64,000 nt of DNA from Hyphomonadaceae bacterium. GTDB taxonomy: Bacteria > Pseudomonadota > Alphaproteobacteria > Caulobacterales > Aquidulcibacteraceae. The notes below the pieces were generated by a model. The model ran no database searches, was not told the DNA's origin, and saw only the letters and a program-made list of their open reading frames with translations. Each line of letters begins with the position of its first letter. Position 1 is the first letter of the stretch. Below are positions 1 through 64,000 of this stretch, piece after piece. The stretch lies in contig JAHDXR010000001.1 in NCBI GenBank assembly GCA_023384105.1, forward strand, positions 248,001 through 312,000. Reading direction: 5' to 3'. The position numbers were made by a program, and so were the translations under genes.

Positions 1-2304
1 CTGCGCAACGACCCGATCGATCCGCGCACGGGCCGCCCAGCCTGCCGCGGCAACACGCTCGGCGGGCAGATCTGGATGTACGATTATTCGGATGAAGACG
101 TTTGGGGCGCCCCGGACCCGGCGCGGCCCTGGTATAATGGTCTACAAACCAATGGCGGCATCCTGGTTCAGTACGACGGCACGGGCCAGCTCGGCACGTT
201 CAATCCGGGCTACAACTTTCCCAGCCCAGTGGGCTGGTCGCCAACCGCCCCGCCGAACTGGTTTCTGGTCAACACCAACCTGGATACGGTCGGTGGCACG
301 AATTACAATCACCCGTTTGAGCAAAAGTCGTCGATCATCCCTGAACTCGAGCGTCACACCATCTTCCTTGAGGGCGCGTACGATCTTACCTCGAGCGTGG
401 AAGCTTATGCCGAATTGCTGCTGAACCGCCGCCGTTCGGAGCAAGACGGTGCGCGCCAAGTCTGGACGTACCTGCTCAGCTACGATTACGGCGATCCCTT
501 CTCGGTTGGTTGGAATGGTCTTTCCGGCATTAGCCCGACGCCGGTAGTCGACCATTTCGACACGGAACAAACTGTCGACTATCGGCGCATTGTAGCGGGT
601 CTGCGCGGCGATTTCGCCGGTTGGCTCGGCGCGATCAGCTGGGATATTTATGTCCAGCACTCGGAATCCGACGCCGAATACTCACAAGACGTCATTCTCA
701 ACGACGCGGTGCGTTCAGCGCAATTCCGCAGCGACATCTTTGGAACGGGCGGCTCGATCCCGCGCCCGACCGCATCATGCGTAGGCTATGTAACGCCAAT
801 CTCGAATCGTCCCTGCGTTGACGTCGATTGGCTGCGTCCGAGCATGTACGACAACAGCGGCGGTACGTTCTCGGCGGAAGAGCAGGCGTTCCTATTCGAT
901 CGCGAAACTGGCACCACGACCTACGAGCAAACCTTCATCGAAGGCATCCTGACCGGCGACGTCTTCACGCTGCCAGCGGGCAATGTCGGTGCGGCGCTCG
1001 GCTTCGTCGTTCGTCGTGACGAGATTCTCGACACGCCCGGCCACGTTACCCTAGCCGGTAACTCATGGGGGCTCTCGTCGGCCGGTATTACGGCCGGCGA
1101 CGACCAGACGCAGGAAGTGTTTGGTGAACTGACGCTGCCGCTGCTGCGTGGCGCTCCGCTGGCCGAAGAAGTCACGCTCGCGCTGTCCGGTCGTTACACG
1201 GACGTCGATTCTTACGGCGCTGACTCGACCTACAAGGTCGGTCTGAGCTGGCAGATCACGCCGGAATATCGGCTTCGCTACTCGCAAGGCACGTCGTTCC
1301 GCGCGCCCGCGCTCTACGAACTGTACTTGGCTAACCAGACCAGCTTCGTTGGCCAGCGCAACATCGACCCATGCATCAACTGGCAAGCCAATCTCGCGAA
1401 TGGCAATCTGAGTCAGCGGATCGCAGACAACTGCGCATTTAGCGGTGGGCCGAACCCAACGGGGGGCATCCCGGGCGACTGGAACGGTGCGGGTTCAAGT
1501 GCAACGGTGGTTACGGGCGGCGGTCTCGGCGTGCTCGAGGCGGAGACGTCGGAATCGTGGGTGGCAGGTTTTGTCTGGACCCCGCGCGCCGTTGATCTCA
1601 ATATCGCGATCGATTACTTCGAGATCGAGATCGCAGACGAAGTGGCGCGGCTTGGCTCAGCCGGTATTGTCGTCGGGTGCTACAATTCCGACCATTTCCC
1701 AACCGACCCGCTCTGCTCGCTGTTCAGCCGTGGCCAAACGGCTAGCCCGTATCTCATCAACACGGTGCAGGACAGCTATTTGAACGTGAACTCGCAGACC
1801 AATCGCGGTCTCGACTTGACGATCAACTACAACCACGAGTTCCCATTTGGCGACTTTGGCCTCGAAACCCAGTTCACCTGGCAATTCGAGGACACCATTG
1901 CGTTGTTTGCGGGCACGGAAGAGGATCTCAACGGCGAAAACGGCAATCCCGACTTTGTTGGCACGGTTCGCTTGAGCCTTGAGCGCAACGACTGGACCTA
2001 TGTGTGGACGACCCTGTTGGTTGGCCCGGCGTCCGACGAAGAAGACCTCGCGACCACGAACCCGGCGGGCACCACCCGCTACGATCTGAAGAACGAGTTC
2101 ACGCACTACCATGCGGTCTCGGTCCGTCGCGACTTCGATAACTTCTATATCCTGGGCGGTGTGGCGAACGTGTTCGACCAAGAGCCGCCGCGGACGTCGA
2201 CGATCCCGGCTGCCGGTCAATCGACTATCGGCCCGTCGAACTTTGCGTCGCAGTACGACTATCTGGGCCGCCGCGCGTTCCTGCGTGTGGGCTACAGCTT
2301 CTGA
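1..2304 (+). CDS. TonB-dependent receptor, C-terminal 767 residues (5' end outside window)
   Basis: The frame is open from base 1, so the gene starts upstream; the first in-frame ATG (76) lies inside the protein and is not a plausible start. What remains is the beta-barrel of a TonB-dependent outer-membrane receptor, which imports scarce ligands using energy passed on by TonB-ExbBD. Seen directly: long runs of alternating polar and aromatic residues, the barrel motif SFRAPALYELY near residue 440, cysteine pairs in likely surface loops (for example CVGYVTPISNRPC), and a C-terminal GYSF whose terminal phenylalanine fits the outer-membrane insertion signal. The plug domain and any TonB box lie outside the window. 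The ligand cannot be told. A strong hairpin follows the stop, so this ends a transcription unit. Confidence 0.93.
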   Translation: MRNDPIDPRTGRPACRGNTLGGQIWMYDYSDEDVWGAPDPARPWYNGLQTNGGILVQYDGTGQLGTFNPGYNFPSPVGWSPTAPPNWFLVNTNLDTVGGTNYNHPFEQKSSIIPELERHTIFLEGAYDLTSSVEAYAELLLNRRRSEQDGARQVWTYLLSYDYGDPFSVGWNGLSGISPTPVVDHFDTEQTVDYRRIVAGLRGDFAGWLGAISWDIYVQHSESDAEYSQDVILNDAVRSAQFRSDIFGTGGSIPRPTASCVGYVTPISNRPCVDVDWLRPSMYDNSGGTFSAEEQAFLFDRETGTTTYEQTFIEGILTGDVFTLPAGNVGAALGFVVRRDEILDTPGHVTLAGNSWGLSSAGITAGDDQTQEVFGELTLPLLRGAPLAEEVTLALSGRYTDVDSYGADSTYKVGLSWQITPEYRLRYSQGTSFRAPALYELYLANQTSFVGQRNIDPCINWQANLANGNLSQRIADNCAFSGGPNPTGGIPGDWNGAGSSATVVTGGGLGVLEAETSESWVAGFVWTPRAVDLNIAIDYFEIEIADEVARLGSAGIVVGCYNSDHFPTDPLCSLFSRGQTASPYLINTVQDSYLNVNSQTNRGLDLTINYNHEFPFGDFGLETQFTWQFEDTIALFAGTEEDLNGENGNPDFVGTVRLSLERNDWTYVWTTLLVGPASDEEDLATTNPAGTTRYDLKNEFTHYHAVSVRRDFDNFYILGGVANVFDQEPPRTSTIPAAGQSTIGPSNFASQYDYLGRRAFLRVGYSF

Positions 2305-2329
2305 TCCAACGGATCAGACTGCTCTCGAC

Positions 2330-2364
2330 GGCGGCGCAGCTCAGCTGCGCCGCCGCTTCCTTTT
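2330..2364 (+). terminator. rho-independent terminator of the TonB receptor
   Basis: Perfect inverted repeat GGCGGCGCAGCT / AGCTGCGCCGCC (2330-2341, 2343-2354) followed by a pyrimidine tract ending TTTT. The innermost pairs must open to form a loop. Confidence 0.8.
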
Positions 2365-2466
2365 GGGGCTATTGCGCTTGGGCGCGGCAGTTGCAGCACG
2401 TTGAATTCGAGGCAGGTCCGGACGAAAGAGGGTAAGAGAACCTCCGCCGATATGTTGAGGCCCTAG

Positions 2467-3258
2467 ATGACAGTCAGAATCAGTCTGAAGAGCGACAAGC
2501 TGGACGAGGAGTCGCGCCGGTTTGCGATGACGCGTCTTCCGAAGCCTGCGTTCCTCAACAGTGTGCCGAAGTGCGGCACGCACCTCATCCGCAATATCGT
2601 ACGGATGTTCGTCGCGCCGGAGCAGCAGTTCAAGCGCGACTTCATTCAGTACGGCAACATCCACCTGCATCTGGCGGCGTTCAACCCCAAGGATCCGCGG
2701 CTCAGCTGGGGGCACCTGTTCTTTGGCGATCTCTCCGCCGTCGCGTTGCGCGATGTGAACCATATCGTGCTGGTGCGAGATCCGTACGATTGGGTGCTGG
2801 CGCGGACACGCTTCTTTCTGTCAGACCAGTTCAATGGCAATCTCAATAACATCAAGAACGGCGCGGTCTCGATCGAAGATGTTATGAACATCATGATCTT
2901 CGGCGCTATGGATAAAGCGCCGCCGCTGAAGGACATTTTCAACTTCAACGGTGTGGCTTGGCTCGGCACCCGCGCGTATGTGATGCGCTACGAGGAAATC
3001 GTCAAACATCTGAAAGTGCTCGATAGCGCCGAGGCGGAGGCGTTCTTCCGCGACCTGATCGTGGACAAGGTCGGCGTTACCGAATGGCCTGCGGATTGGA
3101 AGGAGCGGGTGCTGATGGGGTCGGACCGCGCCCATAGCGGCACCGCCCGCGAGCACCTGAGCTATCATGTCGAAGTGCCCGATGAGCTTCCCGAGACGCA
3201 GAAGCGGCTGGTGGACTATCACGCGCCCGGCTTGCGGAAGATCCTGGGATATGCGTGA
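2467..3258 (+). CDS. sulfotransferase-like protein
   Basis: 263 residues resembling PAPS-dependent sulfotransferases, which move a sulfate group from 3'-phosphoadenosine-5'-phosphosulfate to an acceptor. The N-terminal SVPKCGTHLI (residues 32-41) fits the 5'-phosphosulfate-binding loop, and VLVRDPYDWVLA (about residues 100-111) fits the 3'-phosphate-binding segment with its RDP core. There is no signal peptide or membrane segment, so it is probably cytoplasmic. The start is uncertain: ATG 2467 gives the longest form, but ATG 2527 would put the PAPS loop about 12 residues from the N-terminus, as is common in the family, and neither has a strong ribosome-binding site. It follows the receptor's terminator, so it is probably transcribed separately. 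The acceptor is unknown. Confidence 0.8.
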   Translation: MTVRISLKSDKLDEESRRFAMTRLPKPAFLNSVPKCGTHLIRNIVRMFVAPEQQFKRDFIQYGNIHLHLAAFNPKDPRLSWGHLFFGDLSAVALRDVNHIVLVRDPYDWVLARTRFFLSDQFNGNLNNIKNGAVSIEDVMNIMIFGAMDKAPPLKDIFNFNGVAWLGTRAYVMRYEEIVKHLKVLDSAEAEAFFRDLIVDKVGVTEWPADWKERVLMGSDRAHSGTAREHLSYHVEVPDELPETQKRLVDYHAPGLRKILGYA

Positions 3259-3467
3259 GGGGTGGCAATCGCGCTAATTTGCGCCTCCCGTTCCCTTGAC
3301 CTGCCGCCCCGCCCCCCGTATTTAGACGCCCTCATTCGGAACGGCTGCGGCCTTTGCTTTGTGCGCCGCCCCGCCGATTGGCTTAGTTTTTGGCGCGCCA
3401 CCTGGCGGTTCCTCAAGGGCCGCTTGGCGCGCTGTTCGAGTTTGAAAGACCAGAACGGAAGAGGCGA

Positions 3468-3839
3468 ATGCCGACGATCAACCAGCTGATCCGCAAGCCG
3501 CGGTCTCCGAAGCCGGTGCGGAACAAGTCGCCGGCGCTGAAGGCGAGCCCGCAGCGCCGCGGCGTCTGCACGCGCGTCTATACGACGACGCCGAAGAAGC
3601 CGAACTCGGCCTTGCGGAAGGTCGCCAAGGTGCGCCTCACCACCGGCATCGAAGCCGTCTGCTACATCCCGGGCGAAGGTCACAACCTGCAGGAGCACTC
3701 GGTGGTGCTGATCCGCGGCGGCCGGGTGAAGGACTTGCCGGGCGTGCGCTACCACATCCTGCGCGGCGTGCTCGACACCCAGGGCGTGAAGGACCGCAAG
3801 AAGCGCCGCTCGCTTTACGGTGCGAAACGACCGAAGTGA
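3468..3839 (+). CDS. rpsL: 30S ribosomal protein S12
   Basis: 123 residues, the usual length, beginning [13 protein letters not shown]12 sits at the decoding centre of the small subunit and governs tRNA selection accuracy. ATG 3468 is chosen because GGAAGAGG (3459-3464 region) precedes it and the homologous N-terminus starts there; an upstream in-frame ATG at 3390 would add 26 unrelated residues. The streptomycin-contact lysines are wild type (K43 in TPKKPNS, K88 in GRVKDL), and D89, the usual methylthiolation site, is present. First gene of rpsL-rpsG-fusA; the 200 bp upstream presumably hold the operon promoter, but no clear hexamers are visible. Confidence 0.98.
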
Positions 3840-3859
3840 CCCGAACGAAGTGAGGGTCA

Positions 3860-3885
3860 TCCCGGACGGCGCAGCCGATCCGGGA
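3860..3885. repeat. inverted repeat between rpsL and rpsG
   Basis: TCCCGGACGGC and GCCGATCCGGGA form an imperfect hairpin around a GCA loop in the 74-bp rpsL-rpsG spacer. It has no T-tract, so it is more likely a dispersed intergenic repeat or an RNA-processing or stability element than a terminator. Confidence 0.5.
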
Positions 3886-3913
3886 TCGCTCTCAAGAAGA
3901 GGAAGATTTGTAA

Positions 3914-4384
<471 letters not shown>

Positions 4385-4392
4385 TCCCTACT

Positions 4393-4454
4393 TGGACCGC
4401 CGGCGCCCTCGCCGGCAGGCTCCGGCGCTGGCCGGCGAGGGCGCCGGCGGTCCA
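4393..4454. repeat. palindromic intergenic repeat (REP-like), copy 1
   Basis: A 62-bp near-perfect palindrome between rpsG and fusA: left arm begins TGGACCGCCGGCGCCCTCGC, right arm ends GAGGGCGCCGGCGGTCCA. Related TGGACCGCCGGCG ends occur at 6569-6670, 8901-9041, 51321-51355 and 57147-57264, making this the compact member of a dispersed family. It lies inside an operon and would fold into a strong mRNA hairpin. Confidence 0.85.
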
Positions 4455-4475
4455 TAAAACACGGACAGAATTGTC

Positions 4476-6557
<2,082 letters not shown>

Positions 6558-6568
6558 GCGCCGCGTCT

Positions 6569-6670
6569 CTTGGAGCGCCGGCGCCCTCGCCGGCATGCGC
6601 CCTATCGAACAAGCGTTGACGCTTGTCGGTAGCTATCGCGCCGCGCCGGCGGGGACGCTGGCGGTCCAAG
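6569..6670. repeat. palindromic intergenic repeat (REP-like), copy 2
   Basis: Starts CTTGGAGCGCCGGCGCCCTC and ends GGGGACGCTGGCGGTCCAAG, so the ends are imperfect inverted repeats around about 60 bp of unrelated sequence. Same family as 4393-4454, but with an extended centre. Confidence 0.7.
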
Positions 6671-6681
6671 AGGTTCAAGCC

Positions 6682-6710
6682 AAGGCCGCTCCTTCGGGGG
6701 CGGCCTTTTT
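6682..6710 (+). terminator. terminator of the rpsL-rpsG-fusA operon
   Basis: AAGGCCGC (6682-6689) pairs with GCGGCCTT (6700-6707), followed directly by a T-run to 6710. Confidence 0.85.
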
Positions 6711-6775
6711 CCTTGGCCGCATCCAAACCGGGCGACCGGCGCATCTTTCCTGACAGAGGACTATAGGAGGATGAC

Positions 6776-7843
6776 GTGCGCCTTTTTCTAGCGGCGACGG
6801 CCGCATCGCTTTGCGCTCTGACCGGCTTGGCCGGGGCGGAGACGTTCACGGCTTCAAGCGTGCGCGTGGAGCACGCGGCCGCCGTGTTGACGGTGATCCC
6901 CGAGGACCGAACCACGATCGATGTCGCAGTCTCCGGCGGGGCGCGCGTGGCGGCGCCGAGCGTACGCTTGGCCGATGGCGCAGTGGTGGTGGATGGCGGC
7001 CTGCGCAACCGTATCCGTGACTGCGGCGGCCCCAGCGTACGCATTACGGGCGTCGGCAGCGTGCCGCGCGGAGAGCTGCCGCGCATCACCATCCGCACGC
7101 CCCGCACAATGGCGCTGAGCGTCGGCGGCGCCGTGTTTGCCGATATTGGCGCCTCCGCCGGCGGCGCGGTCGCGCTTCACGGCTGCGGCGACACTCGTAT
7201 CGGCCCGGCCAGCGGCGCGCTGGACGTGACGCTCAACGGCTCGGGCGATGTCTCCATCGCGCCGGCGGCTGCAGCGCTCGATGTGACGCTGAACGGGTCG
7301 GGCGATATGGATGCGGTCCGTGCGGGCGGGATGCTGGCGGCGGCCTTGAACGGCTCGGGCTCGCTGCGGATCGACCGCGCCGATGCGGGCGCGACGCTGC
7401 GCCAGAATGGTTCGGGCGACCTCCGCGTTGGCGATGTCGGCGGCCCGCTGGACGCGCGGCTCAACGGCTCGGGATCGCTGTGCGTGGGCGCTGTCGGCGG
7501 CGATACGCGGCTTGCGCTGACCGGCTCGGGCGACGTCGAGGCTGGGGCTGTCAACGGCGCGCTCGAGGCTGAGCTTCGGGGCTCGGGCGAGATTGAGGTG
7601 GCGTCGGTAAGCGGGCCGCGGGCGGCGCTGCGCACCAGCTCCTCGGGCGACATCCGCGTGCGGGGCGGGCGTGTCGACCAGCTCGATGCGCGCACCACAG
7701 GCTCCGGCAACATCCGCTTCGGCGGCGCAGCCGGCGCGACGCGCGCGCACGTTTCCGGCTCCGGCGACATCAGCATCGCCGATGCGGGGCGGGTGGAGCA
7801 GATCGTCGACACCGGCTCCGGCGACGTGCGGCTCGGCCGCTGA
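6776..7843 (+). CDS. secreted GSGD-repeat protein (DUF2807-like), paralogue A
   Basis: 355 residues. The start is GTG 6776, set by a strong TAGGAGG (6764-6770); the nearer ATG at 6771 is out of frame and hits a stop. Residues 1-21 are a signal peptide ending GLAGA|ET. The rest resembles the DUF2807 (GIN-type) fold: from about residue 140 some eleven repeats of 19-20 residues each carry NGSGD, TGSGD or a variant, as expected for a right-handed beta-helix with one turn per repeat. Three cysteines are visible (DCGG, HGCGD, SLCVG). It is probably periplasmic or surface-exposed; its function is unknown. A paralogue lies at 10189, and the gene is convergent with the small barrel gene at 7917, sharing a bidirectional terminator. 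Confidence 0.85.
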   Translation: MRLFLAATAASLCALTGLAGAETFTASSVRVEHAAAVLTVIPEDRTTIDVAVSGGARVAAPSVRLADGAVVVDGGLRNRIRDCGGPSVRITGVGSVPRGELPRITIRTPRTMALSVGGAVFADIGASAGGAVALHGCGDTRIGPASGALDVTLNGSGDVSIAPAAAALDVTLNGSGDMDAVRAGGMLAAALNGSGSLRIDRADAGATLRQNGSGDLRVGDVGGPLDARLNGSGSLCVGAVGGDTRLALTGSGDVEAGAVNGALEAELRGSGEIEVASVSGPRAALRTSSSGDIRVRGGRVDQLDARTTGSGNIRFGGAAGATRAHVSGSGDISIADAGRVEQIVDTGSGDVRLGR

Positions 7844-7864
7844 TCGCGATCGCCATCAAAAGAA

Positions 7865-7892
7865 AAGAGCCCCGGCTTGCGCCGGGGCTCTT
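7865..7892. terminator. bidirectional terminator between convergent genes
   Basis: Perfect 12-bp stem AAGAGCCCCGGC / GCCGGGGCTCTT with a TTGC loop, A-rich on the left and T-rich on the right, serving the genes ending at 7843 (+) and 7917 (-). Confidence 0.9.
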
Positions 7893-7916
7893 CGTCTTTC
7901 GACGTCTGGACGCGGC

Positions 7917-8687
7917 TTAGAGCAGGCCGCCGAAACGACCGAAGCCGACCGAGCGCGAGAGGCTCGGGCCCGAGCGGTTGCGCTCGAACAGGCTGCCGCC
8001 GAAATTGTAGCGGACGCCAACGCTGACCGCGTCGGAATCGAGGTCGATGTCGTCGACTTCGAGGTGCGAGTAGCCGCCGAAGATGCTGATCGGCAGCGAC
8101 GCGAACTGATACTCGGCGTTGAGGCCGAAGTTCGTGGCGTCGACATCGCCGCCCGGCACTTCCAGGTTGGCGAAGCCGAAGCCGCCGCCGAACGAGAAGT
8201 TGTCGGTCAGGAAGTGCGTGGCGCCGAGATCGATGGCGGTGAGTTCGCCGTCGAGGTCATCGGCTTCCGAGTACGACACCGAACCGTCGAGCGTGGTGCG
8301 CGATAGATAGAGCTGACCTTCGACGCCGATGGTCCAGTAGTCGTAGTCTGCGCCGCCGCCGGCGTCTGCGCCGCCATAGTTCACGAAGCCGCCGATCAGG
8401 TGGCTGCTGTTGCGCGTGAAAGCGTGGCCGCCGAACGAGTAGGTGTCCACATCGCCGCCGCCATCGCCTTCGAGATTGCCGACGAGGCCGTCGATCTGGA
8501 AGCCGACCGTGCCGTTGCCGCCGAATGCAGCCGCGCCGCCGAGCTGCCAGCCGTCAAAATCAGCGGACGGACCGCCGAAGTCGACTTCACCGCTGGTGTA
8601 GCCGAGATCGACGTAACCTTGCGCGGACGCAACGCCCGGCGCAGCGATAGCCAGCGCCGCAGCAGCGCCGAGCAGATACTTCTTCAT
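7917..8687 (-). CDS. small outer-membrane beta-barrel protein, paralogue A
   Basis: 256 residues beginning MKKYLLGAAAALAIAAPGVASAQ, a clear signal peptide with an AxA cleavage site at about residue 22. The mature part is rich in glycine and acidic residues with alternating hydrophobic strands and ends in YNFGGSLFERN plus a Gly/Ser/Arg-rich tail; this pattern fits an 8-10-stranded porin-like barrel of the outer-membrane beta-barrel superfamily. Its neighbour at 9184-9924 (minus strand) is a diverged paralogue with the same layout (SYLFGGFVG against HLIGGFVNYG; GVRYNFGGSLFERNR against GVRYNWGGTLRDRDR). A specific channel or adhesin function cannot be assigned. Confidence 0.8.
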   Translation of the reverse strand: MKKYLLGAAAALAIAAPGVASAQGYVDLGYTSGEVDFGGPSADFDGWQLGGAAAFGGNGTVGFQIDGLVGNLEGDGGGDVDTYSFGGHAFTRNSSHLIGGFVNYGGADAGGGADYDYWTIGVEGQLYLSRTTLDGSVSYSEADDLDGELTAIDLGATHFLTDNFSFGGGFGFANLEVPGGDVDATNFGLNAEYQFASLPISIFGGYSHLEVDDIDLDSDAVSVGVRYNFGGSLFERNRSGPSLSRSVGFGRFGGLL

Positions 8688-8900
8688 GGATGAGTCCCCT
8701 TTTCAGGTCGCCGTTTATCGGCTGACCGCTAAGTGGGATGATTTTCGCCGCAGCCCTAGATGCACCGTACAGTGAAGCCGACGCATGCTTCGGTGGTGTG
8801 GTTCTCAAGCCACAGAGTGTGAACGGCGCGTAATGCTAAAGGCGAAAACGTGGCAATGACGCGGCTTGCTTGGCGATCGCTCACATCCAACGCAACGCCC

Positions 8901-9041
8901 ATGGACCGCCGGCGTCCCGCCGGCATGTGCGTGCTTTAACAAGGCGGAGTTTAAACAAGGCGGAGCGCGCCGCACGCGCGGCGGAGCTGCGCGCTCGATT
9001 TGGATAAGTTTGCACATGTCGGCGGAACGCCGGCGGTCCAT
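8901..9041. repeat. palindromic intergenic repeat (REP-like), copy 3
   Basis: 141 bp starting ATGGACCGCCGGCGTCCCGC and ending GAACGCCGGCGGTCCAT, with inner arms CGGCATGTGC / GCACATGTCG also pairing. The centre holds two AAACAAGGCGGAG-like direct copies. No reading frame inside looks coding. Confidence 0.8.
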
Positions 9042-9129
9042 AGAGGCGGCGAGTCCGATTTTTAGAGCGGTGCGTTAACGCCGGCGAATTTCTGCTGAAG
9101 CTGGCGGGCGCCATAACGGCGCAAAGAAA

Positions 9130-9159
9130 AAGCGCTCCGGCCGCAGAGCCGGAGCGCTT
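9130..9159 (-). terminator. terminator of the minus-strand barrel gene
   Basis: Perfect stem AAGCGCTCCGGC / GCCGGAGCGCTT with loop CGCAGA. Read on the minus strand it is followed by TTTTCTTT. Confidence 0.88.
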
Positions 9160-9183
9160 CAAGATTGGTGCGTCGTCCGAAGA

Positions 9184-9924
9184 TTACAGGCCGAACGCGG
9201 AGCCGAGGCTGCCGAACACGCTCGCTTGGCTCGCGCCATTGCGGTCGCGGTCGCGCAACGTGCCGCCCCAATTGTAGCGGACGCCGAGCGTCAGCGCGTT
9301 GGCTTCGGTGTCGACTTCGTCGAACTCGACGTGGCTCCAGGCGAGGCCCACGCTCACCGGCACGGTCGCGAATTGGTATTCGCCGCCGAGACCGTACGTG
9401 AACGCATCGTCTTCGCCGAAGCCGTCATAGTCGATCGTGGCCCAGCCGAGATTGCCGTTCAGGCGGAAGTTGTCGTGGACGAAGAAGCGGCCCTCTACGT
9501 TCACGCCCCACCCGTCGGAGCCGAAGTCTTCGTTTTCGCCGTAGGCGACGGCGCCCGCGAGCGTCCAGTTGGCGTAGTACTTCGCCGCTTCGGCGCCGAC
9601 CGTCCAGGTGTCGGTGTCGTCGTTGCCGGCGAGGCCGACGAAGCCGCCGAACAGGTAGCTGTCGTTGCGGCTGTAGACGTGGCCGGTGACGCCGTAGCCG
9701 GTATCGGTGTCGTCGCTGTCGGTGATGGCGGCGTCGAGTTCGAACACGATCGAGCCAGAGCCGGCGAAGGCGACGGCGCCTTCGACGCCGTAATAGTCGG
9801 CGTCGCCGAGACCGTCGACGTCGATATTGCCATAGACCGCGCCGACGTAGCCCGTTTGAGCCGCGGCGACGCTCGGCGCCGCCACGGCCAGGAGGGCCGC
9901 CGCGCCGATGATCCAATTACGCAT
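9184..9924 (-). CDS. small outer-membrane beta-barrel protein, paralogue B
   Basis: 246 residues starting MRNWIIGAAALLAVAAPSVA, a signal peptide cleaved near AAAQ (about residue 23). The mature protein alternates short hydrophobic strands with acidic turns (for example GNIDVDGLGDADYYGVEG, ADTDT-like loops) and ends in a charged tail finishing FGSLGSAFGL. This is the architecture of the paralogue at 7917-8687, so the two probably arose by duplication. Acidic turn clusters could bind divalent cations, but that is speculation. It has its own terminator, so it is a separate unit from paralogue A. Confidence 0.8.
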   Translation of the reverse strand: MRNWIIGAAALLAVAAPSVAAAQTGYVGAVYGNIDVDGLGDADYYGVEGAVAFAGSGSIVFELDAAITDSDDTDTGYGVTGHVYSRNDSYLFGGFVGLAGNDDTDTWTVGAEAAKYYANWTLAGAVAYGENEDFGSDGWGVNVEGRFFVHDNFRLNGNLGWATIDYDGFGEDDAFTYGLGGEYQFATVPVSVGLAWSHVEFDEVDTEANALTLGVRYNWGGTLRDRDRNGASQASVFGSLGSAFGL

Positions 9925-10188
9925 TGGTGTTTAACCCCTGTTGTGATTACCCGTTCTGGGGAGCCCACACCTGGGCTTGGCGAGAGGCGGGCGCAATTCA
10001 CTGCCGGCGATTTACGTTGGATTAACCAAGTCCGATGCGCCGGCGACACAGCGAAACTGGTGCGGGGCGGCCCAGGTTTTCGCGTGCTGGGCGAGTTCGG
10101 CATTTTTCCGCGATGGGCTGCGTCCAAACGGTCGAGAGACGGCATCGCGTATCTGATGAGGGTCGGCCTCATGGCGGAGCACGATGGT

Positions 10189-11082
10189 ATGCCCCTGAAA
10201 AACAAGCTTGCGCTTGCCGCGCTGGGCCTGACTCTCGGCCTGTCCCTGGGCTTGGCGGCGCCGGCTTCGGCGCAGACCGAGGCTGCGCGGACCTGGCAGC
10301 GTTACCCGGCGGCGCGCGAGGTGCAGCTGCGCGACGTCGCCGCCATTGTTCAGGTGATGCCTGAAAACCGCACCGATGTTGCGGTTCTGATCCACAACCC
10401 AGGCGGGCTGCCGGCGCCGGAGCTGCGTATGCGCGGCGACCGGCTGGTCGTCGATGGGGGCCTCCACCGCCAGATCCGCAGCTGCGGCGGCGAGGCCGAT
10501 AATTTCCGCGTCACCACCTCGCGCCACGGGCGGCTCGCGCGCACCCAGCTGACCATGATCGAACTCCGCGTGCCGCAGAGCCTGGTTCTCGCCGCCAGCG
10601 GCGGCCTGCAGCTCAATATCGGCCCCTCGCAGAGCGCCAAGGTGGCGCTCGAAGGGTGCGGTGTCGCCGACATCGAGCAGGTGGAGGACAAGGCCGAGCT
10701 TGCGGTCGCGGGCGCGCCCGACGTGCGCCTCTACGGCGCCGGAACGGCGGAGATCGCGGTTTCCGGCGGCGGCGACGTGACGGTGGGCGCCGTGCGCGAC
10801 GGGCTGGCCGTCTCGATCGCCGGCGCCGGCGATTTCGTCGCCGCGCGCGTCGACGGGCCGACCAGCATCGCCGTGCAGGGCGCCGGCGACGTCACCATTC
10901 GCGACGGGCGCGCAACGACCTTGAGCGTGGCGATCCTCGGCGCCGGCGACGTTATCCACAACGGCTCGGCGCAGCGGCTGGATGCGGCGATCATGGGCGC
11001 CGGCGACGTGCGCGTGCGCCACGTCGAGGGCGAAGTGAGCCGGCGGGTGTTGGGCGCGGGCGAAGTCGTGGTCGGGCGCTGA
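10189..11082 (+). CDS. secreted GAGD-repeat protein (DUF2807-like), paralogue B
   Basis: 297 residues. ATG 10189 is chosen because GGAG (10176-10179) lies 9 nt upstream and the protein then begins with a clean signal peptide (MPLKNKLALAALGLTLGLS..., cleavage near PASAQ). ATGs at 10156 and 10171 are in-frame alternatives. The C-terminal half has six or seven turns of about 20 residues carrying GAGD or GGGD, the counterpart of the GSGD turns in paralogue A, suggesting a beta-helix. Shared N-terminal landmarks (V.VMPENRTDVAV against TVIPEDRTTIDV; VVDGGL; SCGG against DCGG) show common descent. Location is periplasmic or exported; function unknown. Confidence 0.82.
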   Translation: MPLKNKLALAALGLTLGLSLGLAAPASAQTEAARTWQRYPAAREVQLRDVAAIVQVMPENRTDVAVLIHNPGGLPAPELRMRGDRLVVDGGLHRQIRSCGGEADNFRVTTSRHGRLARTQLTMIELRVPQSLVLAASGGLQLNIGPSQSAKVALEGCGVADIEQVEDKAELAVAGAPDVRLYGAGTAEIAVSGGGDVTVGAVRDGLAVSIAGAGDFVAARVDGPTSIAVQGAGDVTIRDGRATTLSVAILGAGDVIHNGSAQRLDAAIMGAGDVRVRHVEGEVSRRVLGAGEVVVGR

Positions 11083-11159
11083 CGCCGCCCTTGTAAGCGG
11101 CGGCAAATCGATTCACTGCTGCCTCCGGAAGACGCGCGTGGCGTCGAATGGAGGGTAGG

Positions 11160-11549
11160 ATGCCTGTATCGATTTCTTGCGTCACCTTGCCGGTAGATGA
11201 CTTGCAGAAGTCGATCGCGTTCTATCAGAACGTGATGGGTTTCGCCGCCGACGAACAGGACGATGATCACGCGGCGTTCGATGTCGACGGCGTTTATCTC
11301 GTGCTGCTGAACCGCGGCGATTTCGGCGTCTATGTCGAAGGCGTCGGCCACAGCCCTGCGGCGCGCGGCAATGCGGAATCCATTCTGAGCTATTTCGCGG
11401 AGTCGCGCGGCGAAGTCGATGCGCTGATCGCCAAGGCGAAGGGCGCGGGCGCGACCGCCGCGGACGCCGAGGACGATGACGGCGTCTATTCGGGCTGCTT
11501 CACCGATCCCGACGGCCACGTCTGGGAAGTGCTCTACGACGCGGCCTGA
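11160..11549 (+). CDS. VOC (glyoxalase/bleomycin-resistance fold) family protein
   Basis: 129 residues with the paired beta-alpha-beta-beta-beta pattern of vicinal-oxygen-chelate proteins. The first module is ISCVTLPVDDLQKSIAFYQNVMGF, and the second ends in FTDPDGHVWEVLYDAA, whose glutamate in the HVWEV motif is a usual metal ligand. ATG 11160 is preceded by GGAGGGTAGG; an upstream in-frame ATG at 11148 is possible. The family includes glyoxalases, extradiol dioxygenases and drug-binding proteins, and nothing here separates them. Transcribed alone, with a terminator-like hairpin after the stop. Confidence 0.85.
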   Translation: MPVSISCVTLPVDDLQKSIAFYQNVMGFAADEQDDDHAAFDVDGVYLVLLNRGDFGVYVEGVGHSPAARGNAESILSYFAESRGEVDALIAKAKGAGATAADAEDDDGVYSGCFTDPDGHVWEVLYDAA

Positions 11550-11593
11550 TCCACGCTCCCGAACGGCAACGCAGATCGGGGCGGCGGGGCGAC

Positions 11594-11629
11594 CTGCCGC
11601 CCTCGTCGCGTTCGCCTGGCGGCTTTTTT
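11594..11629 (+). terminator. probable terminator after the VOC gene
   Basis: TGCCGCC and GGCGGCT flank a ~16-nt loop, followed by TTTTTT (11624-11629). The stem is short, so confidence is moderate. Confidence 0.55.
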
Positions 11630-12031
11630 CGTCGAGCGCGCGGGGCGATCAGCTCAAACGCCCGCTTGGCGCTCAGGGCGCATGGCCGCGCAGATCGAAG
11701 CCGCGGCGCTCGTTGCCGCGCCGCCGGTGCGGATGGGGCGTCGGGGATGGGCGGCTGAGGGGCGGGGAAGGCGTGGAAATGGGCTCCGCTGGCGAACCAG
11801 ATCCAGGCCGGAACGCCGGCCGCGACGCCGTCCGCGAACCCGCCGACGATGCGGACCGCGCCCGTCCTCTCCCTCGCCGCGAAGGGCATGTCTGCAACCC
11901 CGCGCGCCATCCGCGCCCTTGCCCGTGGCGGCGCCTTGGGGCATAAGCGCGGCCTCGACCGGCCGGCGGCGTAAGCGCCCGCGCGGCCGTTTCCCTTATG
12001 CCGTGTTCGCAAGCGTGAAGGCGGGCGGGAC
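11630..12031. other. region upstream of tRNA-Trp, no confident gene
   Basis: About 400 bp of very GC-rich sequence. Long frames are open on the minus strand, including the read-through tail of the recombinase and a possible 136-codon frame at 11910-11500, but none has a recognisable domain and the second overlaps the VOC gene's 3' end. The tRNA promoter should lie in the last ~80 bp. Confidence 0.5.
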
Positions 12032-13691
12032 AGGAGTGTAGCTCAGCTGGTAGAGCATCGGTCTCCAAAACCGAGGGCCGGGGGTTCGAGTCCCTCCACT
12101 CCTGCCATCCCGGTCCAATGGCCTTGTCCGCGCCAAAGCCCGCCGCGAGCGTGCGCAGCAGTCGGCGCTTCGAGCCGACTATGCGAACCTCGCCCACATC
12201 CACCTCGACCCGCTGGGCCAACGCGCGGAGGTGATCGCGCCGATAGCCGCCGCCCTCGCGGCGAATGCGTTGGCGCGCCACGCGGGCGAACCGGGTGACA
12301 TCTGCCGCCGTGATTGACCGCCCCCCAGCGCCTTCGAGGGTGCAGCGCGCCCGCTCCGCTTGGTCCTTCGCTTGATCTCGCAGGGTCTTGAGGCCCGCGA
12401 TGCGGTCCTTGAGCGCAGGATCGTCCAGATCGGCGATCCCGGCTTCGATAGCGTCGTAGAGGCGCTTCAAACGCAGTTCCGCCTCCTCGGCGCGTTTGTT
12501 CAGTTGCCCCAAGTCTGCGCGACGCTTGTCCAAGCGCTCCTGGCGACCATCGAGAATGCTGTCCAGCACCACGGCCAAGCGTTCAGGCCGCAACAGGCGG
12601 TCCTCCAGGTGCGAGGCGACCAGGTCATCAAGCTTCGCCATCGGAATGGACATGCCGGTGCAGGCTGTCGTGCCTTTGCGCATTCTGGTGGAGCAGGCGT
12701 AGTAGCGATAACGTCCGCCCTGGCCGGTACGGATTGTCATCGCGCCATCACATTTGGCGCATCGCGTCAAACCGATCAGCATCGTTGGGCCGCCCACGAC
12801 CTGAGGCGCCACAACTTTCGGACTACGGGAAGCCAACCTCGCTTGAACGGCCTCAAAGGTTTCCGGGTCGATCAAAGGCGGCACGTCCACGACCACGATT
12901 TCGTCCTTCGGCTTGCGCGCCTTGAACCTATCTTCGCGATTGAACTCGTGCTTGCCCATATAGGTGCGCCGCGTGAGTATCTTGTGGACCGCGCCTTTGC
13001 CCCACTTAGTTCCGTCGCGTGTGAAGATGCCGCGCTCGTTTAAGTAAGCGGCGATCGCCATGACGCCGAGCGAGCCTGTCTCAGGATCGCCATGCAGCGC
13101 GAGGCGAAACATCAATCTCACCGTGTCCGCATGCAGTGGGTCAATCTCGATCTTTTTCTTGACCCGCGCGCCGCGTTCCTCAGCGACGACGGTGCGATAG
13201 CCGATCGGCGGGCGGGCGCCGTTCCAGAAACCTTGCCGCGCGTTTTCCTTTTGGGCGCGGATAACGTGCTTGGCGTTCTCCTTAGACTGATACTCATCAA
13301 ACAGCGCCATGATCTGGCGCATCATGACGTGCATCGGGTCGTCGCCGATCTCTTGCGTGATTGACACCAGCTTGACACCGCTCCGAGCCAGCTTTCTGAC
13401 GTAGAACTCCAACTCGAAGTGGTCGCGGAAGAAGCGGCTGAAGGAGTGAACGATGACGACATCGAAAGCGGGGGGCTTTGATGTGCCAGCTTCGATCATG
13501 CGTTGAAATTCGGGGCGGCGATCGTTGGTCGCCGACGCGCCTGGCTCAACATAGGTCTCGACCAACTGGTAGCCGCGGTTCGCGCAATACGCTTCACCTT
13601 GCCGCCGCTGATCGGGAATCGATACATCGTGTTCAGCCTGTCTAGCCGTTGAAACGCGCAAATAAAGGGCGGCGCGAAGCGGAACGGTCAT
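11673..13691 (-). CDS. large serine recombinase, frame reading through tRNA-Trp
   Basis: The frame is 672 codons, but only residues 1-528 belong to the inserted element. From residue 529 the frame is the antisense of tRNA-Trp (WQEWRDSNPRPSVLETDALP...) and then upstream chromosome. Domains in order: N-terminal resolvase domain with LYLRVSTARQ (nucleophile Ser14) and FSRFFRD; recombinase domain with an HTH-like RTYMGKHEF region; zinc ribbon CAKCDG ... YYACSTRMRKGTTAC (about residues 320-360); and a charged coiled coil with RRADLGQLNKRAEEAELRLK. Such enzymes integrate and excise phages and integrative elements at short att sites. The start is ATG 13691, with a poor ribosome-binding site. It lies with the small gene at 13713, and integration at or near the tRNA 3' end is implied. 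Confidence 0.88.
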   Translation of the reverse strand: MTVPLRAALYLRVSTARQAEHDVSIPDQRRQGEAYCANRGYQLVETYVEPGASATNDRRPEFQRMIEAGTSKPPAFDVVIVHSFSRFFRDHFELEFYVRKLARSGVKLVSITQEIGDDPMHVMMRQIMALFDEYQSKENAKHVIRAQKENARQGFWNGARPPIGYRTVVAEERGARVKKKIEIDPLHADTVRLMFRLALHGDPETGSLGVMAIAAYLNERGIFTRDGTKWGKGAVHKILTRRTYMGKHEFNREDRFKARKPKDEIVVVDVPPLIDPETFEAVQARLASRSPKVVAPQVVGGPTMLIGLTRCAKCDGAMTIRTGQGGRYRYYACSTRMRKGTTACTGMSIPMAKLDDLVASHLEDRLLRPERLAVVLDSILDGRQERLDKRRADLGQLNKRAEEAELRLKRLYDAIEAGIADLDDPALKDRIAGLKTLRDQAKDQAERARCTLEGAGGRSITAADVTRFARVARQRIRREGGGYRRDHLRALAQRVEVDVGEVRIVGSKRRLLRTLAAGFGADKAIGPGWQEWRDSNPRPSVLETDALPAELHSCPARLHACEHGIRETAARALTPPAGRGRAYAPRRRHGQGRGWRAGLQTCPSRRGRGRARSASSAGSRTASRPAFRPGSGSPAEPISTPSPPLSRPSPTPHPHRRRGNERRGFDLRGHAP
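12032..12107 (+). tRNA. tRNA-Trp (anticodon CCA)
   Basis: 76 nt including encoded CCA. Acceptor AGGAGTG (12032-12038) pairs with CACTCCT (12097-12103), discriminator G. The D-arm GCTCAGCTGGTAGAGC, the anticodon loop CTCCAAA with anticodon CCA, and the T-arm GGTTCGAGTCC are all present. tRNA-Trp usually stands directly before secE-nusG in alphaproteobacteria, so this marks the left edge of inserted DNA. Confidence 0.97.
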
Positions 13692-13712
13692 AGGGCGAGC
13701 CTTTGTTCTACG

Positions 13713-13937
13713 TCATGGGATGGGCCCAAACAGTTCGTCAAAGAGGTCGGCGAACCACATCTCGAAAACCGCAATCTCGGCTTCGGTGACGGGCACGTCG
13801 TCGGGCCAGTCGTCGGTGACGATCCACGTGGCGTAGTCGTGATTGGGTGGCCGGCCGGGAGGTGGACACGGCTCCCCGAGCAGTCGGTGGAGCTGCTCAG
13901 AGACTGGCAGTTTTCTCGCGCGCCTTTTTCGAGCCAT
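13713..13937 (-). CDS. hypothetical small acidic protein upstream of the recombinase
   Basis: 74 residues with a basic N-terminus (MARKRRARKLPVSEQLHRLL) and a strongly acidic C-terminal half (DDWPDDVPVTEAEIAVFEMW). I recognise no family. AGGAG lies just before ATG 13937. It is read in the same direction as the recombinase, which starts 22 bp after its stop, so they are probably co-transcribed. A longer frame on this strand (14074-13688) overlaps it but is Ser/Arg-rich and looks non-coding. An accessory factor or transcription regulator of the element is possible; nothing proves it. Confidence 0.5.
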   Translation of the reverse strand: MARKRRARKLPVSEQLHRLLGEPCPPPGRPPNHDYATWIVTDDWPDDVPVTEAEIAVFEMWFADLFDELFGPIP

Positions 13938-14079
13938 GCTCCTATGATCGCCTCAGCAGATGAGGAGCGAAACGCGAATTTCGTTCGCCGCGTAGAGGAG
14001 CGTTGGCGCGAGAACAAAGACAGGCGAGACCGAAGAATGGCGGAGTAGTGTGGGAAAAAGGCGGACACGATCATTGCAC

Positions 14080-15312
14080 CTAAATAGCCAAGGCGGCCTC
14101 TAGTTCGTCATGCGCAAAAGCCGGCTCATATTCACGCGCCAGACTTCCGCTGACGCCGACACGCTGCAGAGCGCCGCGCCACTCTGCGCGGATCAACGTG
14201 GCGATCTGGCGAATGATCTCGCGCGCTTCCTCCTCGGCGATCTCAAAAAAGCCGCATGCTTCGAAGGCTAGCTTGATCGATCGATCGTGAGGTCCGCCTT
14301 CCATGATCGCGGTTTCAAGGTGCGGGTTGCGGTCGGGGGCGGGATTGACGTCAAACATGGGCGACAAGCGCCATCGGCCGTCGCCGACATAGAGAAATCC
14401 GTGGTTCTTGAGATGGTCATCCTTGTTGGAGACCAGGATCGTGAAGATCAGCCGACGATACAGTTCGCGGAAATTCTCTTCGGGATCGGACGCGAAGGTG
14501 CGCATGAAATCCACGATCTCAGTATAGGCGCCGAGCTCGCTAGCGCTCTTGCCGAGAGCCGTGCGCGCCGAGATGTACGGAATGCGCGCGCCTGCCCGCC
14601 GGTCGAAGCGGCGGATCAGGGCGACGGGAAACGAAGTTGCGGCGAGTTCCAGCCGCGTATCCGGCGCGCGGATGCCGCACGCTCTGGCAAGCGTCAGCGT
14701 CGCGACTTCAACGCGCTCGACGGGTTGCTGATCAAGGACCGAGGTGAACTTCGCCAGCCACAGCACGTCGCCATCCTGCACATTGGCTTTAGGACGCGCA
14801 CCGCCTGAGCCGCCTGCGCCCGCAAGTGCGCGCAAATCTTCGATCGAGATATCCCTGCCTTGCTCGTAGGCGCGCGCGATCGCTGTGAGCGCTTCAAGAT
14901 CGATGAGGCGCGGCACGGATTCCGGCGAGGGGCCGCGAATGATCTTTCCGTCGGCGTCCAGAAAGCGAAGCGCGCCCTGTCGGCTATGATCGTCCGAGAG
15001 CGTGAGATAGTCGAATTCGGAAAGGCCCGCGCCGTAAGCGCGCTCAAGCAGCCGTCGGCCCCAGCTCTCGGGCGCGGCGTCCATGAACACGCCGGCGAGT
15101 GCGTCGCGCATATCGCCGCCGGCGCCGGAGGCGTGATAGGGGCCGCCTTCCAGCGCCAGGTCCGGCTGTATGGCGAAGCCGCGCGGATCTTCTTGCCACG
15201 CCGGGTCGTAGCTGAAGGTCGAGAACTGGCGAGGGCCTGCCCTCGTGAAGCGCAGCTGGCCGATGGGCGTTAAGCTTTCGCCAAGCGCGACGCGGGCGGT
15301 CTGTTCGGCCAT
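14080..15312 (-). CDS. hipA: HipA-type serine/threonine kinase toxin
   Basis: 410 residues, the usual HipA length. HipA toxins phosphorylate translation factors such as glutamyl-tRNA synthetase and cause growth arrest until neutralised by HipB. Seen: Gly-rich loop GAGGSGGARPKA (about residues 165-176), the ATP-binding lysine in WLAKFT (K188), the catalytic loop SNKDDHLKNHG (295-305) and the metal-binding PMFDVNP (D321), so the kinase looks intact. Its ATG overlaps the hipB stop by one base (ATGA at 15312), indicating translational coupling in a hipBA operon. It sits within the integrative-element remnant, where such modules often act as addiction systems. The symbol denotes the family; the target is not known. 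Confidence 0.9.
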   Translation of the reverse strand: MAEQTARVALGESLTPIGQLRFTRAGPRQFSTFSYDPAWQEDPRGFAIQPDLALEGGPYHASGAGGDMRDALAGVFMDAAPESWGRRLLERAYGAGLSEFDYLTLSDDHSRQGALRFLDADGKIIRGPSPESVPRLIDLEALTAIARAYEQGRDISIEDLRALAGAGGSGGARPKANVQDGDVLWLAKFTSVLDQQPVERVEVATLTLARACGIRAPDTRLELAATSFPVALIRRFDRRAGARIPYISARTALGKSASELGAYTEIVDFMRTFASDPEENFRELYRRLIFTILVSNKDDHLKNHGFLYVGDGRWRLSPMFDVNPAPDRNPHLETAIMEGGPHDRSIKLAFEACGFFEIAEEEAREIIRQIATLIRAEWRGALQRVGVSGSLAREYEPAFAHDELEAALAI

Positions 15313-15689
15313 CAGAACGCCGCTCCCTCAGGGTCCGAAGCGCCCGGCGTCTTCTTGGTCACCGCCTTTTTTGCTTTGCCACGCGACTTAGGGGCACGGG
15401 CACGCTGCGGGGTGCGCTCGGCGGTAAGGGCCAAGCCAAGCTCGTCCTTTCGAATATCCAAGAGGTCGCCCAGCCGCGCGATCAATCCGAGCGCCAGCAA
15501 CACGTCGGCCAGCGTCCCTATCGCGACGCCAGCGTCGCCCTTTTCCAGCCTTGCGACGGTGTTAGGGGAGGTTCCGGCGCGCGCAGCAAGGTCGACCGCC
15601 GTTATCTGGCGGCGGAGCCGTGTGGCGCGTAAATCCCTCCCCAATTGGGTAAGGGCCGATTTGGATTTCAGAGAACTCACGGCAATCAC
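15312..15689 (-). CDS. hipB: HipB-type antitoxin, XRE-family repressor
   Basis: 125 residues. A classic Cro/C1-type helix-turn-helix runs from about residue 15 to 65 (GRDLRATRLRRQITAVDLAA ... GTSPNTVARLEKGD). The C-terminal tail is basic and flexible (KSRGKAKKAVTKK), as in antitoxins that wrap the toxin. The start is GTG 15689 or the in-frame GTG at 15680; neither has a clear ribosome-binding site, so the mRNA may be leaderless. A perfect inverted repeat immediately upstream (15691-15729) is a likely autoregulatory operator. The stop overlaps the hipA start. Confidence 0.85.
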   Translation of the reverse strand: MIAVSSLKSKSALTQLGRDLRATRLRRQITAVDLAARAGTSPNTVARLEKGDAGVAIGTLADVLLALGLIARLGDLLDIRKDELGLALTAERTPQRARAPKSRGKAKKAVTKKTPGASDPEGAAF

Positions 15690-15690
15690 C

Positions 15691-15729
15691 CAAATATGGC
15701 CTGTAATGGCCTGTAACTCACCATATTTG
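15691..15729. promoter_or_regulatory. hipBA operator/promoter palindrome
   Basis: Perfect 9-bp arms CAAATATGG (15691-15699) and CCATATTTG (15721-15729), with the tandem direct repeat ATGGCCTGTA ATGGCCTGTA between them, directly before the hipB start. The AT-rich arms stand out in GC-rich DNA and are the natural HipB binding site. Confidence 0.65.
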
Positions 15730-16105
15730 ATAAGTTATTAATACGCAACTAGATGGGCCGTATCGCGATTTGGCCCGTTTTTGACCTGACAACAAAGGGG
15801 CGACCACCAGCTTGCGCCGGCGGCCAGGCTCTCGCGCTGCACGCCGAGCCAAGGGTCTCGGCCCTCGGGGGCTTCGATCCTTTTCGCAAGAACCTGTGCA
15901 TCCGCCGGTTCATCTTTCGATCAGCAGCGCATTGCGCACGCCGCGCGCATGACGTGTGCGATCATGCGCATCTCGCTCAATCCCAACCGGCAGCCGTCGC
16001 GCCTGGCGGCGGCCGGCTGCGCCAGAGGGAGAGGGCAGCCTTGGGCTTCGTGACAGGTTGAGGCCGGAAGAGAGTCTTCCGGCCGCCTGTCATGGAGTGA
16101 AACAC
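15730..16105. other. divergent spacer between hipB and the ParB-like gene
   Basis: About 375 bp. It begins AT-rich (TTGATAAGTTATTAATA), probably the hipBA promoter, and ends with a perfect hairpin at 16062-16084 in the leader of the ParB-like gene. No coding frame is supported. Confidence 0.55.
16062..16084 (+). promoter_or_regulatory. hairpin in the 5' leader of the ParB-like gene
   Basis: Perfect 10-bp stem GGCCGGAAGA / TCTTCCGGCC with loop GAG, ending 21 nt before ATG 16106. It has no T-tract. I recall similar leader hairpins before ParB- and ArdC-type genes on alphaproteobacterial plasmids, but this is unverified. Confidence 0.5.
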
Positions 16106-18712
16106 ATGGCAAGGACTGCGAAGAAAAAGGTCGCGAAGAAAACCTCGCTCAATCGCGCGCGCGACATTCCGTACAACAAGCTTGAGATGAGCGAAGACAA
16201 TGTCCGGCAGATCAGGGACGAGGCTTACATCGAAACGCTCGCTGACGACATTGGCCTCCGCGGCGTCCTCACCGCACTCAATGTGCGTCCGATCTTCGAT
16301 GAAAATGGAGCGGAAACGGACCGCTTCTGCGTGCCTGCCGGCGGTTCGCGCTTTCTGGCGATCGGCCGGCTGGTAGAGCGCGGCGTCTTCCCCACGGATG
16401 GTCCCGTTCCCTGCGTCGTTAGCGAGAATACCGAGACATCCGAGCGAGAGGATTCATACGCGGAGAATTTTCACCGCCAGCAGCTCCATCCGCTTGATGA
16501 GTTTCGGGCGATGCAGGGCATGGTGGCCGAAGGCTCAGGCATAGAGACGATCGCCGCACGCTTCAAAACCACCGCCGCGGTTGTGCGTCAGCGCCTCCGC
16601 CTTGCGTCGGTCTCGCCCAAGCTGCTTGAGGTCTATGCCGGCGACGGCATGACACTCGACCAGCTGATCGCCTTCAGCGTCAACGAAGACAATGCGCGAC
16701 AGGAACAGGTCTGGGAGCAACTCGCCCACTCTTACAATAAATCGCCATCCTACATCCGCGAAAAACTCACCGAGGACACGGTTCATGCTGGCGACAAGCG
16801 CGCGCGCTTTGTCGGCGTTGACGCCTTCAAGACCGCTGGCGGGCATGTGATGCGCGACCTGTTTGATGACGATGACGGCGGCTGGCTCGACAATCCCACG
16901 CTTCTCGACCGGCTGGTTTCGGAAAAGCTCAAGACGGAAGGCGAACGCATCGCCGCCGAGGGCTGGAAATGGGTGGCCGTCGCCGTGGATCTACCGTTCC
17001 AGCACGCGCGCGGGATGCGCGAGATCGACGGCGAGGAGGTGAAACTCACGAAGAAGGAACAGGCTCGTGTCGAGAAATTGCAAGCCGAGTTGGAGACGCT
17101 CGAAGCCGAGTATGCGGACCAGGAGGAATACTCGGAAGAAATTGAAGCCCGCATGGAGGCGATCGAGCGAGAGATCTCTGCGCTGGTCGATCGGCCGCTT
17201 CGCTACAATGCAGAGGAGATGGCGAATGCGGGCGCGTTCGTGAGCATCGACCGGAACGGCGCTCTGTCCGTCGATCGCGGCTATGTGCGTCCCGAGGATG
17301 AGGCCTCGTCTGAGGAGGACGGAGAAACTCAGGATGACGCGCAAGCGGATGAAGGCGAGGGAAGTGCGCCACGGCGCGTCGTCATCACGCTCGGCGGCGA
17401 CGCCGAGGGCGACGCGGATGAGCACGCGCTGGCGAAAGGCCCCCACGCCATGGCGATGGATGCGGGCTCAACGGACAGCGGAGCGGCGTATCTGGCCAAA
17501 GGTGTTTCGAAGAACGACCGCGGCTCGGTGAAGAAGGATCTCACGCTGCTGATGGCGGCGCAGCAGAAGGCAAAAATTCCGATCCTGATCGGCACCGCTG
17601 GGCAAGCGGGCGGCGACCTGAACGTCAACTGGACACGCGACATCGTGCTCGAGATTGCACGAGAGCAGGGCTACAAGCCAAAAATTGCGCTGCTCTATTC
17701 GGAGCAGTCGCCACAACTGATCAAACGCAAACTGGCCGAAGGCAGGATCTCGAATTTGCCGCCGCTCGGCGATCTCACCGAAGAGGTGATCGATAGCTGC
17801 CTGCACATTGTCGCGCTAATGGGGCCTGAGCCTTATCACGCGGCGCTTGAAGCGGGCGCCGACATCATCATTGGCGGACGGGCTTCAGATCCTGCAGTGA
17901 TCGCAGCGTTCGCCTTGTGGAAGGGCGCACCCGTGGGGCCTTGCTGGCATGCTGGCAAAATTGCCGAATGCGGCGGGCAGGCGACGTCGGCCAACACTGG
18001 TCAGCGCGGCGTTTTCATTGAGATCCACGAAGATGGGTTCGACGTCGAGCCGGTCGATCCGAAATTCAAGGCGACGGTGGAGAGCATCTCCGGCCATTTG
18101 CTCTATGAGAATAAGAGTCCGTGGCGTCTGACCGAGCCAGGCGGTGAACTCGATACGACGCGCTGTGAGTACATCCAGCTCAACGATCGCGCCGTGCGCG
18201 GTACCGGATCGGTGTGGGATCCCAAGCCCTATACGATGAAGCTGGAGGGCGCGTCCGGGAATCTGTTTCAGACAGTGATGATCGTCGGTATCACCGATCC
18301 GGAGGTGTTGGCGTCGCCGCAAGAGTTTCACGACAAGATGCTCGCCGCGTTGACACAGCGCGCGAAGTCGGCGACCGGGCTTGCCGAGAGTGAGTTTCAC
18401 ATTTCGCTGCGGATGTATGGCTACAATGGCGTGAGCGGAATGCCGCCGCCGAAAGGCGCAAAGCCCCTCGAGATCGGGCTGATGGGCGTGATCACGGCGA
18501 AGACGCAAGCGCAAGCGAGTGAAATCGCGAAGGCCTGCAATCCTTACTTCTTCCATATGCCGCTGCACATGGGGATGGAGCTGCCGAGCTATGGCTGGGC
18601 CTTCACGCCCGGCGATATCGATCGCGGGCCGGTCTATCAGTTCGTGCTGAATCACGTTGTGAGCGTCGACGATCCCATGGAGCTCGTGCGCATGGAGTTG
18701 ATCGATGCCTAA
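16106..18712 (+). CDS. in-frame fusion: plasmid-type ParB N-terminus joined to a beheaded AtuA-like protein
   Basis: 868 residues from ATG 16106 (TGGAGTGA upstream). Residues 1 to about 440 are a ParB/KorB-like partition protein: ParB fold (VRQIRDEAYIETLADDIGLR, GGSRFLAIGRLVE, RQQLHPLDEFRAMQ), HTH IAARFKTTAAVVRQRLRLA, a coiled coil and an acidic linker ending GDAEGDADEH. From about residue 441 (base ~17430) the sequence switches to the acyclic-terpene-utilization AtuA/DUF1446 family (GPHAMAMDAGSTDSG, IIIGGRASDPAVIA, ISGHLLYENKSPWRL) and lacks that family's first ~25-30 residues. The ParB half lacks its usual C-terminal region. The frame is intact across the joint, so a chimera could be made; internal ATG 17450 could also start a short AtuA part. 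It overlaps DUF4387 by 8 bp. Confidence 0.8.
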   Translation: MARTAKKKVAKKTSLNRARDIPYNKLEMSEDNVRQIRDEAYIETLADDIGLRGVLTALNVRPIFDENGAETDRFCVPAGGSRFLAIGRLVERGVFPTDGPVPCVVSENTETSEREDSYAENFHRQQLHPLDEFRAMQGMVAEGSGIETIAARFKTTAAVVRQRLRLASVSPKLLEVYAGDGMTLDQLIAFSVNEDNARQEQVWEQLAHSYNKSPSYIREKLTEDTVHAGDKRARFVGVDAFKTAGGHVMRDLFDDDDGGWLDNPTLLDRLVSEKLKTEGERIAAEGWKWVAVAVDLPFQHARGMREIDGEEVKLTKKEQARVEKLQAELETLEAEYADQEEYSEEIEARMEAIEREISALVDRPLRYNAEEMANAGAFVSIDRNGALSVDRGYVRPEDEASSEEDGETQDDAQADEGEGSAPRRVVITLGGDAEGDADEHALAKGPHAMAMDAGSTDSGAAYLAKGVSKNDRGSVKKDLTLLMAAQQKAKIPILIGTAGQAGGDLNVNWTRDIVLEIAREQGYKPKIALLYSEQSPQLIKRKLAEGRISNLPPLGDLTEEVIDSCLHIVALMGPEPYHAALEAGADIIIGGRASDPAVIAAFALWKGAPVGPCWHAGKIAECGGQATSANTGQRGVFIEIHEDGFDVEPVDPKFKATVESISGHLLYENKSPWRLTEPGGELDTTRCEYIQLNDRAVRGTGSVWDPKPYTMKLEGASGNLFQTVMIVGITDPEVLASPQEFHDKMLAALTQRAKSATGLAESEFHISLRMYGYNGVSGMPPPKGAKPLEIGLMGVITAKTQAQASEIAKACNPYFFHMPLHMGMELPSYGWAFTPGDIDRGPVYQFVLNHVVSVDDPMELVRMELIDA

Positions 18713-19013
18713 GCTCAAAGATGTTTGCCGACATGTTCGCTCCAAGGTCGCCGGGCCGTTCTGGGTAACGATCGATCTAATGTTCGATAGCCAGGAGAAT
18801 TATGATCGTTATGTGCAAAGTCCGGCGCTCAGCGCGGACTCGATCGCCAAGATTTACGGAATCGATCCGAAGGGCGTGGCGCATTACCCGGTGCCAAGCC
18901 TGAAGGTGCTGAAGATTTCTTATCCCCGCAAAACGCCCCAAGGCGGCGTCGAAGAGCGCGATCTGCATTCAGGTCAGCAATACACCTACATCCTTGATCT
19001 CGATCTGGATTGA
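18705..19013 (+). CDS. DUF4387 protein, AtuA partner
   Basis: 102 residues (MPKLKDVCRHVRSKVAGPFW...) with the conserved GPFWVTIDLMF and a middle part YGIDPKGVAHYPVPSLKVLK. DUF4387 proteins are small and nearly always encoded directly after AtuA/DUF1446-type genes, probably as the second subunit; their chemistry is unknown. The start ATG 18705 overlaps the end of the AtuA-like frame by 8 bp, implying coupled translation. The pairing supports the AtuA assignment of the upstream fusion half. Confidence 0.82.
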   Translation: MPKLKDVCRHVRSKVAGPFWVTIDLMFDSQENYDRYVQSPALSADSIAKIYGIDPKGVAHYPVPSLKVLKISYPRKTPQGGVEERDLHSGQQYTYILDLDLD

Positions 19014-19119
19014 AGCGGATGCGGTGTGGCGCATTGATGATTGTGAACTTGGCATTAGAGCGCCCGGTGCGACCGACTTAGGCCTACGCGAAAGGCGCCG
19101 TGGCGCCCACGGAGTTACA

Positions 19120-20322
19120 ATGATTTATCTGCCGCGCGTCGAGCCGATTGTCGACTTCTCGACGCTGACGGACGCGCAGCGCCATCGCAGCAAGATGATG
19201 GGGCGCAAAGGCAGGCCTGACGCGTCCAACGTCATGCGGATCATGCTAAAATTTCCGCAAGCGGCGTCGATCAATGAAGGGCTCGACATCCGGCAGGATC
19301 ATCACGTCCTGACGATGCGGATGTTTCAGTTCACATGCCAGCGGACGCTTTGGCTCTACGACTGCGAATATTTATGGTCGCGGCATCGCCTTTCGGCACA
19401 GCGCGACGGGATCAATGACGACGATCTTCTGGCGGTTGCCAAAGGACCGTCGAACACCCGGCTGAAGTGGCTCGACGACGTGTTCGCCAATGCGGCCGAT
19501 GAGCTCTACTTTGAGCATCGCTTGTCGGATGAAACGTGGAACGCGATGCACGCCTACCATCCAGAGGCGGTGGCGGACGCGATCGGGACATATTGTGTCT
19601 ATGTGCTAATGGCGGCGTTCGCCAATTCTGTCGGCGCGCAACTGGAAGACGATGTGCCGGGTTATCGGCCGGAGCTTGTCGACCTGCGCCAGAGTGGTGA
19701 GCAGCGTTTGCGTACTTTGAGTGCGCCGCCCGCCGGCGGCTATCCGACGCGGCTGAAGCCCGTCGAGCCGGCCGACTACAACCAGGCGCAGATCACCGCA
19801 ATCAAGCCGCTGCGTGGCGACAAGATCGCCGACACCAAGCTGATGCGTTCGTTTCTCCACTTCCCGGCGTTTGTCACCACCATTGTGTCGTTCATTCTGA
19901 GACAGAAGGATTGTTTACTTCCGCAGCGGCTGGTCCATGTCGGAGGCTTGCGAACAGCTTGGCTCTATGGATGCGAAAATGTGTGGGCGCAGGAGAAAGC
20001 CGTGTGCCGCACACTAGGCCTGAGTGACGCTGATATTCGCGAGGTGGCCGTGGGGTCATCCAGCGCTAAGATCCACGGTGCGGACAAGCTGATGGTCGCC
20101 GCCGTGGATGAAATGCACACGAACGGTCGGCTGTCGGATGAGACTTGGTCTGGGATCCTCGCTTACGGTGAGGAGGCGCCGCTCGATGTTATCGGCGTGC
20201 ATGCCCTCTACACTTACATGTCAACGATGGCGAATACGCTCGGCGTAGAGCTCGAGGACGGCGCCATCGGTTTCTCTGAGCAGGAGAGGGCGCGCCCATG
20301 GCGCGGACGCGACGGGCGATGA
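19120..20322 (+). CDS. tandem carboxymuconolactone-decarboxylase-like (AhpD superfamily) protein
   Basis: 400 residues from ATG 19120 (CGGAG upstream); an earlier in-frame start at 18994 would overlap DUF4387. Two CMD-like halves are visible. Each has an R-T-x-W-LYxCE helix (residues ~69-77 TLWLYDCEYLW; second half RTAWLYGCENVWAQE), a DDL/DAD-REVA loop, RLSDETW (twice, exactly), and a terminal helix ending in NSVGAQLEDD or NTLGVELEDG. Duplicated CMD domains occur in some catabolic clusters and may act as hydrolases or decarboxylases; no CxxC peroxidase motif is present. The C-terminal tail after IGFSEQ (RARPWRGRDGR) looks like out-of-frame read-through into the next gene, so the 3' end may be altered by the deletion that beheaded that gene. 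Confidence 0.75.
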   Translation: MIYLPRVEPIVDFSTLTDAQRHRSKMMGRKGRPDASNVMRIMLKFPQAASINEGLDIRQDHHVLTMRMFQFTCQRTLWLYDCEYLWSRHRLSAQRDGINDDDLLAVAKGPSNTRLKWLDDVFANAADELYFEHRLSDETWNAMHAYHPEAVADAIGTYCVYVLMAAFANSVGAQLEDDVPGYRPELVDLRQSGEQRLRTLSAPPAGGYPTRLKPVEPADYNQAQITAIKPLRGDKIADTKLMRSFLHFPAFVTTIVSFILRQKDCLLPQRLVHVGGLRTAWLYGCENVWAQEKAVCRTLGLSDADIREVAVGSSSAKIHGADKLMVAAVDEMHTNGRLSDETWSGILAYGEEAPLDVIGVHALYTYMSTMANTLGVELEDGAIGFSEQERARPWRGRDGR

Positions 20323-21457
20323 GGTGATGGTCTCGTTCGAGCGCATGCGCACCGTCGAGGCGATCGATCCGGTCGCCATGACGATGACAGTGCAGGCCGG
20401 TGTCCCTTTGCAGGCCGTGCATGCCGCTGCGGCCGAGCATGGTTTGATCTACGCAGTGGACCTTGGCGCCCGCGGTTCTTGCACGATTGGCGGCAATATC
20501 TCGACCAATGCCGGCGGCAATAGCGTGATCCGCTATGGCATGACGCGGGACAACGTGCTGGGTCTCGAAGCTGTTCTGGCGGATGGGACAATCGTTTCGT
20601 CGATGAATTCGCTGCTGAAGAACAACGCTGCGTTCGATTTGAAGCAATTGTTCATTGGCAGTGAAGGCACGTTGGGGCTGGTGACGCGCGCGGTGTTGCG
20701 CCTGCGGCCCATGCCGACCAGCGAAGCAACCGCCATCCTCGCCGTCAGCGATTTTGACAATCTCAAGAGCGTGTTTGGTTTGGCGACGAAACGCCTCGGC
20801 TCGTTGTTGAGTTCGTTCGAAGTGATGTGGCGCGACTTCTATGAATTGGTCGCGATTGAAAGTGGCCGCCATCAGCCGCCCTTGGCGGCTGGACACAACT
20901 ATTATGTGATTGTCGAAGCGACCGGCACGGATGGAGCACGCGATGCAGCGCTCGTCGAGGCGATGCTGAGCGAGTGTCTGGAGCAGGGCTTCGCCAAGGA
21001 TGCGATCCTGGCGAGCTCGAAGACGCAGCGCAACGCAATCTGGGCTATCCGCGAAGAGGTCGAGGCCTTGATTAAAGCTCTGGTGCCGGGCGCGATTTTC
21101 GACGTGAGTTTGCCTCTGCCGAAGATGCAAGATTTTGTGGATGACATGAAGGCAGCCTTGCGCGTGGAATGGGGCGATCAGTGCCGCTCCGTAGTCTATG
21201 GCCATATTGGCGATGGCAATCTGCACATCATCGTGTCGCCGCGGCCATGGAGCGAAGAGGCGCGTCGGCGCGCGGAAGAGATCGTTTATACGCCGCTGAA
21301 AGATGTTGGCGGCTCAATGTCGGCTGAGCACGGCGTCGGTCTTGAAAAACGCGCTTGGCTGCATGTGTCGCGCCGGCCCGAAGAGATCGCGCTGATGAAG
21401 CAGCTAAAGGCCATGCTCGACCCCCTGGGCATCCTCAATCCGGGTAAGGTTCTCTAA
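20285..21457 (+). pseudogene. 5'-truncated FAD-linked oxidase (GlcD/D-lactate dehydrogenase family)
   Basis: From GTG 20324 the frame gives 377 residues: VSFERMRTVEAIDPVAMTMTV (end of the FAD-binding type-4 domain), GGNISTNAGGNSVIRYG (FAD contact), LKQLFIGSEGTLGLVTRAVL, and the C-terminal cap with YGHIGDGNLHI and AEHGVGLEKR. Homologues have about 80 further N-terminal residues forming the first half of the FAD site. Just upstream, bases 20285-20323 still encode AHGADATGDE in the same frame, matching the family's glycine-rich loop, before the match is lost at the end of the CMD gene. So a deletion removed the start of this gene and the tail of its neighbour. It is probably inactive. Confidence 0.75.
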
Positions 21458-21497
21458 TAAGCGCGGCGTTGGCGGCGTTGGCGCCGCCAACGCCGGT

Positions 21498-24400
21498 TTA
21501 CGCGGCCTCAACCTGTGGCTCGCGTAACTTGGCCAGAAGGCGCGCGCGTTCTTGCGCAGCTTCATCCGCGTGGCGCTGGCGTACATGGCCATAGCCGCGG
21601 ATCTTCTCAGGCAGCGAGAGCAGAGAGGTGAACTCTCCGAGGGCGCCCGGTGAGAGATTGCTTTGGGTAAAGGCGAGATCGGCTTCGTACTCGGCGAGCA
21701 GTCTGGCGGCGAGTTTGGCTTCGGCGTTGTTCTTGAACGGATCGAGCCACGAGCCTCGCAGGCCGCGCAACCTTGCCATGATCCCGAATAGGGGCATTAG
21801 CCAAGGACCGACCTCGCCCTTGACGTATGTCCCCGCCTTTTCATCGAAGCGGCCGAATGGCCATGCGCCGACATGGAAGGTGAGTTTCAGGTCGCCTTCG
21901 AAAGCGGAGGTGAGTTGTTCACGGAAGGCGGGTTGCGTGTAAAGGCGCGCAACCTCCCACTCGTCTTTGTGCGCCAGCAGCTTGAAGTAGCCGTGTGCGG
22001 CGGCGCGAGCCAGGGCGTCGCCAGCGTGGAGGCGCGCTTCAGCTGCGGCGATGGCGCGAACGGCGCGTTCGTAGCGATCGGCGTAGGCGCTGTCCTTGTA
22101 GTCGGTGAGAACCCGCCGGCGATCAGCGATAATGTCTTCCAGCGTGCGCTCGCGTTCGGGTGAGGCGCCGCGCGCTCCTGCCCGGAGCATGGTCTCGATC
22201 TTCGCCGGATCGTGCGCGGCGAGGCGGCCAATTTCGAACGCTTGCTTATTGCGCGCAACATTGACGCCATTGAGTTCGATGGCGCGCATCAGCGCGTCGT
22301 GTGAAAGCGGTATGACGCCCGTTTGCCAGGAGGCGCCGAGTAGGACGATATTCATGTAGATGGCGTCGCCGAACAGCTTGGTGGCGATGTTCGACGCGTT
22401 AAGCGTCAGCGCGCGATCCGGAGCGGCGCGCTTTAGTTCGTTCACCAAGTCTGCCGAGTTGATGCGCCAGTCGGGATTCTTGGAGAATTCCGAGGTGGGT
22501 GTGAGAGACGCATCGGCGACGATCCCACCGTTTTCTTGATTCAGCTTGGAGAGCGTATCGGCGCTGGCGGCGACGATGAGATCGCAGCCGATGACGGCGT
22601 TGGCTTCGCCCGAGGCGATGCGTGTGGCGAACAGGTCTTCTGGGCGGTTCGCGATTTTGACGTGGCTATGGACCGCGCCATATTTTTGCGACAGGCCGGT
22701 GACGTCGAGGTTGGAGCTGTAGAGACCGTCAACGTGGGCGGCGACCGCGAGGGTCTGGCCGATCGTGACAACGCCTGCGCCGCCAATGCCGGCGACAAGC
22801 AGCGCCGCCGAGCCTTCGATGGGTCGAAGTGTCGGCGCCGGGATGGCGGCGATCTGCTCAGCGTCGATCACAGCGCCCGCGCTGCGGGCCGCAGCGACGC
22901 GCGGTCTGGCGCCGCGCACGGTGACGAAGCTGGGGCAGAATCCCTCAACGCAGGAGAAGTCCTTGTTGCAGCTCGATTGGTTGATGACGCGCTTGCGGCC
23001 GTACTCGGTTTCAAGGGGTTCTATCGCCATGCATTGCGAGATCGTGCTGCAATCGCCGCAGCCTTCGCAGACGGCGGCGTTGATAAACACGCGCTTGTCG
23101 GGGTCCGGCCATTTGCCGCGCTTGCGGAGGCGACGACGTTCGGTGGCGCAGGCCTGGTCGTAGAGGATCACCGAAACGCTTGGGTACTCGCGCAGCTCTT
23201 TCTGCACGCTGGTCAATTCAATGCGCGGGTGCAGCGTCACGCCGTTCGCCATGCGTTTCCCGGCATATTTTCCGGGATCGTCGGCAACGACTGCGATGCG
23301 CGTGACGCCCTCGGCCAGGAGCTGCTCGATCATGCGCTCAGGCGAGATTTCGCCATCGACTGGTTGACCGCCCGTCATCGAGACGAAGCCATTGTGCAAC
23401 AGCTTGTAGGTGATAGGGACGTTGGCGGCGACGGCGGCGCGGATGGCGAGCAGACCGGAGTGGAAGTAGGTGCCGTCGCCCATGTTGGTGAAGACGTGCT
23501 TTTCGTTGGTGAACGGCTTTTGACCGATCCACATCACGCCTTCGCCGCCCATGTGCGAGATCGAGTTGGTGCGCATCGGGTCACGCGCGAGCGCAATGCT
23601 ATGACAACCGATGCCGGCGAGCGCACGGCTGCCTTCGGGCAGCAGCGTCGAACGCCCGTGCGGGCATCCGGCGCAGAAGGTTGGGGGACGCGCCGCACCT
23701 GCGGCGCCGAGCGCTTGCGCGGGCGCGTTGCGAAGTGCGACGCCGCAATCGGGATGGGACTGGCGCAGCACACGCGCGACGATGCGCGCGACCATGTCCG
23801 GATTGGTTTCGCCGTCGTTCGGGAAAGCGATCTCGCCTTTGTCTGTTTGGTACGGCCGGCCTTCAAAATACTTTCCAACGATGGTTGGCGCATTGGCCCG
23901 CCCATAGAGGATCGAACGGATCTGATCCTCCAGAAGTGGACGCTTTTCTTCAACCACGATGATCGTGTCGAGGCCCTGGGCGAAGTCTTCGATAATAGCG
24001 TTGTCGAGCGGCCAGAGCAGAGCGATCTTCAGTAAGCGCACGCTGCCGCCGTCGAACGCACCGTCACGGACGCCAAGTTCGCGAAGGCCTTGCGCGAGAT
24101 CCTGCCAAGCTTTGCCTGCGGCGATGATGCCGACCTTGGCGCCTGGCGCCGCAGACGTGATGTGGTTGAGGCGGTTGAGACGGGCATAGTCGAGCGCGTT
24201 GTCGAGGCGGGCGTTGAAGAGCAGACGTTCTTGTTCGAGCAGCGGCGTGAACACCCGTATGTTGGCGTCGAGGCGGTGCGCCGGGAGCGTGATAGCGGGC
24301 GCGTCAGGCGCGACGTGGACCGAGCCGCCACCTTCGACCACATCGGTGACAAGTTTCATCCCGGCGACACATCCGGCGTGGCGGCTCATGGCGATCGCAT

Positions 24401-24968
24401 GTAGGCCGTAGTCCAGCACTTCCTGCGCGTTGGACGGGTAGAACAGCGGAATGCCTGCTGAGATGAAGTTGTAGTCGGAGTAACAGGCGAGCGTCGAGGA
24501 CTTGGCGCCGTGATCGTCGCCGACGATGAGAAGTGTGCCGCCTTTCGCGTTGACGCCGGCGAGGTTGGCGTGGCGGATTGGGTCCATGGAGCGGTCCATG
24601 CCCGGCGCCTTGCCGTACCAGATCGAAAACACCCCTTCGACGGTTGCGCCTGGAAAAAGCCCAACCATTTGCGAGCCCCAGGTCGCGGTCGCGGCGAGGT
24701 CTTCATTAACGCCGGGCTGGAAGACGATGTTGTGGCGGTTCAGTTCTTTAGCGGCTTGCCAGAGTTCGATGTCGTAACGGCCAAGCGGCGAGCCGCGATA
24801 GCCGGAGATAAAGCCGCCTGTGTTCCAGCCGATCGCTTCGTCGCGCAGGCGCTGCTGAATCGGCAGACGCACGAGCGCCTGTAGGCCCGTCATGTAGTGC
24901 CACCCGTCTGCAGCGGTGTAGCGGTCTTCGAGAGAGGTTACATTGCGCTTCAGCGTCGACGTGTTCAT
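21498..24968 (-). CDS. indolepyruvate/2-oxoacid:ferredoxin oxidoreductase, fused subunits
   Basis: 1156 residues, full length for the single-chain alphaproteobacterial enzyme that oxidatively decarboxylates arylpyruvates or branched 2-oxo acids to acyl-CoA with ferredoxin as acceptor. Order: pyrimidine-binding domain (GFISGYRGSPLGRYD), transketolase C-type domain, TPP domain (CAGCPHGRST, NMGDGTYFHSG), iron-sulfur region (CEGCGDCSTISQC ... CNKDFSCVEGFC), and the gamma-type domain (VAGIGGAGVVTIGQTLA). Motifs look intact. The start MNTSTLKRNVTSLEDRY is typical. Only 3 bp separate it from the FMN oxidase gene upstream on the same strand, so they form one operon: a hydroxy-acid oxidase would supply the 2-oxo acid. 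Symbol withheld because the substrate is uncertain. Confidence 0.9.
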   Translation of the reverse strand: MNTSTLKRNVTSLEDRYTAADGWHYMTGLQALVRLPIQQRLRDEAIGWNTGGFISGYRGSPLGRYDIELWQAAKELNRHNIVFQPGVNEDLAATATWGSQMVGLFPGATVEGVFSIWYGKAPGMDRSMDPIRHANLAGVNAKGGTLLIVGDDHGAKSSTLACYSDYNFISAGIPLFYPSNAQEVLDYGLHAIAMSRHAGCVAGMKLVTDVVEGGGSVHVAPDAPAITLPAHRLDANIRVFTPLLEQERLLFNARLDNALDYARLNRLNHITSAAPGAKVGIIAAGKAWQDLAQGLRELGVRDGAFDGGSVRLLKIALLWPLDNAIIEDFAQGLDTIIVVEEKRPLLEDQIRSILYGRANAPTIVGKYFEGRPYQTDKGEIAFPNDGETNPDMVARIVARVLRQSHPDCGVALRNAPAQALGAAGAARPPTFCAGCPHGRSTLLPEGSRALAGIGCHSIALARDPMRTNSISHMGGEGVMWIGQKPFTNEKHVFTNMGDGTYFHSGLLAIRAAVAANVPITYKLLHNGFVSMTGGQPVDGEISPERMIEQLLAEGVTRIAVVADDPGKYAGKRMANGVTLHPRIELTSVQKELREYPSVSVILYDQACATERRRLRKRGKWPDPDKRVFINAAVCEGCGDCSTISQCMAIEPLETEYGRKRVINQSSCNKDFSCVEGFCPSFVTVRGARPRVAAARSAGAVIDAEQIAAIPAPTLRPIEGSAALLVAGIGGAGVVTIGQTLAVAAHVDGLYSSNLDVTGLSQKYGAVHSHVKIANRPEDLFATRIASGEANAVIGCDLIVAASADTLSKLNQENGGIVADASLTPTSEFSKNPDWRINSADLVNELKRAAPDRALTLNASNIATKLFGDAIYMNIVLLGASWQTGVIPLSHDALMRAIELNGVNVARNKQAFEIGRLAAHDPAKIETMLRAGARGASPERERTLEDIIADRRRVLTDYKDSAYADRYERAVRAIAAAEARLHAGDALARAAAHGYFKLLAHKDEWEVARLYTQPAFREQLTSAFEGDLKLTFHVGAWPFGRFDEKAGTYVKGEVGPWLMPLFGIMARLRGLRGSWLDPFKNNAEAKLAARLLAEYEADLAFTQSNLSPGALGEFTSLLSLPEKIRGYGHVRQRHADEAAQERARLLAKLREPQVEAA

Positions 24969-24971
24969 TGG

Positions 24972-26198
24972 CTAGACTTTCTGCGTTTCGACGCTGGCGA
25001 GCCGCAGCGCGGGCGCGGCGCGGTGTGTGATGTGTGCAGGTGCGTTGACGATGTCCGGCGTGATCTCGCTCACCGATGTAACGCCGGTGAGCGCCATCGA
25101 GACTTCCATCTCGCTTTTGAACGTGCGTAAGAGTTGCTCGACGCCTGCGGCGCCTTTCGCGGCGACGGCGTAAACCCACGGTCGGCCGATGAGTACGCCG
25201 TGAGCGCCGAGCGCCAGGGCTTTCAACACGCTTTGACCATCGCGGACGCCGCCATCGAGCAGAATTGTTGTTTGTGCGCCGATGGCGTCCGTCACGCGCG
25301 GCAGCATGGCGACGGAGGAGGAGACGCCATCAAGTTGGCGTCCGCCATGATTGGAGACGATGACGGCGCCTGCGCCGCTGCGCACCGCCGCCACTGCGTC
25401 CTCCGGGCTTAGCACGCCTTTGATGATAAGTTCTCCATCCCAAATTGAACGGAGCCATTCGATGTCCTTCCAGGTGGCGGACGCGTCGATCTGGCTGTCG
25501 ATCCAGGCTTTGAAGCCGGCAGGGGATGTGGCGTCGGTGACGTATTCGGCAAGGTTGCCGAACGTGTGCGGTTTGCCGCCAAGCGCGACATCGCCCAGCC
25601 AGCCAGGATGCATTAAGTAGGAGAGCAGCGTCGCGCGTAAGCGCCCAATGGCGCTCAAGCCTCCAGCCGCGCCGTTGCGCACGTCGCGGTAACGAGCGCC
25701 GAGAACGGCGAGATCGACGGTGAACACGAGCGTGGTCACGCCCACCGTTTTCGCGCGCTGCAGCAGGTTTTGCACAACGCCGCGATCCTTCAGCATATAG
25801 AGCTGAAACCAGAAGGGGACGCCCGAAACTCTTGCGACTTCCTCTAGCGAACAAATACCCACAGTCGAAAGGCAGAAGGGAACACCGGCGGAGTCGGCCG
25901 CGCGCTTGGCTTGGACTTCGGCGCGGCGCGCCATCATACCGGCCAAGCCCACCGGAGCCAACGCCACAGGTAGCGTCCAGTTCTGGCCTAACAAGCGCGT
26001 GCGGGTGTCACGATGCGAGACATCACGCATGACGCGCTGATGGAATTGCACGGCCTCGAAGTCGGCGACGTTCGCCGCCATGGTGCGCTCTTGGTAGGCG
26101 CCGCCATCGACATAATCGAAAAAGAACCTTGGCAAGCGCTTCTCAGCGACCCGCCGGTAGTCATCCGGTGTCGCCGGCGCCAGATTGAGCGTGGGCAT
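24972..26198 (-). CDS. FMN-dependent alpha-hydroxy-acid oxidase/dehydrogenase
   Basis: 408 residues of the glycolate oxidase/L-lactate dehydrogenase/mandelate dehydrogenase family: a TIM barrel that oxidises L-2-hydroxy acids to 2-oxo acids. Seen: FFFDYVDGGAYQERT near the N-terminus, ALAPVGLAGMMARRAE, FQLYMLKDR, TVDLAVLGARYRDVRNG, the active-site SNHGGRQLDG (catalytic His and substrate Arg), and the phosphate-binding LLDGGVRDGQSVLKALALGA. The lysine in LIIKGVLSPEDA is the FMN contact. First gene of a minus-strand operon with the 2-oxoacid:ferredoxin oxidoreductase. Divergent from leuC across 277 bp holding a palindrome. Confidence 0.9.
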   Translation of the reverse strand: MPTLNLAPATPDDYRRVAEKRLPRFFFDYVDGGAYQERTMAANVADFEAVQFHQRVMRDVSHRDTRTRLLGQNWTLPVALAPVGLAGMMARRAEVQAKRAADSAGVPFCLSTVGICSLEEVARVSGVPFWFQLYMLKDRGVVQNLLQRAKTVGVTTLVFTVDLAVLGARYRDVRNGAAGGLSAIGRLRATLLSYLMHPGWLGDVALGGKPHTFGNLAEYVTDATSPAGFKAWIDSQIDASATWKDIEWLRSIWDGELIIKGVLSPEDAVAAVRSGAGAVIVSNHGGRQLDGVSSSVAMLPRVTDAIGAQTTILLDGGVRDGQSVLKALALGAHGVLIGRPWVYAVAAKGAAGVEQLLRTFKSEMEVSMALTGVTSVSEITPDIVNAPAHITHRAAPALRLASVETQKV

Positions 26199-26420
26199 TG
26201 CTTCTTCTTCGTTCCATTGCGCCGATATCGAACGCTCGGCCGCTCTGAGCGAACAAAATCAGCCTCCCAGCTCGCCCTTGCTTCCCTGGGGAGCGCTCTC
26301 TGGCGCATCAGCGTGCGAGCGACGATAAAGTCGCCAAAGCCAGTCAAGGCCCTTTTTTCTGCCGACCTGCAAAAAGTTACGAAGGTTGGGAGGGATAGGC
26401 CAATACAAGCGCGGCATGAT

Positions 26421-26457
26421 ATCATACGAAGTTCGCATCCCACCTCGCCCGTATGAT
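26421..26457. promoter_or_regulatory. palindromic candidate operator between the divergent oxidase and leuC operons
   Basis: Perfect arms ATCATACG (26421-26428) and CGTATGAT (26450-26457), 21 bp apart, 19 bp before the leuC start. The position and AT-rich arms fit an operator, possibly for the LysR encoded at 29985, but the link is inferred. Confidence 0.5.
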
Positions 26458-26475
26458 CTGTTAGCGCCATAGGGC

Positions 26476-27930
26476 ATGAAGCCTGAGCGGGCCCACCGAA
26501 CGCTATACGACAAGATCGTCGATGCGCACTCTGTTCGTATGCTCGACGCCGCCTCTGGCCTGCTGCTGCTCTACATCGATCGGACTGTTTTGAACGAATA
26601 CACAAGCCCGCAAGCCTTTTCCGGCTTGCGCGAGGCCCACCGACGGGTGTGGCGTCCAGAAGCGGCGCTGGGTGTGGTCGATCACGTCAACCCGACCGCT
26701 GCAGGGCGCACCCGGACAATGCCGGATCCCGGCGGGCAATTGCAGACCGACTACTTTGCGAAGAATTGCGCAGAGTTCGGCATCGAGTTGTTCGATGTGT
26801 TGCATCCCATGCAGGGCATCGAGCATGTGGTGATGCCAGAGCTGGGCGCCATCATGCCTGGCATGACGGTGGCGGCAGGCGACAGCCACACCACCACTTA
26901 TGGCGCGTTTGGCGCGCTCGGCTTCGGCATTGGAACCTCAGACATTGAGCATTACTTGGCGACGCAGACGGTCATCTATCGCCGGCTCAAGAATATGCGG
27001 GTGAACCTGAGCGGGAGACGTCCGCAGGGCATCACCGCAAAAGACATTGTCATGGCGTTGATCCGCAAGATCGGCGCATCCGGGGCCACCGGCTACGCCA
27101 TAGAGTTCGCCGGCGCAGGGCTCGGCGACCTTTCCGTCGAAGGGCGCATGACGATCTGCAACATGGCCGTAGAGTGCGGCGCGCGGGGCGCGATAGCCGC
27201 GCCCGATGAAGCCGTTTTCGCCTACGTCGCTGACAAACCACGCGCGCCGCGAGGTGAGGCGTGGGAGCGGGCGGTCGCCGCTTGGCGGAGGCTGAAGTCC
27301 GATGACGCGACCGAGTTCGATAGGGAAGTCGATCTCCCCCTGACCAGCATCGAGCCCATGGTGACATGGGGCACCAGTCCGGATCAGAGCATGCCAATCT
27401 CCGCCGCGATCCCGGATCCAAGAACCCTTGGCGATGCAGACAAGCGCCGCGATTATGAGCGAGCCCTTGACTATATGGGTCTAGCGCCGGGCCAATCTAT
27501 CTCATCGATCAAGATCGACCGCGCTTTCATCGGCTCTTGCACCAACGCCCGCATCGAGGATCTGCGCGAAGCTGCCTTCGTGCTGCGCGGCCGCAAAGTC
27601 GCGCCGCATGTGCGCGCGATGATCGTGCCGGGCTCAAGCTCGGTCCGGCGTCAGGCCGAGGCCGAAGGGCTGGACCTCATCTTCAAAAGCGCCGGCTTTG
27701 AATGGCGTCAAGCCGGATGCTCCATGTGTCTTGCCATGAACGATGATGTGCTGGCGCCGGAGGAGCGCTGCGCTTCGAGCACCAACCGCAATTTCGAGGG
27801 TCGTCAGGGCGCCAGGGGGCGAACGCACCTGATGAGTCCGGCGATGGTGGCTGCGGCCGCTGTCGCCGGACGTCTAGCCGATGTGCGCGCAATGGATGTG
27901 CCCGCAATGGATGTGGCGCATGGGCTTTGA
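26476..27930 (+). CDS. leuC: 3-isopropylmalate dehydratase large subunit-like (aconitase family)
   Basis: 484 residues of the LeuC branch of the aconitase family, which isomerises 2- to 3-isopropylmalate or related hydroxy-diacids with a [4Fe-4S] cluster. Seen: TLYDKIVDAHSV, LLYIDR, DPGGQL, AAGDSHTTTYGAFGALGFGIG, the cluster cysteines in GSCTNARIEDL and GCSMCLAMNDD, and the substrate-loop SSTNRNFEGRQG. The ATG at 26476 has only a weak ribosome-binding site. It overlaps leuD by 11 bp. Its location among oxidases and AtuA-like genes, not with leuA or leuB, suggests a catabolic paralogue acting on a non-leucine substrate; that is inference. Confidence 0.9.
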   Translation: MKPERAHRTLYDKIVDAHSVRMLDAASGLLLLYIDRTVLNEYTSPQAFSGLREAHRRVWRPEAALGVVDHVNPTAAGRTRTMPDPGGQLQTDYFAKNCAEFGIELFDVLHPMQGIEHVVMPELGAIMPGMTVAAGDSHTTTYGAFGALGFGIGTSDIEHYLATQTVIYRRLKNMRVNLSGRRPQGITAKDIVMALIRKIGASGATGYAIEFAGAGLGDLSVEGRMTICNMAVECGARGAIAAPDEAVFAYVADKPRAPRGEAWERAVAAWRRLKSDDATEFDREVDLPLTSIEPMVTWGTSPDQSMPISAAIPDPRTLGDADKRRDYERALDYMGLAPGQSISSIKIDRAFIGSCTNARIEDLREAAFVLRGRKVAPHVRAMIVPGSSSVRRQAEAEGLDLIFKSAGFEWRQAGCSMCLAMNDDVLAPEERCASSTNRNFEGRQGARGRTHLMSPAMVAAAAVAGRLADVRAMDVPAMDVAHGL

Positions 27931-28537
27931 GCATTTTGCGGCATCGTTTGGCTTGGCCGCGCCGATGCCGGCGGCCAATATCGACACAGACGTCATCATG
28001 CCTAAGCAGTTCTTGAAGGGCATTGATCGCGCTGGGCTCGACGCCGGCCTTTTTTACGGACTGCGTTTTGCCGAGAACGGTGCGCCCAACCCGGATTTTA
28101 TCCTCAACAAAACGGCGTGGCGGGACACGCGCTTCCTTGTTGTGGGTCCGAATTTTGGCTGCGGGTCGAGCCGCGAGCATGCCGTGTGGGGTTTGCGTCA
28201 ATTCGGTATCCGCGCGCTCATAGGAACGACATTCGCAGGTATTTTCTTCGATAATTGCGCCCGCAACGGTTTGCTCGCGATCGAAGCCTCTTCAAGCGAT
28301 GTGGCCTTATTGATGGCCGCTGCCACTGATCCCAAACGGAACCATTTCTGCGTGGATCTTGTAAACCAAACGATCACGACCGAGGATTCTGTCATCCGTT
28401 ACCAAATCGATGAAAGCCGCAAGACCGCACTTATGCGGGGCCTCGACGCCATTGGCGTGACGCTTGAGGGCCGCGAAGCCATCGCGCTGTTTGAAGACAT
28501 GCACTTCGCCCAGAATCCGTGGCTTCGGCCGTCATAG
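27920..28537 (+). CDS. leuD: 3-isopropylmalate dehydratase small subunit-like
   Basis: 205 residues from ATG 27920 (MGFEHFAASFGLAAPMPAAN). Three upstream in-frame ATGs lie within leuC and would add an unrelated Cys/Trp-rich leader. Signature segments: NIDTDVIMPKQFLKGI and VGPNFGCGSSREHAVW (swivel-domain substrate serines). The small subunit closes over the LeuC cluster to form the active isomerase. Translation is coupled through the 11-bp overlap. The dehydrogenase gene follows after 12 bp. Confidence 0.92.
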   Translation: MGFEHFAASFGLAAPMPAANIDTDVIMPKQFLKGIDRAGLDAGLFYGLRFAENGAPNPDFILNKTAWRDTRFLVVGPNFGCGSSREHAVWGLRQFGIRALIGTTFAGIFFDNCARNGLLAIEASSSDVALLMAAATDPKRNHFCVDLVNQTITTEDSVIRYQIDESRKTALMRGLDAIGVTLEGREAIALFEDMHFAQNPWLRPS

Positions 28538-28549
28538 GACAAACACTAG

Positions 28550-29557
28550 ATGCCATCGAACACGCGGCGCGTCGTCGTTACGCAAAACTTCTTTGACGAA
28601 GGATCGATCGCCTATCTGCGCGCGAGCAATTGCGACGTGGTGATAGCCAAAATGCCGGAAGGCTTCACCGAGGCGACGCTCGACCTCGCAGCGATCAAGG
28701 AGTTGCTCGATGGCGCAGAGGGCTGGATCGTTGGACACGCGCGGATCACGCGTGAAGTCCTTGCCGCGCTGCCTGACCTGAAGATCGTGTCGCGTCGCGG
28801 CGTGGGTTATGAGCGCGTTGACATCGAAGCAGCGCGCGATCTGGGACGTGTGGTGACGATTGCCGCCGGCGGCAACGACGCCACGGTCGCCGATCAAGTG
28901 ATCGGCATGATGATCGCGCTCGGCCGCCGCTTCCGGGAAGCGCACGCGCAAATGCAAGCGGGCTCGTGGAAGATCCTTCTTGGGACCGACCTCTATCGCA
29001 AGACGGTCGGCATTATCGGGCTCGGTCGAATTGGCCGAAGCCTGGTCCAACGCCTGCAGGGCTTCGAGACCAACATTTTGGTCTCCGAGATTAATCCTGA
29101 CGAGGGTTATGCGGAAAGGACCGGCGTGAAGTTTGTCGACGTCGATACGATCCTACGCGAGGCCGATTACGTCAGCTTGCACGCACCCCTTACGCCCCAG
29201 ACGCGCCACATCATCAATACGGCGGCGATCGATAAGATGAAACCAGGCGCATTCGTATTCAATTGCGCGCGGGGTGGGCTGGTAAACGACGCGGACTTGC
29301 TGGCGGCGCTGAAGGAGGGTCGATTGGGAGGCGCGGGTCTCGATGTATTCGAAAGCGAGAGCGATCCCGCCATGAAACCGACCACCGACGCCTTGTTGGC
29401 GCTCCACAACGTCGTCGCGGCGCCCCATGCCGGCGCGTCTACGCGCGAGGGCCTCGATCGCACCAACATGATCGCGTCCCAATGCGTCGTAGCGGTTCTC
29501 GACGGACGCAGGCCGGCGCTCGAATGCGTCGTTGTTGATGGACGCCCGACCGCGTGA
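28550..29557 (+). CDS. D-2-hydroxyacid dehydrogenase (3-phosphoglycerate dehydrogenase-like)
   Basis: 335 residues of the NAD-dependent D-isomer 2-hydroxyacid dehydrogenase family. The Rossmann motif GLGRIGRSLVQRL lies near residues 155-167. Catalytic residues are visible: Arg in FNCARGGLVND, Glu in DVFESESDP and His in APHAGAST. There is no C-terminal ACT domain, so it is a short-form enzyme, not a regulated SerA. The start ATG 28550 lies 12 bp after leuD, so it is the third gene of the leuCD operon. A logical role is oxidation of the D-2/3-hydroxy acid made by LeuCD or reduction of the 2-oxo acid used by the ferredoxin oxidoreductase; this is inferred from context. Confidence 0.88.
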   Translation: MPSNTRRVVVTQNFFDEGSIAYLRASNCDVVIAKMPEGFTEATLDLAAIKELLDGAEGWIVGHARITREVLAALPDLKIVSRRGVGYERVDIEAARDLGRVVTIAAGGNDATVADQVIGMMIALGRRFREAHAQMQAGSWKILLGTDLYRKTVGIIGLGRIGRSLVQRLQGFETNILVSEINPDEGYAERTGVKFVDVDTILREADYVSLHAPLTPQTRHIINTAAIDKMKPGAFVFNCARGGLVNDADLLAALKEGRLGGAGLDVFESESDPAMKPTTDALLALHNVVAAPHAGASTREGLDRTNMIASQCVVAVLDGRRPALECVVVDGRPTA

Positions 29558-29585
29558 AGCATGGTCGCGCGGCGAATGGTAAGCG

Positions 29586-29885
29586 ATGCGAAACTTGATT
29601 TTGGAGTTGCGCGAGCGCTTCTCAAGTAAGCGTCTGACGCGCCTAGCGCTTGCGTTGGCTGTCGGCCTTGTTTCTCTCGTCATAATCGATTGGCGTCTCG
29701 CGGCCCTGTGGATTGCGCTGATGGTGGCCGCGGAAGCGAGGCGCGCAATGGTCGGGGACGGCATGGGCTTGGGTCTTGTGCCGACGCGGCGGTTGATGGA
29801 GTTGATGGGCGGCGAAGCCGAGCTGATACGCAGTGCGCCTGGGCTAGGCTCAAGCTTTGCTCTTACCATCGCGCCGGCGGAGTGA
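29586..29885 (+). pseudogene. histidine-kinase remnant with internal deletion
   Basis: 99 codons. Residues 1-50 are a sensor-kinase N-terminus: a charged cytoplasmic start and two hydrophobic segments (LALALAVGLVSLVII, LAALWIALMVAAEA). Residues 57-99 are abruptly the last third of a HATPase_c domain: GDGMGLGLVPTRRLMELMGG (G2 box and following helix), then SAPGLGSSFALTIAP. The sensor, dimerisation/phospho-acceptor and N-box regions are missing, so an in-frame deletion of several hundred codons near base ~29745 is the simplest account. It cannot be an active kinase. It lies between the leuCD operon and the lysR gene. Confidence 0.7.
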
Positions 29886-29984
29886 TGGGCCGTTGGAAAC
29901 GTCGCAGTGCGGCGGGCATTTCCAAGCGCCTCGTTTGGTTCGAGCACTCAGCGCACGAGCTCATGGCGGGAGCACGTTCTGAAA

Positions 29985-30869
29985 ATGGACTTGAAGCACC
30001 TCCGCTGCATCGTGGCGGCCGCCGACCATCCGAGCCTTCGACAAGCTGCAATCAGCCTGGGAGTCGAACAATCCAAGGTAACGCGATCGATCCGCGCGGT
30101 GGAGGCATGGCTTGGCATTCCGTTATTCGAGCGTACCAATTACGGAACTGCGCCAACACATGCGGGCGTTGCGTTCGTGCATGGAGCGCGGCTGATCGTC
30201 GAGATCGCCGATGTGATCGTGATGGAAGCTAAAGCCACGCGCCGCGGCGCCGCGGGTCAATTGAGAGTGGGCCTACATACATCACTGTCAGCAGGCCCGA
30301 TACGCGCTACACTCGCAGCGTTCAAACAGAAGTCGCCAGCTGTTGCGATTCAAGTGACCGAGGGTTCGCGTATTCGTCTGCTGGCCCATGCACGAGCGGG
30401 GCTCATTGATGTCGCCTTCATCGCCGGCGACCGTGGCTCCAAAGACCTCCAATGCGCGACTGCATGGTCAGATAAAATCGTCGTCGCGATGCCAGCTGAA
30501 CACTCTCTTGCCGGGAAAGAGACGATCTATTGGACGGATCTCGCAGATCAGCCGCTTCTCCTCAGCTCACGCGACCCAGGACCGCAGCTGGAGGCCGTGC
30601 TGCTCAGCAAATTGCCGTCCGCGGATATGCGGCGCATCCAGCGGCACGCGGTGACGCATGCGACACTGCCGCAGCTCGCGGGCGCCGGTCTCGGCATCGC
30701 TCTCATATGCGAGGCCAGCGTCGAGTGCGCCAGCCACGTTGTCATCCGCGAAGTGCGCGACGCCGCCGGCGCCAGCGGATTGCCATGCAGGGCTCACTTT
30801 CGGCCGGACCACGAAAGTCCGGCGCTTGGTGTGCTACTGAAGCTGCTACGCGAACGGTATGGCTGTTGA
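29985..30869 (+). CDS. LysR-family transcriptional regulator
   Basis: 294 residues from ATG 29985 (MDLKHLRCIVAAADHPSLRQ); the longer form from 29907 adds 26 residues with no LysR counterpart. The winged HTH covers residues 1-60 (SLRQAAISLGVEQSKVTRSI, GIPLFERTNYGTAPTHAG). The effector domain begins at GQLRVGLHTSLSAGPI and includes VVAMPAEHSLAG and GAGLGIALICE. It is the probable regulator of the surrounding catabolic genes and could bind the palindrome at 26421-26457. A hairpin lies about 85 bp after its stop. Confidence 0.88.
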   Translation: MDLKHLRCIVAAADHPSLRQAAISLGVEQSKVTRSIRAVEAWLGIPLFERTNYGTAPTHAGVAFVHGARLIVEIADVIVMEAKATRRGAAGQLRVGLHTSLSAGPIRATLAAFKQKSPAVAIQVTEGSRIRLLAHARAGLIDVAFIAGDRGSKDLQCATAWSDKIVVAMPAEHSLAGKETIYWTDLADQPLLLSSRDPGPQLEAVLLSKLPSADMRRIQRHAVTHATLPQLAGAGLGIALICEASVECASHVVIREVRDAAGASGLPCRAHFRPDHESPALGVLLKLLRERYGC

Positions 30870-31374
30870 GCATGAGACCGTCGGAAGCAGAAACTGGCGT
30901 CGCGGAGCTTACTGGTCTGATTTTGCCTATTTTTCTTTTGAAAACATCTCTCTAGCGCGCATTTCCGCGCGCTTTCCAACACAGGCGAATGCTTGTCAGA
31001 ACAAGGCCCACGAACCGGCTTCTCAGCCTCTCTTGCTCAAGGGAGGTTGACGCAACGCCTGCGTCGTGGTCCACGTCCGGTCAGCTCCAGAGATTTTTGC
31101 ATGGTTTCCGGACGCTCTTCCTCGCGGGGGCGTTCCCGAGCGGCTGATTTCTCTACAGCAAAACCTGTCGGGTTGTTACGGAATGTCCATTTTCGTTCCG
31201 TGGCGAAGCTTGGCGGGGCCGGAGGAAGAAACGAATGCGCGGCGGTGGCTCTAGCGGAGTGGTATAGTCAAGACGTATTGATCGTCTTCGCCGACCACGG
31301 CCTGCCATTTCCGCTAGGGCGCCAAATTGTGCGCTATAGCCGCCGGAGTTTTCGCGCGGCCCTGCTGCTCTCCG
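30870..31374. other. intergenic region between lysR and the CRISPR array
   Basis: 505 bp without a supported gene. It contains a hairpin AGCGCGC / GCGCGCT at 30954-30973 that may end lysR transcription, then the 108-bp element described at 31047-31154, then about 220 bp in which I see no further structure before the degenerate terminal CRISPR repeat. Confidence 0.6.
31047..31154 (+). repeat. left copy of a ~108-bp direct repeat bracketing the CRISPR-cas locus
   Basis: Aligns without gaps to 44606-44713 with about 75 of 108 identical bases by hand. The best-conserved blocks are TTGACG, then 12 variable bases and CGTGGTCCA; GGACGCTCT; GCGGGGGCG; and GCGGCTGAT. The same orientation and spacing in both copies suggest a duplicated or functional element. 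Confidence 0.7.
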
Positions 31375-34300
31375 GGCCTGCGCGTGATGCGCAGGAAAAG
31401 GAGATCGGCCCAGACCCGCACGTACTCGACGCTGTAGCTTCAATGAGGCCTGCGCGTGATGCGCAGGAAAAGTGCTCCGCGGCCAAGGCAATAACGGCCT
31501 CACCATGGCTTCAATGAGGCCTGCGCGTGATGCGCAGGAAAAGTCGAGCGCTCGCTGAAGCAGATCGCCAAGAAAGGTCGACTTCAATGAGGCCTGCGCG
31601 TGATGCGCAGGAAAAGGGGCCGAATGACAGCGCCTATGGCGACAAATCTTGGGTCGCCGCTTCAATGAGGCCTGCGCGTGATGCGCAGGAAAAGGGAGAA
31701 GCCACCGGCAGCGCTCACGTCGCCGCCGAAGGCTTCAATGAGGCCTGCGCGTGATGCGCAGGAAAAGGCGGTGAGCCCGTCCGGATCGATGGAATAGCGG
31801 GCCGACCGCTTCAATGAGGCCTGCGCGTGATGCGCAGGAAAAGGCCGCCAGCGATCGGGGGCAAGTTCGCGGGACTGATCGGGCCGCTTCAATGAGGCCT
31901 GCGCGTGATGCGCAGGAAAAGGCGGTTGTCGTGGGACATTGGCTCTCCTTCCCTTGCGTGGCTTCAATGAGGCCTGCGCGTGATGCGCAGGAAAAGGTTC
32001 GCGCCGTTCCGCTGCCGACATGGAGCGGGGATCGCCGGCTTCAATGAGGCCTGCGCGTGATGCGCAGGAAAAGGATGTCGCCGGCGCGCTGCGCAGCGAC
32101 GACATTTCCACTTCAATGAGGCCTGCGCGTGATGCGCAGGAAAAGGGCGTTGCGGGCGGCGCCTCACGACGCTCGATCAGCGACTTCAATGAGGCCTGCG
32201 CGTGATGCGCAGGAAAAGGGTGATAGTTCCAGTAGTCCGACGGAGAGTTCATGTGCCGGCTTCAATGAGGCCTGCGCGTGATGCGCAGGAAAAGGAGCTC
32301 GCCCCAGGACGGCCCCATCTCCAAGTCCACCTTGCTTCAATGAGGCCTGCGCGTGATGCGCAGGAAAAGGCGGATCGCCTTCGGTCAGAACTTCCTCGCC
32401 CTTCTTGCTTCAGTGAGGCCTGCGCGTGATGCGCAGGAAAAGGTCGGCGTTGAGCACCTTCGATTCCTCTTGGCGCCGGCTTCAATGAGGCCTGCGCGTG
32501 ATGCGCAGGAAAAGGTACTTCGCGCGCAAAGTAGGAACTGGACCGACCCTCGCTTCAATGAGGCCTGCGCGTGATGCGCAGGAAAAGGTTGCGCTCGCCC
32601 GCGATGAAGCGGCGAAGGGCAAGCCGGGCTTCAATGAGGCCTGCGCGTGATGCGCAGGAAAAGGTGCCGTTGCCGTAATCGGCCAATGCCAGCTCCTCGA
32701 GCTTCAATGAGGCCTGCGCGTGATGCGCAGGAAAAGGACCGAAGGGTTGAAGGAATGGGGCATCGTTCCCGTCCGGCTTCAATGAGGCCTGCGCGTGATG
32801 CGCAGGAAAAGGGTCACGCGGAAGGTCTTGCAGGTGAAGGGCGTGGACGCTTCAATGAGGCCTGCGCGTGATGCGCAGGAAAAGGAGGAAACTCGCGGCC
32901 AGCGAAAGACTTCGCCGCGCGCTTCAATGAGGCCTGCGCGTGATGCGCAGGAAAAGGAAATCTCCCGCGAAGCTGCCATCGTGAAGGCCGAGGCTTCAAT
33001 GAGGCCTGCGCGTGATGCGCAGGAAAACACGTAATTGGCGCGCTTCGTGTTGACGATTTCCGAGCTTCAATGAGGCCTGCGCGTGATGCGCAGGAAAAGG
33101 GGCGCGGCGGTCGACGTCGCGCCGTACGTGCACCGGCTTCAATGAGGCCTGCGCGTGATGCGCAGGAAAACGAGCTCGACCGCCGCCAGCGCGATCATGC
33201 CGCCCCAGCTTCAATGAGGCCTGCGCGTGATGCGCAGGAAAAGCACAGGTCGTCCGTCGACGAGCAATCACAACTTCCTGCTTCAATGAGGCCTGCGCGT
33301 GATGCGCAGGAAAAGCGAGCGGTCTCCGTGGACTCGCGACGCGTTGCACGCTTCAATGAGGCCTGCGCGTGATGCGCAGGAAAAGCGGCGCGGTCGGCCG
33401 CGCGGATCGCGGCGTGCAGCTGGCTTCAATGAGGCCTGCGCGTGATGCGCAGGAAAATGGGCGGCGGGCTGGCGCTGCAGACCGACGTCATCCTGCTTCA
33501 ATGAGGCCTGCGCGTGATGCGCAGGAAAATTCCTTTTGGTCCATCGCCATCCACCTGCACATAGCCGTCGCTTCAATGAGGCCTGCGCGTGATGCGCAGG
33601 AAAACGCGCTGCGGAAGAACTGCTTCATCTACATCATCAAGTCGCTTCAATGAGGCCTGCGCGTGATGCGCAGGAAAACTTGGCTATGTGAACCAAGTTG
33701 ATCACGGCAACTCGAACCCGCTTCAATGAGGCCTGCGCGTGATGCGCAGGAAAATTGTCCTCTTCGTACTCGGTGCGCTCGCGACCGAGGCTTCAATGAG
33801 GCCTGCGCGTGATGCGCAGGAAAACGGTGCGTGCGGATCGCGGTGGCGGCGCGCTCGGCGGCTTCAATGAGGCCTGCGCGTGATGCGCAGGAAAAGCCGG
33901 TGTCGCGCGATGGGCTGCTGCGCTGGATCGACGAGCTTCAATGAGGCCTGCGCGTGATGCGCAGGAAAAGATGAGATCGGGACCACGCTCGGCCCATGGT
34001 TGCGCGCTTCAATGAGGCCTGCGCGTGATGCGCAGGAAAAATGGCCGCTGGAACAAGCTTGCTGCGATGGTGACTGCGCTTCAATGAGGCCTGCGCGTGA
34101 TGCGCAGGAAAAGCTGCGGACCTGACGAAGCAAGCGATCATTGATTGGTAGCTTCAATGAGGCCTGCGCGTGATGCGCAGGAAAACGGTGCTCGTCGCGT
34201 CCGACATAGACGATCTGCTCACCGCTTCAATGAGGCCTGCGCGTGATGCGCAGGAAAAGCGTCGGGATAGAGGGTTACATTGAAGATATGGCCGCTTCAA

Positions 34301-37300
34301 TGAGGCCTGCGCGTGATGCGCAGGAAAAACGCCGTGTCCCTGTTCAGAAGGCCCTTTACCTCGATGCTTCAATGAGGCCTGCGCGTGATGCGCAGGAAAA
34401 TTCGGTGCAGAAATACCTGCGCAAGACCGACCCCAAGGCTTCAATGAGGCCTGCGCGTGATGCGCAGGAAAATGGTGCCTCCTCGTCGATGAGCTCCTGC
34501 TCCTCCTCGCTTCAATGAGGCCTGCGCGTGATGCGCAGGAAAATAATTTTGCATCGCAGCCCGCGCTCCCTGAATTCCTCCTCGCTTCAATGAGGCCTGC
34601 GCGTGATGCGCAGGAAAATTAAAGGCGCGAACCAGAAGATCGACGGCGAAGAAGGCGCTTCAATGAGGCCTGCGCGTGATGCGCAGGAAAATTCCCGGGC
34701 GCCGCTCCGGGTCTGGTCCTGCACCAATTGCTTCAATGAGGCCTGCGCGTGATGCGCAGGAAAACGACATGCGCACCGCGCTCGGCTACGCGCATCAGGG
34801 CGCTTCAATGAGGCCTGCGCGTGATGCGCAGGAAAACCCATTTGGTCAAGTGGCAATATCGCTAAGGCATTAGGCTTCAATGAGGCCTGCGCGTGATGCG
34901 CAGGAAAAGCGGAGCTGCGCATGGAGCGCGCCCGCAAGAAGTGGGACGCTTCAATGAGGCCTGCGCGTGATGCGCAGGAAAAAAGATGATCGCCGAGGCC
35001 GCGCGCGCCGCCATCGCGGCTTCAATGAGGCCTGCGCGTGATGCGCAGGAAAATTGTGCACCCCGATTATTGCGGTTTCGGGCTGGGGATGCTTCAATGA
35101 GGCCTGCGCGTGATGCGCAGGAAAAATCATCACGCCCGACCTCAGACTGATCGTCGACTAGCTTCAATGAGGCCTGCGCGTGATGCGCAGGAAAAAGCCC
35201 TGATCCACCGGCGCGACCGGGCACTGCCGATCGCTTCAATGAGGCCTGCGCGTGATGCGCAGGAAAAGGGTAGGCCGATGGGGCGCAGGCGAGACGAGAC
35301 GCTGGCTTCAATGAGGCCTGCGCGTGATGCGCAGGAAAAGCGCGGCCTCGCTCATCATGCTCGCGGGAAACGAAATCGCTTCAATGAGGCCTGCGCGTGA
35401 TGCGCAGGAAAAGGCTCAAGTACGCGGTGATCTACAGCGACACCGCCACGCTTCAATGAGGCCTGCGCGTGATGCGCAGGAAAACCAGCGTGTCGTGATC
35501 CACCCGACGCGCAAGCTGGTACGCTTCAATGAGGCCTGCGCGTGATGCGCAGGAAAAGCGCGGCTCGCTGTCGAACCGCCGCGATAGTCTGGTGGCTTCA
35601 ATGAGGCCTGCGCGTGATGCGCAGGAAAAGCGCGGACGACGCGGCTGCGCTTCTGCGCATCGCGGCTTCAATGAGGCCTGCGCGTGATGCGCAGGAAAAG
35701 CGGAGCACATGGCGCGCGCCGGCTTCGACGTGCGCGGCTTCAATGAGGCCTGCGCGTGATGCGCAGGAAAAGGCGCAGGCGCGTCCCTTGCGTCCTCCAA
35801 CGCCGCAGCTTCAATGAGGCCTGCGCGTGATGCGCAGGAAAACTTCGCTGGCTTGACCGAGATCGCGCAATTCGCTGCGGCTTCAATGAGGCCTGCGCGT
35901 GATGCGCAGGAAAATGGCGGATATAGAAGAGGCCAGCCGAGCCGGGATTAGTGCTTCAATGAGGCCTGCGCGTGATGCGCAGGAAAACCGGACGCTTCGT
36001 CATCGCAGAGTCCAGCGACGGAACGCTTCAATGAGGCCTGCGCGTGATGCGCAGGAAAAAGGCGGAAGCCCGCACCCAAAACGTCAATGCGACAATGCTT
36101 CAATGAGGCCTGCGCGTGATGCGCAGGAAAACTTTATCACAAGGCCATCGGCTACACATTCGATTCAGTCGCTTCAATGAGGCCTGCGCGTGATGCGCAG
36201 GAAAATCAACTCCTTCATTGGAAGTGCCATCGGCTCAAGACGCTTCAATGAGGCCTGCGCGTGATGCGCAGGAAAACCGCGCCGCCATCGCCAAGCGCCA
36301 ACCCCGCTAGTTTGCTTCAATGAGGCCTGCGCGTGATGCGCAGGAAAAGCGTTGAGTGTCTCGCCAACTGCCCGGCGAGCTGGGCTGTGCTTCAATGAGG
36401 CCTGCGCGTGATGCGCAGGAAAAGGGCAAACGAATCAAACACTACTTTGGACCGTCTCGCGGTGCTTCAATGAGGCCTGCGCGTGATGCGCAGGAAAATG
36501 GAAGGGCCGGCCCTGCTATCAGCTCGAACCCAAGGTGCTTCAATGAGGCCTGCGCGTGATGCGCAGGAAAAGCGCCCCGGAGCTGCAGGAAGCGGCGACG
36601 CTGCGCCGTGCTTCAATGAGGCCTGCGCGTGATGCGCAGGAAAAGCGTCAGCTCGAACAGCGCGCCCACGTGGCGTTCATCGTGCTTCAATGAGGCCTGC
36701 GCGTGATGCGCAGGAAAACGCACCAGCGCACGCGGCCCGTAATTGAAATGCCAGCTTCAATGAGGCCTGCGCGTGATGCGCAGGAAAAGACGCGGCGCAA
36801 CGTGTCCAGCCGCGCGGCGTTGCGGCTTCAATGAGGCCTGCGCGTGATGCGCAGGAAAAGCGAATACATGGAGACGTTCGGGCTCGATCTCGAAGCTTCA
36901 ATGAGGCCTGCGCGTGATGCGCAGGAAAAGGGGCGACCGCCGAACATCTCGCTGGTGGACGCCTGGTAGCTTCAATGAGGCCTGCGCGTGATGCGCAGGA
37001 AAAGATGACTGGCGAGGAGCTCGCAGCGTGGGCCAACGCGCTTCAATGAGGCCTGCGCGTGATGCGCAGGAAAAGTCGGGGCCGGGGTGTACGCCTTCCA
37101 ATCGGCGTCGAGCGCTTCAATGAGGCCTGCGCGTGATGCGCAGGAAAATGTGTTTTCGCGCCCAGGCTGGGTAACGAGTTCGTCAATGCTTCAATGAGGC
37201 CTGCGCGTGATGCGCAGGAAAACCCGATCACGGCAGTCGCACGCCTCACAGGCTCTCCACGCTTCAATGAGGCCTGCGCGTGATGCGCAGGAAAACAGTG

Positions 37301-40300
37301 GCCGCGGGCGGGGCGCGGGTGACGTTGACGCCGCTTCAATGAGGCCTGCGCGTGATGCGCAGGAAAAAAGCGTGCTGTTGGCGCTCACCTTCGTCGAGGA
37401 CCAGCTTCAATGAGGCCTGCGCGTGATGCGCAGGAAAAGTCAAGGCGACACCGCCTTCATCGCCCGTTTCATGCGGCTTCAATGAGGCCTGCGCGTGATG
37501 CGCAGGAAAAATGCCCGCCAACGCTTCGGCGCCGATTTACGCCCCGTACGCTTCAATGAGGCCTGCGCGTGATGCGCAGGAAAACCGGTGCGTTTCTTCT
37601 GTTTCTCGACGGCTTCATGGCTTCAATGAGGCCTGCGCGTGATGCGCAGGAAAACCGCGATCTCCTTGAGGAATATGCGCTTCTGCTCGTCGTCGCTTCA
37701 ATGAGGCCTGCGCGTGATGCGCAGGAAAACCGTTCGGGCCGAACGGTTGCTAACCAAGACCCAAGAAGCTTCAATGAGGCCTGCGCGTGATGCGCAGGAA
37801 AAGAAATGGACGCAATCGTTGCGGGTGCGGAAAACGAGCTTCAATGAGGCCTGCGCGTGATGCGCAGGAAAATGCTTTCGACCGGCTCCAGATCGGGGCA
37901 GCGCGCAGCTTCAATGAGGCCTGCGCGTGATGCGCAGGAAAATTTATCACAAGGCCATCGGCTACACATTCGATTCAGTCGCTTCAATGAGGCCTGCGCG
38001 TGATGCGCAGGAAAAAAGCAGACTTGGGACGAGACGACCAGCTTCAGCGCGCTTCAATGAGGCCTGCGCGTGATGCGCAGGAAAAGCAATCTCGCGCCGA
38101 TGCACAACCGCGACTTTCTCGCTTCAATGAGGCCTGCGCGTGATGCGCAGGAAAAACGGGTTCGTTTATCAGTGCAGCGGATGGAAGAAAAGCTTCAATG
38201 AGGCCTGCGCGTGATGCGCAGGAAAAAGTCGGCCGGCGCGCCGTTGTGTCCTTAGTCACTATGCTTCAATGAGGCCTGCGCGTGATGCGCAGGAAAAATC
38301 CCAAGCGCCGCGATCTTCATTGATGAGAACCGGGCTTCAATGAGGCCTGCGCGTGATGCGCAGGAAAAACGGCCAGCCGGAGGATCGCCATGACCCGCTC
38401 GCGCCGGCTTCAATGAGGCCTGCGCGTGATGCGCAGGAAAAAGTCGATCCAGAGCTAAGTGATGGCGCGCCCGAAGAGATTCGCTTCAATGAGGCCTGCG
38501 CGTGATGCGCAGGAAAAACCGGCTGGATGACCGCGAACGACGTGCGCAAGCGTGCTTCAATGAGGCCTGCGCGTGATGCGCAGGAAAAAGCGATAACCCG
38601 GAGGAATTCGCGCATCCGTGCACGATGCTTCAATGAGGCCTGCGCGTGATGCGCAGGAAAAACTGTGAAGCGGGAGTGCGGCGAGCAGGCGGTGGCGGCT
38701 TCAATGAGGCCTGCGCGTGATGCGCAGGAAAAACCCGAACCTCGCGCGGTTAGGCCGCGCGGACTTTGAAGCTTCAATGAGGCCTGCGCGTGATGCGCAG
38801 GAAAAAGCATGACGCAATCCGAAGTGTTCAAGGCTCGCCGCGCTTCAATGAGGCCTGCGCGTGATGCGCAGGAAAAAAGGCCGATAACGAACGCGACGAA
38901 AACCGCGATCAATAGCTTCAATGAGGCCTGCGCGTGATGCGCAGGAAAAAGACGTGGCCCTCGGGCGCTCGCGCGACGTGCTGCGGCTTCAATGAGGCCT
39001 GCGCGTGATGCGCAGGAAAAAACCGCTCCGAGCGCATCGCAGGCAGAAGCCGACGCGCTTCAATGAGGCCTGCGCGTGATGCGCAGGAAAAAGTGCAGCC
39101 GTTGCGGGTCTTTCAGGAAGCGCAGCAAGCCGCTTCAATGAGGCCTGCGCGTGATGCGCAGGAAAAAGAAGCGTAAGTGATGGGTGCTGGCCGTACTCTC
39201 CGGCTTCAATGAGGCCTGCGCGTGATGCGCAGGAAAAACGTCGCCACAGTTTGACGGGCGCCGTTGAGATAGACGCTTCAATGAGGCCTGCGCGTGATGC
39301 GCAGGAAAAAACCGCTTGCGCTTTTCGTATTGGCTCAGCGTCTCGCCGGCTTCAATGAGGCCTGCGCGTGATGCGCAGGAAAAATCGCACCGTTTTTGAG
39401 TTAGCGCTGCCTGTGAACTTGCTTCAATGAGGCCTGCGCGTGATGCGCAGGAAAAAGCGGCGCGCTGTCGCGCGATCTCATCAAGCCGCCGCCCGAGCTT
39501 CAATGAGGCCTGCGCGTGATGCGCAGGAAAAAGGGCGTGGCTGAGATGGCCGACTTCCTCACCTTCATCGCTTCAATGAGGCCTGCGCGTGATGCGCAGG
39601 AAAAACCGCTTCATCTATGGCCGGCTCAACTCGATCGACTACCGGCTTCAATGAGGCCTGCGCGTGATGCGCAGGAAAAAACCACGCTCTGCGCCGGCGT
39701 GATGACGAGATCGAGCGCAGGCTTCAATGAGGCCTGCGCGTGATGCGCAGGAAAAAGCGTAGAACCAGAACGGCTGCGCGGCGAGGCCGAAGATGGCTTC
39801 AATGAGGCCTGCGCGTGATGCGCAGGAAAAAGGAGGCGCTGGCATGACCGCCTACGTCCCCCGCTAGCTTCAATGAGGCCTGCGCGTGATGCGCAGGAAA
39901 AACTGACTGGCGCGGTCGAGACGATGCAGTACGATCACAGCTTCAATGAGGCCTGCGCGTGATGCGCAGGAAAAAATGTAAGCCTCGTCCATCTCGACCA
40001 GCCCGGCGAGGCTTCAATGAGGCCTGCGCGTGATGCGCAGGAAAAAGGTTCAAGGGCTGGCGCAGATTTGACGGGAGCATTGTGCTTCAATGAGGCCTGC
40101 GCGTGATGCGCAGGAAAAAAACAAGACGCACGAACAGCTTGCCGAGGCTGTGGGGCTTCAATGAGGCCTGCGCGTGATGCGCAGGAAAAAGTTGTCGTGC
40201 GCGAAGTTCGCGCTCCACGGCCCCGGCGTGCTTCAATGAGGCCTGCGCGTGATGCGCAGGAAAAAAAGGCCGAAGTCGGCGAAGGGGTTGGCTGCATCAG

Positions 40301-41945
40301 AGCGCTTCAATGAGGCCTGCGCGTGATGCGCAGGAAAAATTCTACGCCCAAGCCAAGGACGTGGCCTGGGACTACATGGCTTCAATGAGGCCTGCGCGTG
40401 ATGCGCAGGAAAAAGGATCGATCTGACGGAACGCAAGATGCGAGACGCCGAGCTTCAATGAGGCCTGCGCGTGATGCGCAGGAAAAAGACGTGCTCGGCT
40501 TTTGAGCCGAACCAGGCGGGGTCGCTTCAATGAGGCCTGCGCGTGATGCGCAGGAAAAAGCGGCTGACGTGCCGGCGTATTACGCCGGTCGCGGCGTGCT
40601 TCAATGAGGCCTGCGCGTGATGCGCAGGAAAAACGGGATTCGGAACGGCCGCGCAAGTGACCACCCACCTGCTTCAATGAGGCCTGCGCGTGATGCGCAG
40701 GAAAAAGCGAGGCGCGCAGCCAGTGGGGCGGCTACGTCAACGCCGCTTCAATGAGGCCTGCGCGTGATGCGCAGGAAAAACCCGCAACCAGACGCGGGTG
40801 GACTGGCAAACCGGAGCTTCAATGAGGCCTGCGCGTGATGCGCAGGAAAAATCCGGCCCCGTCACGGGCTGATCCGGCACTTCTGTGCTTCAATGAGGCC
40901 TGCGCGTGATGCGCAGGAAAAACCGCGAAGGCTCGCTGGGCTAAGCCGGGGGCGCGCGCTTCAATGAGGCCTGCGCGTGATGCGCAGGAAAAAGTCAAGC
41001 GCGACAACTTCACGGGCACGCGCGGCTGGGATGCTTCAATGAGGCCTGCGCGTGATGCGCAGGAAAAAGCAGATCAGTTCTACCGCGCCGGCCAGCAGCG
41101 GATTCGCTTCAATGAGGCCTGCGCGTGATGCGCAGGAAAAAAACCCCACTTGTGGGTGAGCATTCCGCGGCTCAGCAGCTTCAATGAGGCCTGCGCGTGA
41201 TGCGCAGGAAAAAGGCGCGCTGATGCTGATCCCTGACGACGACACCTGCCTGGCTTCAATGAGGCCTGCGCGTGATGCGCAGGAAAAACGTCCTACAACA
41301 TGGACAAGGCGCAGGAGTTCGGCGGCGCTTCAATGAGGCCTGCGCGTGATGCGCAGGAAAAATCAAGGGCGCGGAAGCCCGCACGGCCAACATCGATGCG
41401 GCTTCAATGAGGCCTGCGCGTGATGCGCAGGAAAAATCAGCAGGCTTTAATTGCAGTTTAATCGGGTCTTCGAGGCTTCAATGAGGCCTGCGCGTGATGC
41501 GCAGGAAAAATCCTGGGGCGCTGTGGCGTCTCTCCCCTCTATAGGTAGCTTCAATGAGGCCTGCGCGTGATGCGCAGGAAAAACTCATTTTGATTTGGCG
41601 GCGCTGCCAGTCTTGCCACGGCTTCAATGAGGCCTGCGCGTGATGCGCAGGAAAAAGCGCCAGGCGAATGGGCTGCGGCGCACGTGCTGGCGCTTCAATG
41701 AGGCCTGCGCGTGATGCGCAGGAAAAAAAGACCTCGAACTCGCTCTGGTCCCAGCGAGCCTCGCTTCAATGAGGCCTGCGCGTGATGCGCAGGAAAAAAA
41801 TCAGGCCCGTCTCACTCGCTTTGAGCGTCAGGTGGCTTCAATGAGGCCTGCGCGTGATGCGCAGGAAAAAGGGCCGAGATCGAGCGCCAAGCCCATCTGG
41901 CTCATTTGGGCTTCAATGAGGCCTGCGCGTGATGCGCAGGAAAAA
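31375..41945 (-). CRISPR. CRISPR array, about 146 repeats and 145 spacers, orphan of effector genes
   Basis: Hand count 146 repeat copies. The plus-strand core is 35 nt, beginning GCTTCAATGAGGCCTGCGCG and ending TGATGCGCAGGAAAA. Read on the minus strand it folds as CCTGCGC-ATCAC-GCGCAGG and ends ATTGAAGC, the usual 3' handle, so transcription is predicted leftward from a leader beside cas2. The leftmost copy (31375) has lost the handle end, as expected for the leader-distal repeat. Variants: first base A at 31581, 32110 and 32183; CAGTG at 32407. Bases next to the core change in blocks (see findings). Spacers average about 37 nt. The fused Cas4-Cas1 suggests type I-G (formerly I-U); type V-B also has such fusions. 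No cas3, cas5-8 or cas12 genes are in the window. Confidence 0.98.
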
Positions 41946-42163
41946 GGCCCCCTTCGTAACTCGGGGAAAACGCTGAGAAAAGGGGGCGCTGTTCGAGCGC
42001 TGCGGTAGCAGGCCCCGAACTGCCGCGGAAACGCCCGCCAATCTGGCTTCACAATGTCAAAGAACGCTGCCTTTGCGGGCGGTTAGTCGCCTTGCGAGCG
42101 CCTCCCGGCCGAAACGGAGCGCTGGAGCGCTCGAAATACGGCGGCGTCGCTGACGACTGTGAC
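41946..42163 (-). promoter_or_regulatory. predicted CRISPR leader
   Basis: 218 bp between the last intact repeat and the cas2 stop. On the minus strand it ends ...GAAGGGGGCC directly before the repeat's T-tract, and it contains short homopolymer stretches (CCCCC, AAAA). A TTGACA-like hexamer occurs at 42060-42055 on the minus strand, but no convincing -10 follows at normal spacing. Leader identity rests on position next to cas2 and on repeat degeneration at the opposite end. Confidence 0.7.
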
Positions 42164-42616
42164 TCATACTATCACAGCTTCTCGCGTGATTGGGGTAAAG
42201 CTCTTGCCGATGCTTTCGACGCGCGGATCGATCTCGTCGGCGAGGCCAAGGTCGAGAATGACCACATGATCCTCGCCGTGATGGATCAGCCGCTCGAGCG
42301 CCGCGCCCAGATCGGCGCGCCGCCGGCCCGAAAGGCGGCATTGGAACACTGAAAGCTGCAGCCAGCGGCCATAGCCTTTCATGGTGCGGAAGACGCGCCG
42401 CCAGCGCTTTTGATCGGCGATGTCGTACGCCACGATATAAAGACGCTCGGAGGACGGCGCGCGGCCGCGCGAAGCAACACGCCGGCCCGACGGAACGAGC
42501 AGGCGGATATCTTCAGTTTCGTCATCCGTGTCGCCGGCTTCGTTCTCGGTCGGCGACTCCGTCGACATCTGATCGTCCGCGTCGGCGTCCGTGTGGGGGG
42601 CGTCCGATGCGCTCAT
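42164..42616 (-). CDS. cas2: CRISPR-associated endoribonuclease/adaptor Cas2 with an acidic N-terminal extension
   Basis: 150 residues. Residues ~57-150 are a Cas2 ferredoxin fold (RLYIVAYDIADQKRWRRVFR, GYGRWLQLSVFQCRL, IHHGEDHVVILDLG), with the conserved Asp65 in AYDIAD. Cas2 bridges two Cas1 dimers in the spacer-integration complex. The first ~56 residues (MSASDAPHTDADADDQMSTE...) are acidic and low-complexity, and are absent from ordinary ~90-100-residue Cas2 proteins. The long start is supported because its ATG overlaps the cas4-cas1 stop as ATGA (42613-42616), a coupled start. A shorter start at the internal Met17 is possible. It is the last gene before the leader and array. Confidence 0.93.
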   Translation of the reverse strand: MSASDAPHTDADADDQMSTESPTENEAGDTDDETEDIRLLVPSGRRVASRGRAPSSERLYIVAYDIADQKRWRRVFRTMKGYGRWLQLSVFQCRLSGRRRADLGAALERLIHHGEDHVVILDLGLADEIDPRVESIGKSFTPITREAVIV

Positions 42617-44313
42617 CGCGGCAGATAGTGCGGATAGTCGGGCGTTTCGCCCAGGAGATGGCGCACGAGCAGGCGCGCCTGCACATGGATGAGCCGGCGC
42701 ATCGAGATGCGATAGCCGAACACCGGATGCGTGGTCTCCTGATCGAGACGGCGTTCGTAGGCGCCGATCAGCTTTTTGCGCGCATGCGGTTTGAGGTTGC
42801 AGCCAGGGCCGGCGACGATGAAGTCGTCCGCACAGATCTCGCCGTTGTTGATCGCACCGATGACGGCGCTATCGGCCAGGATGGGGCGGAACGGCTCGAT
42901 CATATCGAGCGCAAGCGAAGGACGTCCCGGACGTTCGACGTGATAGAATCCTTTCCACGGATCGAGGCCGGCGATGGCGAGCGCGGCTTCCCATGTGCGT
43001 GTGAGCAGTGCGTAGCAGAGCGAGATGCACGCATTGATCGGGTCGGCGGGCGGACGACGGGTGCGTTTGGTGAAATCGAACGCCGGCGCCGCCGCGGAGG
43101 ACAGCATGGTCGAAAAGGCCGCGAAATAGAGAGCGGCGGCTTCGCCTTCAACGCCAAGGAGACGGCTTGTGTCCCTGGCCTCGTCCGCGAGCAGGGAAAG
43201 CTGACGCATGCGTTCCAGCGTCTTGACTTTTTCGGCGGCGTCGCCTGCGCCGTTGCGGCGCAGAAGCGTGCGTTGGTTCTTGATCTTCGCTGCGACCAGC
43301 GCGCGCGAGAACCGCAAGCTGAACAGCGTATCGCCCGCTTTTTCGTATTGCGCCGCGCGCGCGATCGCCGAGCGCGGGCCTTGCGCGCCTGTGCTTCCCA
43401 TGAACCAGAAGCCCGAACTCATCCACGCAATCGGACGGCCCTGGCGCATCAGCTCGTGCAGCGCCGGCGCCGACACCGAAATGGGCCCGGCGAGCACCAG
43501 TTCCGAGACATCCGCGATCGGCACACTGACGTCCGCTGCGCCCTCGGCCTTGACGATCAGCTCGTCCCCGCTCTTGCCCACGCGCGCGCCTGGCGTTTGC
43601 ACATAAAGCGGCAGCGCGGTGTCGGACGGCGGCGGCAGCGGGCGCGGCGGGGCGGCGCGGTCGAAATAGCGCACTTCATCGGGCAGGCAGATCGGCAGAA
43701 GCGAACAGCGCGGGCATTTCGGGCTGTTCTCCAAGGGCGGCGGGGCGCGGCGCGCGGCCGCGGTGAGGCGCAGTTCGCTCGCGGCCTTCAGCGTGAGTGC
43801 GCGCAGATCTTCATCGAAGGGGATGCGCACCCGCTCGCGGCTTTCGGCGAACCAGAGCGCGCCTTCCTCGGTTTTGTAGCCATTGTCTTCGAGGATAAGG
43901 CCTTGTGCGCAGACCTGTGCGCGCTCGGGATCGTAGGCGCCTTTCTCGGCATGGGGGCGCTTGCCCTTCTTGTAGTCGACCGGCGTGACAAGACCGTCCT
44001 CGCCCTCGAGCACGTCAATCTTGGCGATGAGGCCGAGCCGCTGCGAGGCGAGCGTGACGGCGCGGGTGCGGAAGGGCGGGGCGTTCTCGTCGGCCGCCTC
44101 CGGCGCCGGCAGCGTTCCGCCCGGCTTGTCGGCGCGGATATGGGTGCGCTTGCCTTGGGCGGTGTCCTCGTTCTCCTCCCACGAGCCCTCGACCCATTCG
44201 AGATAGGCCAGCCGCGGGCAATACACCCACTCGTTCAGCATCCGCGCCGGAACGAGCGGCTCGTCCTCCACTGCTGCGGGCGCCGGTAGCGGGAGCTCGA
44301 ATTGTTCCGCCAT
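42613..44313 (-). CDS. cas4-cas1: Cas4-Cas1 fusion protein
   Basis: 566 residues from ATG 44313 (GGAGG 11 nt upstream); an earlier in-frame ATG at 44433 would add 40 residues unlike Cas4. The Cas4 half (about 20-215) has the iron-sulfur cysteines C32 (YCPRL) and C200, C203, C209 (CPRCSLLPIC), and RecB-nuclease residues D100 and DYKKGK (113-118). The Cas1 half (about 235-566) has E389 (GVEGEAA), H458 (GFYHVE) and D470/E473 (LALDMIEPFR), the expected catalytic metal ligands. Cas4-Cas1 fusions select PAM-bearing prespacers and integrate them. The Geobacter sulfurreducens type I-U fusion does so with a TTN PAM (established); the PAM here is unknown. It heads the cas4-cas1/cas2 operon. Confidence 0.95.
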   Translation of the reverse strand: MAEQFELPLPAPAAVEDEPLVPARMLNEWVYCPRLAYLEWVEGSWEENEDTAQGKRTHIRADKPGGTLPAPEAADENAPPFRTRAVTLASQRLGLIAKIDVLEGEDGLVTPVDYKKGKRPHAEKGAYDPERAQVCAQGLILEDNGYKTEEGALWFAESRERVRIPFDEDLRALTLKAASELRLTAAARRAPPPLENSPKCPRCSLLPICLPDEVRYFDRAAPPRPLPPPSDTALPLYVQTPGARVGKSGDELIVKAEGAADVSVPIADVSELVLAGPISVSAPALHELMRQGRPIAWMSSGFWFMGSTGAQGPRSAIARAAQYEKAGDTLFSLRFSRALVAAKIKNQRTLLRRNGAGDAAEKVKTLERMRQLSLLADEARDTSRLLGVEGEAAALYFAAFSTMLSSAAAPAFDFTKRTRRPPADPINACISLCYALLTRTWEAALAIAGLDPWKGFYHVERPGRPSLALDMIEPFRPILADSAVIGAINNGEICADDFIVAGPGCNLKPHARKKLIGAYERRLDQETTHPVFGYRISMRRLIHVQARLLVRHLLGETPDYPHYLPR

Positions 44314-44433
44314 GAAACAGCGGGCCTCCTGCACGCGGAGCGTGCAAAGAATGGGCCAGACGAATGGGCTACATACTGGCGCGCCCCAGTTCCCCGAGGC
44401 TGCAAAGCGCCGATGAAACATCCCACGCCTCAT

Positions 44434-44452
44434 GCGCAGGCCTCATTGAAGC
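44434..44452 (+). repeat. isolated partial CRISPR repeat, inverted relative to the array
   Basis: GCGCAGGCCTCATTGAAGC is a 19-nt exact match to the 3' half of the minus-strand repeat, but lies on the plus strand about 120 bp upstream of the cas4-cas1 start. The preceding CACGCCTCAT resembles a degraded repeat 5' half. Confidence 0.85.
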
Positions 44453-44605
44453 GAGTAAGGAAAGAGATTCTGCCGCTGCCCCAGCCGCCAGCCGCGAACG
44501 CCAGGGCTGCACCCCCGAGCAGGCCGGCCGCTTGCTGGGAGCGCCTATGACGCCGCGCTTTGACGGGTGTTTCCCGTCCCAGCGTAGGCGGCTGGCGGCG
44601 GCTAC

Positions 44606-44713
44606 TTGACGTTCCGGCCGGGACGTGGTCCATCACCGCCCGGCTCCCAGGGAATTTAGTCGGTATCGGGACGCTCTCCCTGGCGGGGGCGGCGCCGGGC
44701 GGCTGATCTCTTT
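44606..44713 (+). repeat. right copy of the ~108-bp direct repeat, upstream of secE
   Basis: Counterpart of 31047-31154. CCGCCCGGC (from 44637) can pair with GCCGGGCGG (from 44694), enclosing a hairpin CGCTCTCCC...GGGGGCG. Some differences between copies keep pairing (C-G to U-G changes), so a structured RNA is possible. It ends about 210 bp before secE. Confidence 0.65.
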
Positions 44714-44923
44714 CGAGCCCGCTCCGCCAAGCGTATGTTTTCCTTATGATTTGGTCGTGCGGCCCCGAGTGCGGCGACGATGAAAATGGAATATGTGCTC
44801 TCAGCGTAGTGGAATGGCGAGGACGTAGGTCTCATCTTCAACAGACGGCGCTGCCGTTTCCGTCTTGTCGGCGGGGCGGGGCGGTTCATGTGAAGCGCGG
44901 GACTCGAGGAAGTCGGAAACCGG

Positions 44924-45157
44924 ATGGCGATGGATACGGCCAATCAAGACACAGAACCACGGCGCAAGGGCGGCCCGTTCCGCTTCTGGGGCGAGGTGCG
45001 CGCCGAAGCGCGCAAGGTCACCTGGGCGACGCGCCAGGAAGTCACCGTGTCCACCATCATGGTGGTGATCTTCGGCGTGATCGCCGCGCTGTTCTTCTTC
45101 TTCGTGGACTCGCTGCTGCGTCTCGGCATCGGGCTCATTCTGAACACTCTCGGTTGA
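44924..45157 (+). CDS. secE: protein translocase subunit SecE
   Basis: 77 residues. The cytoplasmic amphipathic helix FRFWGEVRAEARKVTWATRQE carries the conserved KVTWPT-like motif (KVTWAT here), followed by a single membrane helix VSTIMVVIFGVIAALFFFFV and a short periplasmic end. SecE clamps the SecY channel. ATG 44924, or Met at 44930. nusG starts 5 bp after its stop. Normally it directly follows tRNA-Trp, which is 33 kb away here. Confidence 0.95.
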   Translation: MAMDTANQDTEPRRKGGPFRFWGEVRAEARKVTWATRQEVTVSTIMVVIFGVIAALFFFFVDSLLRLGIGLILNTLG

Positions 45158-45162
45158 TCGTC

Positions 45163-45744
45163 ATGGTCGAAGCGCAAGAACAACAAGCCGATCCGCGTTC
45201 GGGCTCCGGCCGCGCGCGCTGGTACATCGTCCACGCCTATTCGAACTTCGAGCAGAAGGTCGCCGAGGCGATCCGCGACCAGGCGCAGCGCCAGGGCCTG
45301 CAGGACCAGTTCGAAGACATCCAGGTGCCCACCGAGGAAGTCACCGAAGTCGTGCGCGGCGCAAAGAAGGTGCGTCAGCACCGCCACTTCCCGGGCTATG
45401 TGCTGGTGAAGATGGTGATGAGCGACGAAGCCTATCACCTGGTGAAGAACACGCCGAAGGTCACGGGTTTTCTCGGCACGCAGCAGAAGCCGCAGGCGGT
45501 CAGCGACCGCGAAGTCGAGCGCATCCTGGGCCGTGTGGCCGAGGTCGGCGCCGCCAAGCCCCGCCAGCTCATCCATTTCGAAGTGGGCGAGAAGGTGAAG
45601 GTCTCGGACGGCCCGTTCCAGAGCTTCGAGGGCATGGTCTCGGAAGTCGACGAAGAGCGCGGGCGCCTGAAGGTGGCGGTGATGATCTTCGGCCGCGAGA
45701 CGCCGGTCGATCTGGAATACGGCCAGGTCGAGAAGATTCGCTAG
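45163..45744 (+). CDS. nusG: transcription antitermination/termination factor NusG
   Basis: 193 residues from ATG 45163 (MVEAQEQQADPRSGSGRARW). NGN domain: WYIVHAYSNFEQKVAEAI, HFPGYVLVKM, VTGFLGT. KOW domain at the C-terminus: FEVGEKVKVSDGPFQSFEGM to VDLEYGQVEKIR. NusG binds the RNAP clamp and contacts Rho or S10. The frame extends far upstream without a stop but is non-homologous there. It overlaps the convergent tetR stop by 4 bp and has no visible terminator. rplK, its usual next gene, lies 9.2 kb downstream. Confidence 0.97.
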   Translation: MVEAQEQQADPRSGSGRARWYIVHAYSNFEQKVAEAIRDQAQRQGLQDQFEDIQVPTEEVTEVVRGAKKVRQHRHFPGYVLVKMVMSDEAYHLVKNTPKVTGFLGTQQKPQAVSDREVERILGRVAEVGAAKPRQLIHFEVGEKVKVSDGPFQSFEGMVSEVDEERGRLKVAVMIFGRETPVDLEYGQVEKIR

Positions 45745-46316
45745 GGTTCGCCCAGCAGCATTTTGGCGAGGTCTGCGCTTACATCGGTTGCATCGTCGGT
45801 GACGATGAAGGCCTGCGCCATCAGCGCGGCGTAGAACATGAACGCGCGTTTGCGCGCATCCGCGGGCGCGAGCCCCATTTCGCCGTAGAGCCTGGCGTAA
45901 TAGTTCAGCCGCACGCGATCGATATGGCGCACCGCCTTGGCCGCTTCCGCGTCGCGCCGCGCCCACAGGCGGATCGCGAGTTCTATGGCGCCGGCGCGCT
46001 TCGCCCGCAGTGACGAATTGGGCAGCGCCAGGGTTTGCTTCAGCCGTTCGTCCGGCGCCGGCGTCTGGCTCTCGATGCGCGAGCCGATCCGATAGCTTTG
46101 CCGTTTGCGCCATTCCTTGAGCATGGCCGTGTGCAGCGCCGCGCGGTCGGTGAAATGCCAGTAGAAGCTGCCGCGCGTGACGCCGAGGCGCTTGGCCAGC
46201 GGATCGACGCGCACCGCGTCGATGCCGCCTTCCGCCAGCATGTCGAGCGCCGCCTCGACCCAGGCGGCGGCGTCGAGCGGGGACTCGGGATTCCTTCGTG
46301 CGCCCGTGATCGACAC
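45741..46316 (-). CDS. TetR-family transcriptional regulator
   Basis: 191 residues. The N-terminal HTH is clear: AALDMLAEGGIDAVRVDPLA followed by KRLGVTRGSFYWHFTDRAAL (about residues 20-65). The helical C-terminal ligand domain includes RAKRAGAIELAIRLWARRD and RAFMFYAALMAQAF. It is divergent from the first of three TonB-dependent receptors across 193 bp with palindromes, so it is likely their regulator. Convergent with nusG, overlapping it by 4 bp. Confidence 0.88.
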   Translation of the reverse strand: MSITGARRNPESPLDAAAWVEAALDMLAEGGIDAVRVDPLAKRLGVTRGSFYWHFTDRAALHTAMLKEWRKRQSYRIGSRIESQTPAPDERLKQTLALPNSSLRAKRAGAIELAIRLWARRDAEAAKAVRHIDRVRLNYYARLYGEMGLAPADARKRAFMFYAALMAQAFIVTDDATDVSADLAKMLLGEP

Positions 46317-46375
46317 TTGGCGTTTCTCCGCAAAGTGTAACGCCTATTACTTTCCGCCGGCCTGATGCAAGCGCG

Positions 46376-46465
46376 CCACAGTGTGGAGCCAGTCACAAAG
46401 TGGCGAGGAATGGGCTTTGTCAGCGCAGCGAAGCGGCGCCTATAAGTAACATACACTTGTGTATG
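46376..46465. promoter_or_regulatory. candidate TetR operators upstream of the receptor gene
   Basis: Two palindromes in the divergent tetR/receptor spacer: CCACAGTGTGG (46376-46386) and CATACAC-TT-GTGTATG (46450-46465). The second lies 45 bp before the receptor start, within the likely promoter. Confidence 0.5.
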
Positions 46466-46509
46466 GCGGCGTCAGACCGCCGCGCAAGCGCGTTTTTCGG
46501 GAGGGAATA

Positions 46510-48960
46510 ATGCGGAAGCTCGGAGGCGGCGCACGCAGTGCGTCTGGATTGAGGTTGTCGACCGCGTTCACGGCGCTGCTTGGGGCCGCGGCGCTGGCGA
46601 CGCCGGCGGCGGCGCAGAACATCACCGATGTCGCATCGGACGAAATCGTCGTTACGGCGCTCAAGCACGGCGAACGGAACGTGCAGGACGTCCCGGTGGC
46701 GATCACGGCGTTCGGCGCCGATCAGCTCGAAGCGCTCAATTACAACGACCTTCAGAGCCTGACCTATTCGATCCCGAACGTGCAGTTCGAAGACGTCGGC
46801 ACCGCGCGCGGCGTCGCCAACTTCTCGATCCGCGGCCTCGGCATCAACAGCTCGATCCCCTCGGTCGACCCCACCGTCGGTGTGTTCGTGGACGGCATGT
46901 ATCTCGGCATCAACGCCGGCGTGCTGGCCGACAATTTCGACCTCGCCGGCATCGAAGTGCTGCGCGGTCCGCAGGGCGTCCTGTTCGGCCGCAACGTGAC
47001 GGGCGGCGCGGTCGTCATCCGCACGGCGGCGCCGACGGACGTGTTCGAAGTGCGCGGCGGCGTGCAGGTCGAGACCGGGCTGAACTACACCGCAGACCTC
47101 GCGATCTCCGGTCCGATCGTGCCGGGCGTGCTGAGCGCGCGCTATTCGACCTACTACAATCAGGACGAAGGCTGGTTCGAGAACGATTTCGACGGCTCGC
47201 AATTCGGCGAAGGCGAACTGCAGGTGCATCGTCTCGCGCTGCGCTTCACGCCGGTGAACAATCTCGAATTCCTGCTGCGCCTCGAGCAGGGCTTCGGCGA
47301 AGGCGACGGCCCGGCGGCGCAGAACCACGCGCTCTACTCGCGCGACTCGTTCGACTTCGCGATCAATTATCCCGGCTACGGCTCGGGCAATTGGGAGCAG
47401 GCGATCCTGGAGACCAACTGGGATGTCGGCTTCGGCGACGGCGTCATCACCAACATCGCCAGCTGGCGCCAGTATGAAGGCCTCTCCGCCGGCGACATCG
47501 ACGCGACCACGTTCACGGCGTTCCATTCGCGCGCGGTGAACGAGCAGGAGCAGTGGAGCAACGAACTCCGCTACGCTGGCACGTTCGGCCCGGTCGACAT
47601 CACGGCCGGCCACTACATGTTCGAGCAGGAGCTGCTCTACATCGAGGAGCGCTTCCTGTTTGGCGGCTTGCTGCCGGTGGATCCGACGTTCGCAGCGTCG
47701 CCGCTGCAATACGCGGCTGCCGATCCCTTCTGGATCACGCGCGTCGGCGGCGGTCAGGGCGAGTTCTCGACCTGGGGCGCGTTCGTCAATGCCGATTGGC
47801 ACATCACCGATCAGCTGACGCTCAATGTCGGCGTTCGCTACACGGAGGAGGAAAAGGACGCACAGGTCTCGCGCATCCGCCGCGGCGTGACAGTGGTCAG
47901 TCAACCGGTTGTCGCGGTGCAGATTCCCCCGCTGAACGGCCTCATTGGCCAGCCCATCCTTCCGGCGGACAGCCTCGATGGCGCGGTTGTCGTACCGGGC
48001 GAAGGCGTTGTCGGCGGCAGCATCAACAATCGGACGCTGGTGTTTTCGGACTCGCCGTTCAATTTGTCATGGAACGACACGTCTCCGCGCATCGGCCTGC
48101 AATGGCAGCCCAGCCCGAGCACGAACCTCTACGCGTTCGCGGCCAAGGGCTTCCGCAGCGGCGGGGTCAACTTCCGGGTGACGACGCTCGGCGCAAACGC
48201 ATGCGCGGCGCCGAACATTCCGGCCGGCTGCGTGCCCGGCGGGCTGGTGCAGCCGCCGACGGCGTTCGATTCCGAAGAGCAGACCTCGTTCGAAGTGGGC
48301 TGGAAGCAGGAGCTGATGGATGGGCGCGCGCGCATCAATCTGGCTCTGTTCCACAACGAGATCGAGGGCATGCAGCGCGAAACCAACATACCGGGGCCGT
48401 CGGGCGTGCAGCAGGTCATCGTCAACGCCGGCGACGCCATCATTCAAGGCGCCGAACTGGAGGCGCGCTTCAGCGTGACGGACAATTTCATCGTCCAGTT
48501 CCAAGCGGGCTACACGGATGGCGAATATGACAGCGTCACCGCCGATCTCACTGGCGATGGCCTCGTCAATGCGGCGGATCTCGCCCTGGAGATTCCGCGT
48601 CTGGCGCCTTGGACCTACGGCGTCACGCTGATGCACGATCTGCCGCTGAGCTTCGGCACGGTGTCGAGCCTCGTCGCCTACAATCACCGCGACGAGAACT
48701 ACTACACCGACAATAATCGCGGCGTGCTGAACGAAGCCGACATCATCGACGCCACGGTCACGTTCCGTCCGAACGACTCCAACTGGTCGTTCGCCGTGTA
48801 CGGCACGAACCTGACCGACGAGGCGACGTTCGGCGGCGATACCCAGCTGCCTGACTTGTCGCCGTTCGGCGGCGACGGCAATCCGGCCAACGCCAACCCC
48901 ACCTTCTCGCCGCTCAACAAGGGCCGCGTGATCGGGGCGCGGCTCAGGTTCAACTTCTAA
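46510..48960 (+). CDS. TonB-dependent receptor 1 of 3
   Basis: 816 residues from ATG 46510 (GGGAGGG upstream); a start at 46459 would add 17 residues before the signal peptide. Signal peptide to about PAAAQ. The plug domain has DEIVVTALKHGE (TonB-box region), RGVANFSIRGLGINSS, VDGMYLGIN and VLRGPQGVLFGRNVTGGAV. The barrel follows, ending KGRVIGARLRFNF with an aromatic C-terminus. All three receptors of this cluster share these blocks nearly word for word, so they are tandem duplicates. A dockerin/EF-hand-like stretch DLTGDGLVNAADLALE lies near residue 680. Ligand unknown; the divergent TetR gene suggests ligand-responsive control. Confidence 0.93.
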   Translation: MRKLGGGARSASGLRLSTAFTALLGAAALATPAAAQNITDVASDEIVVTALKHGERNVQDVPVAITAFGADQLEALNYNDLQSLTYSIPNVQFEDVGTARGVANFSIRGLGINSSIPSVDPTVGVFVDGMYLGINAGVLADNFDLAGIEVLRGPQGVLFGRNVTGGAVVIRTAAPTDVFEVRGGVQVETGLNYTADLAISGPIVPGVLSARYSTYYNQDEGWFENDFDGSQFGEGELQVHRLALRFTPVNNLEFLLRLEQGFGEGDGPAAQNHALYSRDSFDFAINYPGYGSGNWEQAILETNWDVGFGDGVITNIASWRQYEGLSAGDIDATTFTAFHSRAVNEQEQWSNELRYAGTFGPVDITAGHYMFEQELLYIEERFLFGGLLPVDPTFAASPLQYAAADPFWITRVGGGQGEFSTWGAFVNADWHITDQLTLNVGVRYTEEEKDAQVSRIRRGVTVVSQPVVAVQIPPLNGLIGQPILPADSLDGAVVVPGEGVVGGSINNRTLVFSDSPFNLSWNDTSPRIGLQWQPSPSTNLYAFAAKGFRSGGVNFRVTTLGANACAAPNIPAGCVPGGLVQPPTAFDSEEQTSFEVGWKQELMDGRARINLALFHNEIEGMQRETNIPGPSGVQQVIVNAGDAIIQGAELEARFSVTDNFIVQFQAGYTDGEYDSVTADLTGDGLVNAADLALEIPRLAPWTYGVTLMHDLPLSFGTVSSLVAYNHRDENYYTDNNRGVLNEADIIDATVTFRPNDSNWSFAVYGTNLTDEATFGGDTQLPDLSPFGGDGNPANANPTFSPLNKGRVIGARLRFNF

Positions 48961-48986
48961 GGTCTCTCCCGGAGCGGCAAGTCTCC

Positions 48987-49019
48987 ACGGCCGCGGCGCA
49001 CGCCGCGGCCGTTTTCTTT
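48987..49019 (+). terminator. terminator of receptor 1
   Basis: ACGGCCGCGGC (48987-48997) pairs with GCCGCGGCCGT (49002-49012), followed by TTTCTTT. Confidence 0.88.
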
Positions 49020-49129
49020 CGGCGCTTGCATACGCGGACGGGCGGTCCGTGCGCGTGAGACGCGAAAAAGCTTTCCCTCGCGTCGCCAACGCGCCTAGGG
49101 CAGCGCCCACGGCTAAGGGAGAGACGCGA

Positions 49130-51316
49130 TTGCACCGGTTTGGTTTGGGCTTGGCGCTGGCGCTGCTGTGCGCGGCGCCCGCATGGGCGCAGCAGGCGGA
49201 CGAGATCGTCGTCACCGCGAACAAGCGCGGCGATGCGCGGGCGCAGGAGCTGCCGATCGCGATGAACGCGTTCGGCGCCGAGGAGCTGCGCGCGCTGAAC
49301 CTTGAGGACCTGACGAGCCTTTCGTACACGATGCCGAACGTGCAGTTCGAGGACATCGGCACGGCGCGCGGGATCGCCAACTTCTCCATCCGCGGCGTGG
49401 GCGTGAACTCCTCGATCGCGTCGGTCGATCCGGCCGTCGGCGTGTTCGTGGACGGAATGTATCTCGGGCTGAACGCCGGCGCGATCACCGATGCGTTCGA
49501 CCTCGAGGCGGTCGAGGTGCTGCGCGGGCCGCAGGGCGCTCTCTACGGGCGCAACGTCACCGGCGGCGCCGTGCTGGTGCGCACGCGCGCGCCGACAGAC
49601 GCGTTCGAAGCACGGGCGCGCGTCGCCTACGAAACCGGGCCGAACGTCATCGCCGAGGCGGCCGTGTCGGGGCCGCTCGCGCCGGGCCTGCTGTCGGGGC
49701 GGATCGCGGTGCTGCATGCGCGCGACGAGGGCTGGTTCGAGAACGATTTCGACGGTTCGCGCTTCGGCGAGAACGAGACGCGCGCGGTGCGGGCCGCGCT
49801 GCGCTTCACGCCGGCGCCGGCCTTCGATGCGACGCTGCGTCTGGAGCAGGGCTATGTCGACGGCGACGGGCCGGCCGGACAGAACCATGCGCTCCATGCG
49901 CGCGACGGTTTCGATTTCGCCATCGACAATCGGGGCTATGCCGGCACGGATTGGGAGCAGGCGATCCTGGAGGCGAACTGGCGCGTGCCGTTCGGCGACG
50001 GCGTCGTCACCAGCATCACCGGCTGGCGCAGCGTCGAAGCGCCGTGGGCGGCGGACATCGACTCCACGCAGGATTTCGTGTTTCACACGCGTGTGCTGAA
50101 CGAGCAGGAGCAGCTCAGCCAGGAACTGCGCTATGCCGGCGCGTTCGGCGCGTTCGATGTGACGGCCGGGCTCTATCTGCTGGAGCAGGAGCTGCTCTAT
50201 ATCGACGAGCGCAACTTCGCGCCGACGTTCCGGCGCACCGGCGGCGGCTATGGCGAGTTCTCGACCCAGGCCGCGTTCGCCAACCTCGATTGGCGCGCGA
50301 GCGAGAGGCTCATCTGGAGCCTGGGCCTGCGCTACACGCATGAGGAAAAGACCTCGCGCATCTCGCGCGTGCGCCGGGCGATCGACGATCTCGACGGGCC
50401 GGGCCAGCTCGTGCCGGGCGAAGGCCTCGACGGCGGCAGCATCGACGCCCGTTCGCTCAACTTTTCCGACGCGCCGTTCGACCAGGAATGGGACGATCTT
50501 TCGCCGCGCGTGGGCGTGCAGTGGCGACCGCACGCGGAGACGAACCTCTACGCCTACTGGGCTCGCGCGTTCCGCGGCGGCGGCGCCAATTTCCGAACCG
50601 CGTCGCTGGGGCTCGCGCCGCGCGCCTACGATTCCGAACAGCAATCGACGTTCGAGATCGGTTGGAAGCAGGATTTCGCCGCAGGCCGCGCGCGCGTGAA
50701 CGCGGCGCTGTTCCACAACACCATCGAGGACATGCAGCGCGAGACCAACCAGCCGGACCCGATCTCCGGCGTGCAGCAGATCGTGCTGAACGCCGGCGAT
50801 GCAACCATCTGGGGCGGCGAGATCGAAGCGCGCCTGCGCTTGAGCGACCGGTTCAGCATCGCCGCGCACGCGGGCTATGTCGAAGGCGAATACGACCACA
50901 TCACCGAGGACCTCAATGGCGACCTCGTGATCGACGCAGCGGACTACGCGCTGGAGATTCCGCGGCTCGCGCCGTGGAGCTATGGTCTCAGCCTCGCCTA
51001 CGCGGCGCCGTTCGCCGGCGGCGAGGCGAGCGCACGGTTCGGCTACAACCATCGCGACGCCGCGTTCTACAACGACAGCAATCTCGGCCGGCTGGCCGAA
51101 GCCGACATGGTCGACGTCAATCTCTCGTTCGCGCCGGACGGCGGGCGCTGGCGGATATCGCTCTATGGCGAGAACCTGCTCGACGAGGCGACCTGGGGCG
51201 GCGACACGGTGCTGCCGTCGACGGCGGCGTTCGGCTATTCCGGCGGCGAGCGGCCGACCTTCTCGCCGCTCAACAAGGGCCGCGTCATCGGCGTCGAACT
51301 GCGCGCGGCCTACTAG
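49130..51316 (+). CDS. TonB-dependent receptor 2 of 3
   Basis: 728 residues from TTG 49130, chosen because AAGGGAGAG lies 6 nt upstream and the product then begins with a signal peptide (LHRFGLGLALALLCAAPAWA|QQ). A GTG at 49049 would put 27 charged residues before it. The plug repeats the cluster's signatures (NFSIRGVGVNSSIASVDPAV, VLRGPQGALYGRNVTGGAV); the barrel ends KGRVIGVELRAAY. It is the shortest and most GC-rich of the three and lacks the ~30-residue proline-rich loop present in receptors 1 and 3. The EF-hand-like stretch is altered (DLNGDLVIDAADYALE), losing the central glycine. It follows the terminator of receptor 1, so it is a separate unit. Confidence 0.9.
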   Translation: MHRFGLGLALALLCAAPAWAQQADEIVVTANKRGDARAQELPIAMNAFGAEELRALNLEDLTSLSYTMPNVQFEDIGTARGIANFSIRGVGVNSSIASVDPAVGVFVDGMYLGLNAGAITDAFDLEAVEVLRGPQGALYGRNVTGGAVLVRTRAPTDAFEARARVAYETGPNVIAEAAVSGPLAPGLLSGRIAVLHARDEGWFENDFDGSRFGENETRAVRAALRFTPAPAFDATLRLEQGYVDGDGPAGQNHALHARDGFDFAIDNRGYAGTDWEQAILEANWRVPFGDGVVTSITGWRSVEAPWAADIDSTQDFVFHTRVLNEQEQLSQELRYAGAFGAFDVTAGLYLLEQELLYIDERNFAPTFRRTGGGYGEFSTQAAFANLDWRASERLIWSLGLRYTHEEKTSRISRVRRAIDDLDGPGQLVPGEGLDGGSIDARSLNFSDAPFDQEWDDLSPRVGVQWRPHAETNLYAYWARAFRGGGANFRTASLGLAPRAYDSEQQSTFEIGWKQDFAAGRARVNAALFHNTIEDMQRETNQPDPISGVQQIVLNAGDATIWGGEIEARLRLSDRFSIAAHAGYVEGEYDHITEDLNGDLVIDAADYALEIPRLAPWSYGLSLAYAAPFAGGEASARFGYNHRDAAFYNDSNLGRLAEADMVDVNLSFAPDGGRWRISLYGENLLDEATWGGDTVLPSTAAFGYSGGERPTFSPLNKGRVIGVELRAAY

Positions 51317-51320
51317 CCCT

Positions 51321-51355
51321 ATGGACCGCCGGCGCTTCAGCGCGCCGGCGGTGCT
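51321..51355. repeat. palindromic intergenic repeat (REP-like), copy 4
   Basis: ATGGACCGCCGGCGC, loop TTCAGC, then GCGCCGGCGGT. A minimal member of the TGGACCGCCGGCG family just after the receptor 2 stop; it may also act as a weak transcription end. Confidence 0.7.
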
Positions 51356-51367
51356 AGGCTTGCGCCT

Positions 51368-51778
51368 ATGTTCGAGCATTTCATCGCCGCGCAGGACCCC
51401 GTCTATCCGCAGGTGCTGGCCGAGCTGCGCACGGGGCAGAAGCGCAACCACTGGATGTGGTTCATCTTCCCGCAGCTGCGCGACCTCGGCCGCAGCGCCA
51501 CGGCGCAGCACTTCGGCCTGGCCGGGCTGGCGGAGGCGAGGGCCTATGCCGGCCACGCGCTTCTGGGCGGACGGCTGCGCGAATGCGTGACGCTCGCCAA
51601 TGCGGTTGAGGCCAGGACCGCGCGGCAGGTGTTCGGGACGCCGGACGACCTGAAATACCGCTCGTGCGTGACTTTGTTCGGCGCGGCGACGGCCGAGCCG
51701 CTGTTCCAGGCGGCGCTGGATCGCTTCTATGACGGCGCGCCGGACGCGCTCACGCTGGAACTGATCGGGCGTCTATAA
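51368..51778 (+). CDS. DUF1810 family protein
   Basis: 136 residues matching the DUF1810 pattern: FEHFIAAQDPVYPQVLAELR, then GQKRNHWMWFIFPQLRDLGR, AEARAYAGHALLGGRLREC, and a C-terminal DDLKYRSCVTLFGAA. Soluble, with no signal peptide. The function of the family is not established, although members occur near stress and nucleotide-metabolism genes. It sits alone between receptors 2 and 3; nothing links it to them. Codon use resembles the core genome. Confidence 0.85.
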   Translation: MFEHFIAAQDPVYPQVLAELRTGQKRNHWMWFIFPQLRDLGRSATAQHFGLAGLAEARAYAGHALLGGRLRECVTLANAVEARTARQVFGTPDDLKYRSCVTLFGAATAEPLFQAALDRFYDGAPDALTLELIGRL

Positions 51779-52002
51779 ATGTCTGAATTCTACATAAAGT
51801 AAGTAGTGGTATACCATAACCGTATGCCGTTGCGGCGCCCGATGCAGTTCCGCCACAGGCTTTGACGCAGCGCATGTTCGGTTGATCATTGTCGTTCTCG
51901 CTGCCGCGTAACGCTAGCTACACGCATGCGCCTATATGCGTGCGGGCGCAGGCGGCTTCCCCATGCAGCGTCCTCCCATAAGCCGCCCGGGGAGTGTTAG
52001 CG
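51779..52002. promoter_or_regulatory. AT-rich promoter region of receptor 3
   Basis: The first ~60 bp are unusually AT-rich for this genome (TACATAAAGTAAGTAGTGGT, then ATACCATAACCGTATG), and the end has CATGCGCCTATATGCGTG, an imperfect palindrome (51924-51941). These fit a promoter and operator, but no hexamers can be fixed. Confidence 0.45.
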
Positions 52003-54342
52003 ATGAAGAAAGCGGGGGCTGCCGCGCGGGGCGTGCGCGCGGGGACTGCCATGAAACTGATCTTTGGGCTCGGCGGCGCGCTGGCGTTTGCGCCATCGGC
52101 TTTCGCCCAGGGCGCGACGGGCGTGCTCGAAGAAGAGATCGTCATCACCGCCACCAAGCGGGGGGACGCACTGGCCCAGGACGTGCCGCTGGCGGTGACG
52201 GCCTACAGCGCCGAGCAGCTGCAGGCGTTGAACTTCCAGGACCTGCAGAGCCTCACCTACACGATGCCGAACGTGCAGCTGGAAGACGTCGGCACTGCGC
52301 GCGGCGTCGCCAACTTCTCGATCCGCGGCATCGGCATCAACAGCTCGATCCCCTCGGTGGACCCGGCTGTCGGCGTGTTCGTCGACGGCATGTATCTCGG
52401 CATCAACGCTGGCGTGCTGGCCGACAATTTCGACCTGGAAGCGGTTGAAGTGCTGCGCGGGCCCCAGGGCACGCTCTACGGGCGCAACGTCACCGGCGGC
52501 GCCGTGCTGGTGCGCACCGCCAAGCCGAGCGACGAGTTCGAAGTCAGCGGCCGCGTCGCGGTCGAGACCGGCCTGCAATACATCGCCGATCTCTCGGTCT
52601 CCGGCCCGCTGATGGAAGACGTGCTGACGGCGAAGTTCGCCACCTACTACACGCACGACGAAGGCTGGTTCGAGAACGATTTCGACGGCTCGCAGTTCGG
52701 CGAAAACGAAATGCGCATCTATCGCGGCGCGCTGCGGTTCACGCCGACCAACCGCTTCGAAGCGATCCTGCGCCTGGAGCAGGGCTTCAGCGACGGCGAC
52801 GGGCCGGCCACGCAGAACCACGGCCTGTTCAGCCGCGACTCGTTCGACTTCGCCATCAACTATCGCGGCTACGGCGCGGGCGATTGGGAGCAGGCGGTTC
52901 TGGAGACCAACTGGGACGTCGGCTTCGGCGACGGCACCATCACCAACATCGCCGGCTGGCGCTCCTACGAAGGCCAGAGCGGCGGCGACATCGACTCCAC
53001 GCCGAACACCGCCTTCCACTCGCGCTCGGTGACGGAGCAGGAGCAGTTCAGCAACGAGCTGCGCTACACCGGCACGTTCGGCCCGGTTGATGTCACCACC
53101 GGCCTCTACTGGTTCAACCAAGATCTGCTCTACATCGAAGAGCGCTTGCTGTTCTCGGGCGTCATCCTGCCGTCGCCGCCGTTCCCGGCCGGCACGCCGC
53201 TCAACCTCACCCGCGTCGGCGGCGGTTACGGCGAGTTCTCGACGTTCGGCGCGTTCGCTTCGGCGGACTGGCACCTGAACGAACAGTTCACGCTGAACTT
53301 CGGCTTGCGCTACACGGAAGAAGAAAAGGACGCGTGGGTTTCGCGCATCCGCACCGGCCCGATCCTCATGGGCGGCGTCCCGGTCTATCCGGGCGACAAT
53401 CTCGACGGCGCGACCGTGGTGCCGGGCGAAGGCGCCACCGGCGGCAGCATCGACAACCGCACGCTGGTCTATTCCGACACGCCGTTCTCGCTGTCGTGGA
53501 ACGACACCTCGCCGCGCATCGGCATCCAGTGGGAGCCCACCCCGGACACCAACCTCTATGCGTTCTGGGCGCAGGGTTTCCGCTCGGGCGGCGTGAACTT
53601 CCGCGTCACCACGCTGAACCCGCCCGGCGGCGGCTCCGGCGCGCCGACGGCGTTCGACGCCGAAGAACAAAGCTCGTTCGAAATCGGCTGGAAGCAGGAC
53701 TTCCTGGACGGACGCGCCCGCGTCAATCTCGCCGTGTTCCACAACACGCTCGACAACATGCAGCGTGAGACCAACGTGCCGGACGCCAGCAGCGGCGTGC
53801 AGCAGGTGATCGTGAACGCGGGCGAGGCGATCATCCAGGGCGCCGAGCTTGAGGCGCGCTTCCGCGTGACGGACAACTTCATCGTCACGGGCCAGGTCGG
53901 CTACACCGAGGGCGAGTACGACAGCGTCACCGCCGACCTGAACGGCGACGGCGTGATCAACGCCCTGGACATGAACCTGGAGATTCCGCGCCTCGCGCCG
54001 TGGACCTACGGCGTCAACTTCATCTACGACCTCGAACTCGGCGGCGGCGTGGTGTCGAGCCGTCTCGGCTACAATCACCGCGACGCGGCGTTCTACAACG
54101 ACGCCAACACCGGCCGCCTGGCCGAGGCCGACATGGTCGACATGAACTTCACCTACACGCCGAACCAGGGCGCCTGGAGCTTCGCGGTCTATGGAACCAA
54201 CCTGACCAACGAAGCGACCTGGGGCAACGACACGGTTCTGCCGAACCTGCCCTGGTTCGGCGGCGTCGGCGGCCCGACCAACACGCTCTCGCCGCTGAAC
54301 GAAGGCCGCGTGATCGGCGCGGAATTCCGCTTCCGCTACTGA
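52003..54342 (+). CDS. TonB-dependent receptor 3 of 3
   Basis: 779 residues from ATG 52003 (GGGGAG 8 nt upstream); GTG 51994 is an in-frame alternative. The signal peptide probably starts at the second Met (MKLIFGLGGALAFAPSAFAQ). Plug: EEIVITATKRGDAL, NFSIRGIGINSSIPSVDPAV, VLRGPQGTLYGRNVTGGAV. The barrel ends EGRVIGAEFRFRY. Closest to receptor 1 in loop lengths; the EF-hand-like stretch DLNGDGVINALDMNLE is the cleanest of the three. Terminator follows. Ligand unknown. Confidence 0.93.
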   Translation: MKKAGAAARGVRAGTAMKLIFGLGGALAFAPSAFAQGATGVLEEEIVITATKRGDALAQDVPLAVTAYSAEQLQALNFQDLQSLTYTMPNVQLEDVGTARGVANFSIRGIGINSSIPSVDPAVGVFVDGMYLGINAGVLADNFDLEAVEVLRGPQGTLYGRNVTGGAVLVRTAKPSDEFEVSGRVAVETGLQYIADLSVSGPLMEDVLTAKFATYYTHDEGWFENDFDGSQFGENEMRIYRGALRFTPTNRFEAILRLEQGFSDGDGPATQNHGLFSRDSFDFAINYRGYGAGDWEQAVLETNWDVGFGDGTITNIAGWRSYEGQSGGDIDSTPNTAFHSRSVTEQEQFSNELRYTGTFGPVDVTTGLYWFNQDLLYIEERLLFSGVILPSPPFPAGTPLNLTRVGGGYGEFSTFGAFASADWHLNEQFTLNFGLRYTEEEKDAWVSRIRTGPILMGGVPVYPGDNLDGATVVPGEGATGGSIDNRTLVYSDTPFSLSWNDTSPRIGIQWEPTPDTNLYAFWAQGFRSGGVNFRVTTLNPPGGGSGAPTAFDAEEQSSFEIGWKQDFLDGRARVNLAVFHNTLDNMQRETNVPDASSGVQQVIVNAGEAIIQGAELEARFRVTDNFIVTGQVGYTEGEYDSVTADLNGDGVINALDMNLEIPRLAPWTYGVNFIYDLELGGGVVSSRLGYNHRDAAFYNDANTGRLAEADMVDMNFTYTPNQGAWSFAVYGTNLTNEATWGNDTVLPNLPWFGGVGGPTNTLSPLNEGRVIGAEFRFRY

Positions 54343-54364
54343 GGACGCTTTCGCTCCATCCCTC

Positions 54365-54400
54365 GAACGGCCGCAACTCCAGTTGCGGCCGTTCTTCTTT
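54365..54400 (+). terminator. terminator of receptor 3
   Basis: GAACGGCCGCAACT (54365-54378) pairs perfectly with AGTTGCGGCCGTTC (54381-54394), then TTCTTT. Confidence 0.88.
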
Positions 54401-54924
54401 GCGCCGCGGCGGCGTGCAGGGGTGTGCGGGCAGCCCGCTCTTCGCCGAAAGTGGCAAACCCAGCCCGTGCTTCCCCTCCAGGGGGAGCTGCGCAGCCCCG
54501 GCGAAAGCCGGGGTGCGATCCCGGGGTCCAGGGGTTGAAGCGCGCTCACGCTTGCCCCTGGGTCCCGGCTCTCCGCTGCGCTGCGGCCGGGAAGCGGGGG
54601 CTATCAGCACGTTTCAGGTCGAGGGCGAACGCCCGTGTTCTGCGCTTCCCGGACGCAGCCCCGGCCTCAAGCCGGGGTGCGATCCGGGACCCAGGGGCCG
54701 GCGGCGCAGCGTTTGCCCTTAGGTCCCGGCTCTCGCCCCGCTTTCGCGGGGCGTTCGGCTGGGAAGCGGTGAAAGCGGGCGCCTCGTGCGCTGGCTCGAC
54801 AAGCCCGCGCAGCCCCTCTATAAGCCCCGGCTTCCCGCGTGGGAGGGGTTTAGCCGCCCGGACCACGCTCCCCCTCAGGCTGGCCGATCGAAAGACCGTC
54901 CGGCGCCAAGCGAGAGGATATGAC
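54401..54924. other. repeat-filled spacer upstream of rplK
   Basis: 524 bp with no supported gene. Most of it is the two repeat copies at 54495-54770. The last ~150 bp should carry the rplK promoter, now detached from nusG. Confidence 0.6.
54495..54770. repeat. two tandem copies of a GC-rich dispersed repeat
   Basis: Copy 1 (about 54495-54600) and copy 2 (about 54658-54770) both run CCCCGG...AAGCCGGGGTGCGATCC, then a CCAGGGG segment, then GGTCCCGGCTCTC, then GGGAAGCGG. Internal arms such as CCCCGG/CCGGGG make each copy strongly self-complementary. These look like REP/RIME-type intergenic elements, unrelated to the TGGACCGCCGGCG family. Confidence 0.7.
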
Positions 54925-55371
54925 ATGGCTAAGAAGGTTCTGGGGCAGATCAAGCTCCAGGTGCCGGCAGGGGCTGCGAACCCGTCGCCCCCGATCGGCC
55001 CCGCGCTCGGTCAGCGCGGTCTGAACATCATGGAATTCTGCAAGGGCTTCAACGCCCGCACCCAGGACATGCCGAAGGGCGATCCGTGCCCTGTCGTCAT
55101 CACCTACTATCAGGACAAGAGCTTCACCTTCGAGATCAAGACGCCGCCGGCGTCGTTCCTGATCAAGAAGGCGGCCAAGCTGCCGACGGCGAAGAAGCCG
55201 GGCTCGGGCTCCAAGAAGCCGGGCGTGGATCTGGTCGGCAAGATCACCATGGCCCAGTGCAAAGAGATCGCGAAGACGAAGCAGAAGGATCTGAACGCCG
55301 CCGATCTCGACCAGGCCGCGAAGATGATCGCCGGCACCGCCCGCTCGATGGGCGTGGACGTGGTGGAGTAA
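54925..55371 (+). CDS. rplK: 50S ribosomal protein L11
   Basis: 148 residues from ATG 54925 (GAGAGGA upstream), beginning [20 protein letters not shown] with the conserved [21 protein letters not shown]11 binds the GTPase-associated centre of 23S rRNA and is needed for stringent response and factor-dependent GTP hydrolysis. The C-terminal rRNA-binding domain includes SGSKKPG and [13 protein letters not shown]. rplA starts 4 bp after its stop. Confidence 0.98.
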
Positions 55372-55375
55372 GCCG

Positions 55376-56083
55376 ATGCCCAAGACCACCAAGCGCATGC
55401 AAAAGACCCACGCCGGCATCGACAGCCGCAAGCTGCACACGCTCGACGAAGCGGTGAAGCTGATCAAGGCGCGCGCCAGCGCGAAGTTCGACGAGACCGT
55501 CGAGATCGCCATGAATTTGGGCGTCGACCCCAAGTATCCCGACCAGCAGGTGCGCGGCGTCGTCTCGCTGCCGAACGGCACCGGCCGCACCGCGCGCGTC
55601 GCGGTGTTCGCCAAGGGCGCCAAGGCGGAAGAAGCCAAGGCCGCCGGCGCCGACATCGTCGGCGAGCAGGACCTGTTCGAGACCATCAATGGCGGCAAGA
55701 TCGAATTCGATCGCCTGATCGCCACGCCGGACATGATGGCCCTGGTCGGCCGTCTCGGTAAGGTGCTTGGCCCGCGCGGCCTGATGCCGAACCCGAAGGT
55801 CGGCACCGTCACCATGGACGTGAAGAAAGCGATCGCGGACGCCAAGGGCGGCGCGGTCGAGTTTCGTGTCGAGAAGGCGGGCATCGTCCACGCCGGCGTC
55901 GGCAAGGCGAGCTTCACCGAAGAGCAGATCGCGCAGAACGTGAAGGCGTTTATCGACGCGGTCTCGAAAGCGAAGCCGTCGGGCGCGAAGGGCACGTTCG
56001 TGAGGAAAGTGGCGCTATCGACGACGATGGGTCCTGGCGTGCGCCTCGACCCGGCCGCGGCGATCGCAGCGGCGCAGAGCTGA
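55376..56083 (+). CDS. rplA: 50S ribosomal protein L1
   Basis: 235 residues. L1 forms the mobile stalk that guides E-site tRNA; in other bacteria it represses its own rplKA mRNA. Landmarks: [73 protein letters not shown]. Coupled to rplK by a 4-bp gap. A palindrome and terminator follow, so rplKA ends here and is not continuous with rplJL. Confidence 0.98.
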
Positions 56084-56085
56084 TC

Positions 56086-56152
56086 GGACCGCGGGTCTTC
56101 GGACCCGCATACTAACCGTCGGAACACTTGCGGGTCTTCAGACCCGCGGTCC
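56086..56152. repeat. palindromic intergenic repeat after rplA
   Basis: GGACCGCGGGTCTTCGGACC ... and ...GCGGGTCTTCAGACCCGCGGTCC are long inverted arms, each also self-complementary (GCGGGTC / GACCCGC). Confidence 0.75.
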
Positions 56153-56156
56153 CTGG

Positions 56157-56186
56157 AAGCGCCCCGGTAAAGGCCGGGGCGCTTTT
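56157..56186 (+). terminator. terminator of rplK-rplA
   Basis: AAGCGCCCCGG / CCGGGGCGCTT (56157-56167, 56174-56184) with loop TAAAGG, then TTTTC. Confidence 0.85.
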
Positions 56187-56213
56187 CATTCGTAAACGCG
56201 CTATCTTCGACGC

Positions 56214-56960
56214 ATGACAATCGACAACGAAAACGACCTCGAAGCGCTGAAGCGGATCGGCGCGATCGTGGCGCGGACGCTCCAGGCCATGGGCAAGGCG
56301 CTCGAGCCGGGGATGACCACGCGCGAACTTGATGGAATCGGCGCGGCTCTGCTGGAGCGGGAAGGTGCGCGGCCGGCGCCGGCGCTGACGTACGGCTTTC
56401 CCGGCGCGACCTGCATCTCGGTGTTCCCCGACATCGCCCACGGCGTTCCCGGCGAGCGCGTGCTGAGGGCAGGCGATCTGGTGAATATCGACGTCTCGGC
56501 CGAGAAGGACGGCTATTTCGCCGACACCGGCGCGAGCTTCGTGATGGCGCCCAAGACGGCGAAGCTCGAGCGGCTGGCGCGCGACGGCAAGCGGGCGATG
56601 TGGGCGGGCGTGCAGAGCGTGCGCGCGGGCGCCAGGCTGGGCGACATCGGCCGCGCCGTGCAGGGCTTCGCCGACCGGAACGGCTACACCTTGATCCGCA
56701 ATCTCGCCAGCCACGGCGTCGGCCGCGGGCTGCACGAAGAGCCGGGCTCAATCCCGACCTGGTACGAGCCCGGCGAACGCCGGCACATCGATGAGGGCCT
56801 CGTCTTCACCATCGAGCCGTTCCTGTCGATGGGCTCGGAATGGGCGGTGGAAGGCGACGACGAATGGACGCTGCGCGCCGACACCGGACGGCCGACCGTC
56901 CAATTCGAGCATACGCTGGTCGCCACTAGGCGCGGCTATCTCGTGTTGACGGCGGCGTGA
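56214..56960 (+). CDS. map: methionine aminopeptidase, type I
   Basis: 248 residues with the pita-bread fold. Removes the initiator methionine from nascent proteins. Metal ligands are all visible: the two aspartates in VNIDVSAEKDGYFADTGASF, His in ASHGVGRGLHEEP, Glu in FTIEPFLS and Glu in VQFEHTLV. The substrate-contact TYGFPGATCISV is also present. There is no N-terminal zinc-binding or SH3 extension. It sits between the rplKA and rplJL units, an unusual place. Alphaproteobacteria often have several map paralogues, so this may not be the essential copy. The stop overlaps a small GTG-start frame. Confidence 0.92.
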   Translation: MTIDNENDLEALKRIGAIVARTLQAMGKALEPGMTTRELDGIGAALLEREGARPAPALTYGFPGATCISVFPDIAHGVPGERVLRAGDLVNIDVSAEKDGYFADTGASFVMAPKTAKLERLARDGKRAMWAGVQSVRAGARLGDIGRAVQGFADRNGYTLIRNLASHGVGRGLHEEPGSIPTWYEPGERRHIDEGLVFTIEPFLSMGSEWAVEGDDEWTLRADTGRPTVQFEHTLVATRRGYLVLTAA

Positions 56961-57139
56961 GATCGCGCGAGCCGCCGCGCCGCAGCTGGCGGCTCTACGC
57001 GGCGCTCGCTCTGATCGTCCTCGCGTCGGCGCTGCTGCTGCAGGATACGCTCACGCGCGCCATCGCGCGCTGGCTCGCGAGCGTCTGGGTGGCGACAGTC
57101 GATCTCCTGCTGCGCATCGTCAGCGCGCCGCTGGGCTAA
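56957..57139 (+). CDS. possible small single-pass membrane protein
   Basis: 60 residues from a GTG that overlaps the map stop codon (GTGA). A basic start (MRSREPPRRSWRLY) is followed by a hydrophobic helix (AALALIVLASALLLQ), then a second amphipathic helix (VWVATVDLLLRIVSA). Positive-inside charge and coupling to map support it; no family is recognised, and the region is high-GC, so it may be chance. Confidence 0.4.
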   Translation: MRSREPPRRSWRLYAALALIVLASALLLQDTLTRAIARWLASVWVATVDLLLRIVSAPLG

Positions 57140-57581
57140 AGCGCCCATGGACCGTCGGCGTCCCGCCGGCCTGCGCCGGACTTTTAAAAGAGAGGAGCGC
57201 GGCGGCGCCGCGTGCTCCCAATCTTCGTAGGTTCACGCAGGCCGGCGGGACGTCGGCAGTCCATAGGCGCGCGCCAGCGTCAGCCGCGCGCCCAACTGAG
57301 CATATTGTTCGAGCGACGCGCCGAAGACGTCGCGCGGCGCAGCGTGGTCCTGGGTGTGTCGTTCTGACGGCGCCCTGCCGCGCCGGCTTGCCAGACGCAG
57401 AGAATTGTGCCTGCGGCCCTTGCGGCGGCGCTCTAAACCGTGCATATCGCCGCGTTCGGCAGGGGTTAACCCGGCCGAGACCTGTCCGAGACTGCAGGCG
57501 CCGTCCGCATGGATCGCCCGATAGGGCGCTGTGTGCGTGGCTTAAATCCTTGAAAGATTTGGCTTTCCGGGGCCCGCAATA
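57140..57581. other. spacer upstream of the rplJ leader
   Basis: Contains the palindromic repeat at 57147-57264 and about 300 bp more. A minus-strand frame (57445-57233) is open but has no recognised domain and runs into the repeat. The rplJL promoter should be at the right end, near TTGAAAG at 57550. Confidence 0.5.
57147..57264. repeat. palindromic intergenic repeat (REP-like), copy 5
   Basis: Starts ATGGACCGTCGGCGTCCCGC and ends GGCGGGACGTCGGCAGTCCAT; inner arms CCGGCCTGCG / CGCAGGCCGG also pair. Same architecture as 8901-9041. Confidence 0.8.
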
Positions 57582-57810
57582 GACAGAGCTGACGTTTTTC
57601 GGGGCGGTCTGTCAAGTCCGCCTTGTAGGCCCGGCCTCTGGGACAGGCAGCGCGTGGATCGCGCGCCGTTTCGGGGGTCATTCCGCCGGCCGGCTGGTCC
57701 GCGTGCGTCATGGGACGCCGGATTGGCCGGCGGCCCAGCACGAGGTCCGATGTTTCGGACCTCACCCTAGCAAGAGCCCGGTCGTCAAACGGCCGGGTGG
57801 GGAGACCGCA
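57582..57810 (+). promoter_or_regulatory. structured leader of rplJ-rplL (probable L10 autoregulatory site)
   Basis: Three hairpins precede rplJ: GACAGA (57582) with TCTGTC (57608); a perfect GAGGTCCGA / TCGGACCTC stem (57742-57763, loop TGTT); and CCCGG / CCGGG just before the ribosome-binding site. In many bacteria the L10-L12 complex binds such a leader to repress translation. The position fits; the exact L10-binding kink-turn was not identified. Confidence 0.55.
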
Positions 57811-58326
57811 ATGGATCGTGCTCAGAAGGCCGAAACGGTGGAGGCGCTGAAAGGCGTATTCGCCGGGGCCGGCGTGGTGGTCGTTGGCCACTATTCCGGC
57901 CTGACCGTTGCGGATTTGACGGTGCTGCGCACCCGCCTTCGTGCAGAGGGCGGCGCGCTCAAAGTGGTGAAGAACCGCCTGGTGAAGCTGGCGATCGCGG
58001 ACACGCCCAAGGCCTCCGCCGCCGACCTGTTCACCGGCCCAACGGCCATCGCCTACTCCGCAGACCCGATCACCGCCGCCAAGGTGGCTGTCGCGTACGC
58101 GAAGGAAAAAGAGAAGTTCGCCATCCTCGGCGGCCTTTTCGGCGACCAGCTGCTCAACAAGGAAGGCGTGCAGGCCCTTGCCACGCTGCCTTCGCTCGAC
58201 GAGCTGCGTGGCAAGATCATTGGTCTGGTGCAGGCGCCCGCGACGAAGATCGCCGGCGTGCTCGCAGCGCCCGGCGGCCAGCTGGCGCGCGTGCTCAATG
58301 CCTACGCCACCAAGGACGCCGCTTAA
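57811..58326 (+). CDS. rplJ: 50S ribosomal protein L10
   Basis: 171 residues from ATG 57811 (GGGGAG 6 nt upstream), MDRAQKAETVEALKGVFAGA. L10 anchors L7/L12 dimers to the ribosome. Landmarks: VVVGHYSGLTVADLTVLRTR, LKVVKNRLVKLAI, LFTGPTAIAYS, and the C-terminal helix that binds L12 (LARVLNAYATKDAA). rplL follows after 54 bp. Confidence 0.98.
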   Translation: MDRAQKAETVEALKGVFAGAGVVVVGHYSGLTVADLTVLRTRLRAEGGALKVVKNRLVKLAIADTPKASAADLFTGPTAIAYSADPITAAKVAVAYAKEKEKFAILGGLFGDQLLNKEGVQALATLPSLDELRGKIIGLVQAPATKIAGVLAAPGGQLARVLNAYATKDAA

Positions 58327-58380
58327 CCGTCACATCCGCATTTCGTTGAAAACACGTACAAAACGTCAGGAACAAAGATC

Positions 58381-58755
<375 letters not shown>

Positions 58756-58769
58756 CTCGCACACAGCAA

Positions 58770-58812
58770 GCGGAAGCGCGGCCCTCCCCACGGGGACGGT
58801 CGCGGCTTCCGC
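58770..58812 (+). promoter_or_regulatory. rplL-rpoB intergenic hairpin (attenuator or processing site)
   Basis: GCGGAAGCGCGGCC and GGTCGCGGCTTCCGC form an imperfect long stem around an inner CCCC/GGGG hairpin. There is no T-run, so partial termination or RNase processing, as known between rplL and rpoB in E. coli, is more likely than full termination. Confidence 0.5.
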
Positions 58813-59011
58813 ACTTGCGCGTCCGGAGGCCGATTTCGCCTGGGACGCGTCGAAGCGCCGTCCGCCCACGGCGTTTCGAGCGAAGGGTCGGACCCGTAGC
58901 GATCGCGGGGCCAGGGCGGACAAAAAGGCGGCTCATGCTGCCCGCGCTGGCGAACCTTATGGCCGGAGGTTCGCACTCTAACGCGGGGAGCGCATGGGAA
59001 GACGAGAACAG

Positions 59012-63106
<4,095 letters not shown>

Positions 63107-63116
63107 GTGAACACAA

Positions 63117-63140
63117 CCTCTCCCCCGCGCGGGGGAGAGG
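63117..63140. repeat. palindrome in the rpoB-rpoC spacer
   Basis: CCTCTCCCCCGC / GCGGGGGAGAGG, perfect. A second related block (TTCTCTCCCTCGCGGGGGAG) lies at 63252-63271, so the 199-bp spacer appears to be a two-ended intergenic element inserted between rpoB and rpoC. Confidence 0.7.
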
Positions 63141-63305
63141 TCGACGCGCCGGGCGCGTCGGGCGAGGGGAAGCGGTGCGGAAGAAAGTGCTGGCAGCGAT
63201 GAAGCGCTATGTTCTGATCCCCGCCCCCTCATCCGGCCCTTTGGGCCATCTTCTCTCCCTCGCGGGGGAGAAGGAAGAAGCGAAATTCGAGGGAGAACTC
63301 CCACT

Positions 63306-64000
63306 ATGAACGCAATGAACCAAGACCTGATCAACAACACCTTCGGCAACCAGCCGCCGGCGCCGGTGTTCGATCAGATCAAGATCTCGATCGCGAGCCC
63401 GGAGCAGATCAAGTCCTGGAGTTTTGGCGAGATCAAGAAGCCGGAGACGATCAACTACCGCACGTTCAAGCCGGAACGCGACGGCCTGTTCTGCGCGCGC
63501 ATCTTCGGCCCGATCAAGGACTACGAGTGCTTGTGCGGCAAGTACAAGCGTATGAAGTACAAAGACATCATCTGCGAAAAATGCGGCGTGCAGGTGACGC
63601 TCCAGCGCGTGCGCCGCGAGCGCATGGGCCATATCGAGCTGGCCGCGCCGGTCGCGCACATCTGGTTCCTGAAATCGCTGCCGAGCCGCATCGCGCTGAT
63701 GCTCGACATGGCGTTGAAGGACATCGAGAAGGTGCTCTATTTCGAGCAGTACATCGTGCTCGAACCGGGGCTGACGCCGCTCGAAGCCAAGCAGCTGCTG
63801 ACGGAAGAAGATTATCTCCGCGCCCAGGACGAGTACGGCGAGGACAGCTTCACCGCCGCCATCGGCGCCGAAGCGATCCGTGAACTGCTGATGGGGCTCA
63901 ACCTCGAGAAGGAGGCCGAGCAGCTGCGCAAGGAGATCGCGGAATCGACCTCCGAGTTGAAGCCGAAGAAGCTCGCCAAGCGCCTGAAGCTGGTCGAGGC
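63306..64000 (+). CDS. rpoC: DNA-directed RNA polymerase beta' subunit, N-terminal 231 codons
   Basis: Runs off the right edge. ATG 63306 ([23 protein letters not shown] upstream, a second Met three codons later). Landmarks: [39 protein letters not shown], and the N-terminal zinc site [13 protein letters not shown]...CEKCG with four cysteines. Then [20 protein letters not shown], the beta-prime clamp. The catalytic NADFDGD loop lies beyond the window. Confidence 0.98.

Follow-up and report, generated by a model that had tools for sequence, protein, structure and literature searches.

The window, a 64,000-nucleotide stretch of a Hyphomonadaceae genome, contains one CRISPR array, which spans positions 31375 to 41945 on the minus strand and has its leader at the right end, followed by cas2 and by a gene for a fusion of Cas4 and Cas1 (Table 1). 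The polarity of the array is marked by a truncated repeat, its 146th copy, at the end opposite these two genes. The effector genes cas3g, csx17, csb1 and csb2, all of which score above cut-off, are not beside the array but on contig C24 (L158). By sequence, the CRISPR-Cas system is of type I-G, and its repeat has a hairpin and an ATTGAAG end, as do those of other arrays at Cas4/1 loci. Elsewhere in the window, an open reading frame at 11673-13691 matches the phage integrase family PHROG 95 and overlaps a tRNA-Trp gene (12032-12107) on the other strand; the overlap perhaps reflects an element that integrated at that tRNA.

The repeats were called by scoring all positions against the 35-nt core, which on the minus strand reads TTTTCCTGCGCATCACGCGCAGGCCTCATTGAAGC, with a tolerance of up to 9 mismatches. 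This gave 145 copies, from 31437 to 41910, all within one mismatch of the consensus; the core is identical in 141 of them and carries a single change in the remaining four. The organism's own genome (3.67 Mb, 28 contigs) also holds 145 copies at three mismatches or fewer, which is the number found in the array itself, and the genome thus has no further array with this repeat. On contig C25 (L159, 6530-6618), GGGCCTCATTGAAGC occurs twice, 74 bases apart, and may be a relic of another array.

Table 1. Features of the array and its neighbourhood, in window coordinates
Feature	Position	Strand	Description
Truncated terminal repeat (146th copy)	31375-31399	-	25 nt, leader-distal; from the raw sequence
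Oldest block	31375-32992	-	22 repeats, C before TTTTCC, CC in 20
Spacer S134 with its CC	32218-32258	-	oldest block; terminase gene target
Middle block	32993-38120	-	71 repeats of 35 nt (TTTTCC...GAAGC), preceding base unconstrained
Spacer S89	35485-35522		middle block; target in own genome, C24:277835-277873
Spacer S80	36132-36170	-	39 nt; S55 sequence plus one base at the leader-distal end
Spacer S55	37943-37980	-	38 nt; middle block
Newest block	38121-41945	-	53 repeats, T plus 35-nt core (TTTTTCC...GAAGC, 36 nt)
Leader region	41946-42163	-	ends GAAGGGGGCC, then five Ts
cas2	42164-42616	-	PF09827 and TIGR01573, both above cut-off
cas4/cas1 fusion	42613-44433	-	NF049935 cas4g_cas1g, 729 bits against a cut-off of 560

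Three blocks of repeats and their spacer lengths

Numbered from the leader, the repeats fall into three blocks, 1-53 (newest), 54-124 (middle) and 125-146 (oldest), which differ in the base that precedes TTTTCC on the minus strand. This base is T in all 53 newest repeats, including the leader-adjacent one, where it belongs to the leader and not to a spacer and is nevertheless the same base as in the whole block. In the middle block it is C in 28 repeats, G in 19, A in 15 and T in 9; at that frequency of T (9/71), the probability of 52 consecutive Ts is about 2e-47. In the oldest block it is C in 22 of 22, and the only repeats in which this is not preceded by a second C are 144 and 145 (31508 and 31437), which have AC instead (GT instead of GG on the plus strand). 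The original prediction had described these blocks (copies 1-22, 23-93 and 94-146 in its numbering), together with the CC before a four-T tract in the oldest repeats and the CC before a five-T tract at the end of the leader. The scripted tabulation of all repeats bears out the blocks, and both CC motifs are found where they were described, the leader-repeat junction today being GGCC followed by TTTTT.

The spacer-side end of the repeat, GAAGC, is kept in 142 of the 145 full copies, and the three exceptions all belong to the oldest block. These are the repeats at 31581, 32110 and 32183, two of them neighbours, in which T replaces C as the last base. In the middle block, neither flank of the 35-nt repeat carries a further fixed base.

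The mean repeat-to-repeat distances given previously (74.2 for the oldest block, 72.2 for the middle and 72.9 for the newest) were the same when recomputed from the coordinates. If only the 35-nt core is subtracted, the spacers average 39.32 nt in the CC part of the oldest block (n=19, minimum 37; the two AC spacers, of 36 and 38 nt, and one adjoining the truncated copy are left out), 37.23 nt in the middle block (n=71, minimum 35) and 37.87 nt in the newest (n=52, minimum 36). These raw lengths are unequal across the blocks (Kruskal-Wallis p=3.7e-4). Once 2, 0 and 1 nt are taken off the oldest, middle and newest spacers, as is implied by the earlier claim of repeats of 37, 35 and 36 nt with a constant spacer size, the blocks no longer differ (p=0.44); the minimum is then 35 in each and the means are 37.3, 37.2 and 36.9 nt. 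Spacer length thus shifts along with the motif. For comparison, 895 spacers from 28 other arrays average 37.2 nt, with single arrays straying from this mean (40.0 nt in L064 and 38.6 nt in L102).

The difference between the oldest and middle blocks is strong, its permutation p of 5e-5 being the floor of 20,000 shuffles, and that between the newest and middle means is weak (permutation p=0.03, Mann-Whitney p=0.05); spacers of 35 nt make up 12 of the 71 in the middle block and none of the 52 in the newest. When likelihoods are derived from the middle-block lengths, a shift of 1 in the newest block beats 0 by 15.7 natural-log units, and a shift of 2 in the oldest block beats 0 by 9.1 and 1 by 2.6. 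With likelihoods derived from the 28 foreign arrays, pooled, a shift of 2 in the oldest block is better than 0 by 12.1 units and better than 1 by 1.6, and the newest block prefers 0 over 1 by 2.8. The length of 37 is less certain than those of 35 and 36, because the shift of 2 beats that of 1 by only 1.6-2.6 log units and because T is the last base of three old copies; it also holds only if the trailing C is counted as repeat. As those three copies would indicate, the oldest repeat might be one of 36 nt followed by a last base derived from the spacer or the PAM.

The blocks and lengths agree with the suggestion, made in the original prediction, of a shift on the leader side with a fixed spacer size. 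We consider it likely that the leader-side integration site drifted during the life of the array, with hardly any movement of the spacer-side cut.

Repeats at other Cas4/1 loci

Loci with related Cas4/Cas1 numbered 74 in a scan that took one genome per species, and 48 arrays were found at them. The 38 arrays with at least 8 copies (1045 copies), two of which (L114 and L130) have repeats of another kind, were examined by a run test over four positions on each side of the repeat, and only L064 and L126 gave p<0.01, in each case the lowest value that 1500 shuffles allow. Among these 38 arrays, there is one register shift and one first-base substitution. In L064, the first repeat base is T in the 10 old copies and C in the 9 new ones, with no detectable change in length (p=0.53). 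L126, at the Cas4/1 locus of Planctomycetales bacterium 10988, likewise has a block change at the leader-side base: in the oldest 9 of its 30 repeats, GTCT is preceded by G and the final base is G, A or C, and in the newest 21 the preceding base is no longer fixed as G and every copy ends in C. Unlike in the present array, this change coincides with one in the last base, the pattern that a one-base move of both boundaries would give, and the unit lengths of the two blocks are similar (72.8 and 72.3, p=0.09). In L102, the first A is fixed in the newest 12 of 26 repeats, with a mixture in the older ones. L103 (array from 12192) has C as its last base in the 4 oldest repeats and G in 75 newer ones, a substitution that became fixed on the spacer side.

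The behaviour of L126, in which the leader-side G and the last base change together at similar unit lengths, favours another reading of the present array, namely that a rigid length of about 36 nt is duplicated and that its register shifted, from CC...GAAG in the old repeats to T...GAAGC in the new, both cuts moving together and the 35-nt repeats being exceptional. T-ending copies are moreover concentrated among the oldest repeats, where they make up 3 of the 21 full copies, with none among the other 124 (Fisher p=0.003), and this too is on its side. However, the other 18 of the 21 retain C as their last base, and the middle block has repeats of 35 nt that are flanked by no fixed base. We regard a rigid register as unlikely; it overlaps with leader-side drift, our preferred explanation, in that the leader side moves in both.

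The tail and loop of the repeat were compared in the 42 of the 48 arrays that could be parsed; six were set aside, one because its core duplicated that of another array and five because the core was short or ATTGAAG was missing. A 4-nt tail with a 6-nt loop is found in 23 of these and a 5-nt tail with a 6-nt loop in 11; the repeats elsewhere that have a 5-nt loop (L062, L086 and L055) all have 5-nt tails. The newest block (5+5) has the form of these other 5-nt-loop repeats, whereas the middle block (4+5) is unlike them. A leader ending in GGCC occurs in 4 of the 42 arrays (L064, L065, L094 and L125) and in the first-copy flank of L055; in L062, the closest Cas4/1 relative (67% identity), the leader ends in GATGCG and not in GGCC. 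Arrays of this kind are also present in genomes from the same order recorded as Caulobacteraceae and Parvularculaceae, and the host thus probably belongs to Caulobacterales. No sister strain with this array was found among 398 related genomes or in the scan of Cas4/1 loci.

Spacer targets and the source of the block-specific bases

S55 and S80 differ by the base adjoining the repeat, and so in the middle block that base belongs to the spacer. For the oldest block, targets of S134 are informative about the CC. Two phage records, L135 and L136, which were examined out of eight listed for this spacer, match 33 and 32 of its 39 non-CC bases (blastn), and an IMG/VR contig, L138, found with a pattern built from the spacer's own codons, matches 35 of the 39. 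Because all three of the terminase targets examined read GG at this place, the CC of the oldest repeats was probably copied from the leader side. In the case of S132, from the same block, the first C matches an Aeromonas phage and the second does not.

The T of the newest repeats was probably also copied from the leader side, although the evidence is weaker than for CC; its assignment to the repeat rests on the comparison of lengths within the array, the count of 53 in 53 and the identical base in the leader. Partial targets of three newest-block spacers (S30, S47 and S48) lack the terminal T, but each also differs nearby: the S47 target (IMG/VR L167) matches at 27 of 36 positions, and the match of S48 ends inside the spacer, short of the T. 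Partial targets of the middle block served as a yardstick; as the last base agrees in only 5 of 12 of them, targets of such weakness are of limited value as evidence. Within the middle block, S89 matches its own-chromosome target at 37 of 38 positions, through the last base; the target is preceded by GCC and lies in a reading frame that looks like hemE.

No full-length protospacer of a newest-block spacer was found in the searches of phages, plasmids, related genomes and IMG/VR. Against phage records, the whole array gave only weak matches, with a best E-value of 0.04. Positions 37900-41945 matched 10 plasmid records, of which three carry CRISPR arrays of their own whose repeats are similar, five are Paraburkholderia plasmids that match S30 in part and two are weak. 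Of the 398 related genomes, 128 matched at E<=0.01, many weakly or through arrays of their own, and among the places examined (L026-L054 and that in the own genome) the S89 target was the one near-perfect match. In 385 genomes of the class, the newest block had, besides its own genome, three matches, to another array, to a tRNA end (S48) and a weak one. Six pattern scans of IMG/VR yielded one contig each for S134 and S47, and nothing in the other four.

In the related genomes L029 and L030, S48 (38442-38482) has its match at the 3' end of a tRNA-Arg(ACG) gene. Its first 22 nt are also found in the own genome at C20:85686 and C20:98652, 13 kb from each other, and one of these two places is the tRNA-Arg in intact form. 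S48 has the look of a spacer aimed at the attachment site of an element that integrates into a tRNA gene, and it matches its own genome in part.

TTC precedes the targets of S134 in L138, of S47 in L167 and of S48 in L029 and L030; the triplets before other targets are CTT (L135), CTC (L136), CTG (L137 and L139/L140), GTC (L033) and GTT (L034). Because TTC is thus found before some targets and not others, derivation of the trailing repeat base from the PAM is put forward only as a suggestion.

In some Cas4 systems, a motif is selected at the end away from the PAM, and the block-specific bases could correspondingly be end motifs of the prespacers, if trimming by Cas4, Cas1 or a host nuclease favoured fragments with CC at the end in one era, with any base in the next and with T in the last. 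When set against the pooled foreign arrays, the newest block slightly prefers this (the 2.8 log units given above). Nevertheless, the spacer lengths within the array move with the motif, the three S134 targets have GG and not CC, and the base before the leader-adjacent repeat is leader and yet the same T. Selection of such motifs is, in our estimation, quite improbable as the source of the blocks, and we return to leader-side drift.

Placement of the leader-side boundary

In the favoured explanation, the type I-G Cas4/1-Cas2 would have inserted spacers at the leader end throughout the life of the array, cutting the spacer side after GAAGC in nearly all integration events and the leader side in three successive places, so that the repeat measured about 37 nt (CC+TTTT), then 35 nt (TTTT) and then 36 nt (TTTTT). 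The first change may have come about by a movement of the cut by 2 nt, from between GG and CC to after GGCC, or by the loss of two Cs. For the change from 35 to 36 nt, the insertion of a single T at the leader-repeat junction, with the cut staying just after GGCC, would be the simplest cause, since the present leader fits the newest era. The original prediction had put forward a T insertion for the shift; this fits the present leader and the 5-nt tails as far as the last step is concerned, but fails to explain the step from 37 to 35, and the earlier interpretation is, overall, partly supported. Against leader-side drift, it must be said that pure copying predicts neither the AC of repeats 144 and 145 nor the old copies ending in T. 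That the array arose by recombination, as a fusion of blocks from strains or arrays with different leader-repeat junctions, would suit the uniform blocks and their sharp boundaries but is very improbable, as the genome has no second array of this repeat, the core is the same across the blocks in 141 of 145 copies, and the drift would merely be shifted to another strain and not removed.

Leader-side drift would fit a scheme in which the junction determines where the repeat ends on the leader side and an internal ruler where it ends on the other, and the array fits two separate boundary determinants, of which the leader-side one moved and the other hardly did. It is more doubtful whether the leader-side cut follows the junction itself, falling behind GGCC with no measure taken from within the repeat, so that small indels at the junction pass into all subsequent repeats and the T insertion, following a period of 4-nt tails, restored the 5-nt tail that is usual at this loop size; we hold this to be possible, the odds being lowered by the finding of GGCC at few other leaders.

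Goren and Wang, both in 2016, reportedly described repeat rulers in types I-E and I-B, with separate determinants for the two ends. Such rulers are also described in PMC6895254 and PMC13034035; they concern laboratory mutants of other subtypes, and the likeness to the present array lies in the separate determinants of the two repeat ends. In type II-A, according to PMC6895254, the leader-repeat junction fixes the position of the first cut and a ruler within the repeat that of the second, and in Streptococcus thermophilus this molecular ruler controls repeat length, indels altering the repeat that is duplicated. Those indels were engineered, whereas here natural changes are recorded over 146 type I-G repeats. 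The nearest biochemical comparison is with the type I-G Cas4/1-Cas2 of Methanosarcina barkeri, an integrase of the same family, whose accuracy in vitro was 80-90% on the leader side and 60-70% on the spacer side, whereas drift confined to the leader side would suggest the reverse; the passages of that study covered here contain no mention of drift over time (PMC10504553). A search of the literature at the level of titles and the beginnings of abstracts found no natural change of repeat length inside one array.

The 5' handle of the crRNA derives from the fixed, spacer-side end of the repeat, and drift at the leader-side end may for that reason cost little. The usual assumption is that an array has repeats of a single length; this one would hold three, in order, a warning that spacer ends called by software can be off by one or two bases across whole blocks. 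Three successive positions of the leader-side cut would be recorded here, the runs of 22, 71 and 53 repeats being long enough to allow statistics. The array would thus separate, under natural conditions, what determines each of the two repeat boundaries, and supplies sequences with which control by the junction and control by a ruler may be tested in type I-G.
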